From Acidobacteriota bacterium (GTDB lineage: Bacteria > Acidobacteriota > Thermoanaerobaculia > Gp7-AA8): a stretch of 64,000 nucleotides of DNA. The first letter of the stretch is position 1, and every line of letters starts with the position of its first letter. Below the pieces are notes generated by a model. That model made no database searches and was not told the DNA's origin. It saw only the letters and a list, made by a program, of their open reading frames with translations. Shown one piece after another: positions 1-64,000 of this stretch. Location: NCBI GenBank assembly GCA_016184115.1, contig JACPDH010000001.1, positions 1 through 64,000 on the forward strand, given 5' to 3'. Made by a program: the position numbers and the translations under genes.

Positions 1-7
1 AGGGTTC

Positions 8-1579
<1,572 letters not shown>

Positions 1580-1602
1580 CAGATCCTATCGACGACCTTC
1601 GA

Positions 1603-1629
1603 ACGGGCCGCGGAGACGCGGCCCGTTTT
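1603..1629 (+). terminator. Rho-independent terminator after the POT transporter
   Basis: A perfect 10-bp stem, ACGGGCCGCG with CGCGGCCCGT, closes a GAGA tetraloop and is followed by TTTT. Confidence 0.85.
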
Positions 1630-1787
1630 GCTTCAGCAGACCGATGAGCGGGGTGCCCACTCCTTCATGCGGAGAGCCGCGCCCGCCGGCTTCGCGATCG
1701 CAGGTGCTGAAGGCGCAAACGCACGCGCCGCCTCACTTCTCGTGTGATATTCTCGCCCGGAATTCGATTGCAACTTTGGAGGGATCT

Positions 1788-4091
1788 ATGGCTCGCGCGA
1801 TGCTTCGTCGCAGTTTCGCTCTCCTGGTTCTGCTTCTCCTCTTCGTCACACCCGCCTCACCCGCCCTCACGCAGGAGACTCCACCCCCGGATCCAGTGCC
1901 GCAGGAACAGGCGGAACAGACCGCGGAAGAGCAGCCTCTGCTCGAAGAGATCGTGGTCACGGCGCAGAAGCGCGAAGAGAACGTGCAGGACGTTCCCGCC
2001 GCGGTGACGACCGTGAACGAGGAGACGCTCAACGTGATCACCGGCGGCGGCGCTGACGTGAAAGCGCTTTCGGGCCGCGTTCCCAGCCTCATGATCGAGT
2101 CGTCGTTCGGTCGCGCCTTCCCCCGCTTCTACATCCGCGGGCTCGGCAACACCGACTTCGATCTCAACGCATCGCAGCCGGTCTCGATGTATTACGACGA
2201 AGTCGTCCTCGAGAATCCGGTCGTCAAGGGCATGCCGCTCTGGGATCTCGACAGGATCGAGGTTCTGCGCGGTCCGCAGGGAACGCTCTTCGGACGCAAC
2301 ACCCCCGCGGGCCTGATCAAGTTCGAGTCGAAAAAGCCGTCGCAGGAGCTCGAGGCCTACGCGCAGGGCTCGATCGGGACCTACAACACGACCGACATCA
2401 AGGGCGCCGTAGGCGGCGGCCTAACCGACACGCTGTCCGCACGCTTCTCCTTCCTCTACCAGTCGCAGGACGACTGGATCGACAACGGCTTCACCGGCGA
2501 GAACGACGCGCTCGGCGGCTACGACAACCTTGCGTACCGCCTGCAGTTCCTCTGGGAGCCAACGATTCGGTTCAGCGCCCTCGTCAATCTGCATGGCTGG
2601 GACGTCGACGGTACCGCACGCGTCTTCCGCGCGAACATCATCAAGCCCGGCACGAACGATCTGGTCGACGGCTTCGATCAGGAGACCGTCTTCCAGGACG
2701 GACTCAACAAGCAGGACATCTCGTCGCAGGGCAGCGTGATCAAGATGGACTACGACTTCGACACCGGCACGCTGACCTCCGTCACCGCCTTCGAATCGCT
2801 CGACATGTTCAGCCGAGGCGACATCGACGGCGGATTCGGCGCGGTCTTCGCACCGCCGTCGGGCCCGGGCTTCATTCCCTTCCCGTCGGAGTCGGCGGAC
2901 GGGATCCCGAACCTCGACCAGTTCACGCAGGAAATTCGATACGCCAGCAACACCGAGAGCCCGCTGCAGTGGCTCGTCGGCGCCTTCTTCTTCGACGAGG
3001 ATCTCGACGCGGAAACGTTCAGCTACGCCTCGCTCGCGCCTGGCAATCCAGTCGAGGGTTACGCAACGCAGACGCAGAGCGCCGAGTCGTACGCTTTCTT
3101 TGCGTCGTTCGACTACAAACCGTCGCCTCACTGGGCCTTCAAGGGCGGCCTTCGCTACACGAACGACAAGAAGGAATTCTCCGCGGAACGCCCCGATCCG
3201 ACCTTTCAGTTGCCGACGTTCGCCCCGGTCACCGCAAGCACCGACGACGACTTCATCAACTGGGACATCAGTGCAACCTACGCGGCAAGCGAGAACGTGA
3301 ACTGGTACGGCCGCATCGCCACCGGCTCGCGCGCACCCAGCATCCAGGGACGCATCCTCTTCGCCCCCGATTTCGAGGGCGGTGCGAACCCCGCGACGAA
3401 CGGAGTTTCAGTCGCCGACACCGAGACCAACACCTCGGCCGAATTCGGCGTGAAGACTGAGCTCCTGAACAAGAGCCTGCGCGTCAACGCAGACGTCTAC
3501 ATCTACGAGGTCAAGGACCAGCAGTTGACGGCCGTCGGCGGCGCATTCAACGTCGCGACGCTCCTCAACGCCGACAAGACGGAAGGGTACGGCTTCGAGA
3601 GCGACATCAACTGGGCGCCTAACAGGAGCTGGCTCGTGACGCTCGGATTCAGCTACAACCATACGGAAATCAATGACCCGGAGCTGACCGTGGCCGCGTG
3701 CGGCGGAGGGTGCACCATGAGGGATCCCGTCGTCGAGGGCCTCGCATTCATCGACGGCAACAGCCTCCCGCACGCTCCTGAGATCATCTTCAACGGAATC
3801 ATCGACTACAAGCGCCCCGTCGGCGCAGGCCAGTTCATCAGCTCGCTCGACTGGTCGTACTACGACGACAAGCAGTTCTTCCTCTACGAGTCGGAGGAAT
3901 TCCACGCCGATGGCTTCGAGCTCGGTCTTCGATTCGGATACGGCTGGAACGACGGCAAATACGAAGTTGCCGCCTATGGCCGCAACGTGACCGACGAAGA
4001 GATCGTGCAGAACGGCATCGACTTCAACAACCTCACCGGCATGATGAACGACCCTGCAATCTTCGGCATGGAGTTCATCGCGCGATTCTGA
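1788..4091 (+). CDS. TonB-dependent outer-membrane receptor
   Basis: The ATG at 1788 is chosen because GGAGGG lies 5 nt upstream and a signal peptide follows directly (MARAMLRRSFALLVLLLLFV, cleavage near SPA-LTQ). An upstream in-frame ATG at 1644 would bury the signal. The mature 767-residue product has a TonB-box/plug start, EEIVVTAQKR near residues 45-54, the plug motif DRIEVLRGPQGTLFGRN, and a long beta-barrel ending in an aromatic residue (FIARF). There is no N-terminal carboxypeptidase-like domain, unlike the two receptors near 41-50 kb. It should import a ligand across the outer membrane with TonB-ExbBD energy. Neighbours are a peptide transporter upstream and an MFS carrier downstream, but the ligand cannot be read from sequence. 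Confidence 0.9.
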   Translation: MARAMLRRSFALLVLLLLFVTPASPALTQETPPPDPVPQEQAEQTAEEQPLLEEIVVTAQKREENVQDVPAAVTTVNEETLNVITGGGADVKALSGRVPSLMIESSFGRAFPRFYIRGLGNTDFDLNASQPVSMYYDEVVLENPVVKGMPLWDLDRIEVLRGPQGTLFGRNTPAGLIKFESKKPSQELEAYAQGSIGTYNTTDIKGAVGGGLTDTLSARFSFLYQSQDDWIDNGFTGENDALGGYDNLAYRLQFLWEPTIRFSALVNLHGWDVDGTARVFRANIIKPGTNDLVDGFDQETVFQDGLNKQDISSQGSVIKMDYDFDTGTLTSVTAFESLDMFSRGDIDGGFGAVFAPPSGPGFIPFPSESADGIPNLDQFTQEIRYASNTESPLQWLVGAFFFDEDLDAETFSYASLAPGNPVEGYATQTQSAESYAFFASFDYKPSPHWAFKGGLRYTNDKKEFSAERPDPTFQLPTFAPVTASTDDDFINWDISATYAASENVNWYGRIATGSRAPSIQGRILFAPDFEGGANPATNGVSVADTETNTSAEFGVKTELLNKSLRVNADVYIYEVKDQQLTAVGGAFNVATLLNADKTEGYGFESDINWAPNRSWLVTLGFSYNHTEINDPELTVAACGGGCTMRDPVVEGLAFIDGNSLPHAPEIIFNGIIDYKRPVGAGQFISSLDWSYYDDKQFFLYESEEFHADGFELGLRFGYGWNDGKYEVAAYGRNVTDEEIVQNGIDFNNLTGMMNDPAIFGMEFIARF

Positions 4092-4118
4092 TCAGCCATC
4101 GCCACTCTTCCCACTCGA

Positions 4119-4147
4119 CGCCCGGCCCTACGGCCGGGCGTTCTTTC
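4119..4147 (+). terminator. Rho-independent terminator after the TonB-dependent receptor
   Basis: CGCCCGGCC pairs with GGCCGGGCG around a CTAC loop, followed by TTCTTTCTGT. This is a 9-bp perfect GC-rich stem with a T-rich tail. Confidence 0.85.
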
Positions 4148-4175
4148 TGTCGGACGCATGGAGCGGGCCGCACGT

Positions 4176-4411
4176 GAGAGAAGAGTCATGAGTTGTGAGT
4201 TGCGAGAGAAGAGTTGAGAGTTAGGTGCCGCGAGTGAAAGGTCTCTGGTGGAAGCGTGAACGAGGCGATCCATGACTCTTTACCCACCTCGCACCCCTCG
4301 CCTCTCTTCACCCTTCACCCTTCACCCTTCACCCTCCACCCGTCACTGTTCACCCTTCGCCCTTCACCCTTCGCCCTTCACTCTTCGCTCTTCACCCTTC
4401 ACTCTTCTTTC
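4176..4411. repeat. Heptad-repeat element A (two arms)
   Basis: Left arm 4176-4238 reads as consecutive 7-nt units of the type GAGTTGN/GAGAGAA, ending GAGTGAA. Right arm 4307-4411 is fifteen 7-nt units of the type TTCACCC, TTCGCCC and TTCACTC. The right-arm units are reverse complements of the left-arm type (TTCACTC against GAGTGAA), so the arms can pair across a spacer of about 68 nt. The right arm is pyrimidine-rich on this strand and leads into the MFS gene promoter region. Confidence 0.85.
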
Positions 4412-4472
4412 GCCCTGGGCCTGCTTTCTTCTACACTGCCTCGTCACATCGCGACCGGGAGACAACGAACAG

Positions 4473-5789
4473 ATGACCGACACCAACGCAGCACCCGACC
4501 GCGTTCCCGTCTACTCTTGGTACGCGCTCGCGATCCTCACAGTCGTCTACGCGCTGAACTTCCTCGATCGGACGCTGATCTACATCCTCTTCACGCCGAT
4601 CAAGACGGAGATGCACTTCTCCGACCTCCAGCTCGCGCTGCTCGGAACGACGTCGTTCGTCATCTTCTACACGTTGCTCGGCATTCCGTTCGGCCGCCTC
4701 GCCGACAAGAAGTCGCGGAAGAACATCATCGCGGTGGGCCTCGCCATCTGGAGCCTCTTCTCGGGTCTCACCGGATTCTGCGACAGCTTCTGGACGCTCT
4801 TCCTCTGCCGCGTGATGGTCGGCGTGGGGGAAGCGACCCTCGGTCCCGCCGCACTCTCGCTCCTCAGTGATTACTTCCCGCCACGGGTTCGCGCTACGGT
4901 GCAGTCGATCTACTCCTCGGGCATCGCGGTGGGCGGCGGTCTCGCCTTCTTCCTCGGAGGATGGATCGGCCAGTCGTTCGGGTGGCGCTGGGCCTTCTAC
5001 CTTCTCGGCTTCCCCGGCCTCGTCCTCGCCGTGCTCGTCTTTCTCTTGCGCGAGCGGCCTCGCGGAGCGAGTGAGGCGGGCGTCGCGGCGCAGGCGACCG
5101 GCGACTGGAAGGATCTGTTCCGGTCCGCGCCGCTTCGCTATCTCTTCTTCGGCTACGCGCTGCTCGGCCTCGCATCGAACAACCTCGGGATCTGGGTCCC
5201 GACCTTCTTCGTGCGCGTGCACCAGCTGAACATCATGACGATCGGCACCGCGGCGGGAGTCATCTCGGTCTTCGTCGGTATCCCGGCGATGGTCTACGGC
5301 GGTTATCTCTCGGATCGTCTGCGGCGCGCGTTCCGCGGCGGCCGGATGGCGATGACCGCAGGCGCCGCACTCGTTTCGATCCCTCTCTGGATCGGTCTCC
5401 TCAACGTCGACAACCTCCCGCTCCTCTTTGCGTTGAACATCGTGCTCTATGGCGTGTCGATTCTCTGGGTGGGGCCTGCGACGGCCGATGTGCACGAGCT
5501 CTCGGGGCCGGCGCTGCGCGGGCTGGCGATCGGCGTCTTCTTTTCGATCGTCAACGTCGTCGCCTACGGCATCGGTTCGCCGCTCATCGGCAAGCTGAGT
5601 GACCTGCTCGGCGTTGCGACGAACGCGGAGCAGATGCGTTTCTCGCTTCTCGTCTGTCCCGTCGCCTGCGCGATCAGCGCACTCCTGCTCTGGCTCGGGA
5701 GCAGAGCGCGCGCCGCTGGCGCTGACGCTGACGCGTCAGCTACTCGCGGCAGAGCGAACGCGGACGGCATGCCCGCGGACATCGCCTAA
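4473..5789 (+). CDS. Spinster-like MFS transporter
   Basis: A 438-residue, 12-helix major facilitator. The ATG at 4473 is preferred: GGGAGA lies about 11 nt upstream, and residues upstream of it would only translate the TTCACCC heptad array. The N-terminus YALAILTVVYALNFLDRTLI followed by GRLADKKSRKNII is the MFS motif A loop, and RVMVGVGEATLGPAALSLLSDYFP resembles the Spns/glucarate-type group. The C-terminal tail is Ala/Arg-rich and probably cytoplasmic. A TACACT hexamer at about 4431 could be a -10 element. The stop codon lies inside a GCCTAAC heptamer. The substrate is unknown; sphingolipid, organic acid and drug carriers all occur in this group. Confidence 0.85.
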   Translation: MTDTNAAPDRVPVYSWYALAILTVVYALNFLDRTLIYILFTPIKTEMHFSDLQLALLGTTSFVIFYTLLGIPFGRLADKKSRKNIIAVGLAIWSLFSGLTGFCDSFWTLFLCRVMVGVGEATLGPAALSLLSDYFPPRVRATVQSIYSSGIAVGGGLAFFLGGWIGQSFGWRWAFYLLGFPGLVLAVLVFLLRERPRGASEAGVAAQATGDWKDLFRSAPLRYLFFGYALLGLASNNLGIWVPTFFVRVHQLNIMTIGTAAGVISVFVGIPAMVYGGYLSDRLRRAFRGGRMAMTAGAALVSIPLWIGLLNVDNLPLLFALNIVLYGVSILWVGPATADVHELSGPALRGLAIGVFFSIVNVVAYGIGSPLIGKLSDLLGVATNAEQMRFSLLVCPVACAISALLLWLGSRARAAGADADASATRGRANADGMPADIA

Positions 5790-5921
5790 CTGGAGCCGGC
5801 CTCGCGGCAAAGCGTGTATCCCGCGCACGCACGCGGGCGACGAGGCAACGACGCCGGAACTGATTCGACCTGACTCCAACCCGACTCCACAGGACTGGTC
5901 GCATCCACCCCTCCGTCTGCC

Positions 5922-5944
5922 CTCTCCGGCCGTCCGCCGGAGAG
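5922..5944. terminator. Hairpin between convergent genes, probable bidirectional terminator
   Basis: CTCTCCGGC pairs perfectly with GCCGGAGAG across a CGTCC loop. It sits between the MFS gene and the convergent unknown gene ending at 5999. There is no strong T-run, so intrinsic termination is only probable. Confidence 0.55.
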
Positions 5945-5998
5945 CGGCCCGTGAACATCACCAGCGCGGTCGCACCCCCAGGGCGCGCCGCACAGGAA

Positions 5999-6736
5999 CT
6001 ACATCGGATCCGTAAGACCGTCTGCGACGATTGCCGTCTCGCTCCGCGAGAAGTACGGGCTCTGCACCGCCGGCCCGTAGAGGATCAGTTCCCGCGAGAC
6101 GAGGAAGATCCGGTCAATCAGTTGCTGCACCGCCGGCCTGAACAACTCGACGCGCGCGCGTACCCGATGGTGCTCGAGCGTGTCTTCGAGCTGCGGGAGA
6201 TACTCGACGCGAAACATGTAGTCGCGCGCGATGAGCACGATCTCCGCAAGCTCGTCGAGACCTGCGGTCTGCGACGGCCGGAGTAGGAACTCGTTGAGCG
6301 CCTCACCGACCCGCCTCTCCATCGAGGTCAGCATCGCCTCGGTTTCCCACGGGTCGATCATGTGGAGGAGCGCTCGGACGATGACGTCACCCTCCGCGCG
6401 GAGCGGAAAGTCGTCGCGCGGCGCCGTCGGATGCGATCCCCGCGTGCCGAGTGCCCAGGCGAGGCAGGATCGAAGGCTCCAGACTGCACGCGCAGAAAAA
6501 AGCGTCGGCTCGATCCCCGCCATGAAATCGCCGACGAACTTCCCGCTGCCGGCAGCGAGGTCGGCATCAAGGTCCGCCTTTAGAACGAGCCAACGCGCCA
6601 GTGCCTGATCGAAATCGCCTCGCGCCCGCTCGCCAGCCACCGGCTCGCGGAGGCCGCGCAGCAACCGGCGAGTTCCTCCCATCTCGAACAGCAGCGCTTC
6701 GTCCAGCAGTTCGAATTTGCTCTTGCTCACGCTCAC
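5999..6736 (-). CDS. Hypothetical protein, 245 aa
   Basis: I do not recognise a family. The product is a soluble, Leu/Ala/Arg-rich alpha-helical protein without signal peptide or membrane segment. It begins MSVSKSKFELLDEALLFEMG and has an acidic middle. It is the last gene of a minus-strand run that starts with the ribonucleotide reductase gene, separated from the next unknown gene by about 20 bp, so co-transcription is likely. The codon pattern matches its neighbours and antisense frames lack continuity, which supports it being real. No function is proposed. Confidence 0.6.
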   Translation of the reverse strand: MSVSKSKFELLDEALLFEMGGTRRLLRGLREPVAGERARGDFDQALARWLVLKADLDADLAAGSGKFVGDFMAGIEPTLFSARAVWSLRSCLAWALGTRGSHPTAPRDDFPLRAEGDVIVRALLHMIDPWETEAMLTSMERRVGEALNEFLLRPSQTAGLDELAEIVLIARDYMFRVEYLPQLEDTLEHHRVRARVELFRPAVQQLIDRIFLVSRELILYGPAVQSPYFSRSETAIVADGLTDPM

Positions 6737-6755
6737 TCACCCTCCCATGCAAGAA

Positions 6756-7193
6756 TCACTCGTCTGAATCGATGTGAAGACTGCCTCCGAGCGGCTCTTC
6801 GAGACTGCTCAGCCGGACGACGAGCTCGTCAAATCCGTCGGCGCCCCGCTCGTAGATCGCACCGACGAACGATGAGAGCTCGTCGGTCGTGATGTGGTGT
6901 CCCGATGAGAACGCAGCGAGCTTGATCGCGTTCGCGAGTGCCGCGGACAGAGGAAAGTGAAGGCTCGGTTGCAGGTCGTCGGGGATCTCGAGGTCGTGCT
7001 TGACGACGTTGATGACGCCGGCAAGGTCTTTGACGACCTTCATCGACCGGTCGCGAACCCACGAGGCCATTTCCATCGGCGACTCGGGGAAGCTGATGTC
7101 TTCCTGTTCCGTCATCCCATCTCGGGCCCGGGCCTTCATCAGCTCCAGGCTCTCGGGTACCGGACGCACGGGCGCCCGGTACCCCTCTCCCAA
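6756..7193 (-). CDS. Hypothetical protein, about 145 aa, downstream of nrdJ
   Basis: Soluble product of unknown family; a helical stretch (DRSMKVVKDLAGVINVVKHD) and an acidic C-terminus (LHIDSDE) are visible. The start is uncertain: the TTG at 7193 leaves 8 bp after the nrdJ stop. The first ATG at 7139 has GGAG too close to it, and the ATG at 7115 is also possible. The tight spacing to nrdJ and to the next gene (about 20 bp) suggests one operon, hence possible NrdR control. No function can be assigned from sequence. Confidence 0.6.
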   Translation of the reverse strand: MGEGYRAPVRPVPESLELMKARARDGMTEQEDISFPESPMEMASWVRDRSMKVVKDLAGVINVVKHDLEIPDDLQPSLHFPLSAALANAIKLAAFSSGHHITTDELSSFVGAIYERGADGFDELVVRLSSLEEPLGGSLHIDSDE

Positions 7194-7201
7194 TCAATCG
7201 C

Positions 7202-10051
7202 CTAGCTGCAACCGCTCGTCGAGCCGCAGTTCAGGCACTTGTAGCACGCCCCGTTTCGAACCATGATCGACCCGCAGTCGCTGCACGACGGCGCATCCTG
7301 CTGATGCAGGAACGTCGCCTTCTGCTGCTGCGGCTCCTCGAATCCAACGCGCGTCGCGCGAGCCTCTCCGCGCGTCTCGGTCTTGATCGTGTTGATGAAG
7401 CGCTTGTCCTCGGTGGCGAGCTCGACGACGTTGCCGATCGCCTTCGTCACCGGCTCCGGGGCCGGAGCCGCGGCCGGCTCTTCGTCACGCTTGATCACAC
7501 CCGCTTCGACCTGACTCTCGCGCGAGAGGAACTTGATCGAGAGCCACTTGAAGATGTAGTCCATGATCGACTTCGCCATCGGGATCTCGGGGTTCTTCGT
7601 GAATCCGGAGGGCTCGAAGCGTGTGTGCGAGAACTTGTCGACCAGGAGCTGCAGCGGAACGCCATGCTGCAGCGCGAGCGAAGTCATCGTGGCGAACGCG
7701 TCCATCAGGCCCGAGATCGTCGAGCCTTCCTTCGCCATCGTGATGAAGATCTCGCCCGGCGCACCGTCTTCGTACTTGCCGACGGTGATGTAACCCTCGT
7801 GTCCGCCGACGGAGAACTTGTGCGTGATCGCCTCGCGCTCGTCAGGGAGCTTGCGGCGCGACGCGCGCTGCTCCGCAGTCAGCGCTTCCGCGACACCCTT
7901 GTCTTTCTTCGTCGAGAGCGGCTGCGAGCGCTTGCAGCCGTCGCGATAGATCGCGACCGCCTTCAGCCCGAGCTTCCACGCCTCGTAGTACGCCTGTTCG
8001 ATCTCCTCGACGGTCGCCTCGTTAGGCATGTTGATCGTCTTCGAGATCGCCCCCGAGATGAACGGCTGAACCGCGGCCATCATCTTGATGTGGCCTTTGT
8101 AGTGGATCGTCCTGGTACCGTTCGCGGCCTTGAACGCGCAATCGAAGACGGCGAGATGCGAATCGAGAAGGTGCGGCGCTCCCTCGATCGTGTCGTTCTC
8201 GTCGATGTAATTGACGATGTCGTTGACCTGCTTCTGATCGTACCCGAGGCGCTTCAAGGCCACCGGGACCGTGTTGTTCACGATCTTCAGCATTCCGCCG
8301 CCGACGAGCGTCTCGTATTTCACGAGCGCGATGTCGGGTTCGATGCCGGTCGTGTCGCAATCCATCATGAACGCGATCGTCCCGGTCGGCGCGAGCACCG
8401 AGATCTGCGCGTTGCGGAAGCCGCTGCGACGCCCCTCATCGTACGCCGCATCCCACGTCTGTCGCGCGGCGAGCACGAGATCGTCAGGCACGTGCCGCGG
8501 GTTGATCATGTATGCGGCCTTACGGTGCTTGTCGATCACGCGGAGGAACGGTTCCTCATTCACCGCGTAACCGGCGAACGGGCCGATCTTGCCTGCGATT
8601 TTCGCCGACTGAAGGTACGACTCGCCCGAGAGGACCGCCGTGAGCGCCGCCGCAAAGTCGCGACCCTCTTCGGAATCGTACGGCAGGCCGCGCGCCATCA
8701 GGACGGCGCCGAGGTTCGCGTACCCGATGCCGAGCGGACGATAGTCGTGCGAGTTCTTCTCGATTGCCGCCGTCGGATACGACGCGAAGTCGACCACGAT
8801 CTCCTGAGCGGTGATCACGATTCGCAGCGCCGCGCGATAGGCGTCGACGTCGAATCCCATCTCGCCGTGGAACTTCATCAGGTTCAGCGATGCGAGGTTG
8901 CAGGCGGAGTCGTCGAGGAACATGTACTCCGAGCATGGATTCGACGCGTTGATCCTCGCCGTGTTCGGGCACGGATGCCAGTCGTTGACTGTCGTGTCGA
9001 ACTGCATCCCCGGGTCGCCGCAGAGCCATGCCGATTCGGAGATCTGGCGCATCAATCCGCGCGCCTTGAGCGTGCCCATGGGACGCTTCGGCTGCGTGAC
9101 CGACCAGGTCGTCCAGTCAGCGTCATGCTCGAACGCGCGCATGAAATCGTCAGTCACGCGCACCGAGTGATTCGCGTTCTGGAACTGTACCGAGTCGTAG
9201 GCGCCGCCGGTCGCGTTGAATGCGCCGTCGTAGCCGGCGTCGATCAGCGCCCACGCCTTCCGCTCCTCGGTCGACTTGCTCGAGACGAAGTCGACGATAT
9301 CGGGATGGTCGGCGTTGAGGATGACCATCTTCGCCGCGCGGCGCGTCTTGCCGCCCGACTTGATCACGCCGGCAAACGAGTCGTACCCGCGCATGAACGA
9401 GACAGGCCCCGACGCCGTGCCGCCGCCCGCGAGATTCTCCTTCGACGAGCGAATGCTCGACAGGTTCGAGCCGGTGCCCGAACCATACTTGAAGAGCATG
9501 CCTTCGGTCTTCGCAAGACCGAGGATCGAGTCCATCGTGTCCTGCACCGAATTGATGAAGCAGGCCGAGCACTGCGGCTTCGGCTCGATGCCGACGTTGA
9601 ACCAGACCGGCGAGTTGAACGACGCCATCTGGTAGAGGAGGATGTGCGTCAGCTCGTCGCGGAAGGCGGCCTCGTCGGTCGCGCTCGCGAAATACCCGCC
9701 TTCGTGTCCCCAAACGACCATCGAACGCACGACGCGTCCGATCAACTGCCTCACCGACGATTCGCGGTCAGGCGCGCCGATCGTCCCACGGAAGTACTTC
9801 GAGACGACGACGTTCGTCGCCATCTGCGACCAGAACTTCGGCATCTCGACGTCACGCTGCTCGAAGACGACCTCGCCACGCTCGTTCGTGATCGAGGCGC
9901 TGCGCATCTCCCACTCGCAGGTGTCGAATGGATCGACACCCTCCTTCGTGAAATGGCGCTCAACGGTGATTCCGTCGCCTTTCGCCTTCGTCCGGGTCTT
10001 CGTGCGAGCAGGCTGCCGGACCGCTTCGTGCGTCGTAACTTCAATGGACAT
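7202..10051 (-). CDS. nrdJ: Vitamin B12-dependent (class II) ribonucleotide reductase
   Basis: 949 residues, normal length for NrdJ. It reduces ribonucleotides to deoxyribonucleotides using adenosylcobalamin, independent of oxygen. Visible features are the active-site region NSPVWFNVG with PQCSACF, the NPCSE motif (NPCSEYMFLDDSACNLAS, catalytic Cys and Glu), the APTGTIAFMMDCDTTGIEPD segment near residue 560, and a C-terminal Cys-rich tail (CSDCGSIMV...CYKCLNCGSTSGC) that carries the redox-active cysteines and a zinc-ribbon-like element. GGAGA lies 9 nt before the ATG. It heads a likely three-gene unit and is preceded by a promoter with two NrdR boxes and a leader of about 365 nt. Confidence 0.95.
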   Translation of the reverse strand: MSIEVTTHEAVRQPARTKTRTKAKGDGITVERHFTKEGVDPFDTCEWEMRSASITNERGEVVFEQRDVEMPKFWSQMATNVVVSKYFRGTIGAPDRESSVRQLIGRVVRSMVVWGHEGGYFASATDEAAFRDELTHILLYQMASFNSPVWFNVGIEPKPQCSACFINSVQDTMDSILGLAKTEGMLFKYGSGTGSNLSSIRSSKENLAGGGTASGPVSFMRGYDSFAGVIKSGGKTRRAAKMVILNADHPDIVDFVSSKSTEERKAWALIDAGYDGAFNATGGAYDSVQFQNANHSVRVTDDFMRAFEHDADWTTWSVTQPKRPMGTLKARGLMRQISESAWLCGDPGMQFDTTVNDWHPCPNTARINASNPCSEYMFLDDSACNLASLNLMKFHGEMGFDVDAYRAALRIVITAQEIVVDFASYPTAAIEKNSHDYRPLGIGYANLGAVLMARGLPYDSEEGRDFAAALTAVLSGESYLQSAKIAGKIGPFAGYAVNEEPFLRVIDKHRKAAYMINPRHVPDDLVLAARQTWDAAYDEGRRSGFRNAQISVLAPTGTIAFMMDCDTTGIEPDIALVKYETLVGGGMLKIVNNTVPVALKRLGYDQKQVNDIVNYIDENDTIEGAPHLLDSHLAVFDCAFKAANGTRTIHYKGHIKMMAAVQPFISGAISKTINMPNEATVEEIEQAYYEAWKLGLKAVAIYRDGCKRSQPLSTKKDKGVAEALTAEQRASRRKLPDEREAITHKFSVGGHEGYITVGKYEDGAPGEIFITMAKEGSTISGLMDAFATMTSLALQHGVPLQLLVDKFSHTRFEPSGFTKNPEIPMAKSIMDYIFKWLSIKFLSRESQVEAGVIKRDEEPAAAPAPEPVTKAIGNVVELATEDKRFINTIKTETRGEARATRVGFEEPQQQKATFLHQQDAPSCSDCGSIMVRNGACYKCLNCGSTSGCS

Positions 10052-10423
10052 GACTACGTCTCCTTACCCTCTTGTAAGTTGCGGCCGGCGTGAAGACAAG
10101 AAAGGCTGGAGGCCCGGACACGAGCGCGATACCCGAACGAGGTGTGTTTCCCCCTTCCGCATCACGCCCACGCCCTCACCTCCAGCTCAAACTTCCCTGT
10201 TGCCGGCTAGTCTCGAAATATGTGCTGCAGACACTACCGCGCCTGAATCTTGAGGCCGGGTCGCGTCGTCACTGGGATCGGCGTCCTGACCTTCGCCGTC
10301 ACTTGCGTCTCGCGGATATGAAGCGACACGCTACGAAGCGAAGAAGGCGGACTCAACCGCAGATGACTCTTCGAACCCTTCATCGTCCCTCCGATGCCGA
10401 CTCGATTGTGCTGCGATGTCCAA

Positions 10424-10452
10424 GTTATAGACCCGAACGAGGCGGGTGTCAA
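10424..10452 (-). promoter_or_regulatory. Sigma-70 type promoter of nrdJ
   Basis: On the minus strand TTGACA (10452-10447) and TATAAC (10429-10424) are separated by exactly 17 bp, close to consensus. Transcription would start near 10417, giving an untranslated leader of roughly 365 nt before the nrdJ ATG. I looked for a cobalamin-riboswitch core (GCCACTG-type box) in that leader and did not find one. Confidence 0.8.
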
Positions 10453-10459
10453 CCTGAAA

Positions 10460-10507
10460 CCACAACATCTTGTGGTGCGGAGTTTACATCTCCACCATAT
10501 ACTGTGT
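10460..10507. promoter_or_regulatory. Pair of NrdR boxes upstream of nrdJ
   Basis: Box 1, 10460-10475, CCACAACATCTTGTGG, and box 2, 10492-10507, CCACCATATACTGTGT, both fit the 16-bp NrdR consensus (acACwAtATnTwGTgt). They start 32 bp apart with a 16-bp gap, which is the classical paired arrangement placing both on one DNA face. They lie just upstream of the -35. NrdR is the nucleotide-sensing repressor of ribonucleotide reductase genes; its gene is not in this window. Confidence 0.8.
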
Positions 10508-10576
10508 AAATCGCTGCAACTGCGGAACTTAGCGACTCATGACATTCCCGCAGGGAATCCGCCACCTTTCGACAAC

Positions 10577-10787
10577 TTTTCCGCAGTTTTTTCCACAGCC
10601 TAACCGCCATTCCCCGCAGCTTCCCATCAGCATTTCCCCTGCCGATTCACAGGGTTGCGACTCCGCGTCTCCTCATGTTTTCCGAAGGAAACCCGCGACG
10701 CGAACACGCGCAAACCCTGCTCGCCGAAGCCAGACTGGCGATTCCTGTGGAAAACGCTCTGCTGCCTCAACACGCGACTTTTCCGCA
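10577..10787. promoter_or_regulatory. Cluster of DnaA-box-like 9-mers
   Basis: Two 9-mers match TTWTNCACA exactly: TTTTCCACA at 10589-10597 and its reverse complement at 10746-10754. Two near-matches, TTTTCCGCA, lie at 10577-10585 and 10779-10787. The stretch has no gene and separates the nrdJ promoter from the end of the next gene. A small palindrome, ATTCCC-GCA-GGGAAT, is at 10544-10558. DnaA control of nrdAB is known in E. coli; a link here is speculative. Confidence 0.35.
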
Positions 10788-10807
10788 GTCCCCGTGTGAG
10801 TGGAGCG

Positions 10808-11311
10808 TCAACGCGGACCCCTCACGGTCTCGTCAAACTCCCGCAGTTTGTCTTCCGCGGGATGGCTCAAAAGGAGCGCGGAGAGCGATGCGAGGCCGAG
10901 CGGCACGAACATCCATGGTGTCCCCGTGACGAAGGCGAGGACGAGTCCCATCACTCCGGCAGACTCGCAGAGCGCGAACCGAATCATCACCGCTTGCATG
11001 ACCGAAGCGGTCAGTACGAAGGGCGCTCCCGGCTGCTGAGGCGGCGTCAGCGGATCACGGGCCTGTCGTGCCCGCAGCATGATTCCCGGCAACACGAATC
11101 CTGCAGCAATCGCCCCGAAACCGGCGAGATGAAGCGCGATCACGAGAGGGTCTGCGAAGAAATCGCCGCGCTGGAAGCCTTCACGCTCACTCACAGTCGC
11201 GCGCGAGACGAGGAATGCTACAACCCCGTAGACGATGACCGAAATGCACATCGCAACCCAAATCAGCCGAAGAGACTGAGGCTTCGGCACGACTCCGCTC
11301 GATCCGTTCAT
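10808..11311 (-). CDS. Hypothetical membrane protein, 167 aa
   Basis: Four hydrophobic segments are visible (about residues 15-37, 55-78, 98-120 and 123-145), with short charged loops and a soluble C-terminus ending DEKL-type acidic/basic residues. No family is recognised; the helix pattern resembles small integral proteins of the DUF type. It is divergent from the UbiA gene with about 100 bp between starts, so a shared promoter region is likely. The ATG at 11311 has no strong Shine-Dalgarno sequence. Confidence 0.6.
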   Translation of the reverse strand: MNGSSGVVPKPQSLRLIWVAMCISVIVYGVVAFLVSRATVSEREGFQRGDFFADPLVIALHLAGFGAIAAGFVLPGIMLRARQARDPLTPPQQPGAPFVLTASVMQAVMIRFALCESAGVMGLVLAFVTGTPWMFVPLGLASLSALLLSHPAEDKLREFDETVRGPR

Positions 11312-11410
11312 CGCGAATGCCCTCCGCGCGCAATCGTAGCAGGATCATCGCGGGAGTCGGCGACTCCGCCGCTTGATCTTTCCCTCACGCGGCGACACAC
11401 TTCCGGCGCC

Positions 11411-12388
11411 TTGAAACGCTACGCTGACCTCGCTCGCCCATTCACACTTCTGCCGCCGCTGCTCGGCATCATCTCCGGCGCGATCTGCGCGTGGGGATCG
11501 GCGCACAATCCCGATCCTTCGCGAACGCTCACTGCGAGCGTGATCCTCACGGTCGTGCTCGGCTCGCTCTGCGCGTCGTTCCTCAACGCCGCGTCGAACG
11601 CGATCAACCAGATCGCCGACCTCGAGATCGACAGAATCAACAAGCCGGCACGGCCGCTCGTCACCGGCGCGATGTCTCTACGGAGCGCCTGGAATACGAC
11701 ACTCGTCTGGTATCTGCTCGCAATCGTTCCGACGTGGCTCGTCGTCGTCTACCCGTATCAGAGCTGGGGAGCAAAGCTCCTTGCACCACTCAGCGCCCAT
11801 GAGTGTTTCTTCATCTACCTCGCGGGCCTCGTCTTCACGTTGGTCTACTCGCTGCCGGAGCTCGGGCGCACGAAGCGCTATGGCATCTGGGCAAACGTCA
11901 CGATTGCCGTCCCTCGCGGTTGCCTGCTCAAGGTTGCCGGTTGGTCGATGGTGGCGCGTGTCTCCTCGAGCGAACCGTGGTTCATCGGTTCGATCTTCAT
12001 GCTCTTCCTCATCGGAGCCGCCTCGACGAAAGACTTTTCCGACATGGAAGGGGACCGCGCGGGAGGCTGCATCACACTGCCAATCAAGTACGGGGCACGC
12101 CGCTCGGCACAGATCATGGCGCCTTTCTTCGTTCTCCCCTGGCTCCTGATGCCCGTCGGCGCGCTGCTCCGCGACCCCTTCGCTCCCGGTCTCACGGTCC
12201 TCACGGGCAACGCCGTCGTCCTCTCTGCTCTCGGTGTCGGCCTCGCGCTTTGGGGCGGCTATACGTCGTGGCTCCTCCTTCGCAATCCCGACGAGCTGAC
12301 TTCGACGGAGAACCACCCGTCGTGGCGGCACATGTACCTGATGATGATGACCGCGCAGGTCGGCTTCGCGGTGGCGTACCTGGTGTAG
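11411..12388 (+). CDS. UbiA-family prenyltransferase
   Basis: A polytopic membrane enzyme of about 325 residues with both UbiA aspartate motifs: N66-x3-D70-x3-D74 within NQIADLEIDRINKPARP, and KDFSDMEGDRAGG in the second half. These bind the Mg-diphosphate of a polyprenyl donor. The TTG at 11411 is used because there is no ATG or GTG nearby in frame and homology-like sequence starts directly (KRYADLARPFTLLPP). The acceptor is not readable: the KDFSDMEGDR form is shared with chlorophyll synthase-like and geranylgeranylglyceryl phosphate synthase-like members, and no quinone pathway genes flank it. The reading frame stays open far upstream but that part looks non-coding. Confidence 0.8.
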   Translation: MKRYADLARPFTLLPPLLGIISGAICAWGSAHNPDPSRTLTASVILTVVLGSLCASFLNAASNAINQIADLEIDRINKPARPLVTGAMSLRSAWNTTLVWYLLAIVPTWLVVVYPYQSWGAKLLAPLSAHECFFIYLAGLVFTLVYSLPELGRTKRYGIWANVTIAVPRGCLLKVAGWSMVARVSSSEPWFIGSIFMLFLIGAASTKDFSDMEGDRAGGCITLPIKYGARRSAQIMAPFFVLPWLLMPVGALLRDPFAPGLTVLTGNAVVLSALGVGLALWGGYTSWLLLRNPDELTSTENHPSWRHMYLMMMTAQVGFAVAYLV

Positions 12389-12409
12389 GTGCAGCCGTCC
12401 GAACACAAT

Positions 12410-12505
12410 GAACGCAGAACGCAGAATGCAGAAGTTCGAATGTAGAAGTTGACTACTGGCCACCCTTTTCTTCATTCGACGTTCTGCGCTCTGCATTCTG
12501 CGTTC
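12410..12505. repeat. Heptad-repeat element B (two arms)
   Basis: Left arm 12410-12451 is six 7-nt units (GAACGCA, GAACGCA, GAATGCA, GAAGTTC, GAATGTA, GAAGTTG). Right arm 12471-12505 is five units (TTCATTC, GACGTTC, TGCGCTC, TGCATTC, TGCGTTC). TGCATTC and TGCGTTC are exact reverse complements of GAATGCA and GAACGCA, so the arms can fold into a cruciform around a spacer of about 19 nt. Confidence 0.9.
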
Positions 12506-12568
12506 GTTGTTTTCCGCCGTCCCGTCGGCTGCAGTTTCGCATCGTGCCTCTGGCCTGCATTAACGCGC

Positions 12569-12574
12569 TACACT
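12569..12574 (+). promoter_or_regulatory. Putative -10 element placed for a leaderless NYN-LOTUS transcript
   Basis: TACACT lies exactly 6 nt before the ATG at 12581 and there is no Shine-Dalgarno sequence. If it is a -10 hexamer, transcription would start at or beside the A of ATG. The -35 is weak. Confidence 0.35.
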
Positions 12575-12580
12575 ACCGCC

Positions 12581-13396
12581 ATGCCACAGCGTCCGGACAA
12601 CAACGACGAGCTCGTCGTCGCGGCGCCGCGCGCGACCATCGCCGACGCGAAGATCGCGCTCTTCATCGACTTTGAGAACATCGCGCTCGGCGTCCGACAG
12701 GCGAACTATCAGAAGTTCGACATCAACCTTCTCCTCGAGCGCCTCGTCGACAAGGGGAAGATCGTCGTCAAGCGTGCCTACTGCGATTGGGACAAGTTCC
12801 CCGAATACAAACGGGAGTTTCACGAGGCGGCCATCGAGCTGATCGAAATTCCGGCACGTCAGTACTCGGGCAAAAACTCCGCGGACATCCGCCTCGCGGT
12901 CGACGCGATGGACATGTCGTGGTCGAAGGAGCACATCTCGCTCTTCGTCGTCGCCTCGGGTGACTCCGACTTCTCCCCGCTCGTCTCGAAGCTGAAGGAG
13001 AATGACAAGTTCGTGATCGGCGTCGGCGTGAAGAACTCGTCGAGTGCGCTTCTGATCGACAACTGCGACGAGTTCATCTTCTACGAAGACCTCGTGCGCG
13101 GCCTCGACCGGACGCCGGCCGTCGCGGCCAAAGACAAGAAGCAGGCGGAGGCCTTCCGCCTGCTCATCGAATCGATCAAGGCTCTCATGCGCGAGAACAA
13201 GGAGATCCTCTGGGGCTCGATGGTCAAACAGACGATGGTGCGCAAGCGGCCTGCATTCAACGAGGAGTACTACGGTTACGACACCTTCAGCGACCTGCTC
13301 GAGGACGCGCAGAACGCAAACCTGATCAAGATCAAGAAGGACGTGAAGTCGGGATCGTACGTGATCACCGGGTTCGCACAGACGGCGGCGAAATGA
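12581..13396 (+). CDS. NYN domain protein with C-terminal OST-HTH/LOTUS-like domain
   Basis: 271 residues. The N-terminal half is a PIN-like NYN domain (LabA/DUF88 group): KIALFIDFENIALGVRQ near residue 25, DIRLAVDAMDMSW and SGDSDFSPLVSKLKE supply the acidic metal-binding residues of a putative RNase. The C-terminal part, about residues 190-265 (AFRLLIESIKALMRENKEI to KSGSYVI), looks like an OST-HTH/LOTUS RNA-binding domain, a pairing seen in other NYN proteins. The start at 12581 is preferred over the longer frame because the upstream codons run through heptad element B. The stop codon overlaps the first unit of heptad element C. Likely cytoplasmic; substrate unknown. Confidence 0.85.
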   Translation: MPQRPDNNDELVVAAPRATIADAKIALFIDFENIALGVRQANYQKFDINLLLERLVDKGKIVVKRAYCDWDKFPEYKREFHEAAIELIEIPARQYSGKNSADIRLAVDAMDMSWSKEHISLFVVASGDSDFSPLVSKLKENDKFVIGVGVKNSSSALLIDNCDEFIFYEDLVRGLDRTPAVAAKDKKQAEAFRLLIESIKALMRENKEILWGSMVKQTMVRKRPAFNEEYYGYDTFSDLLEDAQNANLIKIKKDVKSGSYVITGFAQTAAK

Positions 13397-13550
13397 ATGC
13401 GGAGTGCGGAATGCGGAGTGCGGAATGGAGCACCCGCGCGATCACTGACGCAGGCAATTCCACACTGGGTTGCCAATTCAACACGCGGCTCGGAATGGCT
13501 CCCCTGCCGGGTTTCGCCATTCCGCGTTCCGCACTCCGCATTCCGCATTG
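13395..13550. repeat. Heptad-repeat element C (two arms)
   Basis: Left arm 13395-13429 reads GAATGCG, GAGTGCG, GAATGCG, GAGTGCG, GAATGGA. Right arm 13516-13550 reads GCCATTC, CGCGTTC, CGCACTC, CGCATTC, CGCATTG. CGCATTC and CGCACTC are exact reverse complements of the left units. The spacer is 86 nt. The left arm begins inside the stop codon of the NYN gene; the right arm ends 10 nt before nadB. Confidence 0.9.
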
Positions 13551-13560
13551 CCTTTAGATC

Positions 13561-15225
13561 ATGCCTAAACTCCGCAATCGCTCCCACTACCCCGTCCTCA
13601 TCATTGGCACCGGCATCGCCGGGCTCACGTCCGCCTGGGTGCTCGCGCAATCGGGCGTCAAGGTGCTGCTCGTCACGAAGACGACCGACCCCGCAGATTG
13701 CAATACGTTCTGGGCGCAGGGCGGGATCATCTACAAGGGCACGAATGACTCGGCGGCGAAGCTCATCGAGGACATCATTCACGCGGGAGCCGGGCTCTCA
13801 GGGGAGGAGGCGGTCAAGACGCTCGCCGTCGAAGGACCGAAAGTCGTCCGTAAGCTCCTCATCAAGGAGGTGAGGGTGCCGTTCGACAAGACGGACGAAG
13901 GAGAGCTCGACCTGACGCAGGAAGGGGCGCACTCGGTCTCGCGCATCATTCATGCCGGCGACGCCACCGGACGCGCAATCGAGATCTCTCTCCTCAACAG
14001 GGTGAAGAAGGAGCCGAACGTCAGGCTCATCACCGACATGACGGCGATCGACCTTCTGACCACGCACCACCATCCTCACGACGTTCAGATTCGTTACGGG
14101 CTCCCGAACGAGTGCGTCGGCGCTTACCTTCTCGACAACAAGACGAATGAAGTCTGCACGGTTTTCGCCGACTACACTGTGCTTGCCACTGGGGGCGTGG
14201 GGCAGATCTTCCTTCACACGACGAACACCCGGGCTGCGATCGGTGACGGCGTCGTGATGGCTCACCGTGCCGGCGCGCGGATCATGAATACGGAGTACGT
14301 TCAGTTCCACCCGACCGCGCTCTACGACAAGAAGGCGAATCACTTCCTGATCTCCGAGGCGCTCCGCGGCGAAGGAGCACGCCTTCGAAATCAGAAAGGC
14401 GAGTATTTCATGGAGAAGTACTCGCCCTCGCTGCGCGACCTTGCTCCACGCGACATCGTCGCACGCGCGATCGTCGAGGAGATGACGATCTCGAAGGACG
14501 ACTTCGTCTACCTCGACCTCGCCTCCTCGTACAACGGCGACGAGCCGATACCGGAGCGCTTCCCTAACATCGCGAAGGCGTGCGCCGATATCGGGGTCGA
14601 CATCGAGAAAGAGCCGATCCCGGTCGTCCCCGCCGCCCACTACTTTTGCGGCGGCATTCTCTGCAATGGCTCGGGAGAAACGACGCTCTCGCGGCTCTAC
14701 GCGATCGGTGAAACGTCCTGCACCGGCGTTCACGGCGCGAACCGGCTCGCGTCGACCTCGCTACTCGAGGGCCTGACCTGGGGCTACCATGCGGCACTTT
14801 CGATCAAGGGACGGTTCGGCCACGCAGGCCCCGAGGCTGGCTCAGCGGGATCGAAGGCCCCCGCCGTGCGCCGCTCGCCGCTGCCGGGCGTGGGCGCCGT
14901 CCCGGCGTCGAAGTTTCAGAGCATCCCCGACTGGAAACAACCTGGCTCGATGAGTCGCGAAGACCCGGCGTTGATCCTGCAGGACTGGACGACGATCCAG
15001 CACACGATGTGGAACTACGTCGGCATCGTGCGAACCTACGAGCGCCTCAAGCGCGCCGTTGCCGACATGCGCGAGCTCGGCAATCGCCTTGCGAAGTTCT
15101 ACCACGAGTCGACGATCTCGAAAGACATCATCGAGCTGTTCCACGGCCAGTACATGGCCGCACTGATTGCGAATGCCGCGCTGAAGAATCCGGAATCGCG
15201 TGGCGCCCATTTCAGGAAGGAGTGA
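13561..15225 (+). CDS. nadB: L-aspartate oxidase
   Basis: 554-residue FAD enzyme that oxidises L-aspartate to iminoaspartate in de novo NAD synthesis. Visible are the dinucleotide fold VLIIGTGIAGLTSAW (residues 12-26), the TFWAQGGI segment, the active-site stretch EYVQFHPTALYD, ISEALRGEGARL, and VPAAHYFCGGI with the GETSCTGVHGANRLAS motif. The C-terminal helical domain (MWNYVGIVRTYERL) is complete. It stands alone: nadA and nadC are not adjacent. Heptad elements lie on both sides (13395-13550 and 15225-15348). Confidence 0.92.
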   Translation: MPKLRNRSHYPVLIIGTGIAGLTSAWVLAQSGVKVLLVTKTTDPADCNTFWAQGGIIYKGTNDSAAKLIEDIIHAGAGLSGEEAVKTLAVEGPKVVRKLLIKEVRVPFDKTDEGELDLTQEGAHSVSRIIHAGDATGRAIEISLLNRVKKEPNVRLITDMTAIDLLTTHHHPHDVQIRYGLPNECVGAYLLDNKTNEVCTVFADYTVLATGGVGQIFLHTTNTRAAIGDGVVMAHRAGARIMNTEYVQFHPTALYDKKANHFLISEALRGEGARLRNQKGEYFMEKYSPSLRDLAPRDIVARAIVEEMTISKDDFVYLDLASSYNGDEPIPERFPNIAKACADIGVDIEKEPIPVVPAAHYFCGGILCNGSGETTLSRLYAIGETSCTGVHGANRLASTSLLEGLTWGYHAALSIKGRFGHAGPEAGSAGSKAPAVRRSPLPGVGAVPASKFQSIPDWKQPGSMSREDPALILQDWTTIQHTMWNYVGIVRTYERLKRAVADMRELGNRLAKFYHESTISKDIIELFHGQYMAALIANAALKNPESRGAHFRKE

Positions 15226-15348
15226 TTTCGAATTTCGAATTTCGAATTTCGAATTTCTTCAACTCGAGCTGAACACGCCAATATGGCGACAAGCTGTGAA
15301 TATCCAACAACTTGCGGAGCAAATCCGAAATCCGGAATCCGAACTCCG
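15225..15348. repeat. Heptad-repeat element D (two arms)
   Basis: Left arm 15225-15259 is four exact ATTTCGA units plus ATTTCTT, beginning on the last base of the nadB stop. Right arm 15321-15348 is AAATCCG, AAATCCG, GAATCCG, AACTCCG. In the matching phase the right unit TCCGAAA has reverse complement TTTCGGA, one base from the left TTTCGAA, so pairing is imperfect. The rest of the interval to 15480 holds only the leader of the next gene. Confidence 0.8.
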
Positions 15349-15480
15349 CGATGCTCCCTGTGACGGCCCGCACTAGCGAAACCTCCGCCGGTTCGGGATG
15401 ATGCTCGCCGGAGAACAGCCCGACCCGCCAATTGTCCGGCCCCGCTCCGGACCGGGAACGAGGGCATCACGGAGGAACCG

Positions 15481-16281
15481 ATGAAACAATTCGTTCTGGC
15501 GATTGCGATCGCCGCCACCGTCAGCGGCTGCGCCAAGAGCGCAGACGCCGACAAACCCGCAGCGCCGACGACCGGTGCAGCGACCGCCGAAGCGAACGCT
15601 TCGGTTGCCCCCGCACCAGGAACGATCACCGGCAAGGTGCTCGAGACGATGAGCTCGGGCGGCTACACCTATATTCGCATCGAAGCCGCGTCGGGCGAGA
15701 CCTGGGCCGCGGTCGGTGAGACGGACGTCAAGGTCGGATCGACGATCAGCGTGTCGCCGCAGATGACGATGACCGACTTCGAGTCGCCGACGCTCAAGCG
15801 CACGTTTGCGTCGATCGTCTTTGGCACGTTAGGCGACGGTGCAGCAGCGCCACGCGGAGGAATGCCTCCCGCAATGGCTGCGGCGATGGGCGGCACGATG
15901 GGAAGCGATCCCCACGGCAGCATGGGCGGCGCAGCGCCCACACCCGAGCTCGCGAACGTCAACGTTGCAAAGGCCGATGGACCCGACGCGAAATCGATCG
16001 CCGAGATCTGGGCAAACAAAGATGCGCTCAAAGGCAAGCGCGTGGTCGTTCGCGGTGTTGTCGTGAAGTACTCGGCGAACATCATGGGCAAGAACTGGAT
16101 GCATCTGCGCGACGGATCCGGATCCGCCGAGAAAAGGAATGACGACATCACCGTCACGACGACCTCAGTCGCTGCAAAGGGCGACACGGTCGTCGTCACC
16201 GGCACGATTGCGACGCAGGTCGAGATCGGCGCCGGTTACGCGTACGACGTCATGATTGAAGACGCGAGCGTTGCGAAGTAG
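15481..16281 (+). CDS. Lipoprotein with two OB-fold-like domains
   Basis: 266 residues. A signal peptide with lipobox (TVSGC, Cys at about residue 17) predicts a lipid-anchored periplasmic protein. Two OB-like beta segments are visible: GTITGKVLETMSSGGYTYIRIEA (about 48-70) and GKRVVVRGVVVKYSANIMGKNWMHLRDGSG (about 185-215) to the C-terminus. They are separated by a Gly/Met/Ala-rich linker (residues 120-145). The second resembles the NrfJ/tRNA_anti-like OB domain of periplasmic proteins. GGAGGA precedes the ATG. Function unknown; ligand or metal binding is possible given the Met/His linker, but that is a guess. Confidence 0.75.
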   Translation: MKQFVLAIAIAATVSGCAKSADADKPAAPTTGAATAEANASVAPAPGTITGKVLETMSSGGYTYIRIEAASGETWAAVGETDVKVGSTISVSPQMTMTDFESPTLKRTFASIVFGTLGDGAAAPRGGMPPAMAAAMGGTMGSDPHGSMGGAAPTPELANVNVAKADGPDAKSIAEIWANKDALKGKRVVVRGVVVKYSANIMGKNWMHLRDGSGSAEKRNDDITVTTTSVAAKGDTVVVTGTIATQVEIGAGYAYDVMIEDASVAK

Positions 16282-16296
16282 CTCGCAGGTCGAGTT

Positions 16297-16384
16297 TTCC
16301 GTCCGTGAATTGGGCGCAGTTGCCCCGAATTCACGGACGGAACACGAGTGGCTGGTCAACGGGGGCACGGTACGCCGTGCCCCC
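16297..16384. terminator. Two strong hairpins between convergent genes
   Basis: Hairpin 1 (16297-16342): a 15-bp perfect stem TTCCGTCCGTGAATT with its complement, plus an inner GGGC/GCCC. Hairpin 2 (16361-16384): a 10-bp perfect stem GGGGGCACGG/CCGTGCCCCC around TACG. No long T-run follows either. They lie between the lipoprotein and porin gene ends, so a terminating or mRNA-protecting role is plausible. Confidence 0.6.
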
Positions 16385-16490
16385 AAGCACTTGCATCGAT
16401 GCTGAAGTCTCGATTCGCGCGGCGCGGGTGACTGGCGGGAACCGCCGCCGCGAACGCACATCCTGGGCCCGGATTGTTTCGTAGGGCTCG

Positions 16491-17636
16491 TCAGTCGAGG
16501 GTCAGCACCGTGCGGACGCCGAAGAGCAACGCGTCGCGCACATGCCTGCCGCCAGCGGGCGCCATGACGAATTGCACGTCGGGTACGATTGCCATCCGCT
16601 CGGTGAGCTGAAACTTCCAGTTGAGCTCGACGGTCGTCTCCGCGCTCGTTCCCATCCGCGCGCTCATCTCGCGAGAGAGGCTGGCCCGCGCGATCCCGAA
16701 GGCGAGCTCGTCATCCGGCCGCGATCGCACGATCGCCTCCAGCCTAACACCGGCGCCAACGTACTCGCGGACCGGGCCCGACCCTTCGAGTGCGCGTCCC
16801 GCTCGGATGAACCCGCCCACCGTTCGTCCGCCGCTCAGCTGGTGCACGCCCTCCGCGAGCGCGTAGACACCGCCAATCGCGTCGTTGTGATCGCGGCTAC
16901 CGTGAGCCTCGAAGCGCCAGACACCTACGGCGAGCTTGGGCGATCCGACAGGCCCGAACGACTCTCGAGTCCAGCCTCCCTCCACAGCGCCGAACGTTCC
17001 ATCCAGCTCGCGACCAGAAACGGCGTCGGGCTCAGGGAATGGCACGTCCTTCCAGCCGCCCGCGATCGCGTACATCCCGCTGGTTCCTGCGACACGGAGT
17101 CGTAGCCCTGGATACGACCGAGGAAAGATCGAGGGGCCGGCCTGGCTGACGTCAGGGCCTACACCGAACGAGCTGTTGAGAAGTCCTGCGGCGGTCTCCG
17201 CAACGTCGAATTCCGCGTTGAAGTCGCTGTACCCGACGAGGATCGACGCGCGCGATCCGATCGACTGCTCGATCCAGGCCTCGAAGATGCGCAAATCGTC
17301 TCCCGCCTCGATGTTGCTCGCAACCTGAAGATCACCCGCAAGTTCGGAGAAACTGTCGCCAAAGGTGCCGAGCACATTCAGCCTGCCGTGCGTTCCCTTG
17401 CGCCGGCCCGCAACCTCCGAGTCATAGTCGAGCGTCAGGCTCAGTTTGCCGATGAACGCATTGCCGGTCGAATCGCCGCCGCGGGCGACACGCAGCGCAT
17501 CGAGGATTAACTCCGCCCCCGGATCGATGCCGGCAGGGAGCCCTTCCACGCTCTGGCCGAACGCACTCCCGCAGAGGGCCAATAGCGTGAAATGTAACGC
17601 AATAACAGAGGAAAGCGGGTGTCGGCGATAGCTCAT
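16491..17636 (-). CDS. OprB-type carbohydrate-selective porin family protein
   Basis: 381 residues from the second ATG (17636), chosen because TGAGG lies 6 nt upstream; the first ATG at 17648 has no proper ribosome site. A signal peptide (RRHPLSSVIALHFTLLALCG, cut after AFG) is followed by beta-rich sequence. The segment LLNSSFGVGPDVSQAGPSIFP and the repeated Gly/aromatic strands are typical of OprB porins. The chain ends FGVRTVLTLD. It should form an outer-membrane channel, perhaps for sugars or polyols. A palindrome resembling a Fur-type site lies just upstream. Confidence 0.8.
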   Translation of the reverse strand: MSYRRHPLSSVIALHFTLLALCGSAFGQSVEGLPAGIDPGAELILDALRVARGGDSTGNAFIGKLSLTLDYDSEVAGRRKGTHGRLNVLGTFGDSFSELAGDLQVASNIEAGDDLRIFEAWIEQSIGSRASILVGYSDFNAEFDVAETAAGLLNSSFGVGPDVSQAGPSIFPRSYPGLRLRVAGTSGMYAIAGGWKDVPFPEPDAVSGRELDGTFGAVEGGWTRESFGPVGSPKLAVGVWRFEAHGSRDHNDAIGGVYALAEGVHQLSGGRTVGGFIRAGRALEGSGPVREYVGAGVRLEAIVRSRPDDELAFGIARASLSREMSARMGTSAETTVELNWKFQLTERMAIVPDVQFVMAPAGGRHVRDALLFGVRTVLTLD

Positions 17637-17651
17637 GTGCGACCTCATCTC

Positions 17652-17666
17652 TGAGAACTATTCTCA
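17652..17666. promoter_or_regulatory. Fur-family-like palindrome before the porin gene
   Basis: TGAGAACTATTCTCA is an inverted repeat 15 nt before the chosen porin start. It matches the 7-1-7 core TGATAATnATTATCA at 11 of 14 positions by hand. Fur, Zur or PerR binding is possible; other palindromic operators would look similar. Confidence 0.35.
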
Positions 17667-17806
17667 ACACGAGCCCGCCCCAACGATGCGACACCGGTCA
17701 CACGAAGGCGTGATCGCCACGGAGCCGAAGAGCCGTGATCCTGCTGCTGCGCCAGTTCTCCTCTCCCTCCGCTCGCCCGTCGTCCCGTGCTTTAATACCG
17801 CCGACG

Positions 17807-18838
17807 ATGCACGACGAGCGGATACTCTCGGCAGAGGCGGTGGACGACGACCAGACGGTCGAGCTCTCGCTGCGACCCCGCCTTCTGCGGGAGTACATCG
17901 GCCAGCAAAAAGTGAAGGACAACCTCGAGATCTCGGTCTCGGCGGCGCGCAACCGCCGCGAGACGCTCGACCATGTCCTGCTTTTCGGCCCGCCCGGACT
18001 CGGGAAGACGACACTCGCGAACATCATCGCGAACGAGATGAACGCCGGGATCAAGACGAGCTCGGGGCCGGTGATCGAGAAAGCGGGCGACCTCGCGGCG
18101 ATCCTCACGAACCTCGAGGAAGGCGACGTCTTCTTCATCGACGAGATTCACCGGCTTGCGCCGCAAATCGAAGAGATTCTCTACTCCGCGATGGAAGACT
18201 TCCGGCTCGACGTAATCATCGGGCAGGGCGCAGGAGCCAGAACCGTGAAGATCGAGATCCCTCGCTTCACGCTCATCGGCGCGACGACACGAGCGGGGCT
18301 GTTGACCGCGCCTCTCCGGGCGCGCTTCGGGATCGTTCACCGGCTCGATTTCTACGACGCCGATGCGCTCACCGTGATCGTCGAGCGGTCTGCCGACATT
18401 CTCGGCATTGTGGCGACTCGAGATGGGGCCGTGGAGATTGCACGCAGATCGCGAGGTACGCCGCGAATCGCGAACAGGCTGCTACGGCGCGTCCGCGACT
18501 TCGCCGAGGTGCGGCATGACGGCGGAGTCTCGCTCGACGTGGCAAATAAGGCGCTCGAGATGCTCGAGGTCGACGAGTACGGACTCGACGAGATCGACAG
18601 GAAGATCATCGGCGCGGTCATCGAGCGGTTCGGCGGCGGTCCTGTCGGCGTTGGTTCGATCGCGTCGTCGATCGCCGAAGACAAGGGAACGATCGAAGAC
18701 CTTTACGAGCCATACCTGATCCAGATCGGATTCCTGCAGCGTACGCCTCGAGGCCGCGTCGCGACACCGCAGGCGTATGCGCACCTCGGCTATACCGGCC
18801 GCGCCGGCTCGGCTCCGCCGCAGAACAAGTTGTTTTGA
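17807..18838 (+). CDS. ruvB: Holliday junction branch-migration ATPase RuvB
   Basis: 343 residues, normal length. AAA+ motor that with RuvA drives Holliday junction migration in recombination repair. Walker [12 protein letters not shown] (61-71), Walker B DEIHRL, sensor region [18 protein letters not shown] and the C-terminal winged-helix [16 protein letters not shown] are all present. The ATG at 17807 gives the usual N-terminus ([11 protein letters not shown]); a TTTAAT hexamer 10 nt upstream could be its -10 with almost no leader. The last 17 residues, [17 protein letters not shown], recur at 21161-21218. Confidence 0.95.
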
Positions 18839-18948
18839 GCTGGACGCTGCCATCCCCGACGCTCGGCCGTCGATCGCGAACGACCCTTGCCCCCTGACCA
18901 GTACCCTGTCCCCAACGTTCGCTTGTGTCGAACCGTACCAGTTTCTCG

Positions 18949-21150
18949 ATGGAATCGCGACTCCTGGTGCTCCTTCTCGCAATCGTGATGGCGGCAGCTT
19001 CGGCGTGGGCTGAGCCTGTATTCCGCGCGCCCGCTCTCGAGGATCTCGATCCTCTTCCCGTCGGGCCCGCGATGACGTGGCCTCTCGCGACGGGTCGGGC
19101 GTCGATCGCGTCGAACGGCGGCTCCTGGTTCGCCGTCTGGAGCGACACCCGCGCGGGAAATCTCGACGTCTTCGGCACGAGGGTCGGGGCCGATGGAACG
19201 ATCCTCGACCCGCTCGGCATCCCGATCGCGCCGACGTGGGCCGGGGATGTCGATCCGGTCATCACCGCGCACGGGGAGGGGTATGTCGTCGCGTGGACGA
19301 CACCGTTAGGCGTGTATCTTGTTTCGATCGCGAAGGACGGGCAGATTCTCGATGGCGGCGCGATTCCAGGAACGGAGGGAATCCCCTACGACTCGGGCGG
19401 CACCACGATCGCGAGCAATGGAACCGACATCATCGTCGCGTGGACCGAGTACGACCCGTTCGCCGTGTCGCAAACTTCATTCTTCGCTGTCGTCGATAAG
19501 GCGCGAAACGTAAGGGTCGCGAAGCGCGCGATGCCGCGCGTGTTCGGCCAGCAGCTAAGCCCCGCGGCGGCATCGAGCGGAGGCCGTTTCGTGCTCGCAT
19601 GGATTGAGCTCGAGTGGGGTTCCCGGCGAGAAGCCTACGCAATGGACCTGGAGGCCGGGACTCCAGAAAAGGTCCGCGACCTCGATCTGTCGGCTTCTTC
19701 ATCGACCATCGCACTCATTCCCGTGCCATCGGGCTATCTCATCGCAACCAGCGACGGCGACTTGCACGTTCGGCGCCTGGACGCGACGGGCCGGCCGGTC
19801 GGCTACGAGGTCGAGATCCCGGGCGAAGGCGTAACACGTTTCCGGCCCGCGATGGCGCTCGTGCCCGGAGGTGTGCTGCTGGCGTGGACGGAGCGTCCAG
19901 CCATGACGACCGAGGCGCGCCTCGACGAAATCGCGCAGGCCCGGCTCGACCTCGTCGGCAACCTCGTCGGGCCGGTGACGCCGCTCGTCACTGCGCCGGG
20001 AGGGCAGGGGTCGGTCGCACTCTCCTCGACGGTGGACGGGCGCTTCTTCGCTGTTTGGCTCGACGGACGGGACTGGGATGAGGGCGACGCAGGCTACAGC
20101 GGCGCGCTTTTCGGCCGGCTCGTGAAACCGTCAGGTCTGGCGATGGCGGAAGCCGTGATCGCGCGCAGCCCATCCGCCCAATATTACTCCGCCGTGATCG
20201 CAGGTCCGGGCGGCTTCCTGGTGACCTGGACGGAGAATGCTGGCATCAACTCCCGACGGGCATTCGCGTCCCTCGTTCGCGACGACGGGTCCGTGGCGAA
20301 ATCAAACATCGAGATCACTTCCGCACGCTTCGCAGACTTCGTGCCGTACGTCGTCCCCGCCGCGATCGTCGCCGCCGGCAGCGAACATCTCTATCTTCTC
20401 GCCTGGGCCGACGGAGACGGGCTCAACGCGGTTCGTATGACGAGCGCAGGAGAGATTCTCGACTCGCCACCGATCCGTTTCGGTCCCTCGGGAATCGCGC
20501 CGTCGATCGCATCCGATGGGAGTAGTTTTCTCGTGACCTGGACGCGAAGGGCTGGCGCTGGACCGAATCCGCAATGCGCGTTCGTCACGAGCACAATCAC
20601 GCGCGACGGTGTCGTCGGCGATCCGAACGGCACGATCGTGGACTCCTGCGGTGGAGGTTACGCATCCGTGTCCTTCGCCAATGACAAGTACCTGGTCACC
20701 TGGACGAAGAGCGTCTCGAAATACTTCGCCGACCTGCACGGCAGGTTCGTGTCGGTGGCGGGCATACCGCTCGCGCCCGCGTTCCTGATCGCGGACAGTC
20801 AGTTCGCAGTATCGCTTTCGTCTGCCCCTTCGTCTGCGACGGGGAACGCGGGAACATTGGTGAACTGGGGACCGTGCCGACGGCTGATACCAGGTGGTGG
20901 CCCGGTTCCGGGTGTCGGCGTCGAGTGCGATCACTTCGCCGAGGGCGCCTTCGATCCTGACCCTTACACCGCGTGGACGGGGCGCATCTTCATGCTGGCC
21001 GGAGACCCCGTCGCGGTGCGCGACGGCTCGCGCGCGATCGTCGCGGGAGGGCGCCCGGTGAGGCCGCTTCCCGGAGCCCACTCCGGATCGGTGCAGCGAG
21101 TCTTCTTCGGAACGTTCGACGTTGGGCGAACGAGGCCGTCGCGGCGCTGA
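18949..21150 (+). CDS. Secreted repeat protein, probable beta-propeller
   Basis: About 733 residues. The ATG at 18949 gives a classical signal peptide (MESRLLVLLLAIVMAAASAW, cut near AWA-EP); a GTG at 18925 would add eight residues. The mature chain has irregular repeats of the form 'ASNGxxxxVAWTxx...DVFGxRVxxDG', e.g. ASNGGSWFAVWSDTRAGNLD and ASDGSSFLVTWTRRAG, as found in exported beta-propeller-like proteins. No enzymatic motif is seen. The gene lies between the intact ruvB and a decayed copy of the ruvB tail, so it may have arrived by insertion. Extracellular or periplasmic location inferred from the signal peptide. Confidence 0.75.
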   Translation: MESRLLVLLLAIVMAAASAWAEPVFRAPALEDLDPLPVGPAMTWPLATGRASIASNGGSWFAVWSDTRAGNLDVFGTRVGADGTILDPLGIPIAPTWAGDVDPVITAHGEGYVVAWTTPLGVYLVSIAKDGQILDGGAIPGTEGIPYDSGGTTIASNGTDIIVAWTEYDPFAVSQTSFFAVVDKARNVRVAKRAMPRVFGQQLSPAAASSGGRFVLAWIELEWGSRREAYAMDLEAGTPEKVRDLDLSASSSTIALIPVPSGYLIATSDGDLHVRRLDATGRPVGYEVEIPGEGVTRFRPAMALVPGGVLLAWTERPAMTTEARLDEIAQARLDLVGNLVGPVTPLVTAPGGQGSVALSSTVDGRFFAVWLDGRDWDEGDAGYSGALFGRLVKPSGLAMAEAVIARSPSAQYYSAVIAGPGGFLVTWTENAGINSRRAFASLVRDDGSVAKSNIEITSARFADFVPYVVPAAIVAAGSEHLYLLAWADGDGLNAVRMTSAGEILDSPPIRFGPSGIAPSIASDGSSFLVTWTRRAGAGPNPQCAFVTSTITRDGVVGDPNGTIVDSCGGGYASVSFANDKYLVTWTKSVSKYFADLHGRFVSVAGIPLAPAFLIADSQFAVSLSSAPSSATGNAGTLVNWGPCRRLIPGGGPVPGVGVECDHFAEGAFDPDPYTAWTGRIFMLAGDPVAVRDGSRAIVAGGRPVRPLPGAHSGSVQRVFFGTFDVGRTRPSRR

Positions 21151-21218
21151 TGGCGAATCAGCATCTCGGTTACACCGGCCGCTCAGGTTCCGCGCCGCCG
21201 CAGAACACTCTGTTTTGA
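21120..21218 (+). pseudogene. Decayed second copy of the ruvB 3' end
   Basis: 21161-21219 aligns without gaps to the ruvB end 18781-18839, 48 of 59 bases identical by hand, including the stop. In frame it reads HLGYTGRSGSAPPQNTLF against [18 protein letters not shown] in RuvB. Weaker similarity with a 2-nt gap continues upstream to about 21130 (the GRVAT region). It overlaps the end of the propeller gene in another frame. Confidence 0.85.
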
Positions 21219-21239
21219 GGCGGCAGGCCAGCGGCCATC

Positions 21240-21271
21240 GGCCAAAGGCCTGCTGTCGTTGGCCTTTGGCC
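21240..21271. terminator. Strong hairpin, probable pilS terminator
   Basis: GGCCAAAGGCC and GGCCTTTGGCC form a perfect 11-bp stem around a 10-nt loop, 11 nt past the end of pilS. It would also end read-through from the ruvB side. Confidence 0.65.
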
Positions 21272-21281
21272 TGCCTTTCGC

Positions 21282-22922
21282 CTAACTCCGCATCGTCGGT
21301 ACTCGCGGGAGCGTGAGCGCGATCGCGGTCCCTCCCTCGGGCTCCGAGTCGACCTCGATCCTTCCTCCATGCTCCTGGACGATGCGAAACGAGATCGCCA
21401 TCCCGAGCCCGGTTCCGGTCGGGAAATTCGTGCGGAACGGCTGAAAGAGTGCCCGTTGCTCGTGGTCGCTCATCCCGCGACCGTTATCGGCAAACTCGAT
21501 GCGAATAGCGTCGTAGGTCGCAGCGGTCGTGACTCGAAGCCGTCCGCCGCGCGGCATCGCCTGGATTGCATTGCGTGCGATGTTCCAGAAAACCTGACGA
21601 ATCTGGTCGGGATCGCCGACGAGCATGTACTTCGGTGGATCGAGTGCTCGCTCGAGCGTGTGTTCCGCGCCAAGCTCGAGCGAGTTCGAAAGGAGGTCGA
21701 GCGTCTCGGAAAGGCTCGCCACGACGTCGAACTCGATCGCCCGGCGTTCGCTCGGCCTCACGAATTGGAGGAAGTCCTGGATCGACTTGTTGAGCCGGTC
21801 GGACTCTTTGAGGATGATCGACATCAACCGTTGCTCTTGCGGCGCAAGCCTCTCCGATTTCTTCAGCACCTGGACAGACCCGGCGATCGCAGCCAGCGGG
21901 TTCCGAATCTCATGGGCGATTCCCGCCGAGAGCTCGCCGACCGCCGCCATACGGTCCTTGAGGCGGAGCTGTTCTTCGAGCCGCTTCACGTCGGTGAGAT
22001 CCTGGAAGATGATGCTGATGCCGGCTGGTTGTCCATCGAGCGTGTTAAGCGGCGTGACCGCATAACCGATCGTGACCCGATCTCCTCCACGCATGTAGTG
22101 CTCGGTCTCGCCGCGCGCGGCCTTACGGGTCAGCATCGCATCGCGTAGACGCTCCCAGTCTTCCTCCGGGAAGAGCTCGAGGTCAGCAAGCGGGCGACCT
22201 ACGATCTCGACTGCCGGACAGGCGAGGATCTCGCATGCCGACGGATTCGCGAACGAGATGACCCCGGACGGGGCGACGGTGATGAGCCCCGACGGGATGG
22301 ATGCGATGACGTTTTCATTGAGCACCTTCAGCTGCGCGAGACTGCGACGATTCGCATCGAGCTCGAGCGAGGTCACGCGGAGCTTCTCCGACACATACGA
22401 CGTCAGTAAGGCGGTCGCATAGAAGCCGGCGAAGTTTGTGGCCATGTTCAAATAGAGGCGGAACGACGAGAACGGGGTCATCGAGAAGAAACCCTGTTCG
22501 GGCATGGGAATGACGCCGTAATAGAGAAGATCTCCGAGTCCCGCGTAGAGAATGACGCAGGCCGAGGCAGTCAGCAGTCCGCCCCTTCGGTAGAGCAGCA
22601 TCGACGCCGTGATGATCGAGACGAGGTAGAGGAACGAGAACGGAGAGTCGAGTCCGCCAGTAAAGTAGACGAGAAGCGTCTCTACGAGCAGGTCACCGGC
22701 GACCTGCACAGCGAGGTTGACCGCCCGGTCAACGACGAGCGCAGCCACGGCGAGGTAAACGATCGTCAGCGCGTACGTCAGCGCAGCCACGAGGTACAGG
22801 TAGTTGATCGGAAGGAACTGGTCAGTCGTGAACTGAACAATGAGAACGACGACCAGCAGCGTCGTGACCGCGACGATGCGGACCGCGATGAGCGTGCGGA
22901 CCTCGGGGACGATTCGGAACAT
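21282..22922 (-). CDS. pilS: PilS-type sensor histidine kinase
   Basis: 546 residues. N-terminal membrane sensor with about six helices (residues 10-180), a PAS domain (LNENVIASIPSGLITVAPSGVISFANPSAC, about 205-320), HisKA with phosphorylated His in ELSAGIAHEIRNPLAAI, and an ATPase domain with WNIARNAIQAMP (N box), DNGRGM and GTGLGMAIS (G boxes). Order and strand match pilB-pilT-pilC-pilS clusters, where PilS phosphorylates the sigma-54 activator PilR to control pilin. The expected pilR is not adjacent; the next gene is convergent. The gene starts about 80 bp after pilC and its stop sits in a GCCTAAC heptamer. Confidence 0.85.
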   Translation of the reverse strand: MFRIVPEVRTLIAVRIVAVTTLLVVVLIVQFTTDQFLPINYLYLVAALTYALTIVYLAVAALVVDRAVNLAVQVAGDLLVETLLVYFTGGLDSPFSFLYLVSIITASMLLYRRGGLLTASACVILYAGLGDLLYYGVIPMPEQGFFSMTPFSSFRLYLNMATNFAGFYATALLTSYVSEKLRVTSLELDANRRSLAQLKVLNENVIASIPSGLITVAPSGVISFANPSACEILACPAVEIVGRPLADLELFPEEDWERLRDAMLTRKAARGETEHYMRGGDRVTIGYAVTPLNTLDGQPAGISIIFQDLTDVKRLEEQLRLKDRMAAVGELSAGIAHEIRNPLAAIAGSVQVLKKSERLAPQEQRLMSIILKESDRLNKSIQDFLQFVRPSERRAIEFDVVASLSETLDLLSNSLELGAEHTLERALDPPKYMLVGDPDQIRQVFWNIARNAIQAMPRGGRLRVTTAATYDAIRIEFADNGRGMSDHEQRALFQPFRTNFPTGTGLGMAISFRIVQEHGGRIEVDSEPEGGTAIALTLPRVPTMRS

Positions 22923-23001
22923 CGTTGGGCGTCCGCTCGCGGCGGACTGAAGGCTTACTTCGCCTCCAGCCCGCGCGGACCGGAACGACTCGTGGCGTCG
23001 A

Positions 23002-24204
23002 TCAACCGACCTGGCTGATCAGTGAGAACATCGGCATGTACATCGCGATGACAATGCCGCCGATCGAGACTCCGAGGAACGCAATCAGCACCGGTTCGAG
23101 CAGCTTCATCAGGCCCGCAACCGCGGTGTCTACTTCGTCCTCGTAGAAATCGGCGATCTTCGAGAGCATCGCGTCGAGTGCACCCGTCTGCTCGCCGACC
23201 GCGATCATCTGAACGACCATCGAGGGAAAGACATCCGTCTCACCGAGCGGCTCGCTGATCGTCTTGCCTTCTTCGACCGACTTGCGCGTTGCCATGATGG
23301 CGTCTTCGATGATCGAGTTCCCGGCCGTTCTCGCCGTAATCTCCAGGCCTTCGAGGATTGGAACGCCCGAGGCCGTGAGCGTCGCAAGCGTACGGCAGAA
23401 ACGCGCCACCGCGATCTTGCGGAGTAGCATGCCGAGCACAGGCGTCTTGAGCAGCGTTCCGTCGATGACTCGTTTGCCTTTGTACGTCGCGTGGTAGCGC
23501 TTCAACGAAACCCAGGTAACGAACAGCACGCCACCAATCAGCCACCAGAAGTCGTTGATGAAGTACGACAGCTTCATGACGAAGACGGTCGGCGCGGGAA
23601 GCTCTGCACCGAGGCCTTCGAACAGCGATGCAAACACCGGGATGACTTTCCACAGAATGACGAAGACGACGATGACCGCAATCGAGATGACCGCGACCGG
23701 GTAGATCATCGCCGACTTGACCTGTGAATTGAGCTTGACCGCCTTCTCGATGTACATGGCGAGTCGCTGGAGAATCGTGTCGAGAATACCGCCCGCCTCA
23801 CCAGCCGCGACCATGTTCGTGTAGAGGTCATTGAAGACCTTCGGGTGCTTGCGCATCGCGTCGGCGAGTGTCGAACCTGACTCGACCTCCTGGCGGATCT
23901 GCAACAGAGCGCGCTGGAACGACTTGTTGTCCTGCTGCGATCCGAGGATCTCGAGGCATTGGACCAGGGGAAGGCCGGCGTCGATCATGACCGAGAACTG
24001 ACGGGTGAAGATCGCGATCGCTTGCGGCGGGACGCTCCCACCAAACTTCGGGAGCGCGAGCTCCTTTCCCTTCTCCTTTACGGCGGTGACGACGATCTGC
24101 TGTCGGCGTAGCGCGGCAATCGCAGCGTCTTTGTTGTCCGCAACGAGCTGGCCACTGGTGTCCTGGCCGTTCTTCCCCTTGCCCTTCCACTCAAACGTAG
24201 GCAT
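23002..24204 (-). CDS. pilC: Type IV pilus inner-membrane platform protein PilC
   Basis: 400 residues of the GspF/PilC family. Two repeats of the T2SF domain are visible (about 70-195 and 275-395; first one RQFSVMIDAGLPLVQCLEIL, second one RTLATLTASGVPILEGLEIT), with three membrane helices (VISIAVIVVFVILWKVIPVF, the FWWLIGGVLFVTWVSL stretch, and LIAFLGVSIGGIVIAMYMPM near the end). The N-terminus FEWKGKGKNGQDTSGQLVA is standard. It anchors the PilB and PilT motors. Confidence 0.93.
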   Translation of the reverse strand: MPTFEWKGKGKNGQDTSGQLVADNKDAAIAALRRQQIVVTAVKEKGKELALPKFGGSVPPQAIAIFTRQFSVMIDAGLPLVQCLEILGSQQDNKSFQRALLQIRQEVESGSTLADAMRKHPKVFNDLYTNMVAAGEAGGILDTILQRLAMYIEKAVKLNSQVKSAMIYPVAVISIAVIVVFVILWKVIPVFASLFEGLGAELPAPTVFVMKLSYFINDFWWLIGGVLFVTWVSLKRYHATYKGKRVIDGTLLKTPVLGMLLRKIAVARFCRTLATLTASGVPILEGLEITARTAGNSIIEDAIMATRKSVEEGKTISEPLGETDVFPSMVVQMIAVGEQTGALDAMLSKIADFYEDEVDTAVAGLMKLLEPVLIAFLGVSIGGIVIAMYMPMFSLISQVG

Positions 24205-24261
24205 CTACACCTCCCAATCGCACGGGTAACGCCGCGCCGCGCCAGCCCCTGCCGGCGTTCG

Positions 24262-25389
24262 TTACGAAGGCCTCGGTCTCGCTCCAGCCGCGGAGCCACC
24301 GCCCTGCGGTTGCAGCGCACCCGCGCCGCGCGAGATCATCTCCTGCAGCTCGTCCGGATTCGACGACCGGCTGATCGCCGTATCGAGTGTGATCGCTTTC
24401 TTGAAGTAGAGCGTGGCGAGCGACTGATTGAACGTCTGCATGCCGTACTTCGCCTGGCCTGTCTGCATCATTGAGTAGATCTGGTGCACCTTGTCCTCGC
24501 GAATCAGGTTTCTGATCGCGGAGTTCGGAACGAGGATCTCCATCGCCATCGCGCGCCCCTTCCCGTTGGCGCGCGGCAGAAGCGCCTGACAGAGAATGCC
24601 TTCGAGCACGAACGAAAGCTGTGCCCGAATCTGCGGCTGCTGGTGCGCCGGGAAGACGTCGACGATGCGGTTGATCGTCTGCGCCGCCGAATTCGTGTGA
24701 AGCGTGCCGAAGGTCAGGTGGCCCGTCTCCGCAATGCGGAGCGCGGACTCGATCGTCTCGAGGTCGCGCATCTCACCGATGAGAACGACGTCAGGATCCT
24801 GCCGCAATGCGCTCTTGAGCGCGTTCGAGAACGAGTGCGTGTCAGCGTGTAGCTCACGCTGGTTGACCACACACGCCTTGTGCGAGTGAAGGAACTCGAC
24901 CGGGTCCTCGATCGTGATGATGTGCTCGTGCCGCTCCTTGTTGATCTTGTCGATCATCGCGGCAAGGGTCGTCGACTTGCCCGATCCGGTCGGCCCGGTC
25001 ACGAGAACGAGCCCGCGTGGCTTCTTGCAAATCTCTTCGACGACCGCTGGCAGCCCGAGCTCCTTGAATCCCAGGATCTCGTACGGAATCTGCCGATAGA
25101 CGGCCGCGACCGCGCCTCGCTGATTGAAGATGTTTCCGCGGAATCGCGCGAGACCCTTGATGCCGAACGAGAGATCGAGCTCGAGATTCTCCTCGAAGCG
25201 GTGCTTCTGCGCATCGGTGAGAACCGAGTAGGCGAGCTGTTTCGTCTCCGGTGCCGTGAGCGCCGGCATGTCGAGCGGCGTCAGTTTGCCGTCGATCCGG
25301 ATCTGCGGGGCCGAGTTCGTCGTGATGTGCAGGTCGGAACCACCCCGCTCCACCATCGTCTTGAGAAGCTGATGAAGTGTCGCAGCCAT
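24262..25389 (-). CDS. pilT: Type IV pilus retraction ATPase PilT
   Basis: 375 residues. Hexameric ATPase that retracts the pilus for twitching motility and DNA uptake. Visible: GGSDLHITTNSAPQIRIDGK at the N-terminus, Walker A GPTGSGKSTT, the Asp box ITIEDPVEFLH, Walker B VVLIGEMRDLETI, the His box HTNSAAQTINRIVDVFP, and the AIRNLIREDKVHQI motif near the C-terminus. It lies 37 bp after pilB and is followed by pilC. The C-terminal extension GGGSAAGARPRPS is low-complexity. Confidence 0.95.
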   Translation of the reverse strand: MAATLHQLLKTMVERGGSDLHITTNSAPQIRIDGKLTPLDMPALTAPETKQLAYSVLTDAQKHRFEENLELDLSFGIKGLARFRGNIFNQRGAVAAVYRQIPYEILGFKELGLPAVVEEICKKPRGLVLVTGPTGSGKSTTLAAMIDKINKERHEHIITIEDPVEFLHSHKACVVNQRELHADTHSFSNALKSALRQDPDVVLIGEMRDLETIESALRIAETGHLTFGTLHTNSAAQTINRIVDVFPAHQQPQIRAQLSFVLEGILCQALLPRANGKGRAMAMEILVPNSAIRNLIREDKVHQIYSMMQTGQAKYGMQTFNQSLATLYFKKAITLDTAISRSSNPDELQEMISRGAGALQPQGGGSAAGARPRPS

Positions 25390-25426
25390 CCCCGGGTCTC
25401 CTCAATCGAGGAACGCCGACGGACCG

Positions 25427-27142
25427 TCAGAGGACGGTTTCGCGGACGACTTCCTCAACAGTTGTGATGCCTTCCTTGATTTTATACAAACCCGAGCGCC
25501 TCAGCGTAAACATTCCGCCGTCGATGGCGGAGCGCTTCAACTCGATCGCCGACGCCCCCGACAGCACCATTTCCCTCAGCACGTCGGTCATGACCATCAC
25601 CTCGACGAGGCCGACGCGCCCCTTGTAGCCCGTGTTGCCGCACTTGTCGCAGCCGCGTCCCTTGAAGACCTTGAACGTCCCGATCTCCTCTTTGAAGTAG
25701 CCCATATTGAGGAGTGCCTGGGGGGTGAGATCGACCTCTTCCTTGCAACCCGTGCAGATCCTGCGCACAAGTCGCTGCGCCGCGATCAGCTGCACCGATG
25801 TCGCGACAAGGAACGGCTCGATACCCATGTTCATCAGGCGGTTGATCGTCGACGGCGCGTCGTTCGTGTGCAGCGTCGAGAGGACGAGGTGTCCGGTCAG
25901 CGCCGCCTTGATCGCGATCTCGGCCGTTTCGAAATCGCGGATCTCGCCGACGAGAATGATGTTCGGATCCTGCCGCAGGAACGATCGGAGCGTCGCCGCG
26001 AAGTTCAGACCGATCTGCTCCTTCATCTGAACCTGATTGATGCCGGGGAGGTTGAACTCGACCGGATCCTCCGCGGTCATGATGTTGACCTCGGGTGTAT
26101 TGACCTTCGCGAGCGCCGAGTAAAGCGTGTTCGTCTTGCCCGAGCCGGTCGGGCCCGTCACGAGCACCATCCCCCACGGCTTGAAAATCGCTTCCTCGAA
26201 CTTCGCGAGCGATTCGGGCTCGAATCCGAGCTTCGTCATGTCGAGCCGCAGATTGTCCTTGTCGAGAAGGCGCATGACGATCTTCTCACCGAAGAGCGTC
26301 GGGAGGATCGACACGCGGAAGTCGAGCTCCTTGTTCTTCTCGTTCAGCTTCATCTTCAGCTTGATGCGCCCGTCCTGAGGAAGGCGCTTCTCCGAGATGT
26401 CGAGCTTGGCGAGAATCTTGAGGCGCGACGTGATCGCGTCCTTGAGCTTCAGCGGCGGATTCATCACCTCGTAGAGGATGCCGTCGACGCGGAACCGGAC
26501 GCGGAACTCCTTCTCGTAAGGCTCGATGTGGATGTCGGAAGCGCCGCGCTTGATCGCGTCGGTGAGGATCAGGTTTACGAGCTTGACGACCGGCGCTTCT
26601 TCCGACTCCGCGGCAAGCGCCTCGACGTCGAGGTCCTCATCTTCTTCGAGGACCTCGAGGTCTGCGCTCTCGGAGTTCTGAAGGTCTTCCATGACCTTCT
26701 TGAGCTCGATCGCCGAAGTCGTGCCGTAGTAGTTGTCAATCGCGGAACGAATGCCGAGCTCGGACGCGACGACCGGCTCGACGTTGTAGCCGGTCATGAA
26801 CTTGATGTCGTCCATCGCGAATACGTTGGTCGGATCGGCCATCGCGATCGTGAGCGTCGCACCGGTCTTGTTGACCGGCAGGATGTTGTACTTGCGAGCG
26901 ACGTCTGCCGGGATCAGCTTGATCACACCGGCGTCGATCTCGAAATGCGCGAGGTTGATCGACGGAACGCCGAACTGCTGCGAGAGGCACTCGGTGATGT
27001 CTTCTTCGGCGACGAAGCCGAGTTTGATCAGCGTCTCGCCGAGCTTGGAGCTGCTCTCCTTCTGCGACTTCAAAGCCTCCTTCAGCTGATCCTGACTGAT
27101 CAGCCCGGCTTTGACGAGAAGCTCTCCGAGACGGACACTCAT
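25427..27142 (-). CDS. pilB: Type IV pilus extension ATPase PilB with MshEN-type N-terminus
   Basis: 571 residues from the ATG at 27142 (MSVRLGELLVKAG); an upstream GTG at 27163 adds seven residues without homology. The N-terminal repeats RLGELLVKAGLISQDQL and KLGETLIKLGFVAEEDI match the paired MshEN motif, which binds c-di-GMP in MshE and related PilB proteins. The ATPase half has SDIHIEPYEKEFRVRFRVDG, Walker A GPTGSGKTNT, TAEDPVEFNLPGI, ILVGEIRDFETAEIA and HTNDAPSTINRLMNMG. A four-Cys zinc site (CTGC...CDKCG) follows. It powers pilus assembly at the cytoplasmic membrane. Confidence 0.95.
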   Translation of the reverse strand: MSVRLGELLVKAGLISQDQLKEALKSQKESSSKLGETLIKLGFVAEEDITECLSQQFGVPSINLAHFEIDAGVIKLIPADVARKYNILPVNKTGATLTIAMADPTNVFAMDDIKFMTGYNVEPVVASELGIRSAIDNYYGTTSAIELKKVMEDLQNSESADLEVLEEDEDLDVEALAAESEEAPVVKLVNLILTDAIKRGASDIHIEPYEKEFRVRFRVDGILYEVMNPPLKLKDAITSRLKILAKLDISEKRLPQDGRIKLKMKLNEKNKELDFRVSILPTLFGEKIVMRLLDKDNLRLDMTKLGFEPESLAKFEEAIFKPWGMVLVTGPTGSGKTNTLYSALAKVNTPEVNIMTAEDPVEFNLPGINQVQMKEQIGLNFAATLRSFLRQDPNIILVGEIRDFETAEIAIKAALTGHLVLSTLHTNDAPSTINRLMNMGIEPFLVATSVQLIAAQRLVRRICTGCKEEVDLTPQALLNMGYFKEEIGTFKVFKGRGCDKCGNTGYKGRVGLVEVMVMTDVLREMVLSGASAIELKRSAIDGGMFTLRRSGLYKIKEGITTVEEVVRETVL

Positions 27143-27277
27143 GGTCGAATCGCCGCTCCGCACGGGAAAACGAAGAAGCCACCCCCGCCCGGAGGCACCT
27201 CCAGCGATACCCAGGAATCGGGCAACTTCATTTCCCCCAAAAACTTGAGCGAGTCTAGCACCCCGTCGAAAACGACG

Positions 27278-28282
27278 TCAACGAACGAGGTCCGAGACGA
27301 GCGCCTGCTCGACAACGTTGAAAACGGCGGCGGGCTCGATCGAATCCATCCGTCGCGTCGTCGTCCAACTCTCCACACAACGCTCGAGTTGACCCCACGG
27401 TCCGTTTCTCGCGGGATTCGTCGGCCCGAAAAGCCCGACCACGGGCGTGTCGAATGCCGCGGCAACGTGAAGCGGTCCGGTGTCTCCCGCGACCACAACT
27501 CCGGCGTGGCGCAGCAAGAAGGCGAGCTCACGCAGGTCCGTCGGAGGTGCAACTTCTGCATCGCCTCCCGCGGCAATCTCGTGCGCTAGAGCCTCTTCGC
27601 CTGGGCCCCATACCACGATCACGCGGCGGCTCGCATCGCGTGCCAGCGATCGTGCAAGCGCGCGGAAACGCTCCGCACCCCAAAGCTTCTCTGGCCGCCC
27701 CGCGCCCGGAAAGAGAACCACCGGACGCGACTGCACGAGGGGCGTAAGGCGCCCCTCCGGGTCGTGCGGGAGGCGAGAAAGGTCGAACCTCGGAGGTCCC
27801 GAGGCTGCACCGGCTGCCCGCGCCAGCGCGAGGTTCCACTCGACGACATGTTTCGACTGGTCGATATCGACGGGGCGGTTCCCCAAAAAGCGCGCCGGCT
27901 TCTCGCGAATCGCGCGCCAGGAGAAGCAATAACGACGCGATGCCCCCGCCATGAGAGCGAAAAGCGACGACTTCATCAGTCCCTGGAAGTCGATCGATGC
28001 CTGTCCCCACGCGAACCGCTGTAGCCTAACTCCCAGCGACGCGATCTCCCCGCGCGTACCTGCGGCGAGCTTCGCGCGGCGCCAGCGCCTTGTCGCCACC
28101 GTAAACACTTCGTCGACCGGTGCCACGAGCCTAACCAGATCGGCGTACGGCGCTTCGACGAGCCAGCCGATCGCAACTCCAGGATTCGCGTCGCGCAGCG
28201 CATTCACGGACGGCACCGTGTGAATGATGTCGCCGAGCGCGGAAAGACGAAGCACGAGAATCGAGCGCGGAAACGGGGTCAC
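27278..28282 (-). CDS. Glycosyltransferase family 9, lipopolysaccharide heptosyltransferase-like
   Basis: 334 residues. The start is the GTG at 28282, which overlaps the hldE2 stop (GTGA); a longer frame would only re-read the upstream gene. SILVLRLSALGDIIHTVPSV at the N-terminus, VVLFPGAGRPEKLWGAERF in the middle, and AGVVVAGDTGPLHVAAAFDTP with GLFGPTNPARNGP near the C-terminus are GT9 hallmarks (WaaC/WaaF group). It should transfer heptose from ADP-heptose to the LPS core at the inner face of the inner membrane, fitting the two ADP-heptose genes directly upstream. Confidence 0.85.
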   Translation of the reverse strand: MTPFPRSILVLRLSALGDIIHTVPSVNALRDANPGVAIGWLVEAPYADLVRLVAPVDEVFTVATRRWRRAKLAAGTRGEIASLGVRLQRFAWGQASIDFQGLMKSSLFALMAGASRRYCFSWRAIREKPARFLGNRPVDIDQSKHVVEWNLALARAAGAASGPPRFDLSRLPHDPEGRLTPLVQSRPVVLFPGAGRPEKLWGAERFRALARSLARDASRRVIVVWGPGEEALAHEIAAGGDAEVAPPTDLRELAFLLRHAGVVVAGDTGPLHVAAAFDTPVVGLFGPTNPARNGPWGQLERCVESWTTTRRMDSIEPAAVFNVVEQALVSDLVR

Positions 28283-28761
28283 GTCGCGGATCCCAACCTG
28301 CGGATGTACCCAGTCGTCGAATGGTCCTTCGGGTCGCCAACGATTACGACTCGCCCCCCGTAGGCGTTCACCACGGCGGCCTCGGGAACGTTCTCGGGCG
28401 TGTAGTCGGTTCCCTTGCACTGAACGTCGGGTCTGAGCCGCTCGAGCAGCCGGGCAGGGCTTCGGTCTCTGAACACGGTGACGTAGTCGACCATGCGGAG
28501 CGACGCAATCATCTCGGCCCGCTCGTTCTCCGGCATCACGGGGCGCCCTTCCCCCTTCAGCTCGCGTACGGAATCATCGCTGTTGATCGCTACGATGAGC
28601 ACGTCTCCCGCGTCGGCCGATCCTGCGAGATAGCGGATGTGCCCGACATGGAGGATGTCGAAGCAGCCATTCGCGAACGCAATCGTACGCCCCGCGGCTC
28701 GATCACGCTCGATCGCAGCCGCGAGGTCGTCTTCCGTGAGAATGGCGGCGGGCTCTTTCAT
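28279..28761 (-). CDS. hldC: Heptose-1-phosphate adenylyltransferase (HldE C-terminal type)
   Basis: 160 residues, stand-alone. ANGCFDILHVGHIRYL is the nucleotidyltransferase HxGH site; NSDDSVRELKGEGRPVMPE and KGTDYTPENVPE are typical of RfaE domain II. It makes ADP-D-glycero-beta-D-manno-heptose from heptose-1-phosphate. It overlaps the kinase gene upstream by ATGA and the glycosyltransferase downstream by GTGA, so translation is probably coupled. In enterobacteria this activity is fused to the kinase as HldE; here it is split. Confidence 0.88.
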   Translation of the reverse strand: MKEPAAILTEDDLAAAIERDRAAGRTIAFANGCFDILHVGHIRYLAGSADAGDVLIVAINSDDSVRELKGEGRPVMPENERAEMIASLRMVDYVTVFRDRSPARLLERLRPDVQCKGTDYTPENVPEAAVVNAYGGRVVIVGDPKDHSTTGYIRRLGSAT

Positions 28762-29789
28762 GGGACCGATTCAAGATCGAGCTCTTCGTCCCGCTCGATC
28801 GCGTGCCGGAGCTCTTCGTTGCTCACCGTCGCCGTGCCCATCTTCATTACGACGATGCCGCCGCAGTAGTTCGCGAGCTTTGCGGCCTCCGGGAACGTCG
28901 CTCCGGCGGCGAGCGCCAGTGTGAAGGCGGCGATGACCGTATCGCCCGCACCGGTCACGTCGGCAACCTGGTCGGTCCCCCAGACGGGAATCGAGAGGAC
29001 GTGATCGCTCCCCTTTTCGTAGAGCGCCATGCCGCGACTCCCTCGGGTGATCAGGACCGCCTCGGAGTCGAGCGCCTGCTGGATCGACTGCGCCGCGAAC
29101 ATGATCGCGTCGTCGTCCTCACTCGACTGCAATGCGACTCCCGCGGTCGCGGCCGCTTCCTCCTCGTTAGGCGTCGCCGCCGTCACGTCGGGGTAGCGAA
29201 GCAGGTCGTAACGCGAGTCGAGCGTCACCGGTTTGCCGCGCGAGAAGCCGGTCAGGTTCGCGACGAGCGATTGCGTGACCGCGCCATACCCGTAGTCCGA
29301 GATCAACGCAGCCTGGGCCATCGCAATCTGGTCCCGAAGGATCGACGAGAACCGATCCGTCTCGGCCTCGTTCAACTCGACGACATCCTCGACGTCGTAA
29401 CGCACGATCTGCTGCATCGACGAGTGTGGCATGCCTCCCAGCACGCGCGTCTTCGTCGGTGTCCGGTAACGGTCGAGCCGCATGATTGCGCCGCACTCCA
29501 CACCCTTGCCCGCGAGCGTCTCGAGCAGTGCATTCCCTTCCCGGTCGTTACCAACGACCGAGACGGGCATCGGAAGCCCTCCGAGCGTCAGGATGTTGTG
29601 AATGGCGTTTCCACCGCCTCCGAGAAGCATGTCCTCGCGGGCCTGCCGGAGAATGAGGACCGGCGCTTCGCGAGAGATTCGCTTCGGGTTTCCGTAGATG
29701 AAGCGGTCGGCGACGAGATCGCCGTAGACGACGACGAGGCGCCCCTTCATCGCTTCGGCAAGCTCGAGCAGACGATTCCGGTAGAACAT
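28758..29789 (-). CDS. hldA: Heptose-7-phosphate kinase (HldE N-terminal/HldA type)
   Basis: 343 residues from the ATG at 29789, preferred because an earlier ATG at 29822 would touch the divergent neighbour's start. PfkB-family sugar kinase: DLVADRFIYG, REAPVLILRQ, LGGGGNAIHNILTLGG and the anion hole/catalytic motif DVTGAGDTVIAAF. It phosphorylates heptose-7-phosphate at C1 for ADP-heptose synthesis. A phosphatase (gmhB) and the isomerase (gmhA) are not in view. Confidence 0.88.
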   Translation of the reverse strand: MFYRNRLLELAEAMKGRLVVVYGDLVADRFIYGNPKRISREAPVLILRQAREDMLLGGGGNAIHNILTLGGLPMPVSVVGNDREGNALLETLAGKGVECGAIMRLDRYRTPTKTRVLGGMPHSSMQQIVRYDVEDVVELNEAETDRFSSILRDQIAMAQAALISDYGYGAVTQSLVANLTGFSRGKPVTLDSRYDLLRYPDVTAATPNEEEAAATAGVALQSSEDDDAIMFAAQSIQQALDSEAVLITRGSRGMALYEKGSDHVLSIPVWGTDQVADVTGAGDTVIAAFTLALAAGATFPEAAKLANYCGGIVVMKMGTATVSNEELRHAIERDEELDLESVP

Positions 29790-29820
29790 CAGCGACAGAG
29801 AGTATCGCGAGAACCTGCGC

Positions 29821-30015
29821 ATGGAAACAACCCCGAAACGCCCCGACGACTCCCTTGCCGTCGAAGGAGAAGACTTCTACCGGGAAGGACCGTACATGGT
29901 CTTCACCGAGGCGTATCTGCGCCGCCGCGGCTACTGCTGCGAGTCGGGCTGCCGGCATTGCCCGTGGAAGGGTGAAGCTAGTCCTGGGTCCTCAGTCCTA
30001 AGTCCTCAGTCCTGA
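29821..30015 (+). CDS. DUF5522-like small protein, 64 aa
   Basis: A short Cys-rich protein: the core from DSLAVEGEDFYREGPYMVFTE through RRGYCCESGCRHCPW matches the DUF5522 family as I recall it, with four cysteines and a Trp-rich end. The last dozen or so residues (GSSVLSPQS) and the stop codon are encoded by heptad element E, so the array has supplied or replaced the native 3' end. It is divergent from hldA with about 31 bp between starts. Function unknown; metal binding is plausible. Confidence 0.75.
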   Translation: METTPKRPDDSLAVEGEDFYREGPYMVFTEAYLRRRGYCCESGCRHCPWKGEASPGSSVLSPQS

Positions 30016-30218
30016 GTCCTCAGTCCTAAGTCCTCAGTCCTCAGTCCTCAGTCCTAAGTCCTGAGTCCTAAGTGTTGAGTGTTGAGTCCTCTGTTCTATG
30101 TCTTGAGTCCTACGTGTTGAGCGCGTGCTCCCGGGCCTCGGTATCGGACACTCAGGGCTCACGACTCCCTACTCAGGACTGAGCACTCAGGATTCAGGAC
30201 TTAGGACTCAGGACTTCT
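29980..30218. repeat. Heptad-repeat element E (longest array)
   Basis: Left arm 29980-30119 is twenty consecutive 7-nt units, mostly AGTCCTC, AGTCCTG or AGTCCTA, with later variants (AGTGTTG, TGTTCTA). Right arm 30149-30218 is about ten units (CACTCAG, GACTCAG, GATTCAG, GACTTAG). GACTCAG is the reverse complement of CTGAGTC, a phase of AGTCCTG. The spacer is about 29 nt. The left arm contains the end of the DUF5522 gene; the right arm runs into the end of cheW. Confidence 0.92.
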
Positions 30219-30699
30219 TTCGAGCTCCCACCATTACCGCGTCCTGCAGGTAGTTCTGCTCTTCGGTCGTGAGAAGCGAGTCGATGTCGACCAACATGAA
30301 GACTTCGTCGTCAGAACGGACGACACCGAGGAAGAAGTCGCCGTGCATCCCCTTGACGATCTTCGGCGCGGGAAGGATTTCGTGTAGACCGATCGTGACG
30401 ATCCGGCGCACCTCATCGACCTTGAGCCCGATCAGCCCCGCCGGACTCTCCGTGATCAGTACGAGCGGATACTCCTCTTCTGCGGCCGTGCTGCCGGGAA
30501 AGAAGCGCCCGCGGAGATCGATCAGCGGAACGACTTCGTTGCGAAGGACGATGATTCCTTCGACGAAATCGGGTGCCTTGGGAACCGGTGTCGAGCCGCC
30601 GTAGGCGATGATCTGCCTCAGGATCATGATGTCGAGAACGAACGTCTCCGGCCCGACGCGGAAGGTGATCAGCCGGATCTGGGTGTTGTCGTCTGCCAT
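30208..30699 (-). CDS. cheW: CheW-like chemotaxis coupling protein
   Basis: 163 residues of one CheW domain: LITFRVGPETFVLDIMILRQII, VEGIIVLRNEVVPLIDLRGRF and GLIGLKVDEVRRIVTI follow the family pattern. It links chemoreceptors to a CheA kinase. It lies 41 bp after an MCP gene on the same strand, so the two probably work together; no cheA, cheR or cheB is present in the window. The 3' end runs into heptad element E. Confidence 0.9.
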   Translation of the reverse strand: MADDNTQIRLITFRVGPETFVLDIMILRQIIAYGGSTPVPKAPDFVEGIIVLRNEVVPLIDLRGRFFPGSTAAEEEYPLVLITESPAGLIGLKVDEVRRIVTIGLHEILPAPKIVKGMHGDFFLGVVRSDDEVFMLVDIDSLLTTEEQNYLQDAVMVGARKKS

Positions 30700-30740
30700 G
30701 TCGTCGGGCGGCCCCGGACGGGCGCGCGCTCCGCTCCGCG

Positions 30741-32834
30741 CTACGTCCTGATCCTGAACTTTCGCACTTCTTCGTCGAGCTCGCGAATCGCGTCGGCGAG
30801 AAGCGAGACGGTCTCGTTCATCTCACCTGCGGACCGCCGGTTGCTCTCGGCGATATCGCGCACCTGCTCCATCGTGTGGACGATCTTCTCGCTCTCCGAC
30901 GCCTGATCGGCCGTGACACCAAAGATCTCGTGGACCATGTCGATCATCCGTTCGGCAGCCTTCGAGATCATCACCGAGCCCGACTTCTGCTCGACGGTCG
31001 CCTGGCGCACATACTTCGTCACCTCGCGCATCTGTTCGACGGCTTTGAGGATGTGGTCGGAGCCGGTCGCCTGCTGGTTCGTTGCGGCGTTGATCTGCTT
31101 GACCATGTCCTGGACGCGTTCGATCGACTTCGCAACGGTCTCGCTCCCTTTTGCCTGCTCCTTCATCGCGCCCGCGATCTCGCGGCCCATCTGGAGCGAC
31201 TTCTGCGCGGAGTCGAGGATCCGATTGAGCGCCTTACCGGCGTCATTGGCGAGCATCACGCCCCCTTCGACGCTGCGAGCGCCCGCGGACATCGAATCGA
31301 GGGCGTTCTGCACTTCCTGCTGAACCGCGTGGATCAGAGAGCCGATCTCCTTCGTCGAGCTCGCCGTCCGCTCGGAAAGGTCGCGGATCTCTGCCGCGAC
31401 GACCGAGAAGCCCTTGCCGTGCTCGCCGGCCTGTGCGGCGAGAATCGACGCGTTCAATGCGAGGAGGTTCGTCTGTTCGGCAATGTCGTCGATGACGTTG
31501 AGGATCTTGCCGATCTCCGCCGATCGATCGCCGAGGCGCGCGACGACGCCGTTTGCGTCATGGACCGACTTGCGGATCTGTTCCATCCCTTCCATCGTCT
31601 CGCGCACCGCCTTCATCCCCGACTCGGCGGCCTCGGTGACGTTCATCGCCAGCTCGTGCGAGCGCGATGCGCTCCGCTCGACCTGGCCGATCGACGCACT
31701 CATCTCCACCATCGATGCCGACGTCTCCGTGACGAAGTTCTTGAGGAAATCAACGTTCTGGTCGACTTCCGTGATCGACGAGACCATTTCGTGCGTCGCC
31801 GATGCCGTCTCTTCGACCGATTCGAACAGCGTGTCGGTGTGGCGCGTAACCTCTTCCATCGAGGCGACCATCTCGAGAATGGAGGACGATGTTTCTTCCG
31901 ACGAAGCGGAGAGGGCCTCGACATTCTCCGAGATCTTGCGAATTCCACCGTTGAGCTTGTCGATCGACGCGTACGCCTCATCAAGCACGGTTCCCTGCTG
32001 CTCCACGCGGTCGATGACCGTCTGCGAGCGCGAGCTGACCGTGTCTGCGACCGACTTGAGCTTGCCCTGCGACTGGCGGATCTTCGCGAGCGTCTTCTCG
32101 AGATTTCCCGCCATCGTGTTGAACGACTGGCCGAGCACACCGACCTCATCGCGTGACGTGATCTCGGCGCGCCGCGTGAGATCTCCGCCGGCGACGAGCC
32201 CTGCCTGTTCGATGACCTGGAGGATTGGTGCGACCATCCGCTTTGCAACGAACGATGCCGCCAGCATCGCCATCGCGAGCACCGCTAACGCGACAATCAG
32301 GTTGATGAGACGCAGTTTGCTGAACGCCTTCGCCGCTTCGGAGTTGTTCACCACGAGACGGAAGCAGCCGCGCGGCTCCATGCCGGGAGTGATCTCGCGG
32401 CTCTCGTAAAACGGACGAAGGAAGATCTTGCCGCTCTTGCCGTTCCGCAGCGTGACGATCCGCGTCTCGGCGGCCTTCGGCACTTTGGCGTCGATGCCCG
32501 CGGGAAGCTTGGAGTCCTCGGTCGACGCGAGAATCGACCCATCGGTCGCGAGAAAGTCGGCGTACTCGACCGTCGGATTCTTCTCGAGGTCGGCGAGAAT
32601 CGACTTCAGATCGTCGACGAGCCCGAACGTGACGTAGTAGCCGGACGTCGAAGCAATCGTGTCGGCGATGCTCGCTCCCTGATGAGACGTCTGCTCGTCC
32701 ATCGTCCCACGGACCACGTAAAGCTGGAACGAAACGATCAGCACACTGATCAGCAGCGTGAGGATGAACGCGGAAAGGACGAACTTGGATCGAAGTCCGA
32801 AGCGGCGTTCCTGCAGGGCATTACCGGAAGCCAT
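30741..32834 (-). CDS. Methyl-accepting chemotaxis protein
   Basis: 697 residues. Helix 1 ([19 protein letters not shown], about 18-36), a periplasmic sensor (about 40-175), helix 2 ([20 protein letters not shown]), HAMP (about 205-255), and a long coiled-coil signalling domain. The hairpin tip reads [21 protein letters not shown] followed by [21 protein letters not shown]: Leu and Gln replace the usual Glu and Arg of NAAIEAARAGE. That subtype is common in some phyla. The gene is divergent from the FHA gene and precedes cheW. Confidence 0.9.
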
Positions 32835-32934
32835 ACGAGCAACAAGTGTAATCGCGGCTCATGTGGGAATTCAACGAACGTGAATCGCCGGCAGCGTCGT
32901 CCCTGCGGTTCTTATCGGCCGCGCGACGCTCTGC

Positions 32935-32940
32935 TATCAT
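32935..32940 (+). promoter_or_regulatory. Putative -10 element placed for a leaderless FHA transcript
   Basis: TATCAT lies exactly 6 nt before the ATG at 32947, with no Shine-Dalgarno sequence. This is the same geometry as at 12569. The -35 (TTATCG region) is weak. Confidence 0.35.
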
Positions 32941-32946
32941 CCGCGC

Positions 32947-33915
32947 ATGCCTCGCATCCGCTGCCCGAAGTGCAGCCAGGCATACGACATTCCGCCTCAG
33001 ATCGCGGTGCAGCTCCCTACGTCGGTCGCCACGTGCGGATGCGGCGAATGGCTATGCGGCAACCGCGAGCGAATCCTCGCGCGCTTCGCTGTCGAAGGAA
33101 TCGTCCCTGAGATCGACCTCACGACGTACAAGATCGAGAGCTCCGCGCCTGCGTCGCGCGCAAAGACCGCCGACGACGAGGCGATCGACACCTCGGGCCC
33201 GAGGAGTGTGCGTGTGATCGCCCGTGGCGCCACCGAGTCGATCAACAGCATCTTCACGATCGATCGCGAGCCGCTCTGGATCGGGCGGCGCGCGTGCCAT
33301 GTCGAGATCGACGACGCCGAGCTCTCGATACGCCACTGCTCGATCGTCCGCCGGGGTGATCAGCTGCTCGTCCTCGACAATGACTCCCATACCGGCACAT
33401 TCCTAGACGGCGAGCCGATCAACGAAGGCGTTATCGGCGAAGGGACGCACCTGCTGCGCGTCGGCGCCGCCCTCGTCTGCATCGAGCCCACGTCGGAGCA
33501 AGGCATGGCCGTCGGCCAGCTTCAGCTCCGGGAGGACGACCTGCTCGAGGCTTCGCCGCAGTTGATGAAGAAGCTCCTCGAGCGCGCGGCGAAGGTCCAG
33601 GCGGCACAGTCCGCGTCGACCGCGAAGCGCCTGTTCATCGTCTGCACCGCTGGCCCGCTGAAGGGAGAGGAGTACGAAGTCGGCCCGCTCGGACTCGTCG
33701 TCGGACGCGAAGGCGACGTCCGTGTTCCCGACGAATTCCTCTCGCGCAAACACTTTTCCGTGACGTTCGACGAAGAGGGGGCGCTTCGCGTGCGCGATCT
33801 CGGGAGTCGCAACGGTACGTTCCTGAACACGCTGCCCGCGCGCAACACGAAGGCGCATCCCGGCGATCAGATCAAGGCGGGAGTGAACGAGTTTCGAGTC
33901 GAACAAAGGGAATGA
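32947..33915 (+). CDS. Double FHA-domain protein with N-terminal zinc-ribbon-like segment
   Basis: 322 residues. The N-terminus has CPKC (6-9) and CGC (30-32) plus Cys37, a likely zinc site resembling MJ0042-type ribbons. FHA domain 1 (about 92-165) has IGRRACHVEIDDAELSIRHC; here the usual Ser-x-x-His is S-I-R-H. FHA domain 2 (about 232-312) has VGREGDVRVPDEFLSRKHFS and SRNGTFLN, a complete phosphothreonine-binding pattern. No kinase or type VI secretion genes are adjacent, so partners are unknown. Cytoplasmic by sequence. Confidence 0.82.
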   Translation: MPRIRCPKCSQAYDIPPQIAVQLPTSVATCGCGEWLCGNRERILARFAVEGIVPEIDLTTYKIESSAPASRAKTADDEAIDTSGPRSVRVIARGATESINSIFTIDREPLWIGRRACHVEIDDAELSIRHCSIVRRGDQLLVLDNDSHTGTFLDGEPINEGVIGEGTHLLRVGAALVCIEPTSEQGMAVGQLQLREDDLLEASPQLMKKLLERAAKVQAAQSASTAKRLFIVCTAGPLKGEEYEVGPLGLVVGREGDVRVPDEFLSRKHFSVTFDEEGALRVRDLGSRNGTFLNTLPARNTKAHPGDQIKAGVNEFRVEQRE

Positions 33916-34113
33916 GGTAGATCGAGAATCAGGAGCAGAGCTCGCCGGTAAGTCGCCCATTTCACGAGCGACCGTGTGAACGGCGAAGCACGGCGCGATG
34001 AATGCGGCGGCGCCAGGCTCAGCGGCCATGCATTCCCTTTTTCAACTCTCGATTTTCAGTTTTCAAATTCCTCCAGCACTGGCCTACAATCATTGTTCTC
34101 CTTGGGGACTACG

Positions 34114-34980
34114 ATGAAGGCTCACGACCCTCAGGTCACGCGCGCTCTCGACGCCACCGCGAAGCTTCTCGGAAGGAAACTCGCGCTCGGCGGCGAAGAC
34201 GCGGAGACCGCATGGTCGGTCGTCTCGCGCCTCAAACCGGGTATTCCACGCGTTGGAATCCGCGACCTCGACAGGCGCCCCTTCGGCGAAGAAGAGCGCG
34301 ACTTCCTGAAGGAAGTTGCCGACCTGATGCTCAACGACATCGTCGCGAGCGACGAATCGCTCGCACTCGAGCAGCGTCTGCGCCTTCTCGAGAAGGAGAA
34401 TGTCGAACTGTCGATGAAGAACCGCGCGCTCGCCGAGCTCTCGTCGCGCGACGCCCTAACAGGACTCTTCAATCGCTGGTACGTCCTCGAGAAGATCGAG
34501 GCGGAGATGAACCGATGCCTGCGGCACGGCTCGCCGATGTCGCTGCTGATCCTCGATATCGACAACTTCCGCCGCATCAACGAGACGCACGGCCATGTCA
34601 CCGGGGATCAGGTCCTCCAGACTGTCGGCCGCATGCTTCGCGAAAGCTGCAGAATCTACGACATCCCGGGACGTTATGGCGGCGAGGAGTTCTGCCTGAT
34701 GCTCCCTGAGACGAGCGTCGAGAAAACAATGCAGGTCGCCGAGCGTCTGCGTCAGCGTGTCGCTGAGGCACACGTCGCGGCGGGCGACGGAATGCTCCGA
34801 ATCACTGCGTCGATTGGACTCGCCGGTCTCGAGAGCGTCCCCGATGAAGCAATCTTTGGCGCCACCGCGCTCGTCGAGCGTGCCGACCGTGCCCTCGGCA
34901 CCGCGAAGGACCGAGGCCGCAACCGCGTCGAGGCATGGTCGGCGGCGGTCGCTCCGAGGCCGTCCGACGTCGAAGCGTAA
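34114..34980 (+). CDS. Diguanylate cyclase (GGDEF domain)
   Basis: 288 residues from the ATG at 34114 (GGGG 8 nt upstream; TACAAT at about 34085 as possible -10). N-terminal part is soluble with a coiled coil (LALEQRLRLLEKENVELSM, about 88-106) and no recognised sensor. The GGDEF domain has DALTGLFNRWYV, the active site GGEEF (189-193) and an intact inhibitory I-site RIYD (180-183) five residues before it. It should make c-di-GMP with product inhibition. The PilB in this window has a putative c-di-GMP-binding N-terminus. The interval 33916-34113 contains only short, degenerate 7-nt-period sequence around 34041-34068. Confidence 0.9.
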   Translation: MKAHDPQVTRALDATAKLLGRKLALGGEDAETAWSVVSRLKPGIPRVGIRDLDRRPFGEEERDFLKEVADLMLNDIVASDESLALEQRLRLLEKENVELSMKNRALAELSSRDALTGLFNRWYVLEKIEAEMNRCLRHGSPMSLLILDIDNFRRINETHGHVTGDQVLQTVGRMLRESCRIYDIPGRYGGEEFCLMLPETSVEKTMQVAERLRQRVAEAHVAAGDGMLRITASIGLAGLESVPDEAIFGATALVERADRALGTAKDRGRNRVEAWSAAVAPRPSDVEA

Positions 34981-34999
34981 ACTTACGCCTCGTTTACGC
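34975..34999. promoter_or_regulatory. Candidate lexA operator
   Basis: GCGTAAACTTACGC (34975-34988) is a perfect palindrome overlapping the upstream stop codon, followed by a third half-site, GTTTACGC (34992-34999). It lies 67 nt before the lexA ATG. LexA commonly represses itself, but this is not a textbook SOS box. Confidence 0.35.
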
Positions 35000-35054
35000 T
35001 TTTTCGCTTGACTTCCGCCCCGTTACCGCCGATATTGACGTTCGGAGGCGGACG

Positions 35055-35660
35055 ATGACCTACCTCACCGAACGGCAGCGCGACATCCTGGCTTTCATCC
35101 GCAAGCACCAGCAGGAGCACGGCGTGGCGCCGACGCACAAAGAAATCTGCGAGGCGTTCGGCTTCTCGTCCTACGGCACGGTCTACAAGCATCTTTCGCT
35201 CCTCGAGAAGAAAGGGCTGATCCGGCGCGACTGGAACCAGAAGCGCGGAGTCGAGCTCGTCGAAGAAGAACGCGAAGAGCTCAAAGTCAAGGAACTACCG
35301 CTCTTCGGAAACATTGCAGCAGGCCTCCCGCTCGAGGTCGACCAGGCCGACGAGATGATCGTCGTACCTGAGGCGCTGACCTCACGCGGACGCAACTTCG
35401 TTCTGAAGGTCAAAGGCGATTCGATGATCGACGACGGGATTCTCGACGGCGACTACGTGATCGTGGAGCAACTTGATCGCGCGTCGAACGGAGAAGTCGT
35501 CGTCGCGATGGTCGCAGGCGAGGTGACCCTCAAACGCTTCTACAAGGAAGGCGAGCGGGTGCGCCTGCAGCCTGCAAACGAGACGATGGCGCCGATTTTC
35601 GCGCACACGCGCGACGTGACGATACAGGGCGTCGTCGTCGGCCTGATGCGTCGGTTCTGA
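35055..35660 (+). CDS. lexA: SOS repressor LexA
   Basis: 201 residues from the ATG at 35055 (GGAGG about 8 nt upstream). N-terminal winged helix (MTYLTERQRDILAFIRKHQQ, recognition segment SSYGTVYKHLSLLEKKGLI), then the S24 latent protease with self-cleavage bond A89-G90 in NIAAGLPLE, nucleophile Ser123 (GDSMIDDGI) and Lys160 (EVTLKRF). It represses DNA-damage genes until RecA filaments promote its cleavage. The next gene, an XRE regulator, follows after 26 bp and is probably co-transcribed. Confidence 0.95.
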   Translation: MTYLTERQRDILAFIRKHQQEHGVAPTHKEICEAFGFSSYGTVYKHLSLLEKKGLIRRDWNQKRGVELVEEEREELKVKELPLFGNIAAGLPLEVDQADEMIVVPEALTSRGRNFVLKVKGDSMIDDGILDGDYVIVEQLDRASNGEVVVAMVAGEVTLKRFYKEGERVRLQPANETMAPIFAHTRDVTIQGVVVGLMRRF

Positions 35661-35686
35661 GCGCGTAACGAGAGAGGAGATCGGTC

Positions 35687-36124
35687 ATGTTTGAATCCAC
35701 AGGTGTCGACATCGTACTGAGACTTCGTGAGCTCCGCCGGTCCCTCGGATTGCAGCAGAAGGACGTTGCGCTGCTCTCCGGCATCGGCGAGAAGAGCATC
35801 AGCTCGTTTGAAACGGGTGCGCGCGTCGATTCGATGAAGGTCGGCCAGCTTCGCCGGCTGCTCCGCGTCTACGGCGTGACCGAGAGCGAGTTCTTCGGCG
35901 AAGACCTGGAGGCGCTTCTCGGATTCGACGACGTGCAGGGAAACCCCGAGGGCGCATTCACGATCTGGCGACAGATGCGCGAGCTCCCCGAACCGCTGCG
36001 GAATGGTCTACTCGAGAAGTTCCGGTTGATGGTCGAAACTGCCTGCGACGTGCACTCGATGTCGCAGCCACTCCCCTACGAAGCTCCGCGGAACGACTGG
36101 GAGCTATTGAACTCACGGAACTGA
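35687..36124 (+). CDS. XRE-family transcriptional regulator
   Basis: 145 residues. The HTH_3 domain occupies residues 10-66: LRELRRSLGLQQKDVALLSGI followed by EKSISSFETGARVDSMKVGQL. The C-terminal 80 residues are helical and unrecognised; there is no peptidase or sensory motif. AGAGGAG lies about 7 nt before the ATG. The 26-bp spacing to lexA suggests a bicistronic unit, so expression may rise with the SOS response. Confidence 0.85.
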   Translation: MFESTGVDIVLRLRELRRSLGLQQKDVALLSGIGEKSISSFETGARVDSMKVGQLRRLLRVYGVTESEFFGEDLEALLGFDDVQGNPEGAFTIWRQMRELPEPLRNGLLEKFRLMVETACDVHSMSQPLPYEAPRNDWELLNSRN

Positions 36125-36261
36125 TCTTCGGGTTGCGGCCAGCCACCGATTGAATCCGCCCTCAGTTGAGACCGGGGCCTAGAGTTAGGACACTTCAAGC
36201 CTGTTGGGCCCTAGCGGCGAGAGGTCGTTGTCGATAGCGGCGGAGCGTTCGGGCATCAACG

Positions 36262-36327
36262 GGCCGAAGATACAATCTTCGGCCACCACCGGAAAGCGCG
36301 TGGTGGCCGAAGTTTTCAACTTCGGCC
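36262..36327. other. Mutually exclusive hairpin set
   Basis: Hairpin 1: GGCCGAAGAT (36262-36271) with ATCTTCGGCC (36275-36284). Hairpin 3: GGCCGAAGTT (36305-36314) with AACTTCGGCC (36318-36327). The inner arms can instead pair with each other: CTTCGGCCACCAC (36277-36289) with GTGGTGGCCGAAG (36300-36312), 13 bp, loop 10 nt. All three stems are perfect. Two folds therefore compete, as in attenuators or REP-like dimers. Confidence 0.85.
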
Positions 36328-36659
36328 AAGCGACGTTCTCTTCAGAATCGTGCGCGATTCCCAAACTCCATGCCCCCGGCTGAAGCCGGGGCCCACTTTG
36401 CTTCGGCGCTGCGCGCCGGAGAGTTGGCGACCAGGACCCGAGTGGCGCGGCCTCGCGTGGTTGTTGTTGGAAGAGGGGCAGAGCGCCACGCGGTGCCGGC
36501 CTCCTGAGACGAACGGGCGTCGCACCGCGTCGTCACCGTGAGTCAGTTCGTGTCGAGCGCGGCCGGCTCTCCTTGCCCTCACTCAACGCCACCGCGAACG
36601 CTGCCGAGCCTCGCGGACGCGGCAGCCTGCTCCTCGCCTCTCGCGTTTCGCTTCTGTCC

Positions 36660-36694
36660 CGGATTCCGCATTCCGCGCTCCGTATTCCGCACTG
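36660..36694. repeat. Heptad-repeat arm (element F, one-sided)
   Basis: Five 7-nt units, CGGATTC, CGCATTC, CGCGCTC, CGTATTC, CGCACTG, of the same type as the right arm of element C. I see no complementary arm nearby. It lies just past the end of the gene whose stop is at 36703. Confidence 0.7.
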
Positions 36695-36702
36695 CGCCGC
36701 TC

Positions 36703-38856
36703 CTACTTCATCGCCGAGGCGCGCTTTCGCCACGCTGCCGCGCCTCGTTCGTTGCCTAACGTCGCGAGTGTCTCGGCGGCTACCGTGCATGCCTGTCTAT
36801 TGGGGTTCGCGGCGAACATCTGCTCGAGCACCCGGTCGACGCGCTCCGGCTTTCCGTCCACGAGATAGAGGACGGCCAGGCTCGAATATGCCGACAAGTT
36901 GCTCGGGTACCCTGCGATCTCCGCGAGAAATGCAGTTTCTGCTTCGCTGTTCCTGCCGACGGTCGCAAGAATGTCACCCCTCGCGTAATCGAGCAGTTCC
37001 ACTCTCACTCCCTGGCGCCTCGCTTCGTCTCGCGTGGAGTCGAGAAGGCGAAGCGCCTCATCGGTTTTGCCTGCCTTTGCGTACGCCTGCGCAAGAATGA
37101 CCGACGATCGTGCCTTCATCGTTGGGTCAGACATCGCCTCGGTTGCCTCGCGCTCCGCCACCGCGAAGTCGCCGCGCGCGAGTGCCACGCGGGCGAGCAG
37201 CGAGTGAGCGCCCGCGGAGTTGCTCTCGAGCGCCAGCTTTGCGTGCTCTTCCGCCTCGTCGAACCGGTTCATCCGAAGCAGCAGCCCGCCGAGAGATAGC
37301 GCCACCTCGTACATGACGACGTCGGAGCTCTTGAGAGCCTGTTTGTACGCGTCAACCGCCTCGGCGTTTCGCCCCATCTTCTCGTAGTTCGTGGCCAGCA
37401 GGCTCCACGCGTCTGCGAACCTCGGATTCTTCGCGACCACCGCCTCGTAGATCTCCAGCGCCTCTCCGACGCGCCCCTCGGTCGTCAGACGTGTCGCGTG
37501 CTTGATCTGCTCGAACTCCCCGATGTGCTCCTTCGGATCAGGCAGGTCGTCGCCGGTTCCCTGCGTGCTGCCTATGTAGCCTAACGCGGCGAGCTTCTGG
37601 GCTTCCTCCGGGCTGATGTTGACCGGCGCGATGATCTCCTTCCCGTATGCCTCGAGCTCTCTCTTCATCGCGGCGTATACGCGCCGTTCGTCGGCCAGGA
37701 CGTTCGTCTTCTGTTTCGGGTCGGCGACGAGATCGTAGAGCTCCGGAGTCGGCGCTTCGATGTATTGGTATCTGGCATCGGTCAGCGCCCGGAGCTCGCT
37801 CCACCCGAGATGTAGCCTCGGGTAGAGGGTCTCGCTGTAGACGCTCGTTGGGCGCTCGCCTACGGACGTGTCGAGCAACGAATGCCCCGCGAACGGCGTC
37901 GCCGGCCGGACCCCAGTCACACTCGCGATGGTCGGCGCCACGTCGATCAGCTGGACCAGCTCCTTCACCCTCTCGCCACCACGCATCGCCCCGGGAAGGC
38001 GAACGATGAGAGGCACGTGAACCGCCTCCCGATAGAGGAACACGCCGTGCTCGTCTTCGCCGTGGTCGCCGAGCCCCTCTCCGTGGTCAGAGAGCAGGAT
38101 GATCACAGCGCGATCGTAGATCCCCTTCTCCTTGAGAAACGCGACGAAGCGACCGACCAGCTCGTCGGACACCGCGATCTCTCCGTCGTACGGGTTCGAG
38201 GCATACGCGCTTCGAAACGGTTCCGTCGGCGCGTAAGGAGAGTGAGGCTCGAACACGTGGAGCATGAAGAAGAACGGACGCCCTTCGCGCTCGCCGATCC
38301 AGCGCTTCGCCACCTCGAGCGTCGCGCTGCCTGGACGCTGAAGCTGTCCGAGAGCGACCCCCGATTCGCTTCCAATCGCGTCCTCGTAAAAGTCGAATGC
38401 GCCGGAGAGGCCCGTGACGCCGCGGAGTACATACGCCGAGACTGCCGCGCCGCTCTCATACCCCGCCGTCTTGAGCGCCGCCGTAATCGCGGGATTCTTG
38501 ATCGCATCGTAGCGATAGCCGATGTTGTTGCGCACCCCGTTCGCGGGCGGGAGCTGTCCCGTGAGGATCGCGACATGCGCCGGCAACGTGAGAGGGACAT
38601 GCGAATAGGCGTTCTCGAAGAGGATTGATTCCGCCGCCAGCGCGTCGATATTAGGCGTCTTCACGGCGCCATAGCCGTAGGCCGGGAGGTGGTCGGCGCG
38701 GAGCGTGTCGATCGAGATCAGGATGATGGGAGCGCCTTCGAAGCGACCGGGGTCCGCGCTCCTCTCTCCCGCGCAGCCCGTCGCGGCGAGCCACACTGCT
38801 CCGAAGAGCGCGGCGAGGAGTCTGCGTCGCCGGTTCGCTGGTCCGGTCGTCATCAT
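36703..38856 (-). CDS. Sulfatase-fold/TPR lipoprotein 1 (Thr nucleophile)
   Basis: 717 residues from the ATG at 38856, which overlaps the upstream stop by ATGA. Lipobox LAATGC (Cys28). Alkaline-phosphatase-superfamily domain, about 40-430: metal ligands in ILISIDTLRADHLPAYGY and LLSDHGEGLGDHGE, and the nucleophile site VPLTLPAHVAILTG with Thr90 where sulfatases have Cys in CxPSR. The block SETLYPRLHLGWSEL...IEAPTPELYDL is shared by all four paralogues. After KLAALGYIGS come about six TPR-like repeats (about 455-700). Probably a phospho- or sulfo-ester hydrolase or transferase on the periplasmic side; substrate unknown. Translationally coupled to paralogue 2. Confidence 0.85.
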   Translation of the reverse strand: MMTTGPANRRRRLLAALFGAVWLAATGCAGERSADPGRFEGAPIILISIDTLRADHLPAYGYGAVKTPNIDALAAESILFENAYSHVPLTLPAHVAILTGQLPPANGVRNNIGYRYDAIKNPAITAALKTAGYESGAAVSAYVLRGVTGLSGAFDFYEDAIGSESGVALGQLQRPGSATLEVAKRWIGEREGRPFFFMLHVFEPHSPYAPTEPFRSAYASNPYDGEIAVSDELVGRFVAFLKEKGIYDRAVIILLSDHGEGLGDHGEDEHGVFLYREAVHVPLIVRLPGAMRGGERVKELVQLIDVAPTIASVTGVRPATPFAGHSLLDTSVGERPTSVYSETLYPRLHLGWSELRALTDARYQYIEAPTPELYDLVADPKQKTNVLADERRVYAAMKRELEAYGKEIIAPVNISPEEAQKLAALGYIGSTQGTGDDLPDPKEHIGEFEQIKHATRLTTEGRVGEALEIYEAVVAKNPRFADAWSLLATNYEKMGRNAEAVDAYKQALKSSDVVMYEVALSLGGLLLRMNRFDEAEEHAKLALESNSAGAHSLLARVALARGDFAVAEREATEAMSDPTMKARSSVILAQAYAKAGKTDEALRLLDSTRDEARRQGVRVELLDYARGDILATVGRNSEAETAFLAEIAGYPSNLSAYSSLAVLYLVDGKPERVDRVLEQMFAANPNRQACTVAAETLATLGNERGAAAWRKRASAMK

Positions 38857-41024
38857 CCGGTCGTTCTCGCCCGCACCGCCCACGATTTCGCGGAACCGGG
38901 CCTCCGGAGGTCGCGAAACGTGTCGGCCGCGAGCGCGTAACTCGAGCGCGATGGGTTTGCCTTTACCATGGCTTCGAACGTCTTGTTGGCATCGTCCTCG
39001 CGTCCTTCGAGCGTCAGGAGCACCGCTAGCCTAACGTACGCTTCGCGGTTCTGAGGAAAGTACCTGATCTCCTCCTCGAACGACTGTTTCGCATCCACGA
39101 GTTGACCCATCCGCGCATGTAGATCGCCGCGCGCGAAGTTGTAGGTCGCGAGCGGTTGTTGACCGAGCGCCGACGTTTCGGCCTTTACGCTATCGAGCAG
39201 CGACGCCGCCTCCGGAAACCTTCGTTGAAACGTGCGCACCTGGGCCATCAGGATCAAGCCGTCACGCTTGCGCGACGGATCTTCGATCACCTTCCGCGCC
39301 GCACGTTCGGTGGCGACGAGGTCGCGCTTCGCGAGGTAGGCCCGCGCGATCGTCAGGCGCGCAGCGCCTGGATGCACCTCGACCGCAAGCTCCGCATGCT
39401 TCACACAGTCGTCCCACCGGTTGAGCCTGAGGTAGACGTCGGCCATTGAAAGCGCTGTACCCGGCGCGAGCATCGGAGCGGCTTCGATCGTCTTCTTGTA
39501 TGCGTCGAGCGCCTCCTCGAAGCGCCCCTGCATCTCGAGCGTCTTTCCTAGCTGCGTCCAGCCGTCGGCGAATGCGGGGTTGCGAACGAGCACTTCACGA
39601 AGCAGCTTCGCCGACTCGGCGAGCTGTCCCCTCTGCGCGAGAGCCGCCGCCTTCGTGACGCCATTCATGTCGTGGATGCCGTCCTTGGGGTCGGGAAGAT
39701 CGGACGCGTTCGCCGCGCTGCTGACTGATCCGAGATAGCCGAGTGCGGCAAGCTTCGCCGCTTCTTCCGGATCGACGTTCGTCGAAACCTCGAGCCGACG
39801 GTCGTGCCCCTCCATTTCCTTCCTCATCGCGGCAAAGACGCGGCGCTGATCGGCAAGAACATTCGCCTTCTCGCTCGGGTCTGCGGCGAGATCGTACAGC
39901 TCCGGCTTCGGCGCTTCGATGAAGTGGTGCGTCGCGTCGATGAGCGATGCGAGGTCGCTCCATCCGAGGTGGATGCGCGGGTACATCGTCTCGCTGAAGA
40001 TCCGGCGGTCGGGCGTTTCGCCCTTCGCGATCTTCACGAGTGAGGTTCCCTTCACATTTGCCGGAACGTCGAAGCCGACGACCTCGGCGATCGTCGGCAG
40101 GATGTCGAGCAGTTGAACGGGGGTCTTCACTCGCGTTCCGGAGAGCTCGGCATCGGGCAGTTTGACGAGGAGGGGGACATGAATCGCTTCACGATAGAGA
40201 AAGATGCCGTGCTGCTCCTCGCCGTGGTCACCTAGCCCTTCGCCGTGGTCGGACATCAGGATGATCGTCGCATCATCGTAGACACCATTTCTCTTGAGCG
40301 ATTCGATGAGCTTGCCGACATCGGCGTCGCTCACCGCGATCTCGCCGTCGTAAGGGCGGTCGGCATACTGCGTCTTGAAGGGTTCGCGCGGCTCGTACGG
40401 CGCGTGCGGCTCGAAGACGTGCACGAAGAGGAAGAGCGGGTTGTCCTTCTTCTCCTCGACCCATCGGGCGGCGACCTCAACCGTCTCGTAACCCTGGCGT
40501 TGGAGGACACCGACCGAGCCCCCGCTGACCGTTCCAATCCGATCGTCGTAGCTGTCGAATGCTTCGGCGAGGCCCGTCGCTCCACGAAGAACGTACGCGG
40601 ACACCGCGGCAGCAGTCGAGTAGCCTTTCGCCTTGAGCAGCGTCGGGATGCTTGGGTGCTTCGCACTGTCGAATCGGTAGCCGAGGTTGTTCCGGACCGC
40701 AGTTTCGGCTGGAAGCGTGCCCGTAAGCATCGAGACATGCGAAGGGAACGTCAGCGGTACATGCGAGTAGGCGTTGTCGAATACGATCGCGTCTTTTGCG
40801 AGCGCATCAATGTTAGGCGTCGACACCTTGTCGTAACCGAATACCGGGAGATGGTCGGCACGAAGCGTGTCGATCGAGATGACAATCACGGGCAACGCGG
40901 GACGCCGGGCGAGAGGTGACTCCTTGCCGCAGGCGGCGAAGAAGAACGCAATCGCAACTGCGAGAGGAGCAGCCGCGCGCAGTGTTGCGCGGGGCGGGGA
41001 AAGGAACGATCGAGAGGGACTCAT
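38853..41024 (-). CDS. Sulfatase-fold/TPR lipoprotein 2 (Thr nucleophile)
   Basis: 723 residues from the ATG at 41024; a GTG at 41066 in frame would reach back towards the receptor terminator. Lipobox FFFAAC (Cys32). Same plan as its neighbour: VISIDTLRADHLPVFGY, VPLTFPSHVSMLTG (Thr92), MSDHGEGLGDHGE, SETMYPRIHLGWSDL, IEAPKPELYDL, KLAALGYLGS, then TPR repeats (VLVRNPAFADGWTQLGKTLE and others). It follows TonB-dependent receptor 1 on the same strand after 103 bp, with a terminator between, and precedes paralogue 1. Confidence 0.85.
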   Translation of the reverse strand: MSPSRSFLSPPRATLRAAAPLAVAIAFFFAACGKESPLARRPALPVIVISIDTLRADHLPVFGYDKVSTPNIDALAKDAIVFDNAYSHVPLTFPSHVSMLTGTLPAETAVRNNLGYRFDSAKHPSIPTLLKAKGYSTAAAVSAYVLRGATGLAEAFDSYDDRIGTVSGGSVGVLQRQGYETVEVAARWVEEKKDNPLFLFVHVFEPHAPYEPREPFKTQYADRPYDGEIAVSDADVGKLIESLKRNGVYDDATIILMSDHGEGLGDHGEEQHGIFLYREAIHVPLLVKLPDAELSGTRVKTPVQLLDILPTIAEVVGFDVPANVKGTSLVKIAKGETPDRRIFSETMYPRIHLGWSDLASLIDATHHFIEAPKPELYDLAADPSEKANVLADQRRVFAAMRKEMEGHDRRLEVSTNVDPEEAAKLAALGYLGSVSSAANASDLPDPKDGIHDMNGVTKAAALAQRGQLAESAKLLREVLVRNPAFADGWTQLGKTLEMQGRFEEALDAYKKTIEAAPMLAPGTALSMADVYLRLNRWDDCVKHAELAVEVHPGAARLTIARAYLAKRDLVATERAARKVIEDPSRKRDGLILMAQVRTFQRRFPEAASLLDSVKAETSALGQQPLATYNFARGDLHARMGQLVDAKQSFEEEIRYFPQNREAYVRLAVLLTLEGREDDANKTFEAMVKANPSRSSYALAADTFRDLRRPGSAKSWAVRARTTG

Positions 41025-41076
41025 CGGTCTCTGGACAACACGGAGCGCGCGCGCACGAATTCTCACGCAAAGCGAA

Positions 41077-41100
41077 AGGCCCCGGCCGAAGCCGGGGCCT
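41077..41100 (-). terminator. Terminator after TonB-dependent receptor 1
   Basis: AGGCCCCGGC and GCCGGGGCCT form a perfect 10-bp stem around CGAA. On the minus strand TTTCGCTTTG follows. It lies 28 nt past the receptor stop and before the hydrolase 2 start, so the hydrolase pair may need its own promoter or read-through. Confidence 0.85.
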
Positions 41101-41127
41101 CTCGTTACAGCAGTGCTTCGACTGGTA

Positions 41128-44124
41128 TTAGAAACGAATACCGGCCGAGAAGCGATACGTCAGCGGCAGCTGGTACGAGGCCGCTCCGGTCGCCTGACCG
41201 AAGTTCGTGGCCTTGCGCCATACCTGTCCGTTCGCACGGCACGTAGCCGTAGCCGTGCCCGCCGGGCACTCCTGCGGGGTGTCGGTGAACGGGTTGAAGG
41301 TCACGCCCGAGATGACGGCGATCGACGAGCTTCCGCCAACCTGCGCCTGCTCGTTGAAGGCGTTGATCAGCTCGCCCTGAACGAAGATATTGACCTTCTT
41401 GATCGGGAGCTCCCAGTTGAGCGCCAGATCGGTTGCGGTCGCGTCTTCGAAACGGAACTCGCCACGGTCGCTGAAATAGTAGAACGCGCTCGTCGGCGGA
41501 GTCGCATAGCCGGGGTTCGTCACGTAGTTGCTGACGTTGACGTTGCCGGCCGCCGAGTAGGGCGCGCCCGAGTCGAAGCGCTCGAGAAGGCTGAAGTTCA
41601 GGTTACCGAACATGCCGAGAGGCTGGTCGTACGAGACCCAGATGCGCGCCTTGTGCTCCTGGTCATTCGGCAGGAAGCCGACCGGGTTGTTGCGCGCATA
41701 CGCCTTGTACTCACGATAGAGATTGACCGCCGAGGAGCCGGGTCCGCCGCCGGTGGTCTCACCGACTTCGTTACCCCTCTGCTCGGACCAGGTGTAGTTG
41801 CCGCCGATGTTGAAGCGGTCCGTCAGGCGGTAATTCGCCTGGACCGAGAGGCCCTGGTAGGTCTTCTCAACGTCATTGTTGTTCGTGGTGGTGCGAACGT
41901 CGAGCAGCGAGCCGGCGACCACAACCTGATCGTTCGGGCTCGTCTCGACGCTGTAGAAGTCCTGCCAGTCCTTGTCGATGTAGTCGAAGCGAACGAAGCC
42001 CTTCGATCCGATCTGCGTGCCGAATCCGATTGTGAATTCGTCGACGTTCGGTGACTTGAGGCTTCCGTCAAATCGGGTGTTGGCACCCGGCACGACCGCA
42101 AAGACGAGGAATGGGTTGTCGGGCGACAGGCCGCCATTCTCATAGAACCAACGGAACATCTCGGTGATGACGTCGAACGAGCCCATGCCCGTTCCACGGC
42201 CGCCGATCTGATCGCCCGTGTAGTAGTAGCCGAAGTAGCTCGGGTTACCGCCGCCTGCCGCGCCACCGATCGTCTCCTGGATGCGCGAGACGTAGCGGCT
42301 GTAGCTGGCGTTGACACGGAACCGGCCGTCGCCGTTGATGTCATAGATGACGCTGAGGCGCGGGCTGGTGTTCGAGTCGTCCGAGATCGGCTTGCCAGCG
42401 CTGTCCTGACCGTCATTGGCGTCGTAGCGGAAGCCGATGTTGAAGCTCCACTTCGAGCCGAGATCCCACTTGTCGTTGATGAAGAACGACTCGGTCACGA
42501 AATCAGACCCCTTCGAGAGCAGTCCGATCGGAACGTAGCGGAGCACGTCGCCGTAGTTGAGAATCGGACGGAACGTGCCGTCGTCCTCATACTCCGGCGG
42601 CGTCGAGTAGACGTAGATGTCGAAGTTCGAGCCCGACTGGTAGTTGTTCGCAAAACGCGACTCGGCGAAGTTCTCGTAACCGGCCACGATGTTGTGCGTG
42701 CCGGCGCCTGCGGTCGCAAGGTAGTACGTTCCCTTGAGGAGGTAGTACTCGTTCTCGCGCGACTCGGGGTCGCACACGCCGCAGAAGATCGGGGCGCCCC
42801 AGGCGCCGCCGGCCACGGTGTAGTCATAGGCCCAGGTGCCGAGCGCCAGATCACGGATCTGGCTCTCGAAGTTCGCGCTGCCAGGGACGACGTTGAACGG
42901 ATCGGTCGTCGAGCGATAGTTACCACCGCTGTTCTCGAAGACGAGGTCGCGGGTCGAGTAACCAGCCTCGATGAGAAAGTTGCTCGTGAGGATGCCGTTG
43001 TACTGCGCGGTGATCATCTCGCGCGGCAGCTGCCGCCCGTCGATGTCCATCGTGTTGATGTCCCAGCAACCGAACGCGCAGTGCGGCGTCTGGTCGACCT
43101 CGTAGCTCAGATACGAACCGACGAGGCTGTGCTTCGGAGTGACCTGGCCGGTCAGCTTGACCTCATAGCGCTCGTCCGTCTGGATCGTGGCCGGACGGGG
43201 CTGCGCGCCGAGGGGATTCGCACCGCCGTTGATGAAGAATCCGGGGAAGGTCTGCTCGGCGTCGCGGCCCGCGCCGAAGAACCAGAGGCGGTCGCGAATG
43301 ATGCGGCCACCGAGGGTCGCTTCGTAGACTTCGTCGGTCACGCTGTCCTGCTGCGGCTCGCCGAAGTCGGTCGTCTTGTCCCACGACGGGTTGGTGAAGC
43401 TGTCGCGGAAGCTGCCGGAGAACTCGTTGCCGCCCGACTTGGTGATCGCCGAGACAACGCCTCCGGTGAAGCGGCCGTACTCGGCCGACACCGAACCGGT
43501 GATGATCGACGTTTCCTGGATGGCGTCCTCGATGTAGAGGTTATCCGTCTGTCCACGAACGTTCTCATTCGTCACCGCACCGTTGACGAGGTACAGCGTG
43601 TCGTACGCGTACGCGCCAGACACTACGATGGCGGTCGCGCTGCCGGTGACGCCCGGAGCGAGCTGAACCGTGTTCTGCACGGTACGGCCGATCGGGAGGT
43701 CCTCAATCATCTCTGCTTCGTAGTTGGACTGAACTTCGGTCGTCTCGAGGACGGCCGGGGCCGCAGCCGTAACCGTGATTACATCGGCAACCGCGGAGAG
43801 CTGCATGAGCGCGTTCACGCGCTCGGTCTTGGCAAGGCCGACCTTGATCGTCTTGGTGACGGTGCCCATGCCTTCCATTTCGAACTTCACGGTGTAATCC
43901 CCAGGGGGAAGTGCCGGGAAGTTGTAATCGCCGTTGACGTTCGAAACGCCGACGCGCGTACCGATGAGTGACGGCGAACTGATGGTGATCGTGACACCCG
44001 GGAGCGGTGCGCCCTCGTGCGTGACGGTTCCATTCAGCGAGCCGGTCGTGCCCTGGCCGAACGCCGAACCGGCGACCAGCAGGAGCACAGCGACCAGAAA
44101 CACAAAACGCTGCGTAACCTTCAT
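41128..44124 (-). CDS. Oar-like TonB-dependent receptor 1
   Basis: 998 residues. Signal peptide (MKVTQRFVFLVAVLLLVAGS, cut before QGTTGS), then a carboxypeptidase-regulatory-like beta-sandwich (about 25-105: GSLNGTVTHEGAPLPGVTIT, GDYNFPALPPGDYTVKFEME), a plug (EDLPIGRTVQNTVQLAPGVTG; DNLYIEDAIQETSIITGSVS; GRFTGGVVSAITKSGGNEFSG) and a long beta-barrel ending YRFSAGIRF. This is the Oar/SusC-related group typical of Acidobacteriota and Myxococcota. GGAGGG lies before the ATG. The close paralogue at 46912-49854 has the same architecture. Ligand unknown; flanked by hydrolase/TPR lipoproteins on both sides. Confidence 0.92.
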   Translation of the reverse strand: MKVTQRFVFLVAVLLLVAGSAFGQGTTGSLNGTVTHEGAPLPGVTITISSPSLIGTRVGVSNVNGDYNFPALPPGDYTVKFEMEGMGTVTKTIKVGLAKTERVNALMQLSAVADVITVTAAAPAVLETTEVQSNYEAEMIEDLPIGRTVQNTVQLAPGVTGSATAIVVSGAYAYDTLYLVNGAVTNENVRGQTDNLYIEDAIQETSIITGSVSAEYGRFTGGVVSAITKSGGNEFSGSFRDSFTNPSWDKTTDFGEPQQDSVTDEVYEATLGGRIIRDRLWFFGAGRDAEQTFPGFFINGGANPLGAQPRPATIQTDERYEVKLTGQVTPKHSLVGSYLSYEVDQTPHCAFGCWDINTMDIDGRQLPREMITAQYNGILTSNFLIEAGYSTRDLVFENSGGNYRSTTDPFNVVPGSANFESQIRDLALGTWAYDYTVAGGAWGAPIFCGVCDPESRENEYYLLKGTYYLATAGAGTHNIVAGYENFAESRFANNYQSGSNFDIYVYSTPPEYEDDGTFRPILNYGDVLRYVPIGLLSKGSDFVTESFFINDKWDLGSKWSFNIGFRYDANDGQDSAGKPISDDSNTSPRLSVIYDINGDGRFRVNASYSRYVSRIQETIGGAAGGGNPSYFGYYYTGDQIGGRGTGMGSFDVITEMFRWFYENGGLSPDNPFLVFAVVPGANTRFDGSLKSPNVDEFTIGFGTQIGSKGFVRFDYIDKDWQDFYSVETSPNDQVVVAGSLLDVRTTTNNNDVEKTYQGLSVQANYRLTDRFNIGGNYTWSEQRGNEVGETTGGGPGSSAVNLYREYKAYARNNPVGFLPNDQEHKARIWVSYDQPLGMFGNLNFSLLERFDSGAPYSAAGNVNVSNYVTNPGYATPPTSAFYYFSDRGEFRFEDATATDLALNWELPIKKVNIFVQGELINAFNEQAQVGGSSSIAVISGVTFNPFTDTPQECPAGTATATCRANGQVWRKATNFGQATGAASYQLPLTYRFSAGIRF

Positions 44125-44539
44125 CTAACCCTCCGTAAATATTTGAACAACGCCCACGGAAAAAATGCCAGACTCCTGCGTCCTATGCAGGAATCGGTCA
44201 CAAATTGCCCAAACCGGCAACGCATTAGAACCAAAAGACCTTAGAAAATCAACCCGCAAAGATCCCACCCCCTCGAATCCAGCCCGTTGAACCGGGAGGG
44301 TCGGTTTTCCGAATTGACCCGCCCCACGCGTCCATGGGTGAAGGAGCGACCCCCTTGTGGTGGAGCCGTCCCGCCTTCGTGGCACATGGGAGTGTGCTGC
44401 TTGTAGCGCCGGCACTCCGTGACGGCGTGCCGCCGAAGGCGGCGTGCTGCGGCCGGGAGGTGCGGCGTGAGCGCAGCGCCGAGGCACTTGGGAATGTGCC
44501 GCCACGAGTCGGAGTGAACCAAGGCTCAGACCTCGCGCC
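44125..44539. other. 415-bp intergenic region: receptor 1 leader and palindrome cluster
   Basis: No gene seen. Near the receptor, TCCTGC...GCAGGA (44174-44192) forms a leader hairpin. Between 44375 and 44508 several overlapping stems occur: GGCACTCCG/CGGCGTGCC (44411-44431, one mismatch), GCCGCC-GAA-GGCGGC (44429-44443), and an outer imperfect pair CTTCGTGGCACAT (44375-44387) with ATGTGCCGCCACGAG (44494-44508). The cluster probably ends hydrolase 3 transcripts. Confidence 0.6.
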
Positions 44540-46678
44540 TCACGGGAGCCGGGCCGCACGCGCGCGCCACCGCCGCTCACCCGCCGGGTTGTCGGTCACG
44601 CGGCATGTGTCGGCGGCAAAGAGCGCCGCACGTTTCGTCGGGCTCGCCGACACCATGCGCTCGAGTGCGCGCTCCGCATCGGACATTCGACCCTGCGTCA
44701 GATGAAGGATCGAAAGGCGCGCGTACGCGTCGAGCGTCTTCGGATGCGCACTGATCTCGCTCTCGAACGCCTCTTCCGCCTCTCGGAAACGCTGCAGTCT
44801 CGCCAGCGCGTCGCCACGAATCAGGTCGATGTCCTCGACTGCGCCAAGGCTTGCCGTATCGCGCTTCGTCGCATCGAGCAGCGCCATCGCTTCCGCGAGC
44901 CTTCCCGTCGCGACCTCCACGCGCGCGAGTTGCACGGCGGCGTCGGCACGACGAATCGAATCCCCCATCGCCGCCTTCGCCTCACGCTCGGCACCCGCGG
45001 CATCTCCTCGGGCGAGCGCAACACTGCTTAACAGGAGGTGTGCAGATCCGGGAGAACGGCCGAGCGCGAGACGCGCATGGTCAGCCGCGGCGTCGAGGCG
45101 TCCCGACCTGAAGAGGAACCATCCGTACGTCATCGCGAATCCGGGCGCGAGCGATGGCGAGGTCGCGATCGACCGGCGATACGCCTCATCCGCTTCGCGG
45201 TCAATCCCCGCGCGCTCGCACGCGATGGCAAGCCTGAACCACGCGTCGGCAAAATCTGGACTGTCATCGAGCACCGCGCGGTAGAGCTTGATCGCGCCGC
45301 GGTAGTCGTCGTGCTTCTCGAGTTGCGCGGCACGCTTCATCGTCTCGAGATCTTCGAACCGGTCCTTCGGATCGGGCAGCGGACCTTCGGCTTCGGAACG
45401 AACCGAACCGATGTAGCCGAGCGCGGCGAGCTTGGCTGCGTCTTCAGGTGCGACGTTCGATGGCGAGTCGAACTTCGGCTCGTATTCCAGCATCTCCTTC
45501 TTGAGCGCGGCGTACTCACGTCGTCGCTCGCTGATCATGTTCGCCCGCTCGGATGGGTCCGATACGAGGTCGTAGAGCTCGGGCCGCGGCGCTTCGATGT
45601 AGTGATGGCGATCGTCAATCAGCGAACGCAGCTCGCTCCAGCCGAAGTGAATCCGCGGGAGGTAGGTCTCGCTGTAGATCGGTCGCGCATCGGCGTTAGG
45701 CTCCGCCAAAAGCGACTTCCCGCGAAGCCCCGCGGGAGCGTCGACCTTCGCGAGCGCTGCGAGCGTCGGCACGACATCGATGAGCTGGACGTTTCGATCA
45801 ACGGCCGTCCCCGCGAGTCTTGATCCTGGGAGCTTGAGCATGAGCGGCACGTGAATCGCTTCCCGATAGAGGAATAGACCGTGTTCCTGCTCACCATGAT
45901 CGCCGAGCCCTTCGCCGTGGTCCGAGAGCACCACGATGATTGCGCGATCGTAAATGCCCGCTGACTTGAGGGACTCGAAGAACTCTCCCACGAGGCTGTC
46001 CGCCGTCGCGATCTCGGCGTCGTACGCGCTCGCGTATCGGGACTTGAATGGCTCCGCGGGCTCATACGGCGCGTGAGGCTCGAAGAGATGAACGAAGAAG
46101 AAGAAGGGCTTCGCTTCGCGCGCGGAGATCCATCGCGCCGCCGAATCGAGCGTCGCCTTCCCGGGACGCGACAGCTCCCCGATGCTGACGTTCGAGCGAG
46201 CGAGAAGCGCGTCATCGTAGAAGTCGAACGCACGGGCGAGTCCCGTGTTGCCCCGCAGCACGTATGCAGACACCGCGGCGCCGGTCTCGTATCCCGCCTT
46301 CTTCAGCAGACCAGGCAGAGTGGCGTGCTTCGCGCCGTCGAACTCATAGCCCAGGTTGTTCCTGACTCCGTGCTCCTGAGGAAGGAGGCCCGTCAGGATC
46401 GAGATGTGCGAGGGAAGTGTCATCGGGCAGGGCGAGTACGCGGCTCGAAAGAGCACTGCATCCCGACGGAACGAATCGAGCGCAGGTGTCTCGACATCCT
46501 GGTATCCGTACGCGGGGAGGTGGTCGGCGCGGAGCGTGTCGATCGAGACGACGATCACCGGAGCGCCGGCGTACGAGCCTTCAGCCGGCGGGCCCTCGCG
46601 CTCCCTCGAACACGATAGAGTGAGAACGAGCGCCGCGAAGCCTAACGCGACGCGAAACCGGGACGCGCACGTTGCCAT
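44540..46678 (-). CDS. Sulfatase-fold/TPR lipoprotein 3 (Thr nucleophile)
   Basis: 712 residues from the ATG at 46678; an ATG at 46714 would add 12 residues and cannot be excluded. Lipobox TLSC (Cys23). VSIDTLRADHLPAYGY, CPMTLPSHISILTG (Thr87; a Cys lies three residues before it), LSDHGEGLGDHGE, SETYLPRIHFGWSEL, IEAPRPELYDL, KLAALGYIGS and a C-terminal set of TPR-like repeats. It lies downstream of TonB-dependent receptor 2 on the same strand, mirroring the receptor 1-hydrolase 2 arrangement. Confidence 0.85.
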   Translation of the reverse strand: MATCASRFRVALGFAALVLTLSCSREREGPPAEGSYAGAPVIVVSIDTLRADHLPAYGYQDVETPALDSFRRDAVLFRAAYSPCPMTLPSHISILTGLLPQEHGVRNNLGYEFDGAKHATLPGLLKKAGYETGAAVSAYVLRGNTGLARAFDFYDDALLARSNVSIGELSRPGKATLDSAARWISAREAKPFFFFVHLFEPHAPYEPAEPFKSRYASAYDAEIATADSLVGEFFESLKSAGIYDRAIIVVLSDHGEGLGDHGEQEHGLFLYREAIHVPLMLKLPGSRLAGTAVDRNVQLIDVVPTLAALAKVDAPAGLRGKSLLAEPNADARPIYSETYLPRIHFGWSELRSLIDDRHHYIEAPRPELYDLVSDPSERANMISERRREYAALKKEMLEYEPKFDSPSNVAPEDAAKLAALGYIGSVRSEAEGPLPDPKDRFEDLETMKRAAQLEKHDDYRGAIKLYRAVLDDSPDFADAWFRLAIACERAGIDREADEAYRRSIATSPSLAPGFAMTYGWFLFRSGRLDAAADHARLALGRSPGSAHLLLSSVALARGDAAGAEREAKAAMGDSIRRADAAVQLARVEVATGRLAEAMALLDATKRDTASLGAVEDIDLIRGDALARLQRFREAEEAFESEISAHPKTLDAYARLSILHLTQGRMSDAERALERMVSASPTKRAALFAADTCRVTDNPAGERRWRARAARLP

Positions 46679-46860
46679 CCCAGTCGGACGAAAGCTGCTG
46701 GAAGTCGTTTGCATTCGGATGAGCCTTGCCGATTCCGGCCGGCGTATCGCGTCGCGGCTCGGCGATCACCCTGCGCGATCGCGACGAACCAGAATCGCAC
46801 ATCCGGCCCGCGTCGCAACACGCTTTTGCGATCGTCAAGTGTTCCGCACCGAAGAGAAAA

Positions 46861-46886
46861 GGCCCCGATCCCGAAGGACCGGGGCC
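46861..46886 (-). terminator. Terminator after TonB-dependent receptor 2
   Basis: GGCCCCGATC pairs with GACCGGGGCC (one mismatch) around a 6-nt loop; on the minus strand TTTTCTCTTC follows. It lies 26 nt past the receptor stop. Confidence 0.8.
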
Positions 46887-46911
46887 CCACTTCGTGGTAA
46901 CTGTCCGGCGA

Positions 46912-49854
46912 TTAGAAGCGCACGCCGACCGAGAAACGATAGGTCAGCGGAAGCTGGTACTGATTCGCCGAGGTTGCCGTGCCGAACGTCGACGGAATCG
47001 CGTAGTTCGTGCCGAGGACTGGCGTCTCCGAGAACGGGTTGAACGCGATGCAGCGGATCGCCGCGCCCGCACCGTCCTTGCAGTTTCTCGCGGTACTTGT
47101 GGAGGTCGTGATCGCGGTGTTGCCCGAGATCTGCGCCTGCTCGTCGAAGACGTTGAGAAGCTCGGCCTCGATGAAGAGGTTCGCCTTCGCGATCGGGAAC
47201 TGATAGTTGAGCGCGAGGTCGGTGCGAGTCACGTCGTCCCAGCGAAATTCTCCGCGGTCGCTGAAGTAATACGTCACGCTGGTCGGCTCCGCGAGGTACC
47301 TGGAGCCGATGTCGGCGCCGGCGGCGGGATCGGGCCGCGCCGAGATTGTTCCAACGTACGAGTACGGCGTGCCCGAATCCAGGTTTTGAAGGAGACTGAC
47401 GTTCAGGCTTCCAAACCGGCCGAACGAGAAGTCTGTCGCCATCCAGACGCGTAGCTTGTGCGTCTGGTCGCCCGGGAGGAAGCCCTCCGGCCGGTTCTGG
47501 ATGAAGCCCTGGTACTCGGGATACTGAAGAATCCAGCCGCCGTCGGCCTGCGGGCCGCCCGCGGTGCCTTCGCCTTCGGCGTTGCCTCGGAGCTCGGACC
47601 ATGTGTAGTTGCCGCCAACCGAAATGCGGTTTCCGATGCGGTACTGACCCTGCAACGTCACGCCTTTGTAGTTGCGATAGAGCAGGTCGGTGTTCCGGAC
47701 GAGCGTGAGGTCGGCGCGCGCTCCGGTGTTAGGCTCGGTGACCTGACCGGTCGAAAGATCGGTGAAGTTGCCGTAGTAGTTGTTCCACTCACGGTCGATG
47801 TAGTCGAGACGCGCGAACCCGTTGCCAATCTGCGTCGCGAAGCCGACCGAGTACTCGTCCATCCCGGGAGCCTTGAGCTTTCCGTCGAGCCTTCGGCTGA
47901 ATCCGCCGATGTTCACTGCATCGGGCGGATGGAGATCGACGTCGATGCCGCCGACCGAATTGAACCAGTCGATGACGCCTTTGACGACCGTGGCGGAGTC
48001 GCCGACGATCGGCTCGCCGTCGTAGTACCAGTAATAGTCCCAGGGGCTGCCGGCCGCCGAACCTGCGCCCTGCACGGTCTCCGCGAGGCGACCGACGTAC
48101 TTGCCATAGCTCGCGTTGATCTTGTACTTGCCGTCGCCCTTGATGTCGTAGGTCGCGGCGAGACGCGGGCTGACTGCAGTGTCGTTCGAGGTCGCGTTGC
48201 CTGCCTGGTCGACCGCGTCGTTCTTGTCGTAACGCGCGCCGATGTTGAACGAGAAGTTGTCGTTCAGGTCCCACTTGTCGTTGAGGAAGACCGACTGTGT
48301 CTGCAGGTCCGAACCGAGCGACGGATAGACGACCGGCCAGTAGTCGATCTCGTCGCCTGCGCCGAAGGTGTACGTTACCGTTCCATCAGGATTGCGAACG
48401 GCCGGAGTGTTGAAGATGTAGATCACGAGGTTAGTCGGCGACTGATAGTTGTTCGCCTCGCGCTGCTCGGAGAAGTCCTCGACACCGGCAACGAAATTGT
48501 GCGTGCCAAGCGTCGGCGAGCTGACGAAGTAGGTGCCCTTGATCGTCAGCAACTGGTTGTCGCGGAACTCGTCCCCGCAGCTGCCGCAGAAGAATGGAGC
48601 GTTTGCGACGCCGCTGCCACCGACGAGAATGCGCAACGGGGTACCGAGGTACGGGTCGGTATTCGTGCCGCCAAAGCCGACGAACGTGAAGCCGCGCTCG
48701 GAGTAGTTGACCTCGGTCAGGAAGTTCGACGTCCAGATGCCGGAGTAGTGGGCGGCCTTGAAATCATTGTCCTGCTCGATCTCGGGATCGAGTGCCTTTT
48801 GCTCGTAGACGCCGAGCTGGTTGTTGTTGGTCGAACTGAACGGGTTGTCGAGGTAGTTCGCCACGACCGAATGCTTCGAGGTGATCTGTCCGGTCAGTTT
48901 GCCTTCCCAGCGATCGTTTTTCGAGTCGGAGAAGATCTGCTCGGAGCTGTTCACGAAGGTCGCTCCGGCCGTCGTCCGCTCTGCGGAGCGTCCGGCAGCG
49001 AAGAACCAGAGGCGGTCGCGAATGATGCGCCCACCGAACGTCGCCTCGTACGTCTCGTTGAGCGTGCTGTCGGCGCGCGGTTCGTCCGCTTTACTCGGAT
49101 TCGTCCACGACGGATTGTCGAAGCTGTCGCGGAACGAACCAGAGAACTCGTTGCCGCCGGACTTCGTGATGGAGCTGATCACACCGCCGGTGAAGCGACC
49201 GTACTCGGCGGAAATCGAGCCCGTCATCACGGTCGTCTCCTGGATGGCGTCCTCGATGAAGAGGCTCTCGGCCTGTCCGCGGAGGTTTTCCTGGATGTTT
49301 GCGCCATTGACCAGGATCAGGTTGTCGCTCGCGAACGAGCCCGACATCACAAGCGCCGACCGCGGACCGTTGCTCGTGGTTCCGGGCGCGAGGAGCGCGA
49401 CCGCGGTAACCGTCCGGCCGAGCGGGAGCTCATTGATCTCGGTCTGCGTGAAGTTGGTCTGAACCTCCGTGGTCTCCATGACCGAAGGGGCGCTCGCGGT
49501 CACGGTAATCTGCTCCGCGATCGACGAGAGCTGCAGCGTCGCGTTGGCGCGCGCAGCCTGGGCAACACCCACCTTCACGTTGCGTATGGCAGGAGTCATC
49601 CCTTCCATCTCGAACTTCACCGTGTAGTCCCCGGGAGGAAGAGCCGGCAGGTTGTAGTCGCCATTCACATTGGAATACGTGACACGCGTTCCCTGCAGCG
49701 CCGACGAGCTGACTGTGATCGTCACACCGGGAAGCGGCGCTCCCTCGTGCATCACGGTTCCATTCAGCGTTCCCGTCGTGCCCTGTCCGATCGCCGGTGC
49801 GGCGATCAGCACAAGCACGAATGCGAGCAATGCGATTCTCGATATCAACTGCAT
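46912..49854 (-). CDS. Oar-like TonB-dependent receptor 2
   Basis: 980 residues from the ATG at 49854, chosen for GGAGGG about 5 nt upstream and the signal peptide that follows (MQLISRIALLAFVLVLIAAP, cut before QGTTGT). Carboxypeptidase-regulatory-like domain (about 25-105), plug with NELPLGRTVTAVALLAPGTT, ESLFIEDAIQETTVMTGSIS and GRFTGGVISSITKSGGNEFSG, and a barrel ending YRFSVGVRF. Clearly a paralogue of receptor 1, differing mostly in the barrel, so probably a different ligand. Followed by a terminator and then hydrolase 3. Confidence 0.92.
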   Translation of the reverse strand: MQLISRIALLAFVLVLIAAPAIGQGTTGTLNGTVMHEGAPLPGVTITVSSSALQGTRVTYSNVNGDYNLPALPPGDYTVKFEMEGMTPAIRNVKVGVAQAARANATLQLSSIAEQITVTASAPSVMETTEVQTNFTQTEINELPLGRTVTAVALLAPGTTSNGPRSALVMSGSFASDNLILVNGANIQENLRGQAESLFIEDAIQETTVMTGSISAEYGRFTGGVISSITKSGGNEFSGSFRDSFDNPSWTNPSKADEPRADSTLNETYEATFGGRIIRDRLWFFAAGRSAERTTAGATFVNSSEQIFSDSKNDRWEGKLTGQITSKHSVVANYLDNPFSSTNNNQLGVYEQKALDPEIEQDNDFKAAHYSGIWTSNFLTEVNYSERGFTFVGFGGTNTDPYLGTPLRILVGGSGVANAPFFCGSCGDEFRDNQLLTIKGTYFVSSPTLGTHNFVAGVEDFSEQREANNYQSPTNLVIYIFNTPAVRNPDGTVTYTFGAGDEIDYWPVVYPSLGSDLQTQSVFLNDKWDLNDNFSFNIGARYDKNDAVDQAGNATSNDTAVSPRLAATYDIKGDGKYKINASYGKYVGRLAETVQGAGSAAGSPWDYYWYYDGEPIVGDSATVVKGVIDWFNSVGGIDVDLHPPDAVNIGGFSRRLDGKLKAPGMDEYSVGFATQIGNGFARLDYIDREWNNYYGNFTDLSTGQVTEPNTGARADLTLVRNTDLLYRNYKGVTLQGQYRIGNRISVGGNYTWSELRGNAEGEGTAGGPQADGGWILQYPEYQGFIQNRPEGFLPGDQTHKLRVWMATDFSFGRFGSLNVSLLQNLDSGTPYSYVGTISARPDPAAGADIGSRYLAEPTSVTYYFSDRGEFRWDDVTRTDLALNYQFPIAKANLFIEAELLNVFDEQAQISGNTAITTSTSTARNCKDGAGAAIRCIAFNPFSETPVLGTNYAIPSTFGTATSANQYQLPLTYRFSVGVRF

Positions 49855-50344
49855 AGATCCCTCCTGTTGAATGTGAACGACGCCGGGCTCATCCCAACGC
49901 CGCTGGTCAATGCGCGTTTCGTTACCGACTCCCTGCGGCCGACACGAGCGACCGGTGCGCGGATGTCGCTTCGCAGAACGTCGAATCGATGCGTTGTCTC
50001 CCGTTTGAAACCTGCTTTCGGTCCCTCGAGTCCATAACTCGCGGTGCCGCACGTGGGCGGCTCTCATCTGCACACCTCACCCATTTCGGGCCCGCACTCG
50101 AAGTGCATGAGCCCGGCCCGCGAGGCAGGGTGTTGAATCCGCGCGTGAGGCAATTCAGCCTCACGGCGCCACAGCCGGTGAATCGAGGCCCGCCGCTCGG
50201 GGGCCACGCCGACTGTAAGGCCACGCATTGAAACGCACGCGCTCGAAGCCACGCGGTGGCCGAGGTCACGCCTGATGTGTGAGGTCCGCCCCAATCACTT
50301 GTGAGCGCCGCGGAGGAACAGGACGCAACTCGCTTCGGTGATGC
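49855..50344. other. 490-bp intergenic region upstream of receptor 2
   Basis: No gene recognised. It should hold the receptor 2 promoter, which I cannot place with confidence. One perfect hairpin, GTGAGGC-AATTCA-GCCTCAC (50145-50164), is visible. The far end carries the tail of the minus-strand epimerase transcript. Confidence 0.55.
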
Positions 50345-51244
50345 TCAATCACGGGCGAGCAGATTCGCGAGCGCCTCACCGAGTCGCGGTTGCGCAAAGC
50401 GAAATCCTTCGCGCAAAGCCCGCGCAGGCACGATCCTCGCGCCCTGCAGCAGGAGCGGCTCTGCCATTTCACCGAGCGTCGCCCTCAGGGCGAACGCGGG
50501 AGCAGGAAACAACGCCGGCCTGTGCAACGCTCTCGCGAGGGTTCGCGTGAGCTCCGCGTTCGTGACCGGTTCAGGCGCCGTTGCGTTGTAAACGCCGCGC
50601 GCCGAGCCACTCGCGATCACCCAGGCGAACATCGCAACGAGATCGTCGACGTGTATCCACGACATCCACTGCTGACCGCTGCCGAGCCTGCCGCCGACTC
50701 CCATGCGAAAGGGAAGAAGCATCCTGCCTAACGCGCCCCCCTCGGTCGCCAGAACGATGCCGATACGCATGACGACGACGCGCGCTGCGCCGTCCGCTCG
50801 GAGTGCCTCGTTCTCCCAGTCGACCGAAACCTGCGAAAGGAACGAGTCGCCAGGTGCCGCACTTTCGTCCAGCACGTCTCCTCGACCTGTGCCGTAGTAG
50901 CCGATTGCCGACGCGCTGACGAAGACTCGTCGCAGATCAGGAGTCTCTCGAATCGCATCGACCAGCGCGCGCGTCGCGCTGACGCGACTCTCGCGGATCT
51001 CGCGCTTGCGTGCCGCGGTCCAGCGCTTGTCAGCGATGCCCGCACCGGCGAGGTTGATGACCGCGCTCGCGCTCGCGACCTCGCTCTTCCACGCGTCGCT
51101 CGCTCCGCCCCATTCCACACCGCGCGAGTCCCTAACTGCCGAAGGGTCGCGACTCAGGATGACGACGTTGTCGCCTCGCGTCGAGAATAGCCGAGTGAGC
51201 GCCCGTCCGATGAACCCGCTTCCTCCCGCAATGACGATCTTCAT
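50345..51244 (-). CDS. SDR39U1-type NAD(P)-dependent epimerase (YfcH/TIGR01777 family)
   Basis: 299 residues from the ATG at 51244, which has GGAGG 7 nt upstream. Rossmann motif GGSGFIGRALTRLF at the N-terminus, NLAGAGIADKRWTAARKREI, the YYGTGRGDVLDESAAPGDSF block with the catalytic Tyr region, and the C-terminal GEMAEPLLLQGARIVPARAL motif of the DUF1731 tail are all present. The family is widespread but its substrate is unknown. It interrupts the receptor/hydrolase cluster but shares its strand; whether it takes part is unclear. Confidence 0.88.
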   Translation of the reverse strand: MKIVIAGGSGFIGRALTRLFSTRGDNVVILSRDPSAVRDSRGVEWGGASDAWKSEVASASAVINLAGAGIADKRWTAARKREIRESRVSATRALVDAIRETPDLRRVFVSASAIGYYGTGRGDVLDESAAPGDSFLSQVSVDWENEALRADGAARVVVMRIGIVLATEGGALGRMLLPFRMGVGGRLGSGQQWMSWIHVDDLVAMFAWVIASGSARGVYNATAPEPVTNAELTRTLARALHRPALFPAPAFALRATLGEMAEPLLLQGARIVPARALREGFRFAQPRLGEALANLLARD

Positions 51245-51340
51245 GGCACGCCTCCGCGGAACGATCATCCAACTTTCGGCTTCGCGGAACCAGTGGCCTT
51301 ATTGGGAAGTCGTCCAGGTCGCAGCGTCGCAACCCTCGCA

Positions 51341-51362
51341 GCGGCGGATTCCGGTCCGCCGC
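51341..51362 (-). terminator. Hairpin after hydrolase/TPR lipoprotein 4
   Basis: GCGGCGGA pairs perfectly with TCCGCCGC around TTCCGG, about 100 nt beyond the gene end. No T-run, so only a possible terminator. Confidence 0.4.
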
Positions 51363-51461
51363 CATCCCATCGTGCGTGCCGAAGCGCGAATCGCTCCCTT
51401 CGCACATTCTCTTCCGCGCTTCGCGCGAAACCACGCATTGGAATGCGCGGCTGCGAGCTGC

Positions 51462-53576
51462 CTACCTCCCCTGCCGTTCCCCTTCTTCGATCACGCGCAG
51501 CGTCTGGCGCGCGAGCGCCTCCATCCCCCGACCTGGGTTCGTCCGCGTCGCCGTCTCGAGGATCGCTCGTGCCTCCGCGCCTCGGCCCTGCGCACCAACC
51601 ACGAGCGCAAGACTCGACCAGGCACGCGCGTTGTCGGGGAACGCATCGGTCTCCGCGCGCAATGCCGCTTCCGCTTCACCAACGCGGCGCAGCCTCAGAA
51701 GTGCCTCGCCTCTGCGGAGCTCGAGCTCGCGGATCGGCGGCATGCGGAAGTTCGCGACAATCGTCTTCGTCCTGTCGAGGTACTCGAGCTCCTCCGCAAA
51801 CCGCTGCTGCCTGTTCCGGATCTCCGAGAGCATCATGAGCGGCTGGACGCGCTCCGGCTCGATGGCGAGCACCTTCTCCGCCTCTGCCTCTGCGACATCG
51901 AGCCTTCCCTCGGCGAACGCAATCTGCGCGAGCAGCTCCCCTGCAAATGCGGGCGAGAAGCTCAGCGCGAGCTCGGCGTGCTTCCTCGCTTCGTCGTAGC
52001 GCCTCAGCCTCATGTAGATGTTGGCCATCTCCATCGCCACCTGCGGACTCGCCGAGCGCTTCATCTGCTCCTCGAACGCCGCGAGTGCGAGGTCGTACTT
52101 CTCCATCTTCAAGTACGTGGAGCTGAGAAGCCCCCACCCGTGTAGAAAATCGGGATTGTCGCGCACGAGCGTGCGCCCGACCTCGAGCGCCTCGGAGTAA
52201 TGCCCTCGCTCGATGTACGCCGTGCCTTTCCCCATGAGGGTCAGAGCATCGAGTTTATCCTTCGGGTCTGGAAGGTCACCCGACGTGGCCGAGGGACCCG
52301 AACCGAGGTAGCCGAGCGCCGTCAGCTTCGCGACATCCTCGGGATCGGCGGCGCGCGGCTGCTCGAACGGGTGCGCGGCGACGACCGCCTGCGCTGCGCG
52401 CCTGCGGTCTGCAACCACGCGGCGCTGGTCGCTCGCGATGTTCTTCATCTCACGCGGATCTGTTGCACGGTCGTAGAGCTCGACGGTCGGCGCCTCGATG
52501 AAGTGATGTTTGGCATCGACGAGCGAGATCAGCTCCTTCCAGCCGTAGTGGAGACGCTGGTAGTACGACTCGCTGTAGATTGCGCGCTCCGCCGCAGCGG
52601 TCGCGCCGAAGAGATCGACTCCGTCAAGCCCCGTGGGTGAGCCAATGCCGAGCCTTGCGAGGACCGTCGGCAGGATGTCGACGATCGAGGCGACGGTTGC
52701 AACCTCCTGGCCGGCCCGTTCGCCCGCCGGCAGTTTGATCATGAGCGGCACCTGGATCGCTTCGTTGTAGAGAAGGACGCCGTGCGCGATCTCGCCATGG
52801 TCTCCAAGGCCTTCGCCGTGGTCGGACATCAGAATGATCAGCGCACGGTCGTAGAGGCCCTTCGCGCGAAGCTCGTCGAGGAACTTCCCCACGATCGCGT
52901 CGGAGTACGCCACTTCGCCGTCGTAAGGCGCGGCGGCGAAACGCGACTTGTATGGCTCGGGCGGCGTGTACGGCCCGTGCGGCTCATAGATATGAAGGAA
53001 TGCGAAGACACGAGGGCCCGCGTTCTTCTCGAGCCATTTCGCGAGCAGCTCACGCGAGAGGTCGCCGTCGCGGGTCCACGACGTGAGCGTTTCCATCGGC
53101 GAGACCGTCATGAGGTCGTCGTACTCGTCGAAGCCACGCTCGATACCAGTCTCGCCACGAATGACGAAACTCGACACTGCCGCGCCGGTCGCGTAGCCGT
53201 TCCGTTTCAGGATCGCCGCCAGCGTCGTCTGCTCCTCCTTTAGTACGTAGCCGACGTTGTCGCGAACACCATGCCGGTAAGGGAGGAGGCCCGTCATGAG
53301 CGAAGCGTGAGACGGAAGAGTCAGCGGTACGTGGCTGAACGCGGAGCGGAAGAGAACGGCGTCCTTGCGGAAGCGGTCGATCTCCGGCGTTGAGCCATTC
53401 GCGTAACCGTACGCCGGCAGGTGGTCGGCACGGAGCGTGTCGATGGAAATGATGAAGACCGGGGTGTCGGCTGCGACCGCGGCCACCGGCTTTTCCTTAC
53501 CGCACCCGATCGCGATCAATGCGGCGGCCAGGGCTAGCGAACGAAGATTCCTTTTCACGACGGTCGGTAACGGCAC
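51462..53576 (-). CDS. Sulfatase-fold/TPR lipoprotein 4 (Thr nucleophile)
   Basis: 704 residues from the GTG at 53576; a GTG at 53558 (seventh codon) is an alternative. Lipobox IAIGC (Cys25). IISIDTLRADHLPAYGY, VPLTLPSHASLMTG (Thr86), LMSDHGEGLGDHGE, SESYYQRLHYGWKEL, IEAPTVELYDR, KLTALGYLGS, then TPR-like repeats to the end. It is the most divergent of the four and is not directly next to a receptor. It lies downstream of tsaD, from which a bidirectional terminator separates it. Confidence 0.85.
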   Translation of the reverse strand: MPLPTVVKRNLRSLALAAALIAIGCGKEKPVAAVAADTPVFIISIDTLRADHLPAYGYANGSTPEIDRFRKDAVLFRSAFSHVPLTLPSHASLMTGLLPYRHGVRDNVGYVLKEEQTTLAAILKRNGYATGAAVSSFVIRGETGIERGFDEYDDLMTVSPMETLTSWTRDGDLSRELLAKWLEKNAGPRVFAFLHIYEPHGPYTPPEPYKSRFAAAPYDGEVAYSDAIVGKFLDELRAKGLYDRALIILMSDHGEGLGDHGEIAHGVLLYNEAIQVPLMIKLPAGERAGQEVATVASIVDILPTVLARLGIGSPTGLDGVDLFGATAAAERAIYSESYYQRLHYGWKELISLVDAKHHFIEAPTVELYDRATDPREMKNIASDQRRVVADRRRAAQAVVAAHPFEQPRAADPEDVAKLTALGYLGSGPSATSGDLPDPKDKLDALTLMGKGTAYIERGHYSEALEVGRTLVRDNPDFLHGWGLLSSTYLKMEKYDLALAAFEEQMKRSASPQVAMEMANIYMRLRRYDEARKHAELALSFSPAFAGELLAQIAFAEGRLDVAEAEAEKVLAIEPERVQPLMMLSEIRNRQQRFAEELEYLDRTKTIVANFRMPPIRELELRRGEALLRLRRVGEAEAALRAETDAFPDNARAWSSLALVVGAQGRGAEARAILETATRTNPGRGMEALARQTLRVIEEGERQGR

Positions 53577-53611
53577 GCGGCGCGGCGTTTATTCGGCGTA
53601 ACCGTTCAGAA

Positions 53612-53646
53612 ACCAAAAAACCCAGCCACGCGCTGGGTTCTTTGGT
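53612..53646. terminator. Bidirectional terminator between tsaD and hydrolase 4
   Basis: AACCCAGC pairs with GCTGGGTT around CACGC, extended by an outer ACCAAA/TTTGGT pair, with A-rich sequence on one side and T-rich on the other. It ends tsaD transcripts on the minus strand. Confidence 0.75.
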
Positions 53647-53774
53647 CGATAGGAGGGAGGGTTTGAGCTTTTCTCTGTCTCTTGCTAGTTGCGACGGACG
53701 AGAGACCGAAAAGGTTTCGCCACTTGATACGGACGCGCGATACCGGGCGTCTAGGGCTCCGTCCGGTCGTGAGC

Positions 53775-54872
53775 TCACGGGAAACGCGTTCCAGGCTGGA
53801 ACCTCGACCGCGCCGTGACCCGCGCAGGGTCGGCCGCCCTTTCGCCCAACACCATCGCCGCGAACGCGATCATGGCTGCGTTGTCGGTACAGAAGATCTT
53901 CTCAGGAAGGCGAACGACGACGCCGTGGGCGCTCCCCCATTCGAGCACGGCGTCGCGCAGCGCTCCATTCGCGGCAACGCCACCGGCGATCGCGAGCTCG
54001 GTCGGCCGAGCGCTCTCGTTCGAGACAGCGCGCCAGACCGCGTCGAGCCGGTCGATGAGCTGTTCAACGATCGCCGCCTGGAATCCCTTACAGAAGCCGG
54101 CAAGATCGGGCGAAACACTCTCCGCGCCGGCCCCTTCGAGCCCTTCGACCCTCGCGAGCCGAATGGCGCTCGCCTTGAGCCCTGAGAACGAAAAATCGAA
54201 CGAACCGTCCTTGAGCTTCGCAACGGGGAATGAGAAGCGCGAGCCCGCTGCGTCTTGTGAGGCCCGCTCCACGTGCGGTCCGCCGGGATAGGGAAAACCG
54301 ACGAATTTCGCGACCTTATCGAAGACCTCTCCCGCCGCGTCGTCCCGCGTTCGATTGATGACCGCGACCGGCACCTCGGATCGTGGCCGCACGTCGTAGA
54401 TCGACGAGTGCCCACCCGAAACGACGAGCGCGAGGTAGCGGCCGGGCATCGGCGTCGCCGCCCCAGCGCGATTCAAATAGGGCGACACGATGTGCCCCTC
54501 GAGATGATTCACCGGATAAAGCGGGAGTCGCCGCCCCCATGCCAGCGCCTGTGCTGCCGCAACGCCTACGAGCAGCGCGCCGATGAGACCGGGCCCTGAC
54601 GTGACTGCAATCGCGGAGATGTCGTCGAGCGTCGCACCTGCATCGGAAACGGCCTTCGTCACGAGGGGCATGAGATGGCGGAGGTGCTCGCGTGAGGCGA
54701 TCTCCGGCACGACGCCGCCGAACGGACGATGCCGCTCAATCTGCGACGCGATGAGATTCGAGTGAACCGCACCCTCATGGTCGAGGATCGCGACTGATGT
54801 CTCATCGCAGGAGGTCTCGACTCCCAGAAGCAGTCCGGAATGGAATGAAGATCCGCCTCGTGTGCTTGTCAC
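53775..54872 (-). CDS. tsaD: tRNA N6-threonylcarbamoyladenosine transferase TsaD
   Basis: 365 residues from the GTG at 54872 (GGAGGG 8 nt upstream); the family core LLLGVETSCDETSVAIL begins about 13 residues in. Metal-binding HLEGHIVSPYLN, the SGGHSSIYDV glycine loop, GEVFDKVAKFVGFPYPGGP and FCTDNAAMIAFA are diagnostic. It transfers the threonylcarbamoyl group to A37 of ANN-decoding tRNAs with TsaB/TsaE. It is divergent from valS with about 78 bp between starts. Confidence 0.93.
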   Translation of the reverse strand: MTSTRGGSSFHSGLLLGVETSCDETSVAILDHEGAVHSNLIASQIERHRPFGGVVPEIASREHLRHLMPLVTKAVSDAGATLDDISAIAVTSGPGLIGALLVGVAAAQALAWGRRLPLYPVNHLEGHIVSPYLNRAGAATPMPGRYLALVVSGGHSSIYDVRPRSEVPVAVINRTRDDAAGEVFDKVAKFVGFPYPGGPHVERASQDAAGSRFSFPVAKLKDGSFDFSFSGLKASAIRLARVEGLEGAGAESVSPDLAGFCKGFQAAIVEQLIDRLDAVWRAVSNESARPTELAIAGGVAANGALRDAVLEWGSAHGVVVRLPEKIFCTDNAAMIAFAAMVLGERAADPARVTARSRFQPGTRFP

Positions 54873-54927
54873 AGCCCGCCACCCTCCGCGCCGCGGAGGC
54901 GGCCGCCGACAAGCCATTTCACCGGAC

Positions 54928-54933
54928 TATAAT
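54928..54933 (+). promoter_or_regulatory. -10 element of valS
   Basis: TATAAT, full consensus, 17 nt before the valS ATG; CCGACA at 54906-54911 with a 16-bp spacer is a partial -35. The transcript leader would be only about 10 nt, without a Shine-Dalgarno sequence. Confidence 0.55.
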
Positions 54934-54950
54934 TCGCTCTCTCGACCATC

Positions 54951-57614
54951 ATGGACAATACGAAACCCGAGCTCTCGACGCGATACTCCCCGGCAGAATT
55001 CGAACAGCGGTGGTACGCCGCGTGGGAAGCCGCCGGTTACTTCACACCCGACGCCTCGAGCACCAAGCCGAAATTCTCGATCGTCATCCCACCGCCGAAC
55101 GTCACCGGCCGGCTCCACATCGGCCACGCGCTGGTGAACACCCTCATCGACATCATTACCCGTTGGAAGCGGATGTCGGGATTCGAAGCGCTCTTCCTGC
55201 CGGGCACCGATCACGCCGGCATCGCGACGCAGATGGTCGTCGAGCGGGAGCTCGCGAAGCAGGGGCTCAGCCGCCACGACCTCGGCCGGGACGCGTTCGT
55301 CGAGAAGGTCTGGCAGTGGAAGAACGACCATGGCAACCAGATCAAAGACCAGCTCAAGAGGCTCGGTTGCTCCTGTGACTGGACCCGCGAGCGATTCACT
55401 CTCGACGAAGGGCTCTCGCATGCGGTCCGCACGGTATTCGTGAAGCTCTACGAGGATGGACTCATCTACCGCGACCTCGCGATGGTCAACTGGTGCCCGC
55501 GGTGCCACACGGCGATCTCCGACCTCGAGGTGGAATTCGAAGAACGCGACAGCAGGATCTGGTCGATCGAATACCCGCTGGCCGACGGGAGCGCTAGCCT
55601 AACCGTGGCGACGACCCGCCCCGAGACAATGCTCGGCGACACGGCCGTCGCAGTTCACCCCGACGACGAGCGCTACAAACACCTCATCGGCAAGATGGTG
55701 AAGCTTCCGCTCACCGGGCGCGAGATTCCCGTCGTCGGCGACGCGATTCTCGTCGACCCGGAGTTCGGCACCGGCGCCGTGAAAGTCACGCCGGCTCACG
55801 ACAAGAACGACTACGAGGCAGGTCAGCGCAACAAACTCGCGAGCATCCAGGTGATCAACGAGCTCGGTTTGATGACGGCGGCCGCCGGCGAGGCGTATGC
55901 ACGCCTGACGCGCGAGGAGGCGCGAACGAAGGTCGTCGCCGACCTCGAAGCGATCGGTCTGCTTCGCGACGCCAAGCCATACAAGAACTCGGTCGCCTTC
56001 TGCGCACGCTGCAGCACGATCGTCGAGCCGATGGTCTCGCGCCAGTGGTTCGTGAAGATCGAACCGCTCGCCAAGCCGGCGATCGAGGCGGTCCGCGACG
56101 GGCGCATCACGATCACGCCGTCGTCGTGGGACTCGACCTACTTCAACTGGATGGAGAACATTCACGACTGGTGCATTTCGCGCCAGCTCTGGTGGGGTCA
56201 TCGCATACCAGCCTTCACCTGCGGCGATTGCCAGCACGTGATGGTGGCGCTGGATAGTCCGGCATCGTGCTCGAAGTGCGGCTCGACGTCGATCTCGCAG
56301 GAGACCGACGTGCTCGACACGTGGTTCTCTTCGGCACTCTGGCCCTTCTCGACGATGGGATGGCCTAACGAGACGGACGACCTTCGCGCCTTCTACCCGA
56401 CGACGACGATGATCACCGGCTTCGACATCCTCTTCTTCTGGGTGGCGAGGATGATCATGGCAGGGCTTCGCTTCACCGGCGAGATCCCTTTCTCTCAGGT
56501 CTTTCTCAATGGCCTGGTGCGCGACGAGCACGGACAGAAGATGTCGAAAACGAAAGGGAACGTGATCGATCCGCTCGAGGTCGCCGACGAGTTCGGGGCC
56601 GACGCGGTGCGCTTCACGCTCGCGATTCTCTCGTCGGGGCGCGACATCCCGCTCGCGAAGAGCCGGATGCAGGGCTACGCTGCATTTGCGACGAAGACTT
56701 GGAATGCCGCTCGATTCGCGATGATGAATGTCGAGTCGACGCTGGCCGAATCGACCTCGGCATTCGACCACGCGAAGTTAGGGATCGTCGAGCGCTGGAT
56801 CCTCTCCCGCTGCAACGCGACGGCGCGCGACGTGAACCGTTCACTCGAGGCGTTCCGCTTTGACGAGGCGGCCAACGCCATCTATCAGTTCTTCTGGAAA
56901 GAGCTCTGCGACTGGTACATCGAGATGTCGAAGCCGGTGCTTTCGGGACGCGAGGGGACGCCCGAGGAGCAGCACCGCGCGAAAGCCGTTCTTCTCACGG
57001 TTCTCGACCGCGCGCTTCGGCTGCTTCATCCCTTCATGCCATTCATCACCGAAGAGATCTGGCAGAAACTCGGCCCGGCCGATCCGTCGATCATGACGGC
57101 AGCGTATCCAAAGCACGACGCGTCGCTCGATGACGCCGAGGCGGAGCGTGTGGTCGAGATCGTGCAGGGGATCGTCACGACGGTGCGCAACCTTCGCGCA
57201 AGCCGCGGCGTCCCGGGCAAGGAACGGTTGCGTCTTCACCTCAGGGCTGATGGCGCCGATCGCGCGGCCCTCGAGGCGACCGCGTACCTGCTGCGCGACA
57301 TGGCGAAGCTCTCCGAAGTCCGCTTCGACGGCACGGCGCCGGAGTCGGCGCACCGCGACGTCGTCGGCGGCGTCGAGCTCGCACTCGAGCTCCCGAAGAT
57401 CGAGATCTCCGCCGACGCGCTCGCGAAGATCGCAAAGGAGATCGAAGCGCTCGAGAAGGAGCTCGCGGGAGCCGAAGGACGGCTGTCGAATCGGCAGTTC
57501 GTGGAGAAGGCTCCGCCGCAGATCATCGCCGGAGCCAGGGCGCGACGACAGGAGATCATCGACCGGCTCGCGACGCTGCGGCAGAACGTCGCACCGGCCG
57601 GGACGGGTGAATGA
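54951..57614 (+). CDS. valS: Valyl-tRNA synthetase
   Basis: 887 residues, normal length. Class I synthetase charging tRNA-Val: NVTGRLHIGHAL holds the HIGH motif (about residue 50), the editing domain carries TTRPETMLGDTAVAVHP, and KMSKTKGNV is the KMSKS loop. CARCSTIVEPMVSRQWFVKI and TFWW-like SRQLWWGHRIPAF are typical. The C-terminal coiled coil (AKIAKEIEALEKELAGAEGR) is present. The start lacks a Shine-Dalgarno sequence. birA overlaps its stop by 4 nt. Confidence 0.96.
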   Translation: MDNTKPELSTRYSPAEFEQRWYAAWEAAGYFTPDASSTKPKFSIVIPPPNVTGRLHIGHALVNTLIDIITRWKRMSGFEALFLPGTDHAGIATQMVVERELAKQGLSRHDLGRDAFVEKVWQWKNDHGNQIKDQLKRLGCSCDWTRERFTLDEGLSHAVRTVFVKLYEDGLIYRDLAMVNWCPRCHTAISDLEVEFEERDSRIWSIEYPLADGSASLTVATTRPETMLGDTAVAVHPDDERYKHLIGKMVKLPLTGREIPVVGDAILVDPEFGTGAVKVTPAHDKNDYEAGQRNKLASIQVINELGLMTAAAGEAYARLTREEARTKVVADLEAIGLLRDAKPYKNSVAFCARCSTIVEPMVSRQWFVKIEPLAKPAIEAVRDGRITITPSSWDSTYFNWMENIHDWCISRQLWWGHRIPAFTCGDCQHVMVALDSPASCSKCGSTSISQETDVLDTWFSSALWPFSTMGWPNETDDLRAFYPTTTMITGFDILFFWVARMIMAGLRFTGEIPFSQVFLNGLVRDEHGQKMSKTKGNVIDPLEVADEFGADAVRFTLAILSSGRDIPLAKSRMQGYAAFATKTWNAARFAMMNVESTLAESTSAFDHAKLGIVERWILSRCNATARDVNRSLEAFRFDEAANAIYQFFWKELCDWYIEMSKPVLSGREGTPEEQHRAKAVLLTVLDRALRLLHPFMPFITEEIWQKLGPADPSIMTAAYPKHDASLDDAEAERVVEIVQGIVTTVRNLRASRGVPGKERLRLHLRADGADRAALEATAYLLRDMAKLSEVRFDGTAPESAHRDVVGGVELALELPKIEISADALAKIAKEIEALEKELAGAEGRLSNRQFVEKAPPQIIAGARARRQEIIDRLATLRQNVAPAGTGE

Positions 57615-58384
57615 TGGAGTCGATCGACGTCCGGGCGCTCGCTTCGCGCCTCTCGACGATCGAATCGGTCGTGCAAATGTCGTGTGCGACGTCGACGAAC
57701 ACGCTCGTGCGGCGAATCGCCGACGAATGCATGCAGAACGACATCAGAATCCCGGAGGCGATCATCATCGCCGGCGAGCAGCGCGAAGGGCGCGGACGCG
57801 GCGAGCGCACCTGGCACTCTCCCGCCGGTAAGGGCATCTATGCAACGGCGCTCCACGCGCTTCCGGCTACGCACGTCGGAATTCTCCCCCTCCGGATCGC
57901 CTGCATGGTGGCGAGCTTCCTTCGAGAGGCGTACGCGATCGACGCACGGATCAAGTGGCCTAACGACATCCTCGTCGACGGGCGCAAGATCGCCGGAATC
58001 CTGATCGAGGCGCGCATCCAGGGAGCCGGGGCGTATGCGATGATCGGCGTCGGCATCAATGTCTTCCCGAGCGACGCAGCGCCGGCGAGCGCCGTGTCGA
58101 TTGAGCAGGTCTCGAAGCGCGACGCGATCGACCTCCGCTCCGCGACGATCGCATTCGTCGAGCAGATCGACCGTGAGCTCGCTCGCAACCCGCCGGCCAG
58201 CGAGGCGATCGCGCGCTGGCGAGAGCTGAGCGCGCACAAGGAAGGCGATCGTGTGAGCTGCCACGTCGGCACGAGCCTCGTCGAAGGAACCTGGTATGGG
58301 ATTGACGACGCGGGGCGCGCGCAGATTCGCCGAGGCAGCGAGACCATTGTGATTGCCGCGGGCGACATCGTTCCGATCGGGTGA
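57611..58384 (+). CDS. birA: Biotin-[acetyl-CoA-carboxylase] ligase, HTH-less
   Basis: 257 residues. Attaches biotin to the carboxyl-carrier protein. EQREGRGRGERTWHSPAGKG is the biotinyl-AMP loop; KWPNDILVDGRKIAGILIEA and GVGINVF follow, with a small SH3-like C-terminal domain (GDRVSCHVGTSLVEGTWYGI). The N-terminal repressor HTH of the E. coli protein is absent, so this is a monofunctional ligase. It overlaps valS (ATGA) and is probably translated with it. Confidence 0.92.
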   Translation: MMESIDVRALASRLSTIESVVQMSCATSTNTLVRRIADECMQNDIRIPEAIIIAGEQREGRGRGERTWHSPAGKGIYATALHALPATHVGILPLRIACMVASFLREAYAIDARIKWPNDILVDGRKIAGILIEARIQGAGAYAMIGVGINVFPSDAAPASAVSIEQVSKRDAIDLRSATIAFVEQIDRELARNPPASEAIARWRELSAHKEGDRVSCHVGTSLVEGTWYGIDDAGRAQIRRGSETIVIAAGDIVPIG

Positions 58385-58435
58385 AGGCGGGGCACCACGC
58401 AGGGAGCTCCTTCCTACGCCTCACCCGCAGCTTGT

Positions 58436-58574
58436 CGTTCCGATCCCGCGAAGCGGGAGAGGAACCTCTCAGGCCGGTAGCAGCGAAACCTCAGCTGGCC
58501 AGTCGGGACTCCACTGCTCCAGAGTACGAGCCTGAGCGGTCCATCCTCTCCCGCTTCGCGGGATCGTCGGGACG
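58436..58574. repeat. Long inverted repeat with GCGAAGCG core, copy 1
   Basis: Left arm 58436-58479 and right arm 58525-58574. A 23-nt stretch of the left arm (58441-58463) recurs exactly, inverted, in the right arm, followed by ACC(T/G)CTCAGGC in both. Each arm also contains its own small hairpin TCCCGCGAAGCGGGA. It lies between birA and coaX in a 273-bp gap without a gene. It shares its plan with 63256-63372. Confidence 0.9.
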
Positions 58575-58657
58575 ACATCACGAACAGGTGGCGCATGCCG
58601 CCATGCGTCACGACTTGCTCTCTTCACGGCACCAACCCCTCCCTGCGATAGAATCGA

Positions 58658-59458
58658 ATGCCGGTCATCGCCATGGAAACGCTGCTCGTCATCGACGTTG
58701 GCAATTCCAACATCGTGCTCGGCGTATTCGCCGGCGATGCGCTGGTGAATTCCTGGCGCCTCGCGACCTCGCGCGACCGTACGGCGGACGAGTACGGCAT
58801 CCTCGCCACGCAGTTGCTCGGCGAAGAAGCGCGTCGCGGCATCGGCGGCGCAATCGTCTCCTCCGTCGTTCCGCCGCTCCATTACACGATTCGTACGATG
58901 GTCCAGAGTTGCTTCGGCATCGACCCGGTGTTCGTCGAGCCGGGCATCAAAACGGGCCTCTCGATCAAAACCGAGAATCCGCTCGAAGTGGGCGCCGATC
59001 GGATCGTCAATGCCGTGGCCGCGCATCACATCTACGGCGGCGCGTCGATCGTCGTCGACTTCGGTACCGCCACGACATTCGACCTCGTCACCGCCAAGGG
59101 AGAATATCGAGGAGGCGTAATCGCTCCCGGACTCACGATCTCCGCGGAGGCACTCTTCACGCGTGCCGCACGACTTCCTCGCGTCGAGATTCGAAGGCCA
59201 GCGCACTTGATCGGCACCAACACGGTCGCGAGTATGCAATCGGGCCTCTTCTGGGGCTACGTCAGTCTGGTCGAGGGGATCATCCGGCGAATCCGCGAAG
59301 AAGAGCCTTCGGTCGAACGGGTCGTGGCGACGGGAGCCCTTGCGCCGCTGATCCACGAAGAGGCGCGATCGATCGACCTCGTCGATCTCGAACTGACGCT
59401 CAAGGGATTGAAACTCATCTACGAGCGCAATGCGAAAGGCCGGGGCCGGCGAGGCTGA
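58658..59458 (+). CDS. coaX: Type III pantothenate kinase
   Basis: 266 residues (261 if the fifth-codon-later ATG at 58673 is used; LLVIDVGNSNIVLGVFAG starts right after it). Phosphorylates pantothenate, first step of CoA synthesis. IDVGNSN (ATP site), EPGIKTGLSIKTENPLEVGA, GADRIVNAVAAHHIYGG and VVDFGTATTFDLVT with the C-terminal GLFWGYVSLVEGIIRRIREE fit the family. Stop and next ATG overlap as TGATG. Neither start has a good Shine-Dalgarno sequence. Confidence 0.93.
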   Translation: MPVIAMETLLVIDVGNSNIVLGVFAGDALVNSWRLATSRDRTADEYGILATQLLGEEARRGIGGAIVSSVVPPLHYTIRTMVQSCFGIDPVFVEPGIKTGLSIKTENPLEVGADRIVNAVAAHHIYGGASIVVDFGTATTFDLVTAKGEYRGGVIAPGLTISAEALFTRAARLPRVEIRRPAHLIGTNTVASMQSGLFWGYVSLVEGIIRRIREEEPSVERVVATGALAPLIHEEARSIDLVDLELTLKGLKLIYERNAKGRGRRG

Positions 59459-61086
59459 TGAAACGGTTGATCACCCTCGCCGGGCTGCTCGTCGCCGCGC
59501 CGCTGTTCGGCGGCGGCACGAGCACGACGAAGCAGACCGCGGTGTCGGCGAGCTCACGCTACGCGACAGCGGCCGCACTCGCCGTGCTGGGTGAAAAAGG
59601 CAATGCGGCCGATGCGGCGATCGCCGCAGCGTTCGTTCTCGCGGTCGCGCGACCCGACGCGGCGGGCGTCGGAGGCGGAGGGATGCTCGTCTACCATGAG
59701 CGCGATCGGAAGGCGACGTGGGTCGTCGATTTCCGCGAGGCGGCGCCAGCGAAGCTCCCGCCTGTCCCGAAAGAGGGCCCGTTGACGGGGGTGAGTGCAG
59801 CCGCGATGCCCGGATTGGTCCGTGGGCTCTCCGATGTGCACACGCGATTCGGCTCGCGACCCTGGAAGGAGCTCGTACTTCCCGCGTCCCGCCTCGCGGA
59901 AGAAGGGATCATCGTCGACGCCGCTCTGTCGGGCGCGATCGGGAAGGGCCTCGATTCGGGAAGGTTCGATCCGCAGGCAGCGGTGATCTTTGCACCGGAC
60001 AATAAAGCGCCCCGAGCGGGCGATCGACTGACCCAGAAGCAGCTCGCGACAACGCTCGCCAAAATCGCGAGCGGCGCCGACACGTTCGTTGACGGAGCCC
60101 TTGCGATCCGGATCTCCGATGCGAGCGCCAAAACCGGCGGCTCGCTCGCGCTTCGCGATTTCCGCGAATACCGGTCTGAGGTTCGCGCCCCTTTGAGCGT
60201 CCAGGCAGGTGCGTATTCGCTCGTCCCAGTTCCTCCGCCGTCGACGGGAGGGCTCATCCTCGCTTCGACGCTCGCAATCGCCAGCGGACTCGACCTGGGG
60301 CGTGAAGGAGCGGAGAGCGCACGGTTCATCCACCTCGTCTCCGAGAGCGCGCGACGGGCGATGCTCGACGCGCGACGCGACGTAGGTGATCCCGCGTACA
60401 CGCGGGTCGCTCTCGACAAGATCCTCGCGCCCGAACGGCTTCGCCTCTGGCGCGAATCGATTGACCTCGAGCGCGCGACGCCGACGAGGAACCTGCTGCC
60501 TCCAGCGGGGGCGCACACGGCTCACATCGCCGTGATCGACGCACGCGGGAACGTCGCGTCACTCACCCTCTCCCTCAGCGGCGAGTTCGGCTGTGGCTGG
60601 GTCGCCGGCGACACCGGAATTCTCCTCAACGGCGCGATGAACGATTTCCAGGCGACGGTCGCGACCCTCGAGGCCGAGACGACCGCTCCGCTTCCGCCTA
60701 ACGCCATGGAGCCGAAAAAGCGCCCCGCGACCCTGATAGCGCCATGCATACTCTTCTTCGACGGAAAGCCGCGCATGGCGATCGGCGCCGCTGGCGGAGA
60801 GGCGATTCCGCACATCGTCCTCGCGGTCCTGCTCCGCTACGCGAGCTTTGGCCAGTCGCTTCCCGATGCGATCGCCGCACCGAGGATTTTTCGCACCGAG
60901 GCGAGCGACCAACTCGTGTGTGAGAAAGATCGCTGGCCGGCGGAGACACTCGCGCCGCTTCGCTCGATGGGGCACGGAGTCGAGCTCCGCGACGCCATCG
61001 GCGAAGTCAACGCCATACTCGTCACGGATTCGGGGCTGGTCGCAGTCGCCGATCCGCGCGGACAAGGAGCCACGGGTGGGAACTGA
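59458..61086 (+). CDS. ggt: Gamma-glutamyltranspeptidase-family Ntn hydrolase
   Basis: 542 residues with signal-like start (MKRLITLAGLLVAAPLFGGG). Proenzyme cut before the catalytic Thr354 in AHTAHIAVIDARGN; the family norm is TTH, here T-A-H. GGGGMLVYHERDRK, PPPSTGGLILAS and GAAGGEAIPHIVLAVLLRYA are the expected loops; FGCGWVAGDTGILLNGAMND follows the nucleophile. Periplasmic glutathione or gamma-glutamyl peptide hydrolysis is likely; the second-Thr change leaves substrate range open. Coupled to coaX by a 1-nt overlap. Confidence 0.88.
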   Translation: MKRLITLAGLLVAAPLFGGGTSTTKQTAVSASSRYATAAALAVLGEKGNAADAAIAAAFVLAVARPDAAGVGGGGMLVYHERDRKATWVVDFREAAPAKLPPVPKEGPLTGVSAAAMPGLVRGLSDVHTRFGSRPWKELVLPASRLAEEGIIVDAALSGAIGKGLDSGRFDPQAAVIFAPDNKAPRAGDRLTQKQLATTLAKIASGADTFVDGALAIRISDASAKTGGSLALRDFREYRSEVRAPLSVQAGAYSLVPVPPPSTGGLILASTLAIASGLDLGREGAESARFIHLVSESARRAMLDARRDVGDPAYTRVALDKILAPERLRLWRESIDLERATPTRNLLPPAGAHTAHIAVIDARGNVASLTLSLSGEFGCGWVAGDTGILLNGAMNDFQATVATLEAETTAPLPPNAMEPKKRPATLIAPCILFFDGKPRMAIGAAGGEAIPHIVLAVLLRYASFGQSLPDAIAAPRIFRTEASDQLVCEKDRWPAETLAPLRSMGHGVELRDAIGEVNAILVTDSGLVAVADPRGQGATGGN

Positions 61087-61801
61087 TGCACAGCTTCAAA
61101 TGAAGATCGATGCCGCGGCGGAAGCGCTGAAGGAAGTGCAGTCGGGAATGACGCTCGGTCTCGGCACCGGCTCCACAGCACGGGAGTTCGTCCGGCTTCT
61201 CGGAGAGAAAATTGCGACGGGCGAGCTCGCTTCGATCCGCGCCCTCTGTACCTCGGTCGAGACCGAACGCCAGGCGGCCGGCTGCGGCGTCGAGATCCTC
61301 GAGCCGAAGCATCTGCCGGAGATCGCGCTCGCGGTCGACGGCGCGGACGAGATCGACCCCGAGCTCCGACTCGTCAAAGGGCTCGGAGGCGCGCTCCTCC
61401 GCGAAAAGATCGTCGAACAGGCTTCCGCCCGTTTCGTCGTCATCGCCGACGAAACGAAGCTCGTCGATCGCCTGGGTCGCGGCGTGCTCCCCGTCGAGGT
61501 CACGCGGTTCGCCATGCCACTCCTCGAAGAACGATTCCGCCGGATGGGAATCGACCCGAAGCTGCGCGCGAAGAACGGCGAGCCTTTCACGACTGACGAA
61601 CAGCACCTCATCCTCGACGTGAGACTCCCCGCGGGCCGCGACATGGCCGATTTCGTCGACGAGCTCGTCCGATTTGCAGGCGTTGTCGACACCGGGTTCT
61701 TTCCGTTCGAGGCGACGGAAGCGATCGTGGCAACGCCGGCTGGACCGAGGAGGCTTCGCCGCGGCGAGGCGAGCCGGTCGGGCTTCAGGCATCCGTCGTA
61801 A
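61076..61801 (+). CDS. rpiA: Ribose-5-phosphate isomerase A
   Basis: 241 residues from the GTG at 61076: GGAG lies 6-8 nt upstream and the usual N-terminal helix (QLQMKIDAAAEALKEVQSG) is retained; the ATG at 61100 has no ribosome site. Interconverts ribose- and ribulose-5-phosphate. GLGTGSTAREFVRLL, VDGADEIDPELRLVKGLGGALLREKI and GFFPFEATEAIVATP are diagnostic. It overlaps the end of ggt by 11 nt. Confidence 0.93.
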   Translation: MGTDAQLQMKIDAAAEALKEVQSGMTLGLGTGSTAREFVRLLGEKIATGELASIRALCTSVETERQAAGCGVEILEPKHLPEIALAVDGADEIDPELRLVKGLGGALLREKIVEQASARFVVIADETKLVDRLGRGVLPVEVTRFAMPLLEERFRRMGIDPKLRAKNGEPFTTDEQHLILDVRLPAGRDMADFVDELVRFAGVVDTGFFPFEATEAIVATPAGPRRLRRGEASRSGFRHPS

Positions 61802-61827
61802 CGAGCGAGGCCATCTGAACTGCGCAT

Positions 61828-61858
61828 GCGTCCGCTCGTGCCCGCTTTCGGCGGACGC
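61828..61858 (+). terminator. Hairpin after rpiA
   Basis: GCGTCCGC pairs with GCGGACGC across a 15-nt loop, 27 nt past the stop. No T-run; possible terminator. Confidence 0.5.
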
Positions 61859-61896
61859 GCGAAGGCTCCGCTTTCGCACAGCCACATCACTACCCG

Positions 61897-61945
61897 TTCC
61901 GCGTTTCGCCTTTCCCCCGCCTTCCGCACTCCGCGTTTCGCGTTT
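61897..61945. repeat. Heptad-repeat arm (element G, one-sided)
   Basis: Seven 7-nt units: TTCCGCG, TTTCGCC, TTTCCCC, CGCCTTC, CGCACTC, CGCGTTT, CGCGTTT. Same style as elements C and F, but no opposing arm is seen. It lies in the livJ upstream region; TACAAT at about 61965 may be the livJ -10. Confidence 0.65.
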
Positions 61946-61999
61946 CCCTCATGTATTTGCTGCTACAATCGCCCGCCAATCCGCACGCAAAGGTGACCT

Positions 62000-63226
62000 A
62001 TGAAGATCGACCGGATCATTCCCGCCGTGATTGCAGCCTCGTCCATTCTGCTGTTCGGCTGCCCGCCGAAGGAGTCTGGCGGAGGGGGCGCCGCATCGGG
62101 TGAGATCGTCATCGGCCACCTCGCGTCGATGACGGGAGGCCAGGCGACGTTCGGCCAGCAGACCGATCAGGGGATCCGCCTCGCGCTCGAGGAGATCAAC
62201 GCGGCAGGGGGAGTCAAGGGGCGGATGATTCGCATCATCACCGAGGACACGCAGTCGAAGCAGGAAGAAGCTGCGACCGCGGTGTCGAAGCTGATCTCGC
62301 GCGACAACGTGACTGCAATCCTCGGCGAGATCGCCTCCTCGAACTCGCTCGCTGCGGGGCCCATCGCGCAGCAGAACAAGATCCCGATGGTCTCTCCCGG
62401 TTCCACGAATCCGGCCGTGACCGAAAAGGGCGACTACATTTTCCGGATCTGCTTCATCGATCCATACCAGGGCGAGGCGCTCGCGAAGTACGTGGCGAAC
62501 GATATGAAGCTCACGCGCGCGGCAATCCTCCGCGACGTCAAGAGCGATTATTCGATGGGGCTCGCTGACTTTTTCAAGAACACCTTCACGCAACTCGGTG
62601 GGACGATCGTCGCCGACTCGAGTTACGCCGGGGGTGACAGCGACTTCAAGTCACAGCTGACGACGATCAAATCTCAGAAGCCCGAGTTGATCTTCGTCCC
62701 CGGCTACTACACCGAGATCGGCCAGATCGCGGTGCAGGCGCGCGACCTCGGCATCACGGTGCCGCTCGTCGGAGGCGATGGCTGGGAGTCGCCGAAGCTG
62801 ATCGAGATCGGCGGCAAGGCCCTCGAAGGCTGCTTCTACTCGAACCACTACCATGTCGACGATCCGTCGCCCGCCGTTCATCAATTCGTCGCCTCCTATG
62901 AGAAGAAGTACGGCGCGAAACCTGATGCGATGGCCGCACTCGGCTACGATTCGATGAAGTTCCTTGCCGCGGCGATGGAGCGCGCGGCGAACCTCGAAGG
63001 GCCGACGCTGCGCGACGAGATCGCCAAGACCGCCGACTTCCAGGGAGTGACCGGCACGATCACTCTCGGTCCCGATCGCAATCCTCTCAACAAGAAGCTC
63101 GTCGTACTCGAGATCAAGGACGGCAATCTCGTCCTGCGCGCGACGGTCGACCCCGCGGCCGGCGCCGCGCTGGCGGTGACCGAGAGCGCGCCGGCGACCG
63201 GAACGGAGACGACGACGGCGAAGTAG
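62000..63226 (+). CDS. livJ: Branched-chain amino-acid-type ABC transporter substrate-binding lipoprotein
   Basis: 408 residues of the Leu/Ile/Val-binding (Peripla_BP_6) family. Lipobox LLFGC at about residue 21 and a Gly-rich linker precede EIVIGHLASMTGGQATFGQQ. GIRLALEEINAAGGVKGRMI, ILGEIASSNSLAAGPIAQQN and VSPGSTNPAVTEKGDYIFRI are standard. The C-terminal tail after about residue 380 is low-complexity (Thr/Ala). AGGTGA precedes the ATG. With the permease downstream it forms the start of a liv operon; the actual ligand may be an amino acid, amide or small peptide. Confidence 0.93.
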   Translation: MKIDRIIPAVIAASSILLFGCPPKESGGGGAASGEIVIGHLASMTGGQATFGQQTDQGIRLALEEINAAGGVKGRMIRIITEDTQSKQEEAATAVSKLISRDNVTAILGEIASSNSLAAGPIAQQNKIPMVSPGSTNPAVTEKGDYIFRICFIDPYQGEALAKYVANDMKLTRAAILRDVKSDYSMGLADFFKNTFTQLGGTIVADSSYAGGDSDFKSQLTTIKSQKPELIFVPGYYTEIGQIAVQARDLGITVPLVGGDGWESPKLIEIGGKALEGCFYSNHYHVDDPSPAVHQFVASYEKKYGAKPDAMAALGYDSMKFLAAAMERAANLEGPTLRDEIAKTADFQGVTGTITLGPDRNPLNKKLVVLEIKDGNLVLRATVDPAAGAALAVTESAPATGTETTTAK

Positions 63227-63255
63227 GCAGAAACTCGATGCAGACGCGTAAGGGT

Positions 63256-63372
63256 CGTCCCGAGCGAAGCGAGCGACCTCGCAGGCTGGTACAGACGAAC
63301 TCTTTCTCGAAGGAAACGCGTGTCGGCTCCACGAGCTACCAGCCTGAGAGGTCCCTCGCTTCGCTCAGGACG
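63256..63372. repeat. Long inverted repeat with GCGAAGCG core, copy 2
   Basis: Left arm 63256-63291 and right arm 63337-63372 are 36-nt inverted copies with three mismatches by hand count; the core reads GAGCGAAGCGAG and the inner end AGGCTGGTA. The spacer is 45 nt. It sits between livJ and livH, where stable hairpins often set the ratio of binding protein to permease. Confidence 0.92.
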
Positions 63373-63434
63373 TCAAGCTCGATCGGGCGGCGTACGCCGT
63401 CGAAACATCCCTAAGCGATCGCCAGAGAATCCGA

Positions 63435-64000
63435 ATGGACAGTTTCCTGCAAAACCTAATCAACGGGATCGGGATCGGCTCGATCTATGCGCTCATCGCC
63501 CTCGGCTACACGATGGTGTATGGGATCCTCAAGCTGATCAACTTCGCGCACAGCGACGTATTCATGGTGGGCGCGTTCATGGGCTATTACGGCGCGCGCA
63601 TCTTTTCAAAGCTCATGTACGGCAGCAGCGTCGTCGAGCCAGGCTGGACGCTCTTTCTGCTGGTGCTCGCGTTCTCGGTCGCGTGTTGCGGCGTACTCGG
63701 CTACCTCAATGAGAGGATCGCCTACAGGCCGCTCCGCAACGCGCCACGCATCGCGTCGCTCATCACGGCGATCGGCCTTTCGTTCCTCTTCGAGTACGGA
63801 GGCCAGATGGTCTTCGGCCCTGACCCGAAGTTCTTCCCGCAACTTCTCGAGAAAAAACAGATCGAGTTTTTCGGCACGTCGATCACCTCGCATCTCGTGA
63901 TCGTTCTTGTCGTGGCGCTCGTCTTCATGGGAATCCTCCAGTACATCGTCTACGGCACGAAGTTCGGTCGCGCGATGCGCGCGGTGTCGCACAACTACGA
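63435..64000 (+). CDS. livH: Branched-chain amino-acid ABC permease LivH (partial, runs off window)
   Basis: 188 complete codons are visible, with no stop before the window ends. MDSFLQNLINGIGIGSIYAL and GYTMVYGILKLINFAHSDVF are the LivH hallmark; several further helices follow (TLFLLVLAFSVACCGVLGYL, SLITAIGLSFLFEYGGQMVF), and the last codons read FGRAMRAVSHNY, just before the usual D/A-rich loop. Inner-membrane permease of the liv system, paired with livJ 208 bp upstream. No strong Shine-Dalgarno sequence was seen. Confidence 0.93.
   Translation, partial: MDSFLQNLINGIGIGSIYALIALGYTMVYGILKLINFAHSDVFMVGAFMGYYGARIFSKLMYGSSVVEPGWTLFLLVLAFSVACCGVLGYLNERIAYRPLRNAPRIASLITAIGLSFLFEYGGQMVFGPDPKFFPQLLEKKQIEFFGTSITSHLVIVLVVALVFMGILQYIVYGTKFGRAMRAVSHNY

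Follow-up and report, generated by a model that had tools for sequence, protein, structure and literature searches.

We describe four TPR-tailed lipoproteins of the sulfatase fold, encoded alongside two Oar-type TonB-dependent receptors in an Acidobacteriota genome, that carry Thr at the position of the catalytic Cys of sulfatases and that, judging from sequence and a structure model, are very probably not sulfatases but phosphoester enzymes. Their genes lie beside such receptors in many relatives, and the comparison of genomes suggests an undescribed receptor-plus-enzyme system in Acidobacteriota. The reading that we prefer, to which we give a probability of about one half, is that these are metal-dependent phosphoester hydrolases from the alkaline phosphatase superfamily, anchored at the envelope, that act through Thr90 (P0001 numbering) and process the ligand of the receptor or a product of it. 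Below, ‘the window’ is the whole stretch of DNA that was analysed (64,000 nucleotides), and coordinates refer to it.

Genes and layout of the locus

The four hydrolase genes, which had been proposed from the letters of the sequence with no strand given, hold up as real and complete open reading frames: their minus-strand frames are open, whereas the plus-strand translations are full of stops, and Pfam matches and signal peptides agree with the architecture given in Table 1. In the direction of transcription, the order is P0004, the SDR gene, [P0006, P0003], and [P0005, P0002, P0001], with P0002 and P0001 overlapping by 4 bases (ATGA). The order receptor-hydrolase(-hydrolase) does, as originally claimed, occur twice; the SDR gene is probably not part of the system.

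Table 1. Positions of the genes and predicted nucleophiles in the window
Feature	Coordinates	Strand	Description
P0001	36703..38856	minus	717 aa; lipoprotein signal, Thr-type sulfatase-fold domain (~41-405), TPR tail (447-715)
P0001 codon T90	38587..38589	minus	predicted nucleophile (alignment to PsS1_NC, homologue survey)
P0002	38853..41024	minus	723 aa; architecture like P0001; predicted nucleophile T92 (40749-40751)
P0005	41128..44124	minus	998 aa; Oar-type TonB-dependent receptor, upstream of P0002
P0003	44540..46678	minus	712 aa; architecture like P0001; predicted nucleophile T87 (46418-46420)
P0006	46912..49854	minus	980 aa; second Oar-type TonB-dependent receptor, upstream of P0003
SDR/YfcH-like gene	50345..51268	minus	between P0004 and P0006; open reading frame named by inspection only
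P0004	51462..53576	minus	704 aa; GTG start; architecture like P0001; predicted nucleophile T86 (53319-53321)

All four hydrolases match Sulfatase (PF00884, E 2.6e-40 to 2.5e-44), SGSH_C (PF16347), and several TPR families, and all four begin with a signal peptide and a Cys in a lipobox-like setting, which is weaker in P0003 (LTLSC). P0002, P0003, and P0004 are 47, 50, and 40% identical to P0001, respectively, P0004 being the most divergent of the four. The motifs SIDTLRADHL and SDHGEGLGDHGE are kept in every paralogue, and a conserved linker (LxxLGY...DPK) joins the sulfatase-fold domain of P0001 to its tail. Conservation, expressed as the mean majority share, is 0.42 in the TPR tail vs 0.62 in the catalytic core; the weaker value fits a tail whose partners would differ between paralogues.

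Both receptors have the domains of the Oar type (CarboxypepD_reg, Plug, and TonB barrel in Pfam). The model of P0005 (pLDDT 85.7) is that of a plugged TonB-dependent transporter, and its best matches among solved structures are the TonB-dependent transporters FecA, FusA, and YddB; SusC-type structures are absent from these best matches. In the window's genome, about seven genes match the receptor barrel family, two of which are at this locus. The P0005 clade has a third member in the same genome (L102:8016-11024 = G000:C89:45057-48020), 74% identical, which has no adjoining hydrolase. A tandem of two receptor-hydrolase-hydrolase blocks is also found in a different genus (L080/L111, G011:C42:58000-75000). 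The strand opposite the receptor genes contains very long open frames (859 aa; e.g. window 47458-50037, plus strand), which probably arise from the high G+C content of the coding sequence.

Linkage of the hydrolases to TonB-dependent receptors

Profiles of the hydrolase and the receptor were run over regions around relatives in 61 genomes, and in named genomes; a locus was testable with a flank of at least 2.5 kb on each side and linked when a receptor lay no more than 1.5 kb away. Two sets that overlap in part each gave linkage at 26 of 43 loci (~60%), across Acidobacteriota. Per 100 kb, the two sets have 51 and 58 receptor edges up to 500 bp from the hydrolase, 8 and 7 between 0.5 and 1.5 kb, and 0–2 beyond 3 kb. 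The density near the hydrolase exceeds that beyond 3 kb by a factor of 25 or more, and on this fall we reject chance adjacency to abundant receptors. Chance is likewise rejected from the receptor side, where 16 of 46 receptors of the P0005 clade in the family lie within 2 kb of a hydrolase, against ~0.5 expected. The linkage on which the original prediction depended is thus present in relatives, common and enriched, but it is not obligate: the other 30 receptors of the clade are without a hydrolase neighbour, and ~40% of hydrolase loci are without a receptor.

This incompleteness in either direction favours a different reading, in which the hydrolases are independent of the receptor and their proximity reflects shared regulation (e.g. 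under phosphate or iron starvation) or past block duplication. So do the well-conserved loci that hold a hydrolase only (e.g. L052, L053, L055, and L056) and the pairs that are convergent instead of co-directional, of which the second set has many. Against independence stand the strength of the enrichment over many families, whichever gene the count starts from, and the orientation in the first set, where, of 37 linked receptors, 31 share the strand of the hydrolase, 27 of them upstream. The two genes also show a modest co-phylogeny. Receptor and hydrolase distances correlate overall (Mantel rho 0.29, p 0.001) and over 24 receptor-hydrolase pairs compared within genomes (rho 0.51, p 0.011), both values including kinship, and shared ancestry may account for part of the correlation. 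Independence seems to us somewhat improbable, and a functional partnership between the hydrolase and the adjacent receptor plausible.

An all-against-all comparison of open reading frames around the hydrolase loci revealed no other recurring neighbour family, and hence no third conserved partner gene. A SusD homologue beside the receptor was also considered and rejected: the SusD family (PF07980) was found in 0 of 21 genomes (the window's genome and 20 relatives). Moreover, 15 unlinked receptor loci of the same clade have neither a TPR nor a sulfatase neighbour, and a role of the TPR lipoprotein as a general lid of Oar-type receptors is therefore not supported. The SusC/SusD pairs of Bacteroidota resemble the locus in combining a CarboxypepD_reg receptor with a lipoprotein of TPR-type helices; they differ in that the Acidobacteriota partner is a catalytic fusion and in that the receptors here often stand alone and have their best structural matches elsewhere, as noted above. 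We found no description of a receptor-hydrolase pair in Acidobacteriota in the open-access literature, a scope that makes this weak evidence of absence; neither the widespread association with Oar-type receptors nor the fusion to a TPR tail appears to be described there.

The active site and its known relatives

That Thr and not Cys occupies the nucleophile position is confirmed by alignment with the S1 sulfatase PsS1_NC (6pt4, wild type; 6pt6, C84S; 6ptk, C84A). In this sequence alignment, T90 of P0001 falls on the catalytic Cys84, the Arg of CxPxR is replaced by His94, and the pocket Lys by His270. All 94 homologues that span this position have Thr. In a joint alignment of the Thr-type hydrolases with Cys-type sulfatases from the same class, 12 of the 13 Cys-type proteins have D/C/R/N at positions 51, 90, 94, and 258 (P0001 numbering), and 37 of the 39 Thr-type proteins have T/T/H/H there, the remaining two deviating solely at position 94; the switch therefore affects the whole pocket. 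In the tree from this alignment, the Cys-type proteins form one clade (support 1.0). The original prediction had named two outcomes that would speak against it, a Cys at the nucleophile position and a lack of receptor linkage in relatives; since Thr is at this position and the linkage is real, neither was found.

Thr at this position is not new in itself. It replaces the catalytic Cys or Ser in 30 of the 59 sequences of the PF00884 seed (PMC5066984), and the paralogues belong to a known, badly named group. YejM, for example, was once predicted to be a sulfatase, carries Thr, and has Mg-dependent phosphatase activity (PMC7576196). YejM/PbgA shares the sulfatase-like fold with our proteins, but it has a membrane domain and a role in outer-membrane regulation, and the match to it reaches only ~20-27 bits.

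We modelled P0001 with AF2 from an alignment of 59 sequences (pLDDT 91.6). Sequence and model together outline a pocket of Asp50, Thr90, Asn111, His205, Asp257, His258, Glu260, and His270; these residues and His94 are among those invariant in 59 diverse homologues. The pocket bears out, in part, the proposed likeness to phosphoethanolamine transferases. Zn1 of MCR-1 is bound by Glu246, Thr285, Asp465, and His466, with Thr285 phosphorylated (PMC5216409), and a corresponding set (Glu/Asp, Thr, Asp, His) appears to be supplied by D50, T90, D257, and H258, as does a second-site set (His, His, Glu) by H205, H270, and E260. The spacing of Asp257-His258-Glu260-His270 equals that of Asp465-His466-Glu468-His478 in MCR-1. 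An hhalign comparison with an EptA-like protein of the same genome pairs the same residues but is ~4 residues off at Thr.

These likenesses, with the Thr nucleophile and the predicted envelope location, are what commends a reading of the four proteins as transferases, in which Thr90, by analogy with MCR-1/EptA and LtaS, would move a phospho-head group (phosphoethanolamine or phosphoglycerol) from a lipid to a surface glycan, to lipid A, or to the receptor. The rest of the protein argues otherwise. P0001 has a signal peptide only and no N-terminal transmembrane, lipid-binding domain; the NCBIfam models for EptA, MCR, and LtaS score about 20-30 bits on the hydrolases vs cut-offs of 500 or more; the C-terminal part differs, with a lipid anchor and a TPR tail in addition; and a separate EptA-like gene is present in the same genome. 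Among solved folds, the P0001 model comes closest to S1 sulfatases and to phosphonate monoester hydrolases, with Z 37-42, C-terminal subdomain included, and the resemblance to phosphoethanolamine transferases is for this reason confined to the pocket. With no membrane domain and a fold of the phosphonate monoester hydrolase/sulfatase kind, we favour a hydrolase over a transferase and regard the latter as unlikely.

The closest fold is that of S1 sulfatases (Z up to 42): PsS1_NC and choline sulfatase (7oz8) superpose with Z ~40 and 2.5-2.8 A over ~355 residues and share the nucleophile position and the pocket residues Asp50, His205, and Asp257. This fold, the PF00884 and SGSH_C matches, and the presence of FGE-family genes in the genome (C64 and C8) would suit true sulfatases that use an unmodified Thr in a hydrolytic mechanism. 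What is specific to sulfatases has, however, been replaced together. The signature [CS]-x-P-x-R, whose Cys or Ser becomes formylglycine, gives way to T-[LF]-P-[SA]-H in all four proteins (TLPAH, TFPSH, TLPSH, and TLPSH in P0001 to P0004). In the metal-ligand set Asp-Asp ... Asp-Asn, the second Asp is Thr51 and the Asn is His258, and the hydrolases have a TPR tail besides. Formylglycine formation from Thr has never been demonstrated, and oxidation of Thr would yield a ketone instead (PMC5066984). True sulfatase activity is accordingly very improbable, and the suspicion voiced in the original prediction that ‘sulfatase’ may be the wrong name is very probably right. Among the PF00884 proteins found in the window's genome, none has a Cys nucleophile: those encoded elsewhere in it (C112/L001, C94/L002, C90/L007+L009, and C8/L008) are also without the Cys nucleophile motif. 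The FGE-family genes may do something else.

Two further families are informative. Phosphonate monoester hydrolases/phosphodiesterases (4uph, Z 38.7; 2vqr, Z 37.7) share the fold, with 26-28% identity over aligned residues, a soluble catalytic domain, and likely phosphoester chemistry; unlike the proteins studied here, they use a formylglycine nucleophile (CxPxR) and are without a TPR tail. We know of no receptor linkage for them. NPP/type I phosphodiesterases have a Thr nucleophile, in a TxPN-like motif, and their Pfam model (PF01663) matches the hydrolases at 55.9-63.1 bits vs a cut-off of 23. For the second Zn site of NPPs (Asp, His, His), His205 and His270 are possible candidates; no equivalent Asp was identified.

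Proposed function and distribution

Metal-dependent phosphoester hydrolysis through Thr90 is, on sequence and model, the likely chemistry. A metal ion (Zn, Mn, or Mg) coordinated by Asp50, Asp257, and His258 would activate Thr90, whose attack on phosphorus would give a phospho-threonine intermediate; the His residues would stabilize the group, which water would then release. Anchored by its lipid, the enzyme would stay at the envelope, positioned through its TPR tail, probably on a protein partner. The hydrolase would process a phosphorylated ligand taken up by the receptor, or its product after uptake; we consider this the most likely role because the gene is so often found just downstream of an Oar-type receptor. 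The repeated receptor-enzyme modules might then serve different ligands. A part in uptake or signalling, a periplasmic location, and partners for the TPR tail, all of which formed part of the original prediction, are putative. A bolder extension, which we offer tentatively and think rather doubtful, is a complex found throughout Acidobacteriota in which the catalytic TPR lipoprotein, in place of a non-catalytic SusD lid, would cleave or transfer a phosphoester of the ligand on the TonB-dependent receptor.

The least probable reading, by analogy with Oar of Myxococcus xanthus, is that the receptor takes part in secreting or placing the hydrolase: the receptors share the N-terminal domain architecture of Oar, and Oar-dependent secretion has been shown, yet this architecture occurs in 28% of all such receptors and the known partner of Oar is the protease PopC, with no such hydrolase mentioned in the parts of that publication consulted (PMC6434023), and our hydrolases look lipid-anchored.

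The preferred reading, phosphoester hydrolysis coupled to a receptor, bears on annotation. By the Pfam model, many Acidobacteriota genes of this family would be annotated as sulfatases and could then be taken as a sign of sulfated-glycan use; if their products act on phosphoesters, that conclusion is mistaken for a phylum with high abundance in soils and sediments. The linkage, for its part, is a lead to the cargo of a group of orphan TonB-dependent receptors and perhaps also to how Acidobacteriota obtain or remodel organic phosphorus.

Of 119 genomes sampled from across the phylum, 72 contain the hydrolase family (E below 1e-60). The groups named in records with the family include Thermoanaerobaculia, Vicinamibacteria, Terriglobia, Aminicenantes, and Holophagales; more distant relatives occur in Planctomycetota and in one Gemmatimonadetes genome. 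The nearest named relative (L110), at 76% identity, points to Thermoanaerobaculia as the class of the window's genome. A second subfamily of Thr-type TPR hydrolases (HNVVTLPSH ... GDHGEALGDHGELTHGLF) often adjoins the first in the same operon (L085, L094, L096, L097, L083, L084, and others). One lineage of the class, family f8 (G026, G029, G032, G035, G038, G041, G044, and G047), has 34-43 strong PF00884 matches per genome, true Cys-type sulfatases included, whereas the lineage of the window has few.
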